From Polyangiaceae bacterium (lineage in GTDB: Bacteria; Myxococcota_A; Polyangia; Polyangiales; Polyangiaceae): 34,466 bases of DNA. Made by a program: the position numbers and the translations under genes. The stretch covers positions 1 through 34,466 of the forward strand of contig JAICQO010000073.1 in assembly GCA_025937835.1 (NCBI GenBank). Reading direction: 5' to 3'. Below the pieces are notes generated by a model, which was given only the letters and a program-made list of their open reading frames with translations, ran no database searches and was not told the origin of the DNA. The stretch's first letter is position 1, and the number at the start of each line of letters is the position of its first letter. Shown here in pieces: positions 1 to 34,466 of this stretch.

Positions 1-21
1 GCCTCATCCCGCCCTGCGGGG

Positions 22-90
22 TGGCTCCATGACCCTGGCGATCAGCTGGCTCCATGAGGGTGGCGAAACCCTCGGAACCTGGCTCCATGA
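22..90. repeat. Three direct copies of an 11-base motif (TGGCTCCATGA)
   Basis: The 11-mer TGGCTCCATGA occurs at 22-32, 47-57 and 80-90, each followed by a related GGCGA-type sequence. The irregular spacing (25 and 33 bases) and the motif length do not fit a CRISPR array. Together with the second repeat pair just downstream it looks like the multi-repeat end of a transposable element. A short open frame across the region is not convincing as a gene. Confidence 0.6.
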
Positions 91-126
91 GGCTGGCGAT
101 TGGCAGTTCCACGCCCGTCAAGAACG

Positions 127-172
127 TGTCACCTATGTTCCCGGTCTAATTTGTCACCTATGTACCCGGTCT
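127..172. repeat. Direct repeat pair resembling insertion-sequence terminal repeats
   Basis: TGTCACCTATGT followed by T or A and then CCCGGTCT occurs at 127-147 and again at 152-172, differing at one base and spaced 25 bases apart. Tandem repeats of this style (TGTCACCTATGT-N-CCCGGT) are, from memory, typical of the ends of IS21/IS481-like elements. No transposase is visible inside the window, so this is either one end of an element lying to the left or a solo remnant. Confidence 0.45.
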
Positions 173-374
173 GAACCCTTTTTTTTCGTTGACAGCTTTT
201 TGGGCACCCTCTGCTTCTGAGCGCTGACTCGTGCGCAATTGCCAATTGCGGCGCCGGCGGCGCGCAGCGTCGGCGTTTCGGCGAGAAATCGACTCACGAA
301 GCGTTCGCAGCGCTGATCGCCCCGCTATGCGCCTCTGAAAGGACCCGAAATCGCGGGTGTATAGGAGGTACATC

Positions 375-2162
375 ATGCTCACGCAGCTGCTCGCGCCTGC
401 GCATTCTCAGGGCTCGCTCGCCGGTCGCGTCCGAAGACGACCCGAGCGTCCGCATGCACCGGGCTGTTCGATCGAAGGGCTGCAGGCGCTCGACGCGGAG
501 CTGGCGCGTCGTGCTGGGGAGGCGGGGCGATTGCGCTTCGAGATGGGGCGCGGTCTCGACTTGCTCGAGCGCGGCGGCGGGCATCACGCGCTCGGCTTCT
601 CGTCGATCGAGGCGTACGCGCTCGAGCGCTGCGAGCGCTCGGCGAGCTGGACGCAGAAGGCGAGAGGGCTGGCGCGGCGGCTCGCGAGTCTGCCGGCGAT
701 TGAGGACGCGCTGATTTCTGGCTCGCTCAGCTGGAGCATGGCGGCGGTGTTGGCGACGGTCGCGTCTTTGGGCGACGCAGATTTCTGGCTCGCCGAGGCG
801 TCGCGCCGGACTGTGCGGGAAATGAAGGCCCTCGTGCTCGAGCGGCGGGGCGCTGCAGGTGAAGCGGACACTCTCGAAGCCGAAGCAGAGCTGCGTACCT
901 TGACGCTCACAGTGCCGCGCGAGGACGCCTGGTGCTTCGAGCAAGCAAAGTTGCTCGGCCGGCACCTGGGGGAGCGGACGAACGCCGCCTTCGTGCTGGG
1001 CCTGGTCGCCGAGTCGACCAGCACCTTGTGCAGCGCGCTGCCGAGCAACGCGATCGAGCTACCCGACGACGAGGCCATGAGCCCCCAGCGCGCCTGGGAG
1101 CGCGAGCTCGCGCGCATGCGGGGCGAAGCGGAAGAGCGCTGCGAATCACATTTCCGTCGCAGCCCCGAACGACGTGCGCACGTCGAGCCGTTGGTCTGGC
1201 CCGAGCAGCCTGAGGCCGTCGATCGGCAGCTGCGGGAGCTTTCGCGCGAATTGGTGGGGCGCGAGGTCGCGTTTGGGCGCGCGCTCGACGCTTTCTTTTC
1301 GGCCGATGGCTGGCGGCGGCTCGGTTATGCGACCGCGGCGCAGTATGCGCGCGAGCGGCTCGGCACGAGTCTATCCTCCGTGAAGGCCAAGCGGCGGCTC
1401 GTGAAGCGGCTCGGCCAGCTCGGATTTCTGGCCGGTGCGGTGGACCGTGGCGAGCTCGGCTACGAAGCGGCTCGGCTCGTCGCACAGATCGCGACTTGCG
1501 ATACGGTCGAGGCCTGGGCGACACGCGCCGCCGAGCGGACGCTGCGACACCTGCGCGAGGAGATTGACGCGGCCGAGTTGCTGGCGCGGTGGTCCGAGAG
1601 CACGGCCGTGCTCCCGCCGAGTGAGGCCGAAGTGGCGCGGGTGGAAGAGCTGGAGCGCGCCGTGACTACGGGCCAGATTTCTGCGCCGCCGACGTTGCCG
1701 CCAACGGCAGGAGCGCCGCCGGCGACCGTGACCCTGCACCTTCGGGTGAGCGCCGACACCGCGCGGGATTTCCGGCACTGGGAAGCCATTTATCTGCGCC
1801 ATCGCCGGTCTGCCCTGCGTGATACGACCTTCCTGCGCTTCGCTTGCGAGCTCTTCCTCCACACGTGGCGCCCCCGCGGCTTCGACGTGGAATACGCTCA
1901 CATCTACGAGCGTGATCGCCATCGCTGTCAGAGTCCGTGTTGCGGGCGCCGGGACGTGACGCCGCATCACCTGCGCTTCCGGTCGCAGGGCGGCGACGAC
2001 TCGGACGAGAACCTGACCAGCCTCTGCACCTGGTGCCACCTCGAAGGCATTCATCGGGGACAGATTTCTGCGATGCCTCCCGCGTCCAGGATCCGCTGGA
2101 CCTTCGGGCGCAGCGCGCACACCGTGGTGGAGGGCAGGCGGCGAACGCGAGCAAGCGACTGA
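375..2162 (+). CDS. HNH endonuclease domain protein
   Basis: Protein of 595 residues. The ATG at 375 is chosen because a perfect AGGAGG (363-368) lies 6 bases upstream; an in-frame start at 357 lies ahead of that site. The long N-terminal part is Arg/Glu/Leu-rich, probably helical, and seems to contain two related halves with a motif of the form LGY/LGF-x-(S/T)-(A/I)-x-x-YA-x-ER. A linker rich in Pro, Thr and Ala follows. The C-terminus carries a treble-clef HNH signature: C518, C522, C523, H531-H532, N546, C551-x2-C554-H555 and H560, the usual metal- and DNA-binding layout of HNH nucleases. Stand-alone HNH proteins of this build are common, often multicopy, in myxobacteria and actinobacteria and their role is mostly unknown. 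It stands alone next to transposon-like repeats, so a mobile origin is possible. Confidence 0.8.
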   Translation: MLTQLLAPAHSQGSLAGRVRRRPERPHAPGCSIEGLQALDAELARRAGEAGRLRFEMGRGLDLLERGGGHHALGFSSIEAYALERCERSASWTQKARGLARRLASLPAIEDALISGSLSWSMAAVLATVASLGDADFWLAEASRRTVREMKALVLERRGAAGEADTLEAEAELRTLTLTVPREDAWCFEQAKLLGRHLGERTNAAFVLGLVAESTSTLCSALPSNAIELPDDEAMSPQRAWERELARMRGEAEERCESHFRRSPERRAHVEPLVWPEQPEAVDRQLRELSRELVGREVAFGRALDAFFSADGWRRLGYATAAQYARERLGTSLSSVKAKRRLVKRLGQLGFLAGAVDRGELGYEAARLVAQIATCDTVEAWATRAAERTLRHLREEIDAAELLARWSESTAVLPPSEAEVARVEELERAVTTGQISAPPTLPPTAGAPPATVTLHLRVSADTARDFRHWEAIYLRHRRSALRDTTFLRFACELFLHTWRPRGFDVEYAHIYERDRHRCQSPCCGRRDVTPHHLRFRSQGGDDSDENLTSLCTWCHLEGIHRGQISAMPPASRIRWTFGRSAHTVVEGRRRTRASD

Positions 2163-2402
2163 TAGCTACGCTCTGCTCACTGATCAGTACGATGAGCGCC
2201 GTCGCGGCCTGACGACGTAGTTCGAATCGCCGTCGGCTTCCGCGCCTGCCCATAACCGGCGAGCACGCTCGTCCCGCGTGTCACCAAGACCGCCGCGGCG
2301 CGACGGCTGAATCGACGACGAGCTCAGTGCCGAGGGCGGCTCCTCGACGCAGGTCTGACACGTCCCACGCGCGCACCAGCAGCGCCGCCGGAACCGCGAT
2401 CG

Positions 2403-3749
2403 TCAGTGCAGCGTGACGAGCTCTTCCGCGGCCGTGGGGTGGATGGCCATGGTGCGATCGAGGTCGGCTTTGAGGGCGCCCATCTTCACGGCGACGGCGA
2501 AGCCTTGAATCAATTCGTCGGCGCCCTGGCCCACGGTGTGGATGCCGAGGATGCGCTCTTCTTCACCGGCGACGACGAGCTTCATCGCGGTCACGGATTT
2601 TCGAGCGGTGACGGCGTGGTACAGGTTCGTGAAGCGTGTGACGTAGACGCGCACGGCGTCGCCGTACTGGGCGCGCGCTTGCTCTTCGGTGAGGCCGACC
2701 ACGCCGATCGGCGGGTGTGAAAAGATCACCGTGGGGATGGCGTCGTAGTCGACGCAGGCTTCGGGTTGGCCGCCGAAGAGGCGATCGGCGAGCCGGCGGC
2801 CGGCGGCGATCGCGACGGGCGTGAGCTGCGGACGCGCCGTCACGTCGCCAATCGCGTAAGTGTTGGGGACGCTCGTCGCCTGATATGGGTCGACGGCGAT
2901 CGTGCCGTCCAGATTGAGCTGCGCACCGATCGTCTCGAGTCCGAGCTCGTCGATGTTCGGACGCCGCCCGGTCGCCCAGAGCACGGCGTCGAATAGGCCG
3001 AACGTGGTGCCGTCGGGACCGCGCGCCACGAGACCGTCCGGGGTGCGCTCGAGGCTCGCCGTCAGCCAGTTGGGGACGAAGGCGACGCCGCGCTGGATCA
3101 GCTCGTCCGCCAAGGTGCGGCGCACTAGATCGTCGAAGCGCGACAGGGGCAGCGGGCCGCGGCACGCCAGGGTCACGACTCCGCCGAGCGCGCGCGCAAT
3201 GCCGGCGAGCTCGACGGCGATGTAGCCGCCGCCGAGCACCAGCAGACGCTTGGGTACGGCGTCGAGCTCGAACCAGTCGTCGGAAGTGATGCCGAGCTCG
3301 GCGCCGGGAACGGCCGGCACCACGGGGCGCGAGCCCGTCGCGATCAGGATGTGCTGGGCCGTGAGCTGCTTGTCGCCGATCGCGACCACGCCGGGCGCTG
3401 CGAAGCGCGCCGTGCCCGGGATGACGTCGACGCCCTCGCTCGCGAGGTGACCGGCATAGATCTGGTTCAGCTTCCGAACGTGAGCGCGGTTGCCGGTGTG
3501 CAGGCGCGCGTGGTCGAGCGTGACCTCGCCACCCACGAGGATGCCGTAGTCGGCGAGGTCCGTGAGGCGCTCGGCCAGGTCACCGGCGTTCCACTGGATT
3601 TTTTTGGGCACGCAACCACGGTTGACGCAGGTCCCCCCGAGCTCGGCGCGTTCGACGAGTGCGACTTTGGCCCCGTATCTCCGGGCGCGACGGGCCGAAG
3701 CCACGCCGCCGCTGCCGCCGCCAATCACCAGATAATCCAGGGTCTCCAT
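2403..3749 (-). CDS. gor: Glutathione-disulfide reductase
   Basis: FAD-dependent cytosolic enzyme that reduces oxidised glutathione with NADPH; 448 residues, normal for the family. Visible features: the FAD-binding GGGSGG near residue 10; the redox-active pair C41-x4-C46 within [13 protein letters not shown]; a second nucleotide-binding GGGYIAVE motif near residue 175 followed by two arginines in [11 protein letters not shown], which in this family select NADPH; a second FAD motif (YAIGD); and the C-terminal H437-P-T-A-A-E442 that supplies the catalytic His/Glu dyad. The CVNRGC form and the HPTAAEE tail point to glutathione reductase rather than lipoamide or mercuric reductase. GGAG lies about 6 bases before the ATG. 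It is divergent from the membrane protein gene at 3822 with a 72-base shared upstream region. A trypanothione or other low-molecular-weight thiol substrate is less likely but not excluded. Confidence 0.93.
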
Positions 3750-3821
3750 CTCGTTCTCCGCGAGCTGCTCGTTTCCAGTATAGAGTGGGCCGCGGCGCGG
3801 GTCCCCTCGGCGCCTGGACGC

Positions 3822-5558
3822 ATGCAGCGCATCGATTTCTACAAGCTCGAGCGACCGATCCAGGAACGTTTCGTGGCCTCGGCGAGAGGCACGTCACCCC
3901 CGGCACCTCTGGCCAGCCATCGAGAAGCCGTCCCCAGGGGCGTGCTGCTGTGGGGTGCGATCAGCGCCGTCGCGCTGGTGGCGTTGTTCTGGCTGGGTTC
4001 GGTCGGCTACGGCGATCTGCAGAGCAGCGTCGCGCTCCAGCCTGGCTGGCTACTCATCGGCTACGCGGGGCTCGGGCTGCTCTCGGTCTTCGCAGGCATC
4101 CGCGCGGCGGCGCTGTACTTGCGGGAAGAAGCCATGCCGTTCCCGCGGGCGGTGTTTTTGTTTCCCTCGGGGCTGATCGATACGCGCGGCCGCGAGCTCG
4201 TGGTGCGACCGCTGTCGGAGCTCTCGAAGGCGAACGTCGGCAACAAGAGCCTTTCGGTCTCGTTCAACGACGGCTTCTCGTTCAAGTTCCGGCTCGCCGA
4301 TAGCGCGCGGCCCGCGGAGCTCGAGCGGCTGCTCGGCGAATACGGCGCGCGCTTCAGCCTGAACCCGGACGCGGCGCCCGTCAGCAATCGCGAGATCGCC
4401 GCCTACGATCCGCTGAAAGACAACGGCTTCAGTAACCCCTTCTCGCCGACGGAGGCGATGAAGCCGCCCAAGCTCAAGTTCCAGATCCTGGGCCCGCTGA
4501 TCGCGCTCGTGCTGGGCCCGGCCATCGGCTACGCCGTGTTTTCAGCCAGAAATAGCCTGGCGGAAGAGGCGCTGTACAGCTCGGCGCGGGCCGAAAAGTC
4601 GAAGGCGGCCTACGAAGCGTACGTCGCGCGCGGCGGGCAGCGGCCGGAGATCCTCGAGATCTTGCTGCCGCGCACCGAGCTCGCGGCGATCGTCGAGAAG
4701 AACGATCTGGCGGCGCTCGAGAGCTACGCGGCGTCGCGACGCCAATCGGAGATCTGGCCGGAGATCGAGAACGCGCTCGCGAAGGCGCTCACGGCCGAGC
4801 TCGAGCGCGTGAAGCAGCTCGGCACGCGCGCGGCGCTACGCGAGTTCGAGGCCAAGTACGGCAAGCATGAAATGATCGTGCCGGCGCTCGAGCAAGCGAT
4901 CAGCGACCACCGAGCGCGCGCCCTCGCGAAGTTCGCCCAGGTGGCGAAGCCGAACCCGGAGGTGCTCGATTTCTTCGAGCGGCTTCTGATCTACGCCGAC
5001 GAGCACGGGCCGAAGCTCGAGCTGAAGTTCAAGCGCAAGCTCGCCGACACGGTGGCGCGCACCGAAAACCGGCTGCGAAAGAGCATTTTCTACGGGGGCG
5101 AGGCCTCGCTGCCCACTCAATACTTCGACGCCAAGCGCTCGGAAGGCCGCGAAGCGACGGTCGCCAAGACGCTGCTCGAGCAGTTCGCGCGCGCGTTCCC
5201 GGCCGACACGCTCTCGCTCGAGCCGTCGGGCGTGCTCGAGGACGCGAGCGAAGACTTGCCGAAGGTGCAGGCGCCCACGCTCTTGTTCGCTCACCGGACG
5301 GAGATGTCCGGCGAGTACCTATCGGCAGAGCCGCGCGCCGCCTACACCGGCGTGGGCTTCCTGTGCCGAGTGAGCTTGCAGATCCCCGGGGACGACAAGC
5401 CGTACGAGTTCAAGTCCTCGACCTGGCAAGCGCCCGGGCTGCGCGAGATCCGCAACGGCGCAAGCTTCGAAGCGATCTACACGGAGATGGCCGACAAGGC
5501 CTTCACCAAGCTCACCAAGCGCTTCACGAACGATTTGCTGCCGGGGCTCGCGGAGTAG
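3822..5558 (+). CDS. Conserved membrane protein of unknown function
   Basis: Not recognised. The open frame extends far upstream across gor, so the ATG at 3822, the first one clear of gor, is taken as start, giving 578 residues. Visible: a short cytosolic leader with IDFYKLERP, transmembrane segments at about 41-60 and 76-100, a soluble segment of about 120 residues containing a short beta-rich patch, a third hydrophobic helix at about 221-240, then about 340 residues, largely charged alpha-helix rich in Glu, Lys, Arg and Ala, probably partly coiled coil. No catalytic motif is seen. A TATAGA hexamer at 3779-3784 could serve as its minus-10 element. Codon use matches its neighbours. It faces away from gor and ends 81 bases before the convergent receiver gene; nothing in the context assigns a role. 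Confidence 0.8.
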
Positions 5559-5639
5559 CTAGACCTGTTCTCCCCACGCGCTCACTGTTTTCGTCCGAGT
5601 TTTCCGCCAATCTCGGCAAGTTCCTAACCGCTTGTCGCT

Positions 5640-6137
5640 TTAGACAATCACCACCCCGCCTGGCCGCGAGGCGCGCTCGGCCCAGCGCATCACGCTCAAG
5701 AGCTCGAGAGCCGTGGAAGGCTTCGGGATCGAGGCGTGGGCAAGGTGCCGGACGTGCTCTGGTCCAAGCGTCGTGACTTGAGACGAGTGGATGATGCGCA
5801 CAGTCCCGGGATGAGACCGGCGCAGCTCGGCGAGCAGCTCGAAGCCGTCGATCGAGGGCATCGACAGGTCGGTGAGCACGACGTCGAAGCGGCCTTCGAG
5901 CAAGGCGCGCATGGCCTGGCGGCCGTCGGACGCCATGTGGATCTCCCAAATTGGCTCGGAGATGTGCAGGACGCGGCGCAGCCCAGCGAGCACCCCGGGG
6001 TCGTCGTCGACCAGCAGGATACGCGGGCGAGTGGTGCGCGGCGCCGGTTTCGAGGAGATCGTGCCAGCCATCATGGGCGTCTGGTGTGCAAGCCGTGGGC
6101 CAGCCGCTCGACGCACCCCGATGTGGTCTCGCGTCAC
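5640..6137 (-). CDS. Single-domain response regulator (receiver only)
   Basis: CheY-like receiver of 165 residues if started at the GTG at 6137, which overlaps the TGA of the upstream cyclotransferase gene by four bases (GTGA). An ATG-ATG at 6074/6071 would give about 144 residues starting just before the receiver fold and is equally plausible. Using the long numbering, the acidic pocket is D44-D46, the phospho-acceptor is D90 in VVLTD-LSMP, the switch Ser lies in IIHSS, and the conserved Lys is K139 in IPKP. No output domain follows, so it probably acts by protein-protein contact or in a phosphorelay. No kinase gene is next to it. The four-base overlap argues for an operon with the gamma-glutamylcyclotransferase-like gene. 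Confidence 0.85.
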   Translation of the reverse strand: MTRDHIGVRRAAGPRLAHQTPMMAGTISSKPAPRTTRPRILLVDDDPGVLAGLRRVLHISEPIWEIHMASDGRQAMRALLEGRFDVVLTDLSMPSIDGFELLAELRRSHPGTVRIIHSSQVTTLGPEHVRHLAHASIPKPSTALELLSVMRWAERASRPGGVVIV

Positions 6138-6475
6138 CAGACGTCGCCGTCGAACACCGGAGCGCGAGCAACCAGCTCCGCCGTCGCGCAGTAGGCGAGC
6201 GCGGTGCTGCCGTCTTCGAGGCGCACCGCGCCGCGCTCGTAGTCATCACCCTCGAAGCGATCGAGCTCGACGAGCAACGCCTCCGTGACTTCGAAGAGCT
6301 CGCCCGCGATCGAACGGCAGCCGGAGCTGAGCGCCGGGTACTCGCCGAGGTCGAGCAGGCGATACTCGGGCAGGGTGCGAGCCACGCCGACGAAGCGTGC
6401 GCCGCCGAGCTCGGCGTGGTGACGGCGGCCTCGCTTGAGAGATCCGTAGACGAAGAGCAAGGTCGAGTCGGCCAC
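6134..6475 (-). CDS. Gamma-glutamylcyclotransferase-like protein (AIG2/YtfP type)
   Basis: Small cytosolic protein of the GGCT-like fold. The N-terminal signature FVYGSLKRG is that of the AIG2/YtfP group, followed by a YRLLDLGEYPAL loop, a GELFEV strand and LDRFEGDDYERG, where the family places its catalytic Glu. Related enzymes release 5-oxoproline from gamma-glutamyl amines or peptides, including in glutathione turnover, but the substrate here cannot be told from sequence. The GTG at 6475 puts the start next to the conserved domain (113 residues). The frame is open to an ATG at 6538, but the extra 21 residues are unlike the family. No good Shine-Dalgarno sequence is seen for either. The stop overlaps the start of the receiver gene. 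Confidence 0.8.
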   Translation of the reverse strand: MADSTLLFVYGSLKRGRRHHAELGGARFVGVARTLPEYRLLDLGEYPALSSGCRSIAGELFEVTEALLVELDRFEGDDYERGAVRLEDGSTALAYCATAELVARAPVFDGDVW

Positions 6476-6719
6476 GGCGGCGGCCCAGGATAGTCGCTTG
6501 TTTCCGAGTTGCCGGGAGCTGCACGAAAATCCGCGCATCCTCGCGAAACCGAGCCGGCCCCTCGCCTGGCCCGGCCGTCGGAGCTGCGCAACCGAGCAGC
6601 CTGATCCCCGTCATCCGCTCGCTCCGGTTGCCACGCAAGCGGCGCTGGACTACTCCGCTCGGGCAAATGCTCGGCGTTCGGTCGCAGAGCGATCGAGCGC
6701 ACTGCGAGGAGCAACGAAG

Positions 6720-7658
6720 ATGGCAAGAAAGAAGATCGGTCTGATCGGCGCCGGCAACATCGGCGGTGAGCTCGCGAACCTGGCGGTCCTGAAGCAGCTC
6801 GGCGACGTCGTGCTGTTCGACATCCCGGCCAAGGAAAACTTCGCCAAGGGCAAGGCCCTCGACCTGGAGCAGGCCACGTCGCTGTCCGGAGCGGACGCGC
6901 ACGTGACCGGCACGGGCAAGTGGGAAGACGTGGCGGGCGCGGACGTGCTGATCGTCACGGCCGGCATCCCGCGCAAGCCGGGCCAGTCGCGCGACGACCT
7001 GGTGGCGACCAACCTGCCGATCATCCGCGACGTCGCGGACAACGCCAAGAAGCACTGCCCGAACGCGTTCGTGATCGTGATCAGCAACCCGCTCGATGCG
7101 ATGGTCTACGAGTTCAAGCGCCGCACCGGCTTCGACGCGAAGAAGGTCGTCGGCATGGCCGGCGTGCTGGACAGCGCGCGCTTCGCGCTGTTCCTCGCGC
7201 GCGAGACCGGCGCCAGCATCAAGGACGTGCGCGCGATGGTGCTCGGCGGCCACGGCGACGACATGGTGCCGGCCCTCGCCTACACCACGATCAACGGCGT
7301 GCCCGTGCGCCAGCTCGTCGCCAAGGAGACGCTCGCCAAGATCGTCGATCGCACCCGCAAGGGCGGCGGCGAGATCGTCAGCCTGATGGGCACGAGCGCG
7401 TACTACGCGCCGGCCGCGGCCGCGATCGCCATGGCCGAGGCCTACCTCGGCGATCAGAAGCGTCTGTTGCCGTCGGCCGCGTACCTGACCGGTCAGTACG
7501 GCTGCAAGGATCTGTACGTCGGCGTGCCCGTGATCATCGGCAAGGGCGGCGTCGAGAAGATCATCGAGGTCGAGCTCGACGAAGAAGAGCGCGGCATGCT
7601 GAAGAAGAGCATCGACAGCGTGCAGAAGGTCGTCGACGTCGTCAAAGCCTCGGCCTGA
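6720..7658 (+). CDS. mdh: Malate dehydrogenase (LDH-like type)
   Basis: NAD-dependent malate/oxaloacetate interconversion in the TCA cycle; 312 residues, the normal size for the lactate-dehydrogenase-like bacterial class. Visible: dinucleotide-binding GAGNIGG (10-16), D34 at the end of strand beta-2 indicating NAD preference, substrate-binding R85 and R91 in [13 protein letters not shown]123 in SNPLD, the catalytic pair D151 and H178 (LDSARF and GGHGDD), and R154. An Arg in the mobile loop (where lactate dehydrogenase has Gln) marks malate specificity. Start ATG at 6720 with GAGGA 9 bases upstream; the longer open frame reads into the upstream intergenic region. First gene of the mdh-sucC-sucD cluster. 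Confidence 0.95.
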
Positions 7659-7704
7659 AGCAGGTCGCCGCCTTCCCACCCAGTTCCCAGAGATAGCCTG
7701 CCAA

Positions 7705-8904
7705 ATGAAAATCCACGAGTACCAGGGCAAGCAGATCTTCGAGCGCTACGGGATCCCCGTCCCGCGCGGCGAAGCGTGTTTCAGCGCGGAGGAGGTCGAG
7801 GCCGCAGCCAAGCGCCTGATCGAGGCGACGGGCAACGAGGTCGTCGTCGTCAAGGCGCAGATCCACGCCGGCGGTCGCGGCAAGGGCGGCGGCGTGAAGG
7901 TGGTGAAGGGTGCCGCGGCGGCGCGGGCCGCAGCCGAGAAGCTGCTCGGTTCGCGGCTCGTGACGCACCAGACCGGTCCCGAAGGGCAGCTCGTGCAGCG
8001 GCTGTACGTCGAGCAAGGGCTCGACATCGCTCGCGAGCTGTACCTCGGCCTGGTCGTCGATCGCGAGCAGCGCCGCATCGTCTTCATGGCTTCGACCGAA
8101 GGCGGAGTGGAAATCGAGAAGGTGGCCGAGGAGACCCCCGAGAAGATCCTGACCGAGCACGTGGACCCGGTCAGCGGTGGCCTCGCGGGCTATCAGACGC
8201 GCAAGCTCGGCTTCGGCCTCGAAATCGGCAAGGGCAGCCCCACACCGAAGGAGACGCTGGCCGAGTTCTCGAAGATCCTGAGCAAGCTCGCCGTGCTGTT
8301 CGACAAGGAGGATTGCTCGCTGTGCGAGATCAATCCGCTGATCGTGACCAAGCAGGGGAAAATCGTGGCGCTGGACTCGAAGATCAACTTCGACGACAAC
8401 GCCGCGGGCCGCCACAAAGAGTGGAGCGGCCTGATGGACAAGGCCGAGGAAGATCCGGTCGAGCTCGAGGCCCAGGAAGCGGGCCTGAACTACGTGTCGC
8501 TCGACGGTGACATCGGCTGCCTGGTGAACGGCGCGGGGCTGGCGATGGCCACGATGGACATCATCAAGTACCACGGCGGCAAGCCCGCGAACTTCCTCGA
8601 CGTGGGCGGCGGCGCCAACCAGGAGCAGGTCGAGAAGGCCTTCCGCATGATCCTGTCGAGCCCGAAGGTGAAGGGCATCTTCGTCAACATCTTCGGCGGC
8701 ATCATGCGCTGCGACGTGATCGCGGAAGGTGTGGTGGCGGCGACGCGCGGGCTCGGCCTCAAGGTGCCGCTCGTGGTCCGGCTCGAAGGCACCAACGTCG
8801 AGCTCGGCAAGAAGATCCTGAACGACAGTGGGCTCAAGATTCAGTCGGCCGACAGCATGGCCGACGGCGCGAAGAAGATCGTGGCTGCCGTCAGCGGCGT
8901 GTGA
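7705..8904 (+). CDS. sucC: Succinyl-CoA ligase, beta subunit
   Basis: Beta subunit (399 residues, normal length) of the TCA-cycle enzyme that couples succinyl-CoA cleavage to ADP or GDP phosphorylation. The N-terminal ATP-grasp domain opens with [12 protein letters not shown] and carries the glycine-rich [12 protein letters not shown] loop near residues 52-63; the CEINPL motif supplies a metal ligand; the C-terminal ligase domain shows NFLDVGGGA and [11 protein letters not shown], the latter typical for binding the phosphohistidine loop of the partner. It begins 46 bases after mdh. No clear Shine-Dalgarno is present; TAGCCT lies 5 bases before the ATG, possibly chance. Confidence 0.96.
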
Positions 8905-8925
8905 CCGGTAAAGGACCAGAAGATC

Positions 8926-9819
8926 ATGTCTGTGCTCGTCGATAAAAACACGCGCGTCGTCGTTCAGGGCCTCACCGGCTCGGCCGGCTCCTTCCACGCC
9001 AAGCAGTGCATCGCTTACGGCACCCAGATCGTGGCCGGCGTCACGCCGGGCCGCGGCGGAGAAACCTTCACGGCCGAGGGTGCCGACAAGAAGCCGGTCA
9101 GCGTGCCGGTGTTCGACACCGTCGCCGAGTCGGTGAAGAAGACCGGCGCCGACGTCTCCTGCATCTTCGTGCCCGCGCTCGGCGCCGCCGACGCCATCCT
9201 CGAGGCCTTCGACGCCGGCTGCCGGCTGATCGTGTGCATCACCGAAGGCATTCCGGTGACCGACATGATCCGCGTGCGCCGAACGCTCGAAGGTCAGCCG
9301 GTGCGCCTGATCGGCCCGAACTGCCCCGGCATCATCACGCCGGGCGCTTGCAAGATCGGCATCATGCCGGGCCACATTCACCGCCCGGGGCCGATCGGCG
9401 TGGTCTCGCGCTCCGGCACCCTCACCTACGAGGCGGTCGGGCAGCTCACCGCGCTCGGTCTCGGTCAGTCGACGTGCATCGGCATCGGCGGCGATCCCGT
9501 CGGCGGCCTGGACTTCGTCGACGTGCTCCAGCTCTTCAACGAAGACCCGGGCACCGAAGCCGTGATGATGATGGGCGAGATCGGCGGCAACGCCGAGGAG
9601 CGCGCCGCCGAGTACATCAAGAAGCACATGAAAAAGCCGGTGGCGGCCTTCATTGCCGGCACCACGGCTCCGCCTGGCAAGCGCATGGGCCACGCCGGCG
9701 CCATCATTTCCGGCGGCAAGGGCACCGCGGGCGACAAGATCAAGGCGCTCGAATCGGCCGGAGTCAAAGTCGCGCCGTCCCCCGCGGACATGGGCACGAC
9801 CTTGAAGAGTCTGCTGTAG
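8926..9819 (+). CDS. sucD: Succinyl-CoA ligase, alpha subunit
   Basis: Alpha subunit, 297 residues. The N-terminal CoA-binding domain has VQGLTG near residues 13-18, a variant of the usual GFTGKQG loop (here [10 protein letters not shown]). [11 protein letters not shown] and SRSGTLTYE are standard family motifs. H256 in MGHAGAI is the residue phosphorylated during catalysis, followed by the glycine-rich SGGKGTA loop. AAAGGA precedes the ATG by about 11 bases. It starts 21 bases after sucC and is certainly co-transcribed with it. The stop is followed immediately by three stable hairpins before ndk. Confidence 0.96.
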
Positions 9820-9820
9820 T

Positions 9821-9897
9821 CGGGAGCGCAGCTCCCGCCCCGCTGGAGTGAATCCAGCGGGGCCCCACCCTCAGGTTTTGGGGCCCCAACCCCAAAA
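9821..9897 (+). other. Three consecutive perfect hairpins between sucD and ndk
   Basis: Directly after the sucD stop come three perfect inverted repeats: 9821-9827 with 9831-9837 (7 bp, GCA loop), 9838-9847 with 9853-9862 (10 bp, GTGAA loop), and 9876-9883 with 9890-9897 (8 bp, TTTTGGGG/CCCCAAAA, 6-base loop). GGGGCCCC occurs at both 9859-9866 and 9880-9887, so alternative pairings exist. None is followed by a clean run of T, so this may be an RNA processing or mRNA-stability element, or a partial terminator or attenuator, rather than a classic terminator. Confidence 0.7.
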
Positions 9898-9911
9898 CGA
9901 CTTTCTCGTGT

Positions 9912-9917
9912 TATAGG
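9912..9917 (+). promoter_or_regulatory. Possible minus-10 element for ndk (TATAGG)
   Basis: TATAGG lies 14 bases before the ndk ATG, after the last hairpin, and would start a transcript with a leader of only about 7 bases. No good minus-35 element is seen. It would give ndk its own promoter in addition to read-through from sucCD. Confidence 0.3.
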
Positions 9918-9931
9918 CGCGGCAAATCCCA

Positions 9932-10351
9932 ATGGCTGTTCAGCGAACTCTCTGCATCATCAAACCCGACGCCGTGGCGAAGGGTGCGTCCGGAACGATC
10001 GTCGAGCGCATCTTGCGCGAGAACTTCCGCGTGCTCGGCCTGCGCCAGGTGCGGCTGTCGCGCGCGCAGGCAGAGGGCTTCTACGCCGTGCACCGCGGGC
10101 GCGCCTTCTTCGAGGAGCTCGTCACGTTCATGAGCCGCGGCCCGATCGTGGCCGTGGCTCTCGAGCGCGAGGACGCCGTCCGCCACTGGCGCGAAGTGAT
10201 CGGAGCGACCGATCCGGCGAAGGCTGCCGAGGGCACGATCCGCAAGGCGTTCGGTTCGAACGTCGGCGAGAACGCCGTGCACGGTTCGGACTCGGAAGAG
10301 AACGGCCAGATCGAATGTGCCTTCTTTTTCGCGGGTATGGACCTGCTCTAG
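9932..10351 (+). CDS. ndk: Nucleoside diphosphate kinase
   Basis: Transfers the gamma phosphate from ATP to other nucleoside diphosphates through a phosphohistidine. 139 residues, normal. Visible: TLCIIKPDAVAK with K11, the RILRENFRVLGLRQV strand/helix, and the active-site H117 in NVGENAVHGSDS; the C-terminal NGQIECAFFF is near family consensus. No Shine-Dalgarno precedes the ATG. Its place after sucCD is common in this bacterial group and makes sense because succinyl-CoA ligase and Ndk both handle nucleoside triphosphates. A perfect 8-bp hairpin at 10421-10444 lies downstream. Confidence 0.96.
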   Translation: MAVQRTLCIIKPDAVAKGASGTIVERILRENFRVLGLRQVRLSRAQAEGFYAVHRGRAFFEELVTFMSRGPIVAVALEREDAVRHWREVIGATDPAKAAEGTIRKAFGSNVGENAVHGSDSEENGQIECAFFFAGMDLL

Positions 10352-10420
10352 GCTCTTCACCGCCTCGAAACGGGCGTGGCCGGCCGGTCAGCCACCCCAG
10401 CGCATGGGGGGTACTCACTG

Positions 10421-10444
10421 GGCGGCTCGGCCCCCAGAGCCGCC
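10421..10444 (+). terminator. Hairpin downstream of ndk, possible terminator
   Basis: GGCGGCTC at 10421-10428 pairs perfectly with GAGCCGCC at 10437-10444 across an 8-base loop, 70 bases after ndk. No U-run follows, so intrinsic termination is uncertain. A smaller 6-bp hairpin (10483-10488 with 10493-10498) sits further on, just before the next gene. Confidence 0.4.
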
Positions 10445-10499
10445 GGATCGGACAAGATTCTAGGCGGATCAGGCTATGGAACCCCTACTGGAGTAGGGC

Positions 10500-10505
10500 T
10501 AGCAT
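10500..10505 (+). promoter_or_regulatory. Possible minus-10 element for the kinase-like gene (TAGCAT)
   Basis: TAGCAT ends 12 bases before the ATG at 10518 and fits the TANNNT pattern seen before other starts in this window. CAGAGG lies directly against the ATG, too close to act as a normal Shine-Dalgarno. No minus-35 match is seen. Confidence 0.25.
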
Positions 10506-10517
10506 TCCGCTCAGAGG

Positions 10518-11411
10518 ATGACGAACGAGCACCCGCCCCACGTCGGGCTCGGCTCATCGCAGGGGGATGCCCACTCCACTGCGCTGGGGATCCTGCGCAA
10601 TGCGCTCGGCGCGCTGCGAAACCTGGCCGAGCTTTTGCGATCGACCCGCGTCGCCCCCAAAGCCGTCGCGTCCGTGCTGCCGCACGTGGTCGAAGCCTGC
10701 ACGCCGATGCGTGAGGCAACCGGCACTCTGCTCGACGCGCTGAGCTCACCGTCGCTCGACGAGGGTCGGATCGCTTTGCACGATTTCCTCCTGCCGCGGC
10801 TGTCGCTGCTCGAAGAGGCGTTGCGCGAGGCCGCAACCAAGCCGATGAGCGCAGCCAGCCGGATCCGCCTCGAAGAGATCGTCGGCAAGTGCTCGTTCGA
10901 GCTGGATGCCGCCCGCGAGCTCCTGCAGATGCTCGAAGAGTCGAGCTCGGAGCGTTCGGTGTACCTGGAACCGACGGAGCTGGTCCGCGAAGCGTTCACG
11001 ACGCCGCCGAGCGCGCGCGGCGGCGTCCACGAAGGCATCTGCGCCGTGCTCACCAGCCGCAGCGACGGCCTCGAAATCGACACCAACCCGCGAGTGGCCA
11101 TGACCCTGCTCTCGCTCGGCGTCGAGCTCGTCGCGCAGGGCAAGTCACCGAGCGGGGACCCGACCCTGTCGATTCACGCCGATCCGCGCACGGGCGGCTG
11201 TCGCATCGAGGTCTCGCGTTTTCCGCACGCCACTGGCGAGCCGCTGATCTTGATCCCGCGCGGCGTGATTGAGCCGACCCTCACCTGCCTGCGCGTCGCC
11301 GCGCGGATGGGCGGCGGCCGGCTCGACTGGGACGAAAAGCGGGCCGCCTTCAGCCTCAGCTACCCGCTGGCTTCCGCCGCGAGCTCGATGAATCGCGGCC
11401 TGGCCGGTTAG
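10518..11411 (+). CDS. Histidine-kinase-like protein without catalytic motifs
   Basis: Protein of 297 residues. The N-terminal half (about 20-150) is predicted helical with regular Leu and Ala spacing, like the dimerisation and phosphotransfer helices of sensor kinases; the second half (about 150-290) alternates strand and helix like a HATPase domain and ends in a glycine-containing GGGRLDWDEKRAAFSLSYPL strand pair that recalls the end of that fold. The H-box consensus (SHELRTPL), N-box and G-boxes are absent, so kinase activity is unlikely. It may be a phosphotransfer or scaffold protein. This is inferred from overall pattern only; it could equally be an unrelated helical protein. It stands between ndk and dapD with its own upstream region. 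Confidence 0.65.
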   Translation: MTNEHPPHVGLGSSQGDAHSTALGILRNALGALRNLAELLRSTRVAPKAVASVLPHVVEACTPMREATGTLLDALSSPSLDEGRIALHDFLLPRLSLLEEALREAATKPMSAASRIRLEEIVGKCSFELDAARELLQMLEESSSERSVYLEPTELVREAFTTPPSARGGVHEGICAVLTSRSDGLEIDTNPRVAMTLLSLGVELVAQGKSPSGDPTLSIHADPRTGGCRIEVSRFPHATGEPLILIPRGVIEPTLTCLRVAARMGGGRLDWDEKRAAFSLSYPLASAASSMNRGLAG

Positions 11412-11456
11412 TACCCGCGCCAGCTCGGGTTGGATGGCGGCGCTCGCGAGACGCGT

Positions 11457-11462
11457 TAGGCT
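11457..11462 (+). promoter_or_regulatory. Minus-10 element (TAGGCT) just ahead of dapD
   Basis: TAGGCT ends 8 bases before the dapD GTG, and no Shine-Dalgarno sequence is present. A start site about 7 bases below it would fall at or beside the GTG, giving a leaderless message. Confidence 0.4.
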
Positions 11463-11470
11463 CCCGCGCC

Positions 11471-12295
11471 GTGGAACCCAGCGAACTTCGTCCCCGCATC
11501 GAATCTGCTTTTGCCGACCGCAACCTGCTCTCGGATCCCGAGGTCCGCGCGGCGGTGCACGAAACCATCCGCTTGCTCGACACCGGCGCGATCCGCGTCG
11601 CGACCCAGGACGCGCCGGGCAAGTGGACGACGCACGCCTGGGTGAAACAGGCCGTGCTCCTCTACTTCGGGCTCAGCCCGATGCAGAAGCTGCCGGTCGG
11701 CCCCTTCGAGTTCTACGACAAGATCCCGCTCAAGCAGGACCTCGACAAGTTCGGCGTGCGCGTGGTGCCACCGGGGACGGTTCGCTACGGCGCGTTCCTC
11801 GAGCCGGGTGCGATCGTGATGCCCGGCTACGTGAACATCGGCGCCTACGTCGGCGCGGGCACGATGGTCGACACCTGGGCCACGGTCGGCTCGTGCGCGC
11901 AGATCGGCAAGGACTGCCACCTGTCCGGCGGCGTCGGGATCGGTGGCGTCCTCGAGCCTCCGGGCGCTCAGCCCGTGATCGTCGAAGACGGCTGCTTCAT
12001 CGGCTCGCGCGCAATCGTGGTCGAAGGCATGCTGATCGAGAAGGAGGCGGTGATCGGCGCGGGCGTCTCGCTCACGTCGTCCACGCCGATCATCGACGTG
12101 ACGGGCAAGGAGCCGGTCGAGTACCGCGGCCGCGTGCCGAGCCGCAGCGTGGTCGTGCCCGGCATGCGCACCAAAGAATTCCCCGCCGGCAGCTACCAGA
12201 TCGCCTGCGCGCTGATCATCGGCCAGCGTAAAGAGAGCACGGACCGGAAGACGAGCCTGAACGCCGCGCTGCGCGACTTCGGCGTGGCTCTGTGA
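11471..12295 (+). CDS. dapD: Tetrahydrodipicolinate N-succinyltransferase
   Basis: Transfers succinyl from succinyl-CoA to tetrahydrodipicolinate in the succinylase route to meso-diaminopimelate and lysine. 274 residues, matching the DapD family. The N-terminal helical domain carries TTHAWVKQAVLLYF; the middle is a left-handed parallel beta-helix built of hexapeptide repeats (from about 105 to 235, for example GAIVMPGYVNIGAYVGAGTM), with the strongly conserved GGVGIGGVLEP and IEDG/VEDGCFIGSR stretches; the C-terminal KTSLN is also typical. The start is a GTG at 11471. The stop overlaps the dapE start by four bases (GTGA), so the two are translationally coupled. Confidence 0.95.
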   Translation: MEPSELRPRIESAFADRNLLSDPEVRAAVHETIRLLDTGAIRVATQDAPGKWTTHAWVKQAVLLYFGLSPMQKLPVGPFEFYDKIPLKQDLDKFGVRVVPPGTVRYGAFLEPGAIVMPGYVNIGAYVGAGTMVDTWATVGSCAQIGKDCHLSGGVGIGGVLEPPGAQPVIVEDGCFIGSRAIVVEGMLIEKEAVIGAGVSLTSSTPIIDVTGKEPVEYRGRVPSRSVVVPGMRTKEFPAGSYQIACALIIGQRKESTDRKTSLNAALRDFGVAL

Positions 12296-13347
12296 ACCTC
12301 ACCGAGACGCTGCTCTGGCTCTGTGAGATCCCCTCGCTGATCGGCGAAGAGCGCGCGCTGTGTGACGCTGTTGAGCAGCGCCTGACGTCATCGGAGCTGG
12401 CAGCGCCGCTGCGGCGCTACGGCGACTCGCTCGTGGTGCCGCTCACGCGCGGCCGCCCGGGGCCACACCTGGCGCTCGGCGGTCACCTCGACGTGGTCCG
12501 CACCGAACACGACGGCCCGCCGCGGATCGAGGGCGATAAGCTTTACGCTCCCGGCGCCGCCGACATGAAGAGCGGCCTCGCGCTGCTGCTCGCCCTCGCC
12601 GAAAGGCCGCCCGAAAAGCTGCCGAACACCACGCTCGTGTTCTACGCGCGCGAAGAAGGACCGTACGAAGAGAACGAGCTCGGCCCGGTGCTCGAGCAAG
12701 ATCCGGAGCTCCGCTCGGTCTCCTTCGCGCTGATGCTCGAGCCGAGCGACAACAAGCTGCAGCTCGGCTGCGGCGGCTCCGTGCACGCGCGGCTCGACTT
12801 CGCCGGCAAGACGGCGCACAGCGCGCGTCCCTGGCAAGGTGAGAACGCGATCCACAAGGCCGCAGGCGTGTTGGCTCGGCTCGCAGCGCGCGCGCCGATC
12901 CCCGACGAGATCGACGGCTTCACCTGGCACGACGTGATGAGCGCGACGCTCGGCCACGGGGGCCGCGCGCGCAACATCATCCCCGATCACTTCGAGCTCA
13001 ACGTGAACCACCGCTTCGGACCGAGCGGCACGCTCGAGCGTTCGGAGCGCGCGCTCGCCGAGCTCGTCGCCGGAGACGCCGCGATCCGCGTCGTGGATCG
13101 CTCACCGCCGGCGCCGCCGCTTCGCCATCATCCAATCGTGGCTGCGCTCGCCGACAGCGGCGTCCGGGGCGTCGAATCGAAGCAGGCCTGGACGGACGTG
13201 GGGCGCTTCGCAGCGCTCGGCGTGCCCGCCGCCAACTTCGGGCCCGGTGTCCAGGCGCAGGCCCATCAAAGAAATGAATGGACGCTGCTACCGGCGCTCG
13301 ACGAAGGCTTCGAGATCCTGACTCGTTGGCTCGCGCGCATCGCCTGA
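12292..13347 (+). CDS. dapE: Succinyl-diaminopimelate desuccinylase
   Basis: M20-family zinc metallopeptidase that removes succinate from N-succinyl-diaminopimelate, two steps after DapD. 351 residues, starting at a GTG that overlaps the dapD stop. Metal and catalytic residues visible in order: His and Asp in GGHLDVV, the bridging Asp in GAADMKSG, the general-base Glu pair in YAREEGPY, a metal Glu in LEPSDN, and the late His in QAHQRNEW. The dimerisation (lid) domain sits between about 165 and 280. The form resembles the shorter desuccinylases of actinobacteria and myxobacteria rather than the enterobacterial type. An aminoacylase or carboxypeptidase is possible from the fold alone, but linkage to dapD settles it. 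Confidence 0.93.
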   Translation: MNLTETLLWLCEIPSLIGEERALCDAVEQRLTSSELAAPLRRYGDSLVVPLTRGRPGPHLALGGHLDVVRTEHDGPPRIEGDKLYAPGAADMKSGLALLLALAERPPEKLPNTTLVFYAREEGPYEENELGPVLEQDPELRSVSFALMLEPSDNKLQLGCGGSVHARLDFAGKTAHSARPWQGENAIHKAAGVLARLAARAPIPDEIDGFTWHDVMSATLGHGGRARNIIPDHFELNVNHRFGPSGTLERSERALAELVAGDAAIRVVDRSPPAPPLRHHPIVAALADSGVRGVESKQAWTDVGRFAALGVPAANFGPGVQAQAHQRNEWTLLPALDEGFEILTRWLARIA

Positions 13348-13385
13348 GCGTGGTGCCGAGCCCAGAAATGGCCGATTCTTCGGCC

Positions 13386-13964
13386 ATGCGCCCCGCCGCT
13401 GCCACGCCCGTCGCACTCGCCTGCCTGCTCGGCTGGGGCGCGGGTTGCCGAGACGACGCACCCAATCAGAGCCTGTCGCGCACTGAAGCCGCGCCGCAAG
13501 CGAGCGTGAAGGCCGCGCCGCGCCCGCTGTTCCGCCCAGCGGGGATCGGCAAGGCCACGGCCGCGCTCGAGTCCCGCATCGATGCGAGCGCGGAGGTCTT
13601 GTCGATCGAGATCTTTCCCGACCGCTTGTTGATTCAGGTCGGCTCGGGAGGCGACGAGGTGGTCGCTTACGAATGGACCACGGAGCAGCTGCGCGGCCCA
13701 CTGCCAGTCGAGCTCCGAGGCAGCGGCACCCTGGCGAACAACCTGTTTCCATTTTCGAGCGTGGACTTGTCGAGCGTTCCCGAGCTCGTGCGCATCGCCC
13801 GTGCCCGCATCGACTCCGAGCACGGCGAAGTCACGCGCATCTTGGTCCGCCGCAACTTACCGGTCGACGACCACGTCGTGATGCGCGCGTACGTGAAGAG
13901 CCCGATCAAGAGCGGCCAGGTCGACGCCGACGCCAGCGGGCGCCCCACCGACAGCGGCCGCTGA
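13386..13964 (+). CDS. Putative lipoprotein of unknown function
   Basis: A protein of about 192 residues with a lipoprotein signal: a short hydrophobic stretch ending LLGWGAGC, with the lipid-carrying Cys at residue 21 from the ATG at 13386. An ATG at 13368 in the same frame adds six residues and cannot be excluded. The mature part begins with an unstructured Ala/Pro-rich linker, then about 120 residues of mixed strand and helix with no motif I recognise. It may be anchored in a membrane facing the periplasm. It lies 38 bases after dapE, but the function does not suggest a shared pathway. Confidence 0.7.
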   Translation: MRPAAATPVALACLLGWGAGCRDDAPNQSLSRTEAAPQASVKAAPRPLFRPAGIGKATAALESRIDASAEVLSIEIFPDRLLIQVGSGGDEVVAYEWTTEQLRGPLPVELRGSGTLANNLFPFSSVDLSSVPELVRIARARIDSEHGEVTRILVRRNLPVDDHVVMRAYVKSPIKSGQVDADASGRPTDSGR

Positions 13965-13975
13965 GCGCTTACCCT

Positions 13976-13994
13976 GGATTTTCAGCCAAAATCC
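13976..13994 (+). terminator. Small hairpin after the lipoprotein gene, possible terminator
   Basis: GGATTTT (13976-13982) pairs perfectly with AAAATCC (13988-13994) around a CAGCC loop, just after the stop at 13964. No T-run follows. A TAAGGT hexamer at 14003-14008 just beyond could be the minus-10 of the next gene. Confidence 0.35.
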
Positions 13995-14064
13995 GCGCCG
14001 TGTAAGGTCGGAATGGCCGCCGCGTTCCAGTGACTGACCCCCTCGTCATTCAGGAGCCGCCGTC

Positions 14065-15021
14065 ATGTTTCGATTTGCCTCGTGCGTCTGCGTCGTCGCG
14101 TTGGTTGCCGGTTGTGCCGGCTCGGGCAGCGGCGGTTCAGCGCCGCCCGATCGCTCTTCACGCGTCGCGACGGCCCCGCTCGGCGGCGACGCCCAGGCCG
14201 AAGCGCCAGCCGCCGCGAACGACAGCTTCCCGGGGGCCAGCAGCGCCGGCGACTACTCCGCTCCGTCCGAAGCCCCCGCCGCGCCGGCCCGGGAAGAAGC
14301 GCGAGGTCGCTCGAGCGCCAATGACTCGTACTCGCCGAAGAAGTCGCGCCCTGCCGAGCCGCGCGACGATCGCCCGGGCCTCGGCACCGAGTGGGGGGAC
14401 ACGCGGACCAGCCGGGTCAGCGACGCACCGTTCGAGCGGCGGACGCCGGGTTCGCCCTGGTCCACGACGACGCTCTATTACAACGACGCCGAGGGCATCG
14501 CGTCCATGACCCGCGGCGCGTCGCTGTCGAGCTACACCGTCTCTTCGGTGGCGGTGGCCGGCGGCGCGCTCAGCGTGCGGCTGCTCGACGCGGGGGGCTC
14601 GGTGCTGCCGACCTACGACCTCGGCTCCCGCAGCTACGTGACCGGGCGCCACGGTGATCGCTACATCATCGACATCCGAAACCACACCGGCCAGCGCTTC
14701 GAAGCCGTGGCCAGCGTGGACGGGCTCGACGTGATCGACGGCCGCAGCGCGGCGCCGTCGAAGCGCGGCTACCTGCTCGCTCCCTGGGGTAGCGTCCAGA
14801 TCGAGGGCTTCCGCCGCAACCTGGACGAGGTCGCCGAGTTCCGGTTCGGCAGTGTTTCCAACTCTTACGCGGCGCGCACGGGCACCGATCGCAACGTGGG
14901 CGTGATCGGTGTGGCCTTCTTCGACGAGCGCGGCTCGAGCCCGCCCTGGCTCGAACGCGAGTCACGGCGCCGCCACGACGCGGATCCGTTTCCGGGCCGG
15001 TTCGCCGCTCCTCCGCGCTGA
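14065..15021 (+). CDS. Secreted lipoprotein with a conserved C-terminal beta domain
   Basis: 318 residues with a lipoprotein signal (LVAGC, Cys at residue 17) and CAGGAG 8 bases before the ATG. Residues about 18-110 are a low-complexity Ala/Pro/Ser/Glu linker. The C-terminal region (about 115-300) opens GLGTEWGDTRTS and contains YYNDAEGI, VDGLDVIDGRSA and RGYLLAPWGSVQIEGFRRN, then VGVIGVAFFDE. I recognise this as a recurring conserved domain of exported proteins in Gram-negative bacteria, but no function is known to me. It is probably a surface or periplasmic protein. A stand-alone gene with its own upstream region. Confidence 0.8.
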   Translation: MFRFASCVCVVALVAGCAGSGSGGSAPPDRSSRVATAPLGGDAQAEAPAAANDSFPGASSAGDYSAPSEAPAAPAREEARGRSSANDSYSPKKSRPAEPRDDRPGLGTEWGDTRTSRVSDAPFERRTPGSPWSTTTLYYNDAEGIASMTRGASLSSYTVSSVAVAGGALSVRLLDAGGSVLPTYDLGSRSYVTGRHGDRYIIDIRNHTGQRFEAVASVDGLDVIDGRSAAPSKRGYLLAPWGSVQIEGFRRNLDEVAEFRFGSVSNSYAARTGTDRNVGVIGVAFFDERGSSPPWLERESRRRHDADPFPGRFAAPPR

Positions 15022-15046
15022 GCCGGGCGTGCTACGAAGCGCGGCC

Positions 15047-15637
15047 ATGACGGACCCGCGCTTCGAACGAGCGCTCTGCGCCTTCCACGGCGTGAGCGCC
15101 GGCGATCCGGAACACCTCCCCGACGGCCGCCCGCGCGAGCTGGTTCAAGCCGAACGCCTCGCAGCCTGGATCGAAAAGCTCGAGCCGCACGCCTCCGAAG
15201 CGCTGCGGCTCGCGGCGCATTGCCAGCACCTGGGCCGCTACCTCGTGCCGCGCTCCACCTACCCGGAAGGCCGCATCGGTTACCTGAAATGGCGCTCGGA
15301 CCTGGCCAAGAGCCACGCCCAGCGCTCGAGCGAAATCCTGAGCCAGGCCGGCTACGACAGCGACACCATCGACGCCGTCCAGCGCATCAACCTGAAGCAG
15401 CAGATGCGCCTCTACCCCGACGTGCAGACCATGGAAGATGCGCTGTGTCTCGCCTTCCTCGAGCACGAGCTGGCAGAGTTCGCCGACAAGCACGACGACC
15501 AGAAGCTGATCGATATCCTCACCAAGACCTGGCGCAAGATGTCGGCGCGCGCGCGCGAGGTAGCGCTTCGGTTGCCGCTCTCGGGCCGCCCTGCCGAGCT
15601 CGTGGCACGCGCTCTCGCCACGTTGGAGCCACCGTGA
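15047..15637 (+). CDS. DUF4202 family protein
   Basis: 196-residue cytosolic protein. The opening (FERALCAFHGVSAGDP, then QAERLAAWIEKLEPHASEALRLAAHCQHL) and the later RIGYLKWRSDLAKSHA and CLAFLEHELAEFADKH match the pattern I know as DUF4202. The His, Asp and Glu residues in AAHCQHLGRY, KSHA and FLEHE could form a metal site of HD-domain-like type; this is inference. No clear Shine-Dalgarno is present. Its stop overlaps the GTG of the MOSC gene (GTGA), so they form an operon. Confidence 0.82.
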   Translation: MTDPRFERALCAFHGVSAGDPEHLPDGRPRELVQAERLAAWIEKLEPHASEALRLAAHCQHLGRYLVPRSTYPEGRIGYLKWRSDLAKSHAQRSSEILSQAGYDSDTIDAVQRINLKQQMRLYPDVQTMEDALCLAFLEHELAEFADKHDDQKLIDILTKTWRKMSARAREVALRLPLSGRPAELVARALATLEPP

Positions 15638-16431
15638 GCGGCGCGGCGCGCGTGTCGGCGCTCTACGTGTACCCGGTCAAGGCCTGCCGCGGCATCCGTG
15701 TGGTCTCGGCGCGGATCGTCGCGCGCGGCTTCGCGCACGATCGGCGCTACATGATCGTGGACCCGAGCGGTCGCTTCCTGAGTCAGCGCGAGCTACCCGA
15801 GCTCGCGCTCGTGACCACCGCCATCGAGCACGACTCGATCGTGCTGCGGCGCGCCGGGCATCCCGATTGTGCGCTGCCGCTCGAACACGCGTTCGGTGCC
15901 GAGCTCGAGGTGAGCGTTTGGGGTCACTCCGGGCCTGCGCTACGACACGAAGCGGGCAGCGCCTGGCTCAGCGCCGTGCTGTCGCGGCCGGTCGCGCTCG
16001 TGTTCATGCCCGAGAGCCACCGCCGGCAGGTGAACCCCGAGCGCGCCCGCCCCGGGGACCTCGTGAGCTTCGCCGACGGCTACCCGCTGCTCGTCATCTC
16101 CGAGGCGTCCCTGGCCGATCTGAATTCTCGTCTCGAGACGCCGCTCGTCATGGAGCGATTTCGCCCCAACATCGTGGTCAGCGGGGTCCCGGCGTTCGCG
16201 GAAGACGGCTTTCGCCAGGTGCGCTTCGGCGCGATCGGCTTCCGAGGGGTGAAGCGCTGCGATCGTTGCGTCGTCACGACGGTGGATCCCGAAACCGGTG
16301 TGCGCGGACGGGAGCCACTCCGAACGCTCGCCACCTATCGCCGCGAAGACGGCAAGGTGTGGTTCGGGATGAACCTGATCCACGACAGCGAGGGCACGCT
16401 TTCGGTCGGCGACCTCGTGCACGAAGCGTGA
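15634..16431 (+). CDS. MOSC domain protein with N-terminal beta-barrel
   Basis: 265 residues, from the GTG that overlaps the preceding stop codon. The N-terminal MOSC_N-type domain begins VSALYVYPVKACRGI; the MOSC core follows, with DGYPLLVISEASLADLN, FRPNIVVSG and the conserved cysteine region KRCDRCVVTTVDPETG, where the second Cys is expected to be the sulfur- or molybdenum-cofactor-contacting residue. Relatives include mARC and YcbX, which reduce N-hydroxylated bases using the molybdenum cofactor. No ferredoxin domain is fused here, so it would need a separate electron donor. The link to DUF4202 is seen here but its meaning is unclear. Confidence 0.88.
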   Translation: MSGAARVSALYVYPVKACRGIRVVSARIVARGFAHDRRYMIVDPSGRFLSQRELPELALVTTAIEHDSIVLRRAGHPDCALPLEHAFGAELEVSVWGHSGPALRHEAGSAWLSAVLSRPVALVFMPESHRRQVNPERARPGDLVSFADGYPLLVISEASLADLNSRLETPLVMERFRPNIVVSGVPAFAEDGFRQVRFGAIGFRGVKRCDRCVVTTVDPETGVRGREPLRTLATYRREDGKVWFGMNLIHDSEGTLSVGDLVHEA

Positions 16432-16468
16432 CCCGTCACACTGCAACGTCGTGGGGGCATGTAGGCCT

Positions 16469-16484
16469 CGCGCACCCGTGCGCG
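16469..16484 (+). terminator. Hairpin 37 bases after the MOSC gene
   Basis: CGCGCA at 16469-16474 pairs with TGCGCG at 16479-16484 around a CCCG loop. There is no T-run, so this is at most a weak or factor-assisted terminator. Confidence 0.3.
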
Positions 16485-16572
16485 CCTGAAGTGAAGCGAG
16501 CCACGACCGTCCCGCGAGACGCGTTGCCTTGCGCCACACTCGCCGCTCGTCGATCTAAAGTCTGCGCAGACC

Positions 16573-16599
16573 TTGAGAATAACTCCGGCGTGCTAAGGT
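16573..16599 (+). promoter_or_regulatory. Putative promoter for the FHA gene
   Basis: TTGAGA (16573-16578) and TAAGGT (16594-16599) are separated by 15 bases, slightly short of the ideal 17, and lie about 40 bases before the ATG at 16638. Confidence 0.35.
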
Positions 16600-16637
16600 G
16601 AATCCACGCGCGCGTTCGACACGCGGCTCGAGCAACG

Positions 16638-17054
16638 ATGAGCTCCCACTGGCTCAGGTTTCAAGACATGAGATTCCCCCTGCGCTTGGGGGAAACGCTG
16701 ATCGGCCGTAGCCCGTACTGTTCGATCGTCATCAACGACGGTCTGGTGTCGCGGCAACACGCGGCGATCCGCGTCACGCGCGAGGGGATGCAGATCGAGG
16801 ATCTGGGTAGCCGTAACGGCACCTTCGTGAACCGGCAGCGCGTCAGCGGTACCCAGCTGCTTTCGCCCGGGGACCGGATCGAGGTCGGCGGCCACCCGAT
16901 GGAGATCGAGCTCGAATCCCGCGAGGAACGCCCGCACCGAGAGACTCTGGCGGTCACGGCCGAAAATCAAGCTCAGCCGACCGACCTCGACGACACGCTC
17001 GATACCCTCACCGAGCCCCACCGGCCCCCCGCTTACGGCACAGCGCGTCGCTAG
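16638..17054 (+). CDS. FHA domain protein
   Basis: 138 residues, almost entirely one forkhead-associated domain, which binds phosphothreonine peptides. The canonical residues are all present: G23-R24-S25, S38-R39-x-H41, and N60-G61-T62 in LGSRNGTFVN, followed by LSPGDRIEVGG. The tail after about residue 95 is acidic and threonine-rich (DLDDTLDTL) and might itself be a phosphorylation target. No Ser/Thr kinase gene is nearby, but such kinases are numerous in myxobacteria. A short leader and a weak Shine-Dalgarno sequence precede it. Confidence 0.92.
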   Translation: MSSHWLRFQDMRFPLRLGETLIGRSPYCSIVINDGLVSRQHAAIRVTREGMQIEDLGSRNGTFVNRQRVSGTQLLSPGDRIEVGGHPMEIELESREERPHRETLAVTAENQAQPTDLDDTLDTLTEPHRPPAYGTARR

Positions 17055-17067
17055 CCTCCCCGGCTGC

Positions 17068-17073
17068 TAGGTT
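17068..17073 (+). promoter_or_regulatory. Minus-10 element (TAGGTT) just ahead of the thioredoxin lipoprotein
   Basis: TAGGTT ends 6 bases before the ATG at 17080, with no Shine-Dalgarno sequence, again the layout of a leaderless transcript. Confidence 0.4.
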
Positions 17074-17079
17074 CGGGGC

Positions 17080-17721
17080 ATGTTCGGACCGACGCAGTCA
17101 GCCGGCTCGCTCCTGGCAGTCTTCGCCCTTCTCCTCACTGCCTGCGCGGCGCAGCCGACGCACGGAACCATCAGCTCGATGTCGGTGGCGAAAAACCACG
17201 ACTGGAAAGCCTGCGAGCACGGGGTGCCCGAAGAGGTCTGCGTCCGCTGCCACCCGGAACGCGCCGCGAGCTTCAAGAAGAAGAAGGACTGGTGCCCGGA
17301 GCACGAGGTGCCCGAGTCGCAGTGCCTCGAGTGCCACCCGGATCTCGACTTCTCCCCGCCCAAGCAACCGCCGCCGAGCGCCGACATCGTCCAGCTCGTG
17401 AGTGACGGCAGTGACCTGCCCGCGCTCGAGCCGCACCTCGTCGCGAACAAGGTCACGGTGTTCGACTTTCACGCCACCTGGTGCCCGCCGTGCCGAAAGG
17501 TCGACGAACACCTGTATCCGATCCTGGCTCGGCGCTCGGACCTCGCCGTGCGCAAGATTGACATCGGCTCCTGGGACACGCCCGTGGCCGAGCGCTGGCT
17601 GCAGGAAGTGCCCGAGCTGCCGTACCTGGTCATCTTCGACAAGCAGGGCAAACGTGTGGCGGCGATCGCGGGAGCAAAGCTCGACGAGCTCGACCGCGTG
17701 CTCGCCGAGGCCAGCCGTTGA
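17080..17721 (+). CDS. Thioredoxin-fold lipoprotein with two Cys/His repeats
   Basis: 213 residues. The signal peptide ends LLTAC with the lipid Cys at 22. Two copies of a short motif follow: C45-x-H-x-VPEEV-C54-x2-C57-H58-P and C72-x2-H75-x-VPESQ-C82-x2-C85-H86-P, separated by a Lys-rich spacer. This repeat resembles the N-terminal Cys/His motif of some heavy-metal efflux adaptor proteins and probably binds a metal ion. A thioredoxin domain follows (about 105-210) with W134-C135-P-P-C138 and a cis-proline near 171. It probably faces the periplasm, acting as a reductase or metal chaperone. CxxCH is also the haem c motif, but each site is CxxCHP within a longer Cys/His pattern and only two occur, so a cytochrome is possible but less likely. 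Its stop overlaps the start of the next gene. Confidence 0.85.
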   Translation: MFGPTQSAGSLLAVFALLLTACAAQPTHGTISSMSVAKNHDWKACEHGVPEEVCVRCHPERAASFKKKKDWCPEHEVPESQCLECHPDLDFSPPKQPPPSADIVQLVSDGSDLPALEPHLVANKVTVFDFHATWCPPCRKVDEHLYPILARRSDLAVRKIDIGSWDTPVAERWLQEVPELPYLVIFDKQGKRVAAIAGAKLDELDRVLAEASR

Positions 17722-18740
17722 AGCGCGCCGCTTTCCTTGCGCTCCTCTCGCTCGCGAGCATTCCCCGCGTCGCGGACGCTTGCGCCGGCTGTCGCAACCC
17801 ATCGCTCGCCGTGACACGCGGCAGTGAAGGGCCGCTCGACGAACGCGCGCTCCGGCTCGGCCTCACCGCGACGGGCACGACCGTTCACGTCGTCCACGAG
17901 GCTGGCTGCCGGGATCTCGCAAACTGCTCCGAACAGCCGGCGCAGCCCGCGTACCTCCACGATCAGCACCTCTATCCGCTCGAGCTGCGTTTTGCAGCCG
18001 AATATGGCTTGAACGAGACGTTCGGCGTCGAGGTCCAGCTCCCGTTCCGCGCGGTCTCGACGACCATCGAGTACACGACTCCCGAGGGCGCGCCGTACGA
18101 ACCGCTCGACCCCGGCATCCACCACCGCGACGAGACGATCGCGGGCCTCGCCGATCCGTGGGTTCTGCTGCGCATCGGAACCAGCGTCGAGCGCTGGTGG
18201 CTCGCGGCGCGGCCGGGCGTTTCCCTTCCGCTCGGTCGTACCGAAGAGGATCCCTTCGAGCTCGGCGATCAAGGGCTGCGCCACCAGCACATCCAACTCG
18301 GAAGCGGCAGCTTCGATCCGGTGCTCGTCCTCGAAGCCTCGCGCGCATTCGGCGAACTGCGCTGGCAGCTGTTCGCGCAAGGGCAACTACCGCTGTACGA
18401 GAATCGCCACGGCTACCGTGCGCCCTGGCGCGTCTACGGCGGCACCTCGCTCGGAGCCGGCTTGCTCGGCGACCTCGCGGGCTCGCTGGGCGTCGAGGCG
18501 TTTCACGAAGCCGCAGAGCGCTGGGGCGGCAAGCTCCGGCAAGACGGCAACCTCGGCCGCAGCGAGCTGCTCGGAGCCGCCACGTTGACTCAATCGCTCG
18601 GCGCGACGGAGCTGACGCTCGGTGTCCGCGTCCCCTTTTTCCGGAAGATCGTCGAAGGCGACGAACCTCCGGGGACGCTCAGCTCGCCCGTGACTCTGAG
18701 CGCCGGAGTCTCGCACGTGTTCGGCAGCACCGCGCCCTGA
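17718..18740 (+). CDS. Probable outer-membrane beta-barrel protein
   Basis: 340 residues, started at a TTG whose last two bases overlap the stop of the thioredoxin gene (TTGA), so expression is coupled. A signal peptide spans about residues 1-21; just after it comes C22-A-G-C25, a CxxC pair, and two more Cys near 60-65. The rest alternates amphipathic strands and ends in a strand with a C-terminal VFGSTAP rather than the usual aromatic. Short Gly-rich turns (GGTSLGAGLLGDLAG) fit a transporter-like barrel. I do not recognise a named family. Coupling to a metal-binding thioredoxin lipoprotein suggests a joint role in metal or thiol handling at the envelope. No obvious terminator is seen after it. 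Confidence 0.7.
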   Translation: MKRAAFLALLSLASIPRVADACAGCRNPSLAVTRGSEGPLDERALRLGLTATGTTVHVVHEAGCRDLANCSEQPAQPAYLHDQHLYPLELRFAAEYGLNETFGVEVQLPFRAVSTTIEYTTPEGAPYEPLDPGIHHRDETIAGLADPWVLLRIGTSVERWWLAARPGVSLPLGRTEEDPFELGDQGLRHQHIQLGSGSFDPVLVLEASRAFGELRWQLFAQGQLPLYENRHGYRAPWRVYGGTSLGAGLLGDLAGSLGVEAFHEAAERWGGKLRQDGNLGRSELLGAATLTQSLGATELTLGVRVPFFRKIVEGDEPPGTLSSPVTLSAGVSHVFGSTAP

Positions 18741-18968
18741 GGGCTCAGGAAGGGCTCAGGATCGTCGCGTCGAGGCAGACTGCCATGATCCAAACGGTCC
18801 CCTTCTCCTTGTTTCGCTGCTGACTCGGACGCGCGCTCGGCACGAGGCACCGGTCCCGCGACACGCTGCGAGCGCTCGATCCGCATCGGGCCCGCTGACC
18901 GGCACCGTCACTCACGCGGGGATGGAACGCTTTTCGCCTTCGGCATGCGGCGAGCAAGGAGACCCCAC

Positions 18969-20174
18969 ATGACCATCGACCTTCTCAAAGATCGCGGCAC
19001 ACCCCTCGATCAACAACGCTTCACCTGGAAAGAGCTGGTTCAGCCTCCGTACAGCAAGCTCGACGACGACGCTTTCACGCGCGTGCGCGTGATCTTGATG
19101 AACGGCATCGAGTCGGAGTCGCTGCGCTTCAGCCACGCCTGTTCGCGCATGAACCGCGACCTTCAGCTCGAGCTCGCCAAGGTGCGGCGCGTCGAGCAGC
19201 ACCAGCAGACCCTGGTCAATTGGCTCAACCCGCCGGATCAGAACGTGCTCGAGACCACGATCGGCTTCGAGCAGGTCGCGATCGAGGTCACGGCCGCGAT
19301 CGCGCTCGCCGAGCCCGATCCGTACCTGGCGCAGGTTTACCGCTTCGGCCTGCTCGAAGACTTCGATCACATGTATCGCTACTCGGCGCTGATGGATCGC
19401 GTCGAAGGCAAGGACGCCAACAACCTGCTCCAGAGCTACACCGACGTCTTGCCCGGCCGGCCCACGGCCGTCGAGCACCGCCACCCGGCGGACGACCTAC
19501 GGACCCCCTACGACAAGCGCAAGGCGGCGCTGATCACGAAACTTCACGCAGCGACCTTGGTCGCCGGGGAATTTCAGACGCACGACTATTACATGACCGT
19601 CGGGCCAACCTACGCCGACCCGATCGGACGTCAGCTCTACGCCGAGATCGCGTCCATCGAGGAGCAGCACGTGACTCAGTACGAGTCGATTTGCGATCCG
19701 ACCGAGAGCTGGCTCGAGAAATGGCTCTTGCACGAAGCCAACGAGGTCTACAACTACTACAGCTGCGTCGAATCCGAGGGAAACAAGCGGATCAAGGCGA
19801 TCTGGGAGCGCTTCCTGGATTACGAGCTCGGACACCTGCAGCACGTGCGCGCGCTCTTCGAGTCGATCGAGCGCCGCGACGCAGCGGAGGTGCTGGACTC
19901 GAAGCTCCCGAAGCCGATCGCGTACGAGAGCCATCGCGAGTTCGTGCGCACCGTGCTTCGCAACGAGGTCGGCCTCACGGCCATGGGCCCCGCGTTCGTA
20001 CCGTTTTCGCAAGAGACCGCGGAGAGCCCGTCCGTCATCTACCGCAGCCACATGAACTCGGAGGGCTCACCGACGAACCTGGTGGCGGACGGCTACGTCT
20101 GGTCGCCGGGGACCGAGCTCGCCACGAAGCCGCCGATGGCTGGCCGGGGCAGCAGCGCCGCGCTCCCCGTCTGA
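18969..20174 (+). CDS. Ferritin-like superfamily protein (large, probably two bundles)
   Basis: 401 residues. AAGGAG at 18956-18961 is 7 bases before this ATG, which decides the start. The sequence is helical and rich in Glu and His at spacings typical of diiron or ferritin-like four-helix bundles: E50, E76 and H78, D131-x2-H134 in the first half; E201, E231-x2-H234 (ASIEEQH), E256/E259 and E286-x2-H289 in the second. This suggests a duplicated bundle, the second the better match. The tail after about 340 is Ser/Pro-rich and probably disordered. It may store or oxidise iron or act on another substrate. It is followed 35 bases later by a second ferritin-like gene, and the pair is probably one transcript. 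Inference rests on motif pattern only. Confidence 0.72.
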   Translation: MTIDLLKDRGTPLDQQRFTWKELVQPPYSKLDDDAFTRVRVILMNGIESESLRFSHACSRMNRDLQLELAKVRRVEQHQQTLVNWLNPPDQNVLETTIGFEQVAIEVTAAIALAEPDPYLAQVYRFGLLEDFDHMYRYSALMDRVEGKDANNLLQSYTDVLPGRPTAVEHRHPADDLRTPYDKRKAALITKLHAATLVAGEFQTHDYYMTVGPTYADPIGRQLYAEIASIEEQHVTQYESICDPTESWLEKWLLHEANEVYNYYSCVESEGNKRIKAIWERFLDYELGHLQHVRALFESIERRDAAEVLDSKLPKPIAYESHREFVRTVLRNEVGLTAMGPAFVPFSQETAESPSVIYRSHMNSEGSPTNLVADGYVWSPGTELATKPPMAGRGSSAALPV

Positions 20175-20209
20175 AATCCAAGAAAGACTCTACCGAAAGG
20201 ACCGCACTC

Positions 20210-20953
20210 ATGGCCAACCACGTGGAAATTGGACTGAATCGCACCGGGATCGCGACTTCGCCGCGCCTGGCACAGGAAATGGTCGAAGGAACGCGCGAGT
20301 TCCCGCCGATGACGAACGGAGACGAGCGCACCATCGGCCTGCGCCGCGGCGAATACGTGCGCGAGAGCGAGGGGCTCGGGAGCGTCCCACCGCCGACCAG
20401 CCTCAAGGGCATGGCGAAAACCGCTCTGCAGGGCGTGCTCGGACAACGCCCGACGCTGATGCTGGACAAGCTATCGGAGCGCCTCGCCTTCGAGCGCACC
20501 GGCGTCCGGCTTTACGAGGCGCTGATCTCGAAGCTGGAAGCCGCCGGCAGCTTCGAGGGCGGCCCCACGCGCGAGGAGCTCGTGGAGATGATGCAGGAGG
20601 AGTACGCCCATTACAACCTGCTGACGGACGTGGTCGCCAAGATGGGCGGCGATCCGACGGTCATGACGCCGTCGGCGGATTTGCACGCGACGATCACGCG
20701 CGGCGTGATGGAAGCCATCGTCGATGCTCGAACCAGCCTGGCTCAAGCGCTCGAAGCGCTGCTGGTCGCAGAGCTCGCCGACGGGGACGCCTGGGACAGT
20801 CTGATCGAGCTCGTCGGCGAAGCCGGTGGTGAAATCGAGCTGCAGCTGTTCGAAAGCGCCGCGATGGAGGAGGCCAAACACCTCGAGCGCGTGCGGACGT
20901 GGATCGCCGCGTCGCAAAACAGAGCCTCCGGCGAGCTCTCCCTCGGGGCCTGA
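20210..20953 (+). CDS. Ferritin-like domain protein
   Basis: 247 residues, ATG with GAAAGG 9 bases upstream. Residues 1-75 are a flexible polar leader. From about 85 a compact four-helix bundle follows with ligands spaced as in bacterioferritin or rubrerythrin: E95 in RLAFERTGVRLYEAL, E131-x2-H134 (EEYAHYNLL), E172 and/or E178, and E221-x2-H224 (MEEAKHLERV). This is the better canonical diiron site of the pair. It differs from the upstream protein in length and sequence, so the two are not recent duplicates. The pair may form a hetero-complex. The next gene (isochorismatase-like) starts 39 bases after the stop at 20953. Confidence 0.78.
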   Translation: MANHVEIGLNRTGIATSPRLAQEMVEGTREFPPMTNGDERTIGLRRGEYVRESEGLGSVPPPTSLKGMAKTALQGVLGQRPTLMLDKLSERLAFERTGVRLYEALISKLEAAGSFEGGPTREELVEMMQEEYAHYNLLTDVVAKMGGDPTVMTPSADLHATITRGVMEAIVDARTSLAQALEALLVAELADGDAWDSLIELVGEAGGEIELQLFESAAMEEAKHLERVRTWIAASQNRASGELSLGA

Positions 20954-20992
20954 GCGGCCTGAAGCTTGCAGTCTGGCGCGCCCAACGCCCCA

Positions 20993-21598
20993 ATGCCTGC
21001 TCCGGAAAAACACCCCGATCTCCACGGCAACGTCCCCGAGCACTGCCGCGTAGCGGTCGTGCTCGTGGATGTACTGAACGCGCTCCGCTTCGAGGGCTCC
21101 GAGGAGTTCGTTCCCCGAGCGCTCGCCGTCGCGGAGCGCGTCGCCCGGCTCAAGCAGCGAGCCGCGGAGGCGGGCGTGCCAGTGGTCTACGTGAACGACA
21201 ACGCGGGCCGCTGGCAGTCCGACGTGTCGCGGGTGGTCGAGGACTGCCTAGCCGAGGACGCGCCAGGGCGCGAGGTTTCCCGGCTACTCTTGCCCGGAGA
21301 GCGGGACTTTTTCGTGATGAAGCCCAAGCACTCGGGCTTCTATTCGACGACGCTCGATACGTTGTTGGTCTATCTGCAAGCCCGAAGGCTCGTGATCGCG
21401 GGCTTCACGGTCGAGCGCTGCGTGTTGTTCACCGCCAACGACGCATTCCTGCGCGACTACGAGCTCTACGTCCCGAAAGATTGCACGGCTGCCATCGACG
21501 ATCGCGACAGCGACGCGGCGCTCCGGATCTTGGAACGCGTCCTCGGAGCGCGCACCCAAGTGTCCGAAGAGCTCGACTTCGAGCGCCTCAAAGCGTAG
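20993..21598 (+). CDS. Isochorismatase-like cysteine hydrolase
   Basis: 201 residues from the ATG at 20993; a TTG at 20966 in frame would add nine residues. The catalytic triad of the family is visible: D26 in VVLVDVLNA, K112 in KPKHSGF and C143 in GFTVERCVLFTANDA. A cis-peptide region precedes the Cys. The superfamily hydrolyses amides or vinyl ethers (nicotinamidase, ureidosuccinate and related hydrolases); the substrate here cannot be given. It lies directly after the ferritin-like pair, with no terminator between them, and probably belongs to the same transcript. Confidence 0.87.
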   Translation: MPAPEKHPDLHGNVPEHCRVAVVLVDVLNALRFEGSEEFVPRALAVAERVARLKQRAAEAGVPVVYVNDNAGRWQSDVSRVVEDCLAEDAPGREVSRLLLPGERDFFVMKPKHSGFYSTTLDTLLVYLQARRLVIAGFTVERCVLFTANDAFLRDYELYVPKDCTAAIDDRDSDAALRILERVLGARTQVSEELDFERLKA

Positions 21599-21735
21599 CC
21601 GCTGGCTCGCCTCACCCATCTGCCACACCGGGGCGGAGTAGACATTCCCACCCCTGCCTTCACGCGGCGCTTCTCCGTGTTGTCCCACAGCGGTGTTGGG
21701 CTTGGCTCTTGCACCGCGCCCGCCGGAGCTCATCC

Positions 21736-22548
21736 ATGTATACGCAATCCACTTCTCGACCCGATACCCTAGACCGGTCTCCGGCCAACCTATTCCGCAC
21801 CACGGAAGGCGATAGCCTCGACACCGAGCAGTCCGCGTCAAATCGCCCGGCGAATTGGTGGCGGTTGAGCGCGGAGGCCGTCGCGATCGCGCTGCTGTTG
21901 CGCCAAACGCTGAACAGTCGGAGCCGCAGCCGTGGCTACCTCGCTGCGCTGACCACGGCCGTGGCCGGTGCGGCCGTCTACGACGCGGTCGGCACGATGC
22001 GCCGCCGCCAGCCGGAGCCCGTGTACTTGCGGGCCACGATCACCATCAATCGCACGGTCGAGGAAGTTTACCGGTACTGGCGAGACTTCCGGAACCTGGC
22101 GAAGTTCATGGACCACCTCGAGTCCGTCGAGGAGTCGAACGGCGTCTCCGTCTGGCAAGCACGGGGGCCGGGCGGCATCCCGGTGAAGTGGGAAGCCACG
22201 ATCGTCGCCGACAAGCAGAACGAGCGCATCGCCTGGCGCTCGCTCGAGGGCGCGGAGCTGCCGAACTACGGCCAGGTGACCTTCGTCCAGGCTCCGGCCG
22301 GGCGCGGCACCGAGGTGCACGTCGAAATGGGGTTCGAGCCGCCGTTCGGCCCCGTCGGCTCCGGCGTCGCCAAGCTCCTCCGCGGGATCCCGGAGCAACA
22401 GCTGCAGAATGATCTGCGCCGCTTCAAGCAAGTGCTCGAGACGGGGGACGTCACCAAATCCGACGCCAGCGTCCACCGCGGCCCGCACCCCGCGCGGCCC
22501 ACCAACAATCAACAGCAGAAGCCTGCGAAGGGCACGGTGAAGCTATGA
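21736..22548 (+). CDS. SRPBCC domain protein (cyclase/dehydrase-like)
   Basis: 270 residues, ATG at 21736 with GGAG about 8 bases upstream. The N-terminus (1-40) is polar; about 45-90 holds two moderately hydrophobic stretches that could be a membrane hairpin; residues about 97-240 form a START/Bet v1-type SRPBCC domain, recognised from [29 protein letters not shown] and the [21 protein letters not shown] run. Such proteins bind hydrophobic ligands in a deep cavity. The tail is Gln/Pro/Lys-rich. The stop overlaps the ATG of the zinc alcohol dehydrogenase gene (ATGA), so the two are coupled. Similar SRPBCC-dehydrogenase pairs occur, from memory, in general stress regions of other bacteria. Confidence 0.85.
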
Positions 22549-23720
22549 AGGCCAATTGCTGGTACGGAAAGCGCGACGTGCGCGTCGAAGACGTGCCCGA
22601 TCCGAAAATCCTGAGCCCGCGCGACGCGATCGTGAAGGTCACGAGCACCGCTATCTGCGGCTCGGACTTGCACCTTTACAACGCTTACATCCCGTCGCTC
22701 GAAAAGGGCGACGTGCTCGGCCACGAGTTCATGGGCGAGGTCGTCGAGGTCGGCTCCGCGATCACGAATCTGGCCGTGGGCGACCGCGTGGTCGTGCCGT
22801 TCCCGATCGCCTGCGGGCACTGCCGCGCCTGTCACGACGAGCTCTACTCACTCTGTGAAAACTCGAACCCCAACGCCTGGATGGCGGAAAAGCTGTGGGG
22901 GCACTCGCCCGCCGGCCTGTTCGGCTATTCGCACCTGCTCGGCGGCTATGCCGGGGGTCAGGCCGAATACGTGCGCGTGCCGTTCGCGGACGTCGGACCG
23001 CTCAAGGTGCCTGCGGGGCTCGACGACGAGCAGGTGCTGTTCCTGTCGGACATTCTGCCGACCGGCTACATGGGCGCTGAAATGTGCAACCTGCGCGGCG
23101 GCGAAGTGGTCGCGGTCTGGGGCGCAGGTCCCGTCGGGCAATTCGCGATCGCGAGCGCGCGTTTGCTCGGTGCGGAACGGATCGTGGCCATCGATCGCTT
23201 CCCTTACCGTCTGCAAATGGCGGCCGAAAAGGCCGGGGCGACCGACATCATCAACTACGAGGAAGCGGACGTCTACGAGACCCTATTGGAGCTGACCGGC
23301 GGTCGTGGCCCGGACGCCTGCATCGACGCCGTGGGGCTCGAGTCGCACGCCGCGGGCCCGCTCTACGCGGTCGATCGCACCAAGCAGGCGCTGATGCTCG
23401 AGACCGACCGCCCGCTCGCGCTGCGACAGGCAATTCGCTGCTGCCGCAACGGCGGCGTCGTCTCGGTGATCGGCGTGTACGGCGGGCTCATCGATCACTT
23501 CCCGATGGGCGCGATCGTGAACCGTAACCTGACGCTGCGAGCGGGGCAGTGCCACGTGCAGCGCTACATGCGGACGCTGCTCGACCGGATCCAGAAGGGC
23601 GATCTGGACCCCACCTTCGTCATCACGCACCGTCTGCCGCTCTCGGAAGCGAAGAGCGGCTACGACATGTTCCTGCACAAGCAAGACGGTTGCGAAAAAG
23701 TCGTGCTGAAGGCCGCCTGA
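22545..23720 (+). CDS. Zinc-dependent alcohol dehydrogenase
   Basis: 391-residue medium-chain dehydrogenase that oxidises an alcohol or aldehyde adduct with NAD(P). Catalytic zinc ligands: C38 in AICGSD and H60-E61 in GHEFMGEV; structural zinc ligands: C90, C93, C96 and C104 in [16 protein letters not shown]. The Rossmann loop [11 protein letters not shown] lies near residue 188, followed by an acidic D in VAIDRF, suggesting NAD. The length and the insert after the structural zinc resemble the glutathione-independent formaldehyde dehydrogenase-like group, so formaldehyde or another short aldehyde is a reasonable guess. It starts inside the SRPBCC stop codon. A strong bidirectional terminator follows. 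Confidence 0.9.
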
Positions 23721-23739
23721 TAGCGGCGGGCTTCGAATA

Positions 23740-23765
23740 GCGAAGGCCGCTGACGCGGCCTTCGC
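23740..23765. terminator. Bidirectional intrinsic terminator between convergent genes
   Basis: GCGAAGGCCGC (23740-23750) pairs perfectly with GCGGCCTTCGC (23755-23765) around a TGAC tetraloop. Short T-rich sequence follows on the plus side (TCTTACTT). It sits between the ends of the alcohol dehydrogenase (plus) and the SDR (minus) and would serve both. Confidence 0.8.
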
Positions 23766-23785
23766 TCTTACTTCGCGTTCGCTGA

Positions 23786-24568
23786 TTACTCCGCAGCCGT
23801 GCCGGGCGCCGCCATCTTGCGATGTTGCTCGGCCAGTGCCGTCGACGGCATCAGCCGCGAGATCGCAGCGCGGAGCTTGTTGTTCCAGCCCGCGATCACG
23901 TCCTCTTCGCCCTTCTGCATGGCCTCGAAGCCGAGCTTCGCGACCTCTTCGGCCGACATCTTCTTCTCGGTCCCGAACTTGGTATCCAGCATGTCGGCCC
24001 GGGCAAAGAACTCTGTCTCCGTCGCACCGGGCATCAAACAGGTGACTGTCACGCCGGAGTCCTTGAGCTCCGCGCGCAGCGCGAACGCGAACGAATCGAG
24101 CAGCGCCTTGGTCCCGTTGTACACGGCCTGGTAGGTGCCGGGCATGAACCCCGCGATCGAGCCCGTGATCAAGATCTTGCCGTCACCGCGCGCGCGCATG
24201 GCGCAGCCGATGCGGTGGATCAGGTAAAGCGTGCCCGTCACGTTGGTGTCGATCACCTGGCGGATGTCCACGAACTCCTGATCGAGGAAGGCGCGGCCCA
24301 GGCCTCGGCCCGCGTTGGCCAGGAGCGCAGTCACGGGGCGCCCCCGCGTCGCCGCGAGCAGCCGGTCGACGCCCTCGGTCTTGGCCAGATCCGCCTCGAT
24401 CGACTCGACGCTCATACCAGGCCTGCGGATCATCTCCGCCGCGGCGTGGATCTCCGGCTCGTCAGCGACGATCAAAAGGTCGTAGCCCGCTTCGGCGCAG
24501 CACTTGGCGAGCTCGAGCCCGATGCCGGTCGAAGCGCCCGTAACGATTGCGAATGCACGATTTTCCAT
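23786..24568 (-). CDS. Short-chain dehydrogenase/reductase
   Basis: 260 residues, classical SDR. Cofactor loop TGASTGIG (10-17), structural NAG at 85-87, N109, and the catalytic Ser137, Tyr150 and Lys154 (YNGTK). The C-terminal part shows VTVTCLMPGATETEFF. The cofactor-discriminating residue after strand 2 is acidic (VADEPE), suggesting NAD, but this is uncertain. GAGGA lies 7 bases before the ATG. It is 30 bases downstream of the Gfo/Idh/MocA gene on the same strand and almost surely co-transcribed with it. Substrate unknown. Confidence 0.92.
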   Translation of the reverse strand: MENRAFAIVTGASTGIGLELAKCCAEAGYDLLIVADEPEIHAAAEMIRRPGMSVESIEADLAKTEGVDRLLAATRGRPVTALLANAGRGLGRAFLDQEFVDIRQVIDTNVTGTLYLIHRIGCAMRARGDGKILITGSIAGFMPGTYQAVYNGTKALLDSFAFALRAELKDSGVTVTCLMPGATETEFFARADMLDTKFGTEKKMSAEEVAKLGFEAMQKGEEDVIAGWNNKLRAAISRLMPSTALAEQHRKMAAPGTAAE

Positions 24569-24598
24569 GGGTAATTCCTCTAATTTCCTGTTCCGTAG

Positions 24599-25699
24599 TC
24601 ATTTCAGCGAGGGGCTCGGTGCGTGCACCGGCTCCTGTTTCTTCACTGGGCGGATGTGCTCGACCTGCGCGAGCGTCGGTCGGCGCCGCCGCTGGTACGG
24701 CTCGAGCGCGACCGGAGCGCGCGAACGCGCCGCGGTGAGGATCGCCTCGGCGACACGAATGTCGCACCACGCTTCTTCACCCGAAGGCTCGGGCTCCCGC
24801 CCTTCGAGGATGCACTCCGAGAAGTGCCTGAGCTCGGGGGCGAACTGGTCCACCTTGTCGAACGACTTCTTCTTGGTCGCTCCGTCGATGGTCAGGTAGT
24901 GCACGAGCGGCTCGACGTACTCGTAGGCGGGCTCGACGCGCAGGTCGCCGTCGCTGCCACCGATGCGGTAGCTCGAAGCGCCTGCCACGCTGTTGCTCAC
25001 GCAGAACTGCGCGATCCGGTCCCCCGGAAAGTGCAAAATCGCGCTCGTGGTGTCGTCGACGCCGTCCTTCTCGATCAGGTCGGCCGTCACCAGCGTGGGC
25101 TCGGCTTCGAAGAGGTTGCGAGCCGCGTTGATGCAGTAAACGCCGAGGTCGAGCACGGCGCCGCCGGCCACCTCCGGCTCCTTTCGGATGTCTCCGGGCC
25201 GCACCACGTGGCTGAAAAACGAGCTGAATAGCCGCAGTTTTCCGAGCTTGCCCGAGCGCGCCACGTCGATGGCCTCGAGCGTCGCCTCCTCGAAGTGCAG
25301 CCGGTATGCCGCCATCAGCAACACGTCCGCCTTCTTGCAGGCGTCGATGATGCTCATGCAGTCGGCCGCCGTCGGAGCCAGCGGCTTCTCGCACAGCACG
25401 TGCACGCCCTTCGCGGCGGCGCGCAGCGCAAAGTCCCGGTGTGTCGAGTTCGGCGTGGCGATGTAGACGGCGTCGATCCGGCCGCGCTCCAGCACCGCTT
25501 CGAGCTCGTCGTAGTCGCCGTCGTGCTCGATCTCGAACCGCTCGCGGAGCTCGGCGCGCTTGTGAGGATCTCCGGTGACGAGCGCCACCAGCTCGGAGTT
25601 TTCCTTCGCGTGAGCGAAGGCCGGCAGCACCGCCACCTGGGCGATGTTCCCGGCTCCGATCACGGCATAGCGAATTCGTTTATCCTTGGAGCCAGTCAT
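24599..25699 (-). CDS. Gfo/Idh/MocA family oxidoreductase
   Basis: 366 residues. The true start is taken as the ATG at 25699 (MTGSKDKRIRYAVIGAGN), since the frame open further upstream has no family-like sequence. NAD(P)-binding GAGNIA at 15-20, the conserved E104-K105-P106 (CEKPLAP) and the later substrate-side DLGVYCINAARNLF pattern identify the family of sugar and inositol dehydrogenases and related enzymes. The C-terminal alpha/beta domain is complete, ending with a Pro/Arg/Lys-rich tail. Substrate unknown; a sugar is the usual guess. Operon with the SDR below it. Confidence 0.92.
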   Translation of the reverse strand: MTGSKDKRIRYAVIGAGNIAQVAVLPAFAHAKENSELVALVTGDPHKRAELRERFEIEHDGDYDELEAVLERGRIDAVYIATPNSTHRDFALRAAAKGVHVLCEKPLAPTAADCMSIIDACKKADVLLMAAYRLHFEEATLEAIDVARSGKLGKLRLFSSFFSHVVRPGDIRKEPEVAGGAVLDLGVYCINAARNLFEAEPTLVTADLIEKDGVDDTTSAILHFPGDRIAQFCVSNSVAGASSYRIGGSDGDLRVEPAYEYVEPLVHYLTIDGATKKKSFDKVDQFAPELRHFSECILEGREPEPSGEEAWCDIRVAEAILTAARSRAPVALEPYQRRRRPTLAQVEHIRPVKKQEPVHAPSPSLK

Positions 25700-25862
25700 G
25701 CGCCCCGCGGTGCATGCCGCGCGCCAACGGGAGCGTTCGCACTGCCAGCGTCTGTGGGTGCCGGCGCGTGCAGCAGGACGAGTCGTGTCATTTGGAGTCG
25801 ATTGCCCGGCTCTGGGTCTTCTTCCCCACCCCCCGGAGTGCGACGAAGTGGGACGCGGGGCG

Positions 25863-25868
25863 TATGAT
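25863..25868 (+). promoter_or_regulatory. Minus-10 element (TATGAT) at the start of the PAS kinase
   Basis: TATGAT matches the TATAAT consensus at five of six positions and ends 2 bases before the ATG at 25871. A start site 7 bases below would fall near 25875, past the ATG, so the GTG at 25877 (third codon of the frame) may be the real leaderless start. No Shine-Dalgarno sequence is seen. Confidence 0.45.
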
Positions 25869-25870
25869 TG

Positions 25871-27022
25871 ATGAGCGTGACGGAAGAGAAGCTCGAGGAA
25901 ACACGGCGGGAGCTCATCGAAGCTGATGACCGAATGCGCCTGGTCGTGGACAGCATCCGTGACTACGCGATCTTCATGCTCGACGAGTCGGGTCACGTCG
26001 CGACCTGGAACACCGGCGCGCGGCTTACCAAGGGCTATCTGGCGACCGAGATCATCGGCAAGCACATCGAGACCTTCTACACGTTGGAGGATCGCGAGCG
26101 CGGACTACCGCGGCGCTTGCTGGCGCAGGCGGAAGCCGAGGGGCGCGTCGAGAGCGAGGGCTGGCGGCTGCGAAAAGACGGCTCGCGCTTCTGGGCCGAC
26201 GTGATCATCACCGCCCTGCGTGACTCGGAGGGCAAGCTGATTGGCTTCGCGAAGGTGACCCGAGATCTCACCGAGAAGCGGCGCGCGGACGAGGAGCGTC
26301 TGCGGTTGATCCGGGCCGAGGCTGCCGCGCGCATCAAGGACGAGTTCTTGTCGATCGCCTCCCACGAGCTCAAGACTCCGCTCACGGCGCTGAAGCTTCA
26401 GATCGACAGCCTGCGCCACCAGACCGATTCCCTGGATCCGAGGCTGGCGAAGAAGGTCGAGCGCGCGGCCTGCGGCGCCGACCGCTTGAACGGGTTGGTG
26501 GAGTCGTTGCTCGACGTGTCGCGCATCGAGAGCGGCGGGCTCACGCTCCACCCGGAGCGCTACGACTTGAGCGATGCGATCAAGACCCTGGTAGAAAGCC
26601 TGCGCCTGACCGCCGCCAAGGCAGGCTGCTCGCTGACGTTCGAGAGCTCCGGCGCTTGCGTCGGAGTCTGGGACCGCGTGCGCCTCGAACAGGTGGTCTC
26701 GAACCTGATCGAGAACGCCATCAAATACGCCGCCGGCAAGCCGATCCAGGTCTCGCTCTTGAAGAAGGACGGCGAGGTGGCGCTTGCCGTGAGCGATCAG
26801 GGCCCGGGGCTGACGGACGCCGCGCTCTCCAAGCTCTTCGATCGCTTCGGAAGAGCGGCGCCGACACACCACTACGGCGGGCTCGGCATCGGGCTCTACA
26901 TCTCGCACGAAATCATCGCTGCCCACGGTGGCACGATCGCGGCCGAGAACCGCAGCAGCGGTGGCGCGCGTTTCACCGTGCGCATGCCACTCGAAGAACA
27001 ACCAACCTCGGCAGCTGTCTGA
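25871..27022 (+). CDS. PAS-domain sensor histidine kinase
   Basis: 383 residues (381 if the GTG at 25877 is used). Soluble: no transmembrane segment is seen. A PAS domain spans about 20-140 (VDSIRDYAIFMLDESGHVATWN, then KDGSRFWADV and the family-typical GFAKVTRDLTEKRRADEE exit). Dimerisation and phospho-acceptor helix with H155 in SIASHELKTPL; N-box NLIENAIKYA, G1 DQGPGL, F-box LFDRFGRA, and G2 GGLGIGLYI complete a normal HATPase domain. It probably senses an internal redox, oxygen or light signal through PAS, the ligand not being predictable. A single-domain receiver begins 3 bases after the stop and is the obvious partner. Confidence 0.93.
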   Translation: MSVTEEKLEETRRELIEADDRMRLVVDSIRDYAIFMLDESGHVATWNTGARLTKGYLATEIIGKHIETFYTLEDRERGLPRRLLAQAEAEGRVESEGWRLRKDGSRFWADVIITALRDSEGKLIGFAKVTRDLTEKRRADEERLRLIRAEAAARIKDEFLSIASHELKTPLTALKLQIDSLRHQTDSLDPRLAKKVERAACGADRLNGLVESLLDVSRIESGGLTLHPERYDLSDAIKTLVESLRLTAAKAGCSLTFESSGACVGVWDRVRLEQVVSNLIENAIKYAAGKPIQVSLLKKDGEVALAVSDQGPGLTDAALSKLFDRFGRAAPTHHYGGLGIGLYISHEIIAAHGGTIAAENRSSGGARFTVRMPLEEQPTSAAV

Positions 27023-27024
27023 CG

Positions 27025-27399
27025 ATGAGCCACGCACACCCCATCCTGGTCGTCGAAGACGACGAAGAGATCCGCGAGAGCCTGGTCGATCTGCTCCACG
27101 ACCATGGTTACGAGGCCATCGGTGCGCGAGACGGACGCGACGCGCTGAACACGCTCTCGCACGCCCAGACCCTGCCCTGCCTGATCGTGCTCGACCTGAT
27201 GATGCCGATCATGGACGGCAAGGCCTTTCGCGACGAACAACTCCGAGACCCGACGCTCTCGAAGATCCCGGTATTGGTGATCTCCGCGTATCACGACGCC
27301 GAAGCCCGGGCGCGCTCCCTGGACACCAAGATGGCCATGAAGAAGCCGCTCGACCTCGATCGGTTCCTCGACCTAGTACAGCAAAACTGCTCACTTTGA
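27025..27399 (+). CDS. Single-domain response regulator
   Basis: 124 residues, only a receiver. Acidic pocket E11-D12-D13, phospho-acceptor D57 in IVLDLMMP, Ser in LVISAY, and the conserved Lys in MKKPLD. It starts 3 bases after the PAS kinase stop, so they form one operon and probably one pathway. With no output domain it must pass phosphate on or act by binding another protein, possibly linked to the hybrid kinase just downstream, which could complete a phosphorelay; this is inference. Confidence 0.92.
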   Translation: MSHAHPILVVEDDEEIRESLVDLLHDHGYEAIGARDGRDALNTLSHAQTLPCLIVLDLMMPIMDGKAFRDEQLRDPTLSKIPVLVISAYHDAEARARSLDTKMAMKKPLDLDRFLDLVQQNCSL

Positions 27400-27421
27400 A
27401 CTAGCGCGGAATCGCCCGTGC

Positions 27422-27427
27422 TAGATT
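27422..27427 (+). promoter_or_regulatory. Minus-10 element (TAGATT) just ahead of the hybrid kinase
   Basis: TAGATT ends 7 bases before the GTG at 27435. TTGAAC at 27396-27401 could be a minus-35 but with a long 20-base spacer. No Shine-Dalgarno is present, so a leaderless message is likely. Confidence 0.4.
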
Positions 27428-27434
27428 CGCCCCC

Positions 27435-29861
27435 GTGGCGAGCGAGGAGACCTACTTCTTCGGGACCGGTGCCTGCGCGGAAGTGGCGCGCTCGGTCGAT
27501 TGGCGCCGAACGCCGGTCGGCTCTCCAGTCTCCTGGCCGAGCAGCCTGCGCACCACGCTCGCGACGATCTTCCACTCCCGGCACCCGATGTTTCTGTGGT
27601 GGGGGCCTGAGCTGATCCAGTTCTACAACGACGCCTATCTGCCGAGCTTCGGGGTGGGCAAGCATCCCAAAGCGATGGGACAGCCCGGCCGCGAGTGCTG
27701 GCCGGAGATCTGGCCGATCATCGGTCCGCAAATCGAGGACGTGATGCGGCACGGCGCGCCGAGCTGGAACGAAGATCAGCTGGTGCCGATCCTGCGCAAC
27801 GGCCGCTTCGAAGAGGTCTACTGGACTTACGGCTACTCGCCGATCTTCGACGACGCGCGCTCCGTCGGCGGCACGCTGGTCTTGTGCACCGAGACCACGG
27901 GGCACGTGCTCGCCGAGCGCCGCCTCAAGCTCCTGCGCGCCCTGGGGGACGGGCTGCTCGCCACGCGCGAGCCCGCCGAAGCCACGCGGCTCGCAGCCGG
28001 TGCGCTCGGCAGCGATCCGCACGATGTGCCGTTCGCGATCGTGGTTTCGGGCAACGAGCCCCCGCTGCTGATCGGCATCGACGAGACCGCGGCCGCGGCC
28101 GTTCAAATGGTCACGGGCAAGCTCGTGCTCACGGCCAGCACCTTCGCCTTGCCCGCGCCCGTCGCCGCAGCGCCCTGGCCCGAGCCGGTGACTCTGGTCC
28201 ACGCCGTCCCGATCCAGGGCACGGGCCACATCGTGTTCGGCGTGAGCGCGCGGCTGCCGTTCGACGACCGCTACGCGCTGTTTTTCGCGCAGATTGTCGG
28301 GCAGATCGAGGCCACTCAAGCCCGCGCGCGTGTCGAGTACGAGCGGCGCAACCTGCTCGAGCACGCGCCAATCCCGGCGGCCTTTCTGAGCGGACCGACG
28401 CATGTCTTCGAGATCGCCAACGGCCCGTTCTGCGAGATGGTCGGGCGCGACGTGCGTGGCCAGACCTACCACGACGCCTTCCCCGAGCTCCGGCAGTACC
28501 CGCTCGGCGAGATCCTCGCCAACGTCTTCAGCAAAGGCGAGCCGTTCGTGACGAACGAGATGCGCGTGCCGCTCGCGCGTGGCGGCAGCGGCGAGCCCGA
28601 AGAGCGCTTCTTCAAGTTCAGCCTCTCGGCGATCCACGGCAGTGACGGCCAGGTGAGCGGCATCATGGCGATCGGCATCGAGATCACCGAGCAGGTGACG
28701 GCGCGCAAGGCGCTGCAAACCGCGGCCCGCGCCAAAGACGAATTTTTGGCCACGATCAGCCACGAGCTCCGCACTCCGCTGAACGCCATGCTCGGATGGG
28801 CCAAGATCCTGCAGCAAGATCACGCGGATCCCGCGAAGCTCCAGAAGGGCCTGGATGTGCTCGAGCGCAACGCCGAGGCTCAAGCTCGCCTGGTCGGGGA
28901 CCTGCTCGACGTGTCGCGCATCATCAGCGGCAAGCTCGCGCTAGCGCTCGGCTCCGTGGACATCGCGAACGTCGTCGCGGCCGCGCTCGACGTCGTGCGC
29001 CCGTCGGCAGACGCCAAACGCGTGCAGCTCGAGGCGACGATCGCCCCCGACGTCGGCCGCACGCTCGCCGACCCCGATCGCGTCCAACAAATCCTCTGGA
29101 ATCTGCTGTCGAACGCGATCCGCTTCACGCCGCCCGAAGGCCGCGTGCGCGTCTGCGTCGCTCGTGAGGGCAGCTGGCTGCGCATCGAGATCGTGGACAG
29201 CGGCGCCGGCCTACGCCCCGAGCACCTCGCCCACATCTTCGAACGCTTCCGGCAAGTCGACGCCACGACCACGCGCCAGCACGGAGGGCTCGGGCTCGGC
29301 CTCGCGATCGTGCGCTACCTCGTCGAAGCGCACGGAGGCTCGGTCTCCGCGCGCAGCGATGGCCCCGGAAAAGGCAGCACGTTCGACGTGCGCTTCCCGA
29401 TCCGCGCCGTGCCCGCCGAGCCCCCGCTCGAGAGCGGTGCCCGCCTCCCGCGCGTCGCCACCCCCGTGCCCGCCCGGCTCGGGGAGCTCCGCCAAATCCG
29501 CATCCTCGCCATCGACGACGATCGCGACTCGCTCGAGCTGCTCCGCGAGCTGCTCGAGAGCGTCGGAGCCTGCGTGACTGCGGCCCACAGCGCCGAACAA
29601 GGTCTCACGGAGGCTGGTCCCTTCCACGTCATCGTCAGCGACATCGGCATGCCCGGCATGGACGGCTACGACCTTATCCGCGCCGTCCGTTCCCGCCCCC
29701 GCGAAGAAGGCGGCGCCATCCCCGCCATCGCCCTCACCGCCTACGCTCGCACCGAAGACGCCGCCCGCGCCCGCGCCGCAGGCTTTCAAGAACACCTCAC
29801 GAAGCCCGTTGATCTGAATGCGCTCTTGAGCACTATCCGTCGGCTCGTGGGAAGACACTAA
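27435..29861 (+). CDS. Hybrid histidine kinase with C-terminal receiver
   Basis: 808 residues, soluble, from a GTG at 27435. Order: an N-terminal PAS-type domain (about 40-160) with the MFLWWGPELIQFYNDAY motif; a less regular region (about 165-300) that may be a degenerate GAF; a second PAS domain (about 305-420); a kinase core with H443 in ISHELRTPLN, N-box NLLSNAIRF, G1 DSGAGL, G2 GGLGLGLAI; then a receiver (about 685-805) with D736 in IVSDIGMP and K790 in TKPVD. It has no DNA-binding output and no Hpt domain. It lies 35 bases after the receiver gene but with a probable own start site. Phosphate could pass to the neighbouring receiver via a separate Hpt protein. Confidence 0.95.
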   Translation: MASEETYFFGTGACAEVARSVDWRRTPVGSPVSWPSSLRTTLATIFHSRHPMFLWWGPELIQFYNDAYLPSFGVGKHPKAMGQPGRECWPEIWPIIGPQIEDVMRHGAPSWNEDQLVPILRNGRFEEVYWTYGYSPIFDDARSVGGTLVLCTETTGHVLAERRLKLLRALGDGLLATREPAEATRLAAGALGSDPHDVPFAIVVSGNEPPLLIGIDETAAAAVQMVTGKLVLTASTFALPAPVAAAPWPEPVTLVHAVPIQGTGHIVFGVSARLPFDDRYALFFAQIVGQIEATQARARVEYERRNLLEHAPIPAAFLSGPTHVFEIANGPFCEMVGRDVRGQTYHDAFPELRQYPLGEILANVFSKGEPFVTNEMRVPLARGGSGEPEERFFKFSLSAIHGSDGQVSGIMAIGIEITEQVTARKALQTAARAKDEFLATISHELRTPLNAMLGWAKILQQDHADPAKLQKGLDVLERNAEAQARLVGDLLDVSRIISGKLALALGSVDIANVVAAALDVVRPSADAKRVQLEATIAPDVGRTLADPDRVQQILWNLLSNAIRFTPPEGRVRVCVAREGSWLRIEIVDSGAGLRPEHLAHIFERFRQVDATTTRQHGGLGLGLAIVRYLVEAHGGSVSARSDGPGKGSTFDVRFPIRAVPAEPPLESGARLPRVATPVPARLGELRQIRILAIDDDRDSLELLRELLESVGACVTAAHSAEQGLTEAGPFHVIVSDIGMPGMDGYDLIRAVRSRPREEGGAIPAIALTAYARTEDAARARAAGFQEHLTKPVDLNALLSTIRRLVGRH

Positions 29862-29870
29862 CCGGCTTTT

Positions 29871-29933
29871 GTCGCCAAGGCGCGCGGGGCACGCCGCGAG
29901 TCGCCAAGTTTTTTGGGGGAGCAGAGAGCGGCT
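29871..29933. repeat. Extragenic repeat, copy 1
   Basis: The stretch begins GTCGCCAAGGCGC and contains an inner second GTCGCCAAG followed by a T-run and GGGG. A diverged copy lies at 31044-31104, on the other side of the lipoprotein gene. It fills the gap between the hybrid kinase and the convergent lipoprotein. GTCGCCAAG-type extragenic repeats are common in GC-rich environmental bacteria (recalled, not searched). Confidence 0.6.
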
Positions 29934-30769
29934 TAGCAGGTCCAGGTGCCGTCGCTAGAACACACGCAATTGAGGGCGGTGCCGTCGTTCGGGGAGTTTC
30001 GGTAGCCGCAGCCTTGAGTGGCCTCACAGGGCGAACCGGGTTCGGGTTTCTCGCAAACCAGGAGGCCGTCTCGGCAGGTGCAGGGTTGGTCGCAGTCGTT
30101 TTGGCATTCGTCGCCCTCGGCGCAGCGGGTCGCTTGGTGCACGCACGAGCCGGCGAGCGTGGTCCTGCACTCCTTGCGGCCGGGCTCGATCTCGTAGCAG
30201 CGCGCGATCACGGCCGAGCCGCGCTCTCCGCTTGCGTCCAGGCTGTCTTCGGTGGTCGCGATGCTGGCGCAGCCGAGTGGCGGGCACTCCTGAAGCGGAT
30301 AGATGTTTTTGTAACAATCGGGCTGCTCGTCTCGGAACCTCGTACCCACCCCGAGGATCGGCCCAGGGCCGCAGCAATTGTTGGTTCTGATGAACGTGCA
30401 GTCGTCGTCTTCTTCGCAGGCCAAGATTTCCGGGCCGCGGCAATCGAAGACCGGACCTGCAGCCTGTCCCGCGCTGCCGCCAGCACTCGCACCACCCGCA
30501 CTCGCACCACCCGCAACCGGGCCGCCTGAGCCCGCGCCACCCATGTTTGCGCCGCCGGGGTTCGCTCCGCCGGTTGCGTTCACACCGCCCGTCGCGTTCA
30601 CACCCCCGGTCGCGTGCACACCGCCGGTCGTGGCACCGCCGGTTTGTCCCCCCGTCGCGGCGTCCGCGGAGCCTCCTGTCTCAGCAGGCGATCCCGATTC
30701 GCTCTCCCCGCAGGCCGCCACCAGCGCAGTCAGCGAGCAGCCCACGACCAAGGGTCGGATCCTCATCAA
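29933..30769 (-). CDS. Gly-rich, Cys-rich lipoprotein
   Basis: 278 residues, ATG at 30769 (a second ATG follows directly at 30766). Signal peptide with lipobox LVAAC, lipid Cys at residue 20. Residues about 32-100 are a low-complexity Gly-rich spacer made of short repeats of the forms GGVNATGG and GGASAGG. The mature C-terminal part (about 107-278) has some two dozen Cys residues, many in spaced pairs, probably disulfide-linked outside the cytoplasm; the arrangement CxxDDDC, NNCCGPGP and CxCRDG is typical of myxobacterial Cys-rich surface proteins. Function unknown. Both flanks carry the same extragenic repeat. On the minus strand, separate from neighbours. Confidence 0.82.
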   Translation of the reverse strand: MMRIRPLVVGCSLTALVAACGESESGSPAETGGSADAATGGQTGGATTGGVHATGGVNATGGVNATGGANPGGANMGGAGSGGPVAGGASAGGASAGGSAGQAAGPVFDCRGPEILACEEDDDCTFIRTNNCCGPGPILGVGTRFRDEQPDCYKNIYPLQECPPLGCASIATTEDSLDASGERGSAVIARCYEIEPGRKECRTTLAGSCVHQATRCAEGDECQNDCDQPCTCRDGLLVCEKPEPGSPCEATQGCGYRNSPNDGTALNCVCSSDGTWTC

Positions 30770-30900
30770 CCCGCGCTGCTGAGCACATCACGTGCCACGC
30801 AGAGCGGCACTCGTTTCGGCACTTTAGCCGCCACTCCCACACTGGGCTCGGCACACGCTGGCACAGTCCGGGCGTTCCAGTCACAGCCTTTCATAGCCAG

Positions 30901-31026
30901 ATCACCGCGAATCTGCCGGCGATCCGCAGGGTAGAGGCGTGCACCACCAGCTGCCCGATGACCTTCAGCCTCCAAACCGGCGTCACCGTCGCGTGCAACA
31001 CCTGCCCGCAGGGTGGATGCCCCTAA
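30901..31026 (+). pseudogene. Possible 3' remnant of a Cys-rich gene
   Basis: The 41 residues before the stop read like real protein, with ACTTSCPM and ACNTCPQGGCP and nearly all codons ending in G or C. The frame upstream is not protein-like and no start or ribosome-binding site is seen, so it may be the tail of a decayed gene, or chance. Confidence 0.25.
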
Positions 31027-31043
31027 CGGCGCGGTACGGCCTC

Positions 31044-31104
31044 GTCGCCAAGGCGCAGAGACGCGCCATGAGTCGCCAAGGTTTTTGGGTGCGCACTGAG
31101 CGGC
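31044..31104. repeat. Extragenic repeat, copy 2
   Basis: GTCGCCAAGGCGCAGAGACG, then GAGTCGCCAAGG followed by a run of T and GGG and ending in GAGCGGC, closely matches 29871-29933 over most of its length with small substitutions and one or two indels. Both copies have the same orientation, 1.17 kb apart, bracketing the Gly-rich lipoprotein gene. Confidence 0.6.
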
Positions 31105-31235
31105 GCGGGCCGATACAGGGATGGCGAGGCGCGGCTGCTGGGGGTTGGGGTGACGCGGTTTGTTGCCCAGGGACGATCGCGACGTGAGTCGCGCACTTTT
31201 CAGGGGGCGCACCCAATCACACGCGAGCTCCACCA

Positions 31236-31634
31236 TCAGCGCCAGCGCTCCTGCTCGAGTAGCTCGACGACGCGAGCCTTGATTTGATCGCGGATTTGCC
31301 GAACGCGCACGAGGGGTAGGCCTTTCGGATCTTCGAGCGGCCAGTCGAGGCGGCGCAGGCCGGGCACGTGCGGGCAGGCTTCGCCGCAGCCCAGGGTGAC
31401 GAGGATCACGGCATGCTCAGCGAGCTCATCGGTGAGCTTCTGCGGCTGAACGCCTTCGAGCTCGACCCCGACCTCGCGCATGGCCTCGACGACCTCGGGG
31501 TGCACATGCGCTGCGGGCTGCGTGCCCGCGGACACTGCGCGCGCTTTTTTCGGATCCGAAAGGCGATTGAACCAGGCCGAAGCCATTTGAGAACGGCCAG
31601 CGTTGTGAACGCAGGCGAAGATCACGGTGTTCAT
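31236..31634 (-). CDS. arsC: Arsenate reductase (low-molecular-weight phosphatase type)
   Basis: 132 residues from the ATG at 31634, which overlaps the TGA of the aquaporin gene by four bases. The P-loop C8-V-H-N-A-G-R14-S is that of the low-molecular-weight tyrosine-phosphatase fold used by thioredoxin-linked arsenate reductases. A later Cys pair lies around TLGCGEACPH, matching the second and third redox cysteines of this type, and the DWPLEDP motif supplies the general-acid Asp. It reduces arsenate to arsenite, which the neighbouring channel can let out. The link with ArsR and the aquaporin makes arsenic the substrate rather than phosphotyrosine. Confidence 0.9.
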   Translation of the reverse strand: MNTVIFACVHNAGRSQMASAWFNRLSDPKKARAVSAGTQPAAHVHPEVVEAMREVGVELEGVQPQKLTDELAEHAVILVTLGCGEACPHVPGLRRLDWPLEDPKGLPLVRVRQIRDQIKARVVELLEQERWR

Positions 31635-32308
31635 GCTGCTACCTCTCGTCTTGGAACGAGCCACGAGAACAATGCGGTCGCCGCGGCCGCCCCCAGCAGC
31701 TGTGCGACCATGAAACCTGGCACGTCGATGGGTCGAATGCCTGCGAAGGTGTTGCTCGCGGCCCGCGCGAGCGTGACCGCGGGGTTGGCGAACGATGTCG
31801 ACGAAGTGAACCAGTACGCGGCCGTGATGTAGCTACCAACCGCGAAGGGTACGGCCGTGGGCCTCGTACGCGCCGAGCCCCAGATCGTAGCCAGCAGGCC
31901 AAAGGTGGCGATGAACTCGCCCGCGAGCTGCCCGCTGCCAGCTCGACTGTGTGTTGACGCCGAGAACAAGGGTTCACTGAACATCACGTGCGCGGCGGCA
32001 ACACCGAGGAATGCACCTGCCACCTGCGCGACGATGTACCCCACCGCCTTACGCCACGGCAAGGCGCCCTGAGCCGCGGCCGAGAGCGTCACGGCGGGGT
32101 TCAAGTGCGCTCCCGAGACGGCTCCGAAGGTCAGGATCAACGCGACGAGACCTGCGCCGGTGGCGAGCGTGTTGGCCAGCAGGGCCAGCGCGAGGTTTCC
32201 ACCCGCCAGCCGCTCGCCCATGATGCCTGAGCCGATCACGACCGCGAGTAAGAACGCCGTCCCGAGACCTTCCGAGACGAGTTGCCGCGCGAGAGAAGGC
32301 GGTGTCAT
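31631..32308 (-). CDS. aqpS: Aquaglyceroporin, probable arsenite channel
   Basis: 225-residue MIP-family channel. Six membrane helices and the two half-helix loops are visible: the first NPA box at 70-72 (SGAHLNPAVTL) and the second at 175-177 (SFANPAVTLARA). The start is the ATG at 32308, sharing one base with the stop of the truncated arsR (TGATG); the open frame continues upstream but in arsR sequence. The arsR-aqpS-arsC order is that of the Sinorhizobium arsenic operon, in which AqpS lets arsenite out after ArsC reduces arsenate. Glycerol or water transport is possible from sequence, but the operon argues for arsenite. Confidence 0.9.
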   Translation of the reverse strand: MTPPSLARQLVSEGLGTAFLLAVVIGSGIMGERLAGGNLALALLANTLATGAGLVALILTFGAVSGAHLNPAVTLSAAAQGALPWRKAVGYIVAQVAGAFLGVAAAHVMFSEPLFSASTHSRAGSGQLAGEFIATFGLLATIWGSARTRPTAVPFAVGSYITAAYWFTSSTSFANPAVTLARAASNTFAGIRPIDVPGFMVAQLLGAAAATALFSWLVPRREVAA

Positions 32309-32484
32309 CAACAGCAACTCGACTGGCCGCGCTTGCAGCAGTCTTCCCAGAGGTAGTCGGTGAGCGTGCGCAGGGCCGGATACTCGGCCTCGTAGTAGTG
32401 AAAGGTGCCCTGCGCGCGGCTGCGGAGTAGCCCGGCGTCGAGCAGGCGCTTCAAGTGGTGGTGTCGCTCGAGTTTGGAAGGCAC
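32308..32484 (-). pseudogene. arsR: Truncated ArsR-type repressor (C-terminal half only)
   Basis: This frame is shorter than usual gene-finder limits. Starting at a GTG at 32484 it encodes 58 residues: a recognition-helix-like HHHLKRLLDAGLL, a wing ending in FHYY, then a C-terminal helix and tail with vicinal cysteines (WEDCCKRGQSSCC), the arsenite-binding arrangement of some ArsR repressors. The frame has a TAA just 6 bases before that GTG, and only about 130 bases separate it from arsM, so the N-terminal half (helices 1-3) is absent. The stop overlaps the aqpS start, so the operon position is intact. It may be non-functional, or a mini-protein. Full-length ArsR proteins are about 100 residues or more. 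Confidence 0.7.
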
Positions 32485-32494
32485 GCCGCATTAT

Positions 32495-32510
32495 TTCCAA
32501 TAATTTGGAA
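32495..32510. promoter_or_regulatory. Inverted repeat TTCCAA-N4-TTGGAA, possible ArsR operator
   Basis: Perfect 6-base arms with a TAAT spacer, lying between the ArsR remnant and arsM. A third half-site TTGGAA occurs at 32474-32479 inside the remnant. The arms are AT-rich against a GC-rich background, as is usual for ArsR operators. A TTTGGAAG direct repeat (32473-32480 and 32504-32511) could also have been the site of a deletion. Confidence 0.55.
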
Positions 32511-32533
32511 GTAGCCGCAAGGCCCTTCTTTGA

Positions 32534-32548
32534 CTATTTTCGAAATAG
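32534..32548. promoter_or_regulatory. Second inverted repeat CTATTT-N3-AAATAG in the ars control region
   Basis: CTATTT (32534-32539), spacer TCG, AAATAG (32543-32548), about 65 bases before arsM and close to the TTCCAA palindrome. It may be a second operator or part of the arsM promoter; no clear minus-10/minus-35 pair was found. Confidence 0.4.
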
Positions 32549-32613
32549 CCGCTCCGCGGCGCTTTTTCTGCGTCCTTCGACGAGGGTCCCCGTCTTGAGG
32601 CTTGGAGGCCCCG

Positions 32614-33444
32614 ATGAACATCCAAGATAACGACCAAGTGAGAGCCCAGGTACGGAGCGCCTATGCTCAGGTGGCGCGCGGGCAAGACGGCTGCGGCGTG
32701 GGTTGCTGCGGAACGCAAGGCAACGGCAGCCTGGAGCTCGGCTACAGCGCAGACGAGCTGGCTAGCGTGCCGGACGGCGCCGATCTCGGGCTCGGCTGCG
32801 GCAACCCGCAGGCGATCGCGGCGTTACGACCGGGAGAGACGGTGCTCGATCTCGGCAGCGGTGCGGGCTTCGATTGCTTTCTGGCGGCGAAGCGCGTCGG
32901 GCGTAGCGGTCGCGTGATCGGCGTCGATATGACGCCCGAGATGGTCACCAAGGCGCGCGACAACGCGCGGCGAGTGGAGGCGAACAACGTCGACTTTCGG
33001 CTCGGCGAGATCGAGCACTTGCCGATCCTCGACGCGACCATCGACGCCATCCTTTCGAACTGGGTGATCAACCTGTCTCCCGACAAGGAGGCCGTCTTTC
33101 GCGAGGCATTTCGCGTCTTGAAGCCCGGAGGCAGGCTCGCGATTTCGGACGTGATCGCCACCCGGCCGATGCCGCCCGAGGTCGCGAAGAGCCTGGAGGC
33201 GTACACCGGCTGCATCGCAGGCGCGGCGAGTGAAGCGACCTTGCGCCGCCTGCTGGTCGAAGCCGGCTTCGCGGATGTCGTGATTCAGGTGCGCCCGGGC
33301 AGCGGCGAGTTCCTGGAGCGCTGCATGCCCGGCTCGGCAAGCTACGTCGCATCCGCGACCATCGAGGGGCGCAAGCCAGATGGGACCACCGGACACGACC
33401 GCTGCGGCCCTTCGTGTTGCGCTCCCGCGGAGCCGGCCCAGTGA
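32614..33444 (+). CDS. arsM: Arsenite S-adenosylmethionine methyltransferase
   Basis: 276 residues from the ATG at 32614, with GGAGG (32604-32608) 5 bases upstream; an in-frame TTG at 32602 lies in that site. SAM-binding motif VLDLGSGAGFDCFLAA (77-92), C62 in LGLGCGNP and C200 in YTGCIAGA are conserved arsenic-methylating features. The stretch ILSNWVINLSPDK (from 146) has W150 where the family normally has a Cys (SNCVINL). Extra cysteines lie at 27, 31 and 32 and at 264, 268 and 269. The enzyme converts arsenite to methylarsenicals in the cytosol. Its stop overlaps the GTG of the sigma gene. It is divergent from arsR-aqpS-arsC and shares its control region. Confidence 0.92.
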   Translation: MNIQDNDQVRAQVRSAYAQVARGQDGCGVGCCGTQGNGSLELGYSADELASVPDGADLGLGCGNPQAIAALRPGETVLDLGSGAGFDCFLAAKRVGRSGRVIGVDMTPEMVTKARDNARRVEANNVDFRLGEIEHLPILDATIDAILSNWVINLSPDKEAVFREAFRVLKPGGRLAISDVIATRPMPPEVAKSLEAYTGCIAGAASEATLRRLLVEAGFADVVIQVRPGSGEFLERCMPGSASYVASATIEGRKPDGTTGHDRCGPSCCAPAEPAQ

Positions 33445-34001
33445 TAACGCCCGAAGCACGCGGCGCCTGGCGTGAGCTCGAAGCACGGCTCCGGCCGTAC
33501 GTCGCGCGCCGCGTGGCTTCGGTGGCCGACATCGACGACGTGCTGCAAGACACGCTCGTTCGAGTGCACCGCGGCGTGGCTGAGCTCGCGGAAGAAGAGC
33601 GCTTCGGGCCCTGGGTGTACCGCGTGGCCTCGAATGCCATCGTGGATCACCGCCGCGCGCGCAAGCGGCATCCGCTGCCGGCGAACGAGCCGAACCCGGA
33701 AGAACGGCCAGCGCTCGAACCCGATAGCGACCTCGAATCGGAGCTCGCCGAATGCATTGCGCTCTTCGTCGCGCGCTTGCCGTCGCCGTACCGCGAGGCC
33801 GTGACGCTCACCGAGCTGCAGGGTCTGACTCAAAAGGACGCCGCGGATCTGCTCGGTGTCACGCTCTCGGCCATGAAATCGCGGGTTCAGCGCGGGCGCG
33901 GGCTCATCCGCCGGATGTTCGAAGAATGCTGCGAGCTCACCCTGGACTGCCGCGGGCGAGTGACGGAATGCAGGCCGCGCGCAAGTAGATCGCAAGCCTG
34001 A
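33441..34001 (+). CDS. sigZ: SigZ-like RNA polymerase sigma factor
   Basis: 186 residues from the GTG at 33441, which overlaps the arsM stop (GTGA). Region 2 (about 10-75) shows RRVASVADIDDVLQDTLVRV and FGPWVYRVASNAIVDHRRAR; region 4 (about 110-165) shows LPSPYREAVTLTELQGLTQ and the AADLLGVTLSAMKSRVQRGR helix-turn-helix, as in group IV sigma factors. No anti-sigma gene follows. After region 4 a short tail carries CCELTLDCRGRVTEC, which by memory matches the tail of SigZ-type factors and could sense thiol-reactive agents. Coupling to arsM suggests arsenic control; this is inference. Confidence 0.85.
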   Translation: MITPEARGAWRELEARLRPYVARRVASVADIDDVLQDTLVRVHRGVAELAEEERFGPWVYRVASNAIVDHRRARKRHPLPANEPNPEERPALEPDSDLESELAECIALFVARLPSPYREAVTLTELQGLTQKDAADLLGVTLSAMKSRVQRGRGLIRRMFEECCELTLDCRGRVTECRPRASRSQA

Positions 34002-34047
34002 TACCTTCGCCGGAGGGGCGGGCACGCGGCTTGCTGTCTATCGGGAC

Positions 34048-34466
34048 ATGCGTTGGACGTCTCTGGTGTTTGGGCTCGCCACCTCGCTGTTTTTAGCAGA
34101 AACGGCGCTCGCTGATGCTGTGGCACCGGCAGCACAGAGTGGTCCGGCGAAGACAGTCCCTGAGAAGGAGTCGTACGCTGGGAGCATCATCGCTGCAGAC
34201 GTCGGGACGCTCGCCATCGTCGGTCTCGCGTACCTGGCAGAAACGGCCGAAATCGGGCTCGTGGCCATCCCCACTTACCTGCTCGTGCCCCCGATCATTC
34301 ATGGCGTGGAAGGCAATTGGGGTGGTGCCGCGCTGAGCGTCGTGGGTCGTTTCGGCGTGCCGATTCTGTTTGCGGAGGTCGCCTATGAGCTCGTGAAGGA
34401 CTCGAAGTGCCCGCTGCCCTACTATGATCCCGAGCACAGCCGCTGCGAACGGGAAACGAAGTACAC
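34048..34466 (+). CDS. Secreted or membrane protein, cut off by the window edge
   Basis: From the ATG at 34048 the frame stays open to the right end (at least 139 residues; no stop). A signal peptide spans about 1-24 (MRWTSLVFGLATSLFLAETALADA), then a polar stretch, two hydrophobic segments (about 48-65 and 68-90) with IIHGVEGN between the later part, a third around 95-112, and a Cys/charged tail. It is likely a periplasmic or inner-membrane protein. No recognisable family. Confidence 0.7.
   Translation, partial: MRWTSLVFGLATSLFLAETALADAVAPAAQSGPAKTVPEKESYAGSIIAADVGTLAIVGLAYLAETAEIGLVAIPTYLLVPPIIHGVEGNWGGAALSVVGRFGVPILFAEVAYELVKDSKCPLPYYDPEHSRCERETKY

Follow-up and report, generated by a model that had tools for sequence, protein, structure and literature searches.

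A conserved overlapping gene pair encodes a thioredoxin lipoprotein with Cys/His repeats and a predicted outer-membrane barrel whose N-terminal CAGC is predicted to be Sec-x-x-Sec in most relatives

The window analyzed here, a stretch of 34,466 nucleotides from a Polyangiaceae bacterium, contains two overlapping genes, A and B, that raise the question of why a lipoprotein combining Cys/His repeats with a thioredoxin domain would be coupled to an outer-membrane barrel. An original prediction from the sequence proposed that metal capture, thiol reduction, and outer-membrane passage are joined in one operon as an envelope metal-handling module. We examined the composition of both proteins, the conservation of the pair, the motif at the mature N terminus of B, and the explanations that compete for these observations.

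Gene A (positions 17080 to 17721, + strand) encodes a 213-residue lipoprotein with a signal peptide and the lipobox LTAC at residues 19 to 22 (LTA-C22; 17134 to 17145, +), and Cys22 was invariant in 13 homologues. By the E. coli Lol rule, the Ala at position +2 suggests that A may be sorted to the outer membrane. As originally predicted, two Cys/His repeats, CEHGVPEEVCVRCHP at residues 45 to 59 (17212 to 17256, +) and CPEHEVPESQCLECHP at residues 72 to 87 (17293 to 17340, +), precede a thioredoxin domain (17374 to 17718, +) with a WCPPC active site at residues 134 to 138 (17479 to 17493, +). This domain passed the PF00085 curated cut-off (E value of 2.7e-8; 34.2 bits versus 23.5), and thioredoxin structures aligned to the AlphaFold2 model of A with a Z score of 14. 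Across 13 homologues of the window type of A, the invariant residues included C45, H47, and C54 of repeat 1, C72, H75, C82, C85, and H86 of repeat 2, and C135 and C138 of the active site; C57 of repeat 1 was lost in three homologues. A Pfam scan of the window A gave no match to HMA (PF00403) or to the RND adaptor domains PF16576 and PF13437, and the sequence search for solved relatives of its N-terminal Cys/His domain returned none that was significant. Thioredoxins dominated the fold comparison of A, which thereby barely probed the N-terminal domain, and a scan of the genome contigs for close relatives found distant thioredoxins only. Like TlpA, ResA, DsbE, and the C-terminal domain of DsbD, A places a WCxxC thioredoxin fold in the envelope. 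However, none of the NCBIfam models for TlpA, ResA, DsbE, or DsbD reached its cut-off on A, which adds a putative metal-binding domain and a dedicated outer-membrane barrel that is overlapping or fused.

Gene B (17718 to 18740, +) encodes 340 residues and starts with the TTG at 17718, so that the two genes, which together fill the interval of the original prediction, share the TTGA that contains the stop codon of A (17718 to 17721, +). The signal peptide of B ends in ADA and is followed by CAGC at residues 22 to 25 (17781 to 17792, +), confirming the overlap and the predicted start of the mature protein. C22 and C25 were invariantly Cys or Sec in 16 aligned members. The window B matched no NCBIfam model and no Pfam family at an E value of ≤1, one relative matched OMP_b-brl below the cut-off, and no NCBIfam barrel model fit the 16 aligned members. 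AlphaFold2 with 16 homologues returned a confident beta-barrel (pLDDT of 81, with residues 1 to 35 below 50), in which residues 45 to 335 (17850 to 18722, +) form a predicted 12-stranded barrel. Among solved structures, the model aligned best to the COG4313 channel Pput2725 (4rl8) with a Z score of 23.3 (247 residues, rmsd of 2.7, about 12% identity) and to FapF (5o65) with a Z score of 23.4, and like these solved 12-stranded channels it has an N-terminal segment before the first strand. B is thus predicted from its model to be an outer-membrane channel with the fold shared by COG4313 and FapF, which bears out the original assignment as an outer-membrane barrel. In contrast to B, which has both, Pput2725 is mentioned with neither a Cys/Sec pair nor a thioredoxin partner in the accessible part of its report (PMC4493636).

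Searches for B homologues among relatives, in the class, and in the phylum of the window yielded 113 loci scoring at least 80 bits. In 55 of these loci, a thioredoxin gene directly preceded B in the same orientation, and in another 38 the thioredoxin was fused to the C terminus of B; a partner went undetected in 20, some owing to a contig end. Among the 55 separate pairs, 53 overlapped, 46 by a 4-nucleotide NTGA and 7 by 1 nucleotide, and every detected adjacent or fused thioredoxin partner contained a WCxxC active site. In another phylum, reached via a Pseudodesulfovibrio record, the pair occurred in 2 of 395 genomes, with an HMA-like motif and two in-frame TGAs. The original prediction had proposed looking for the same fusion and pair in other genomes, and many were found to contain them, so that lack of conservation does not count against it. 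Since the elements of A and B are conserved in relatives, their combination cannot be ascribed to chance. These comparisons provide good support for A and B as a conserved overlapping pair that is fused in many relatives, confirming the proposed coupling of thioredoxin and barrel.

The CAGC of the window B is encoded with TGC and TGT at its cysteines and contains no Sec codon. In contrast, 92 of the 113 family loci had TGA-x-x-TGA (UxxU) at this place, and both TGAs coincided with the two Cys codons of the CxxC forms. The other loci included 5 CxxU forms, 9 CxxC forms besides the window, and 5 single-Cys paralogues, and an additional CxxU case (L160) scored lower than the 5 counted. The single-Cys paralogues (L133, L135, L136, L137, and L141) are thioredoxin-fused barrels with one Cys (ATCSNPG or ATCNNPG) and no TGA, and four of the five were in genomes also carrying a UxxU or CxxU copy. 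A hairpin with a 7-bp stem and a GGUC loop (consensus ACCUNCC-GGUC-GGNGGGU) immediately follows the second TGA on its 3' side and was 91.8% paired on 47 sequences. Covariation in this hairpin amounted to 27 doubly changed cells versus 7.1 ± 2.3 in shuffled alignments (0 of 500 reached this number) and 0 to 6 in slid controls. Because the strongest covarying pair joins a Leu wobble position with a Gly wobble position, constraint on the protein fails to explain the covariation. The Cys forms of B did not form this SECIS-like hairpin, and at its position in the window B (17803 to 17820, +) the pairing is lost.

The distribution of the Sec machinery followed the form of the motif. SelB was detected at an E value of ≤1e-60 in 81 of 94 genomes with U forms versus 1 of 10 with CxxC forms (G527 being the sole one), a difference with a Fisher P value of 1.6e-6 that ignores kinship of the genomes. 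The misses in the remaining 13 U genomes likely reflect incomplete assemblies; among seven class-level U genomes without SelB, six contained tRNA-Sec, with G199 as the exception. No tRNA-Sec exceeded the cut-off in the four CxxC genomes tested, including that of the window (G000), which also lacked detectable SelB. One genome with neither SelB nor a tRNA-Sec over the cut-off (G026) kept A but had no B between the same neighbors as in the related genome G010. Another genome has selB, tRNA-Sec, and a fused UxxU barrel-thioredoxin gene clustered in a stretch of about 5 kb (L063; G014:C1:12674-17840). Two other explanations for the TGAs were considered and rejected. A changed genetic code does not account for them, as separate A genes mostly stop on TGA and the in-frame TGAs fall at Cys positions with a SECIS-like hairpin and SelB; nor does pseudogenization, given TGAs at the two Cys positions beside that hairpin and the presence of SelB. 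Sequence comparison thus gives good support for the view that CAGC of the window B represents the Cys version of what would be a Sec-x-x-Sec motif in most relatives.

A quick tree built from 112 barrels required two changes of the CxxC label, of which the starred branches force only one. In this tree, the window B lay nearest to members with CxxC from another family of the phylum, at 47% identity, and seven other genomes of the window's own genus gave no B match. The patchy distribution of CxxC forms suggests that the Cys-only version of B may have spread horizontally among genomes mostly without Sec machinery.

The region preceding the thioredoxin domain points to metal binding. This slot was HMA-like in many separate UxxU pairs, with one partner (L052) reaching the gathering cut-off of PF00403 at 24.8 bits and the others falling below it, and twin Cys/His repeats occupied it in every one of the 10 CxxC pairs and in 3 UxxU pairs. 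Our motif test scored 22 separate partners as other, several of which appeared HMA-like by eye without Pfam confirmation. Nearly all fused forms had a His-rich linker between the barrel and the thioredoxin. In agreement with the original prediction, which placed the repeat in efflux adaptors, CusB/CzcB-type RND adaptors contain it as well, and one of them adjoins a CusA/CzcA pump; these adaptors share C-x(1-2)-H-x-(V/L/F)PE-x2-C-x2-C(H/N)P with A. Unlike them, A has no HlyD barrel-sandwich, contains a thioredoxin domain instead, and has no RND pump beside it. We also observed small twin-Cys/His proteins directly upstream of CusB/CzcB-type adaptors with the same repeat (L021, L022, L023, L031, and L032), and neither of the two scanned had a Pfam match. 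The HMA-like and Cys/His elements in the slot support the metal-binding part of the proposed envelope metal handling.

We propose that A and B form a self-contained envelope module of two genes, in which the lipoprotein uses its thioredoxin to reduce a dithiol or diselenol plug of an outer-membrane channel and exchanges a soft metal with that plug, a reading to which we give a probability of roughly 0.5. Its support is split: sequence comparison establishes the pairing, the overlap, the fusion, the apparent Cys/Sec interchange, the SECIS-like hairpin, and the co-occurrence with Sec machinery, the barrel fold is a prediction, and reduction of the pair by A, metal transfer, and gating are inferred. 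In the solved COG4313 channel, the N-terminal 14 or so residues are reported to fold into the lumen and constrict its periplasmic side (PMC4493636). By comparison, the mature N terminus of B would be a redox-active pair at the periplasmic side of the barrel, CxxC in the window and Sec-x-x-Sec in most relatives; this plug position of CAGC is drawn by analogy because residues 1 to 35 of the model have a pLDDT under 50. A would face the periplasm, with its thioredoxin domain keeping the Cys/Sec pair of B reduced and its metal domain delivering a soft metal ion to that reduced pair or accepting one from it. Metal and thiol or selenol state may then determine what passes through the channel or is captured at its mouth. 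Export or sequestration of a soft metal (of the Cu, Ag, Hg, or Cd type) is weakly favored over uptake. In broader form, and with somewhat less than even odds, the family may represent a widespread and so far undescribed envelope system, an outer-membrane channel whose gate is a diselenide or selenol-metal switch in the N-terminal plug. A metal-binding thioredoxin lipoprotein reserved for this channel would drive it, and Cys-only versions, the window's among them, would occur in genomes mostly without Sec machinery.

The main rival to a metal-exchanging module is a role in redox chemistry only, where A is a dedicated reductase, the dithiol or diselenol of B is a surface redox site for peroxide or electrophile removal or for a redox-gated pore, and the metal elements are structural or sensing with no transport. 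We regard this explanation as a real but clearly weaker contender. The WCxxC in every detected partner fits it well, and a redox function is assumed for most uncharacterized selenoproteins (PMC13188914). The position just ahead of the second thioredoxin Cys was also non-Pro in 6 of 10 CxxC pairs versus 2 of 79 U pairs, as if the thioredoxin had been retuned to its target, a comparison confounded by shared descent. However, the presence of three kinds of metal element in the partner (HMA, Cys/His, and His-rich linker) better fits metal handling. Whether metal or redox is involved, the B family probably handles traffic of one or the other at the bacterial surface.

The predicted fold of B lends itself to another explanation, that B is a COG4313-type uptake channel for a hydrophobic or an organometal(loid) or organoselenium substrate that the Cys/Sec pair captures or activates, with A regenerating the pair. 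The COG4313 family is implicated in uptake of hydrophobic molecules (PMC4493636), a link to such compounds and not to metals that counts against the metal-exchanging module, and a Sec-assisted organometallic system (SAO) has been proposed earlier (PMC13188914). Yet catabolic or organometal genes do not recur beside the pair and Pfam detected no sequence similarity between B and characterized COG4313 channels, which leaves this explanation rather unlikely. The original prediction had itself raised haem attachment at CxxCH, which would make A a small cytochrome-thioredoxin. Both repeats of the window do end in CxxCH, this motif is invariant in repeat 2 of the 13 A homologues, and A gave sub-threshold matches to cytochrome c7, NrfH, and MtrC. 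Because the residue after CxxC across 50 repeats was His in only 21 and Asn in another 21, the haem reading is weakened. The second Cys of repeat 1 is moreover gone in three homologues, conservation is just as high at the upstream C-x(1-2)-H, relatives have HMA domains in the same slot, and no cytochrome model exceeded its cut-off for A. We therefore consider haem binding by A highly improbable.

The UxxU barrel is probably an apparently undescribed selenoprotein family composed of known folds. We found no description of the pair in the literature, with the families of Haft and Tolstoy (2025) judged via a review table and NCBIfam only, and no such protein appears in the accessible portion of a 2026 inventory that covers 119 prokaryotic selenoprotein families and subfamilies (PMC13188914). 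In that inventory, few families contain two or three Sec residues and very few are outer-membrane barrels (PMC13188914). Predicted Sec-containing outer-membrane barrels include the MtrB/PioB-type GSU2204 family (NF041027) and the FCYXU TonB-dependent receptor (NF049945) (PMC13188914), but the B family differs from both in its N-terminal UxxU, its thioredoxin lipoprotein, and its lack of an NCBIfam barrel match. The SAO and Tso multi-selenoprotein operons likewise combine Sec with thioredoxin-like and metal-related proteins (PMC13188914), but their gene content differs from that of the pair, and the similarity of A to the TsoB model was confined to the thioredoxin part of that model, at 31 of 805 bits and far below the cut-off. 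Gene callers will usually cut such genes short at the TGAs around codon 25, and the family may have escaped notice for this reason. The roughly 100 Sec-containing members would add an apparently unlisted double-selenocysteine family to the census and suggest a cell-surface channel that depends on both redox state and metal. They also offer a natural Sec/Cys comparison, with the same module in UxxU or CxxC form largely according to SelB in the host.

In our neighbor-gene analysis of the B loci, no neighbor was conserved beyond A and B, and the pair thus has no metal-resistance context, a point against the metal-exchanging module. At two loci (L067:4807-5890 and L123), related membrane proteins are encoded directly upstream of a CxxU barrel gene. 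The one at L067 is Cys-rich, and its gene is preceded by an ECF-sigma-like gene, an arrangement that may represent a metal or redox regulator. Just downstream of the A-B pair in the window is an open reading frame of 409 residues (18945 to 20174) with no Pfam match. Farther along, the window contains an arsenic-type cluster (31236 to 34001) composed of a gene resembling low-molecular-weight phosphatases and arsenate reductases, a MIP channel gene, and an ArsM-like methyltransferase gene, followed by an ECF sigma factor gene.
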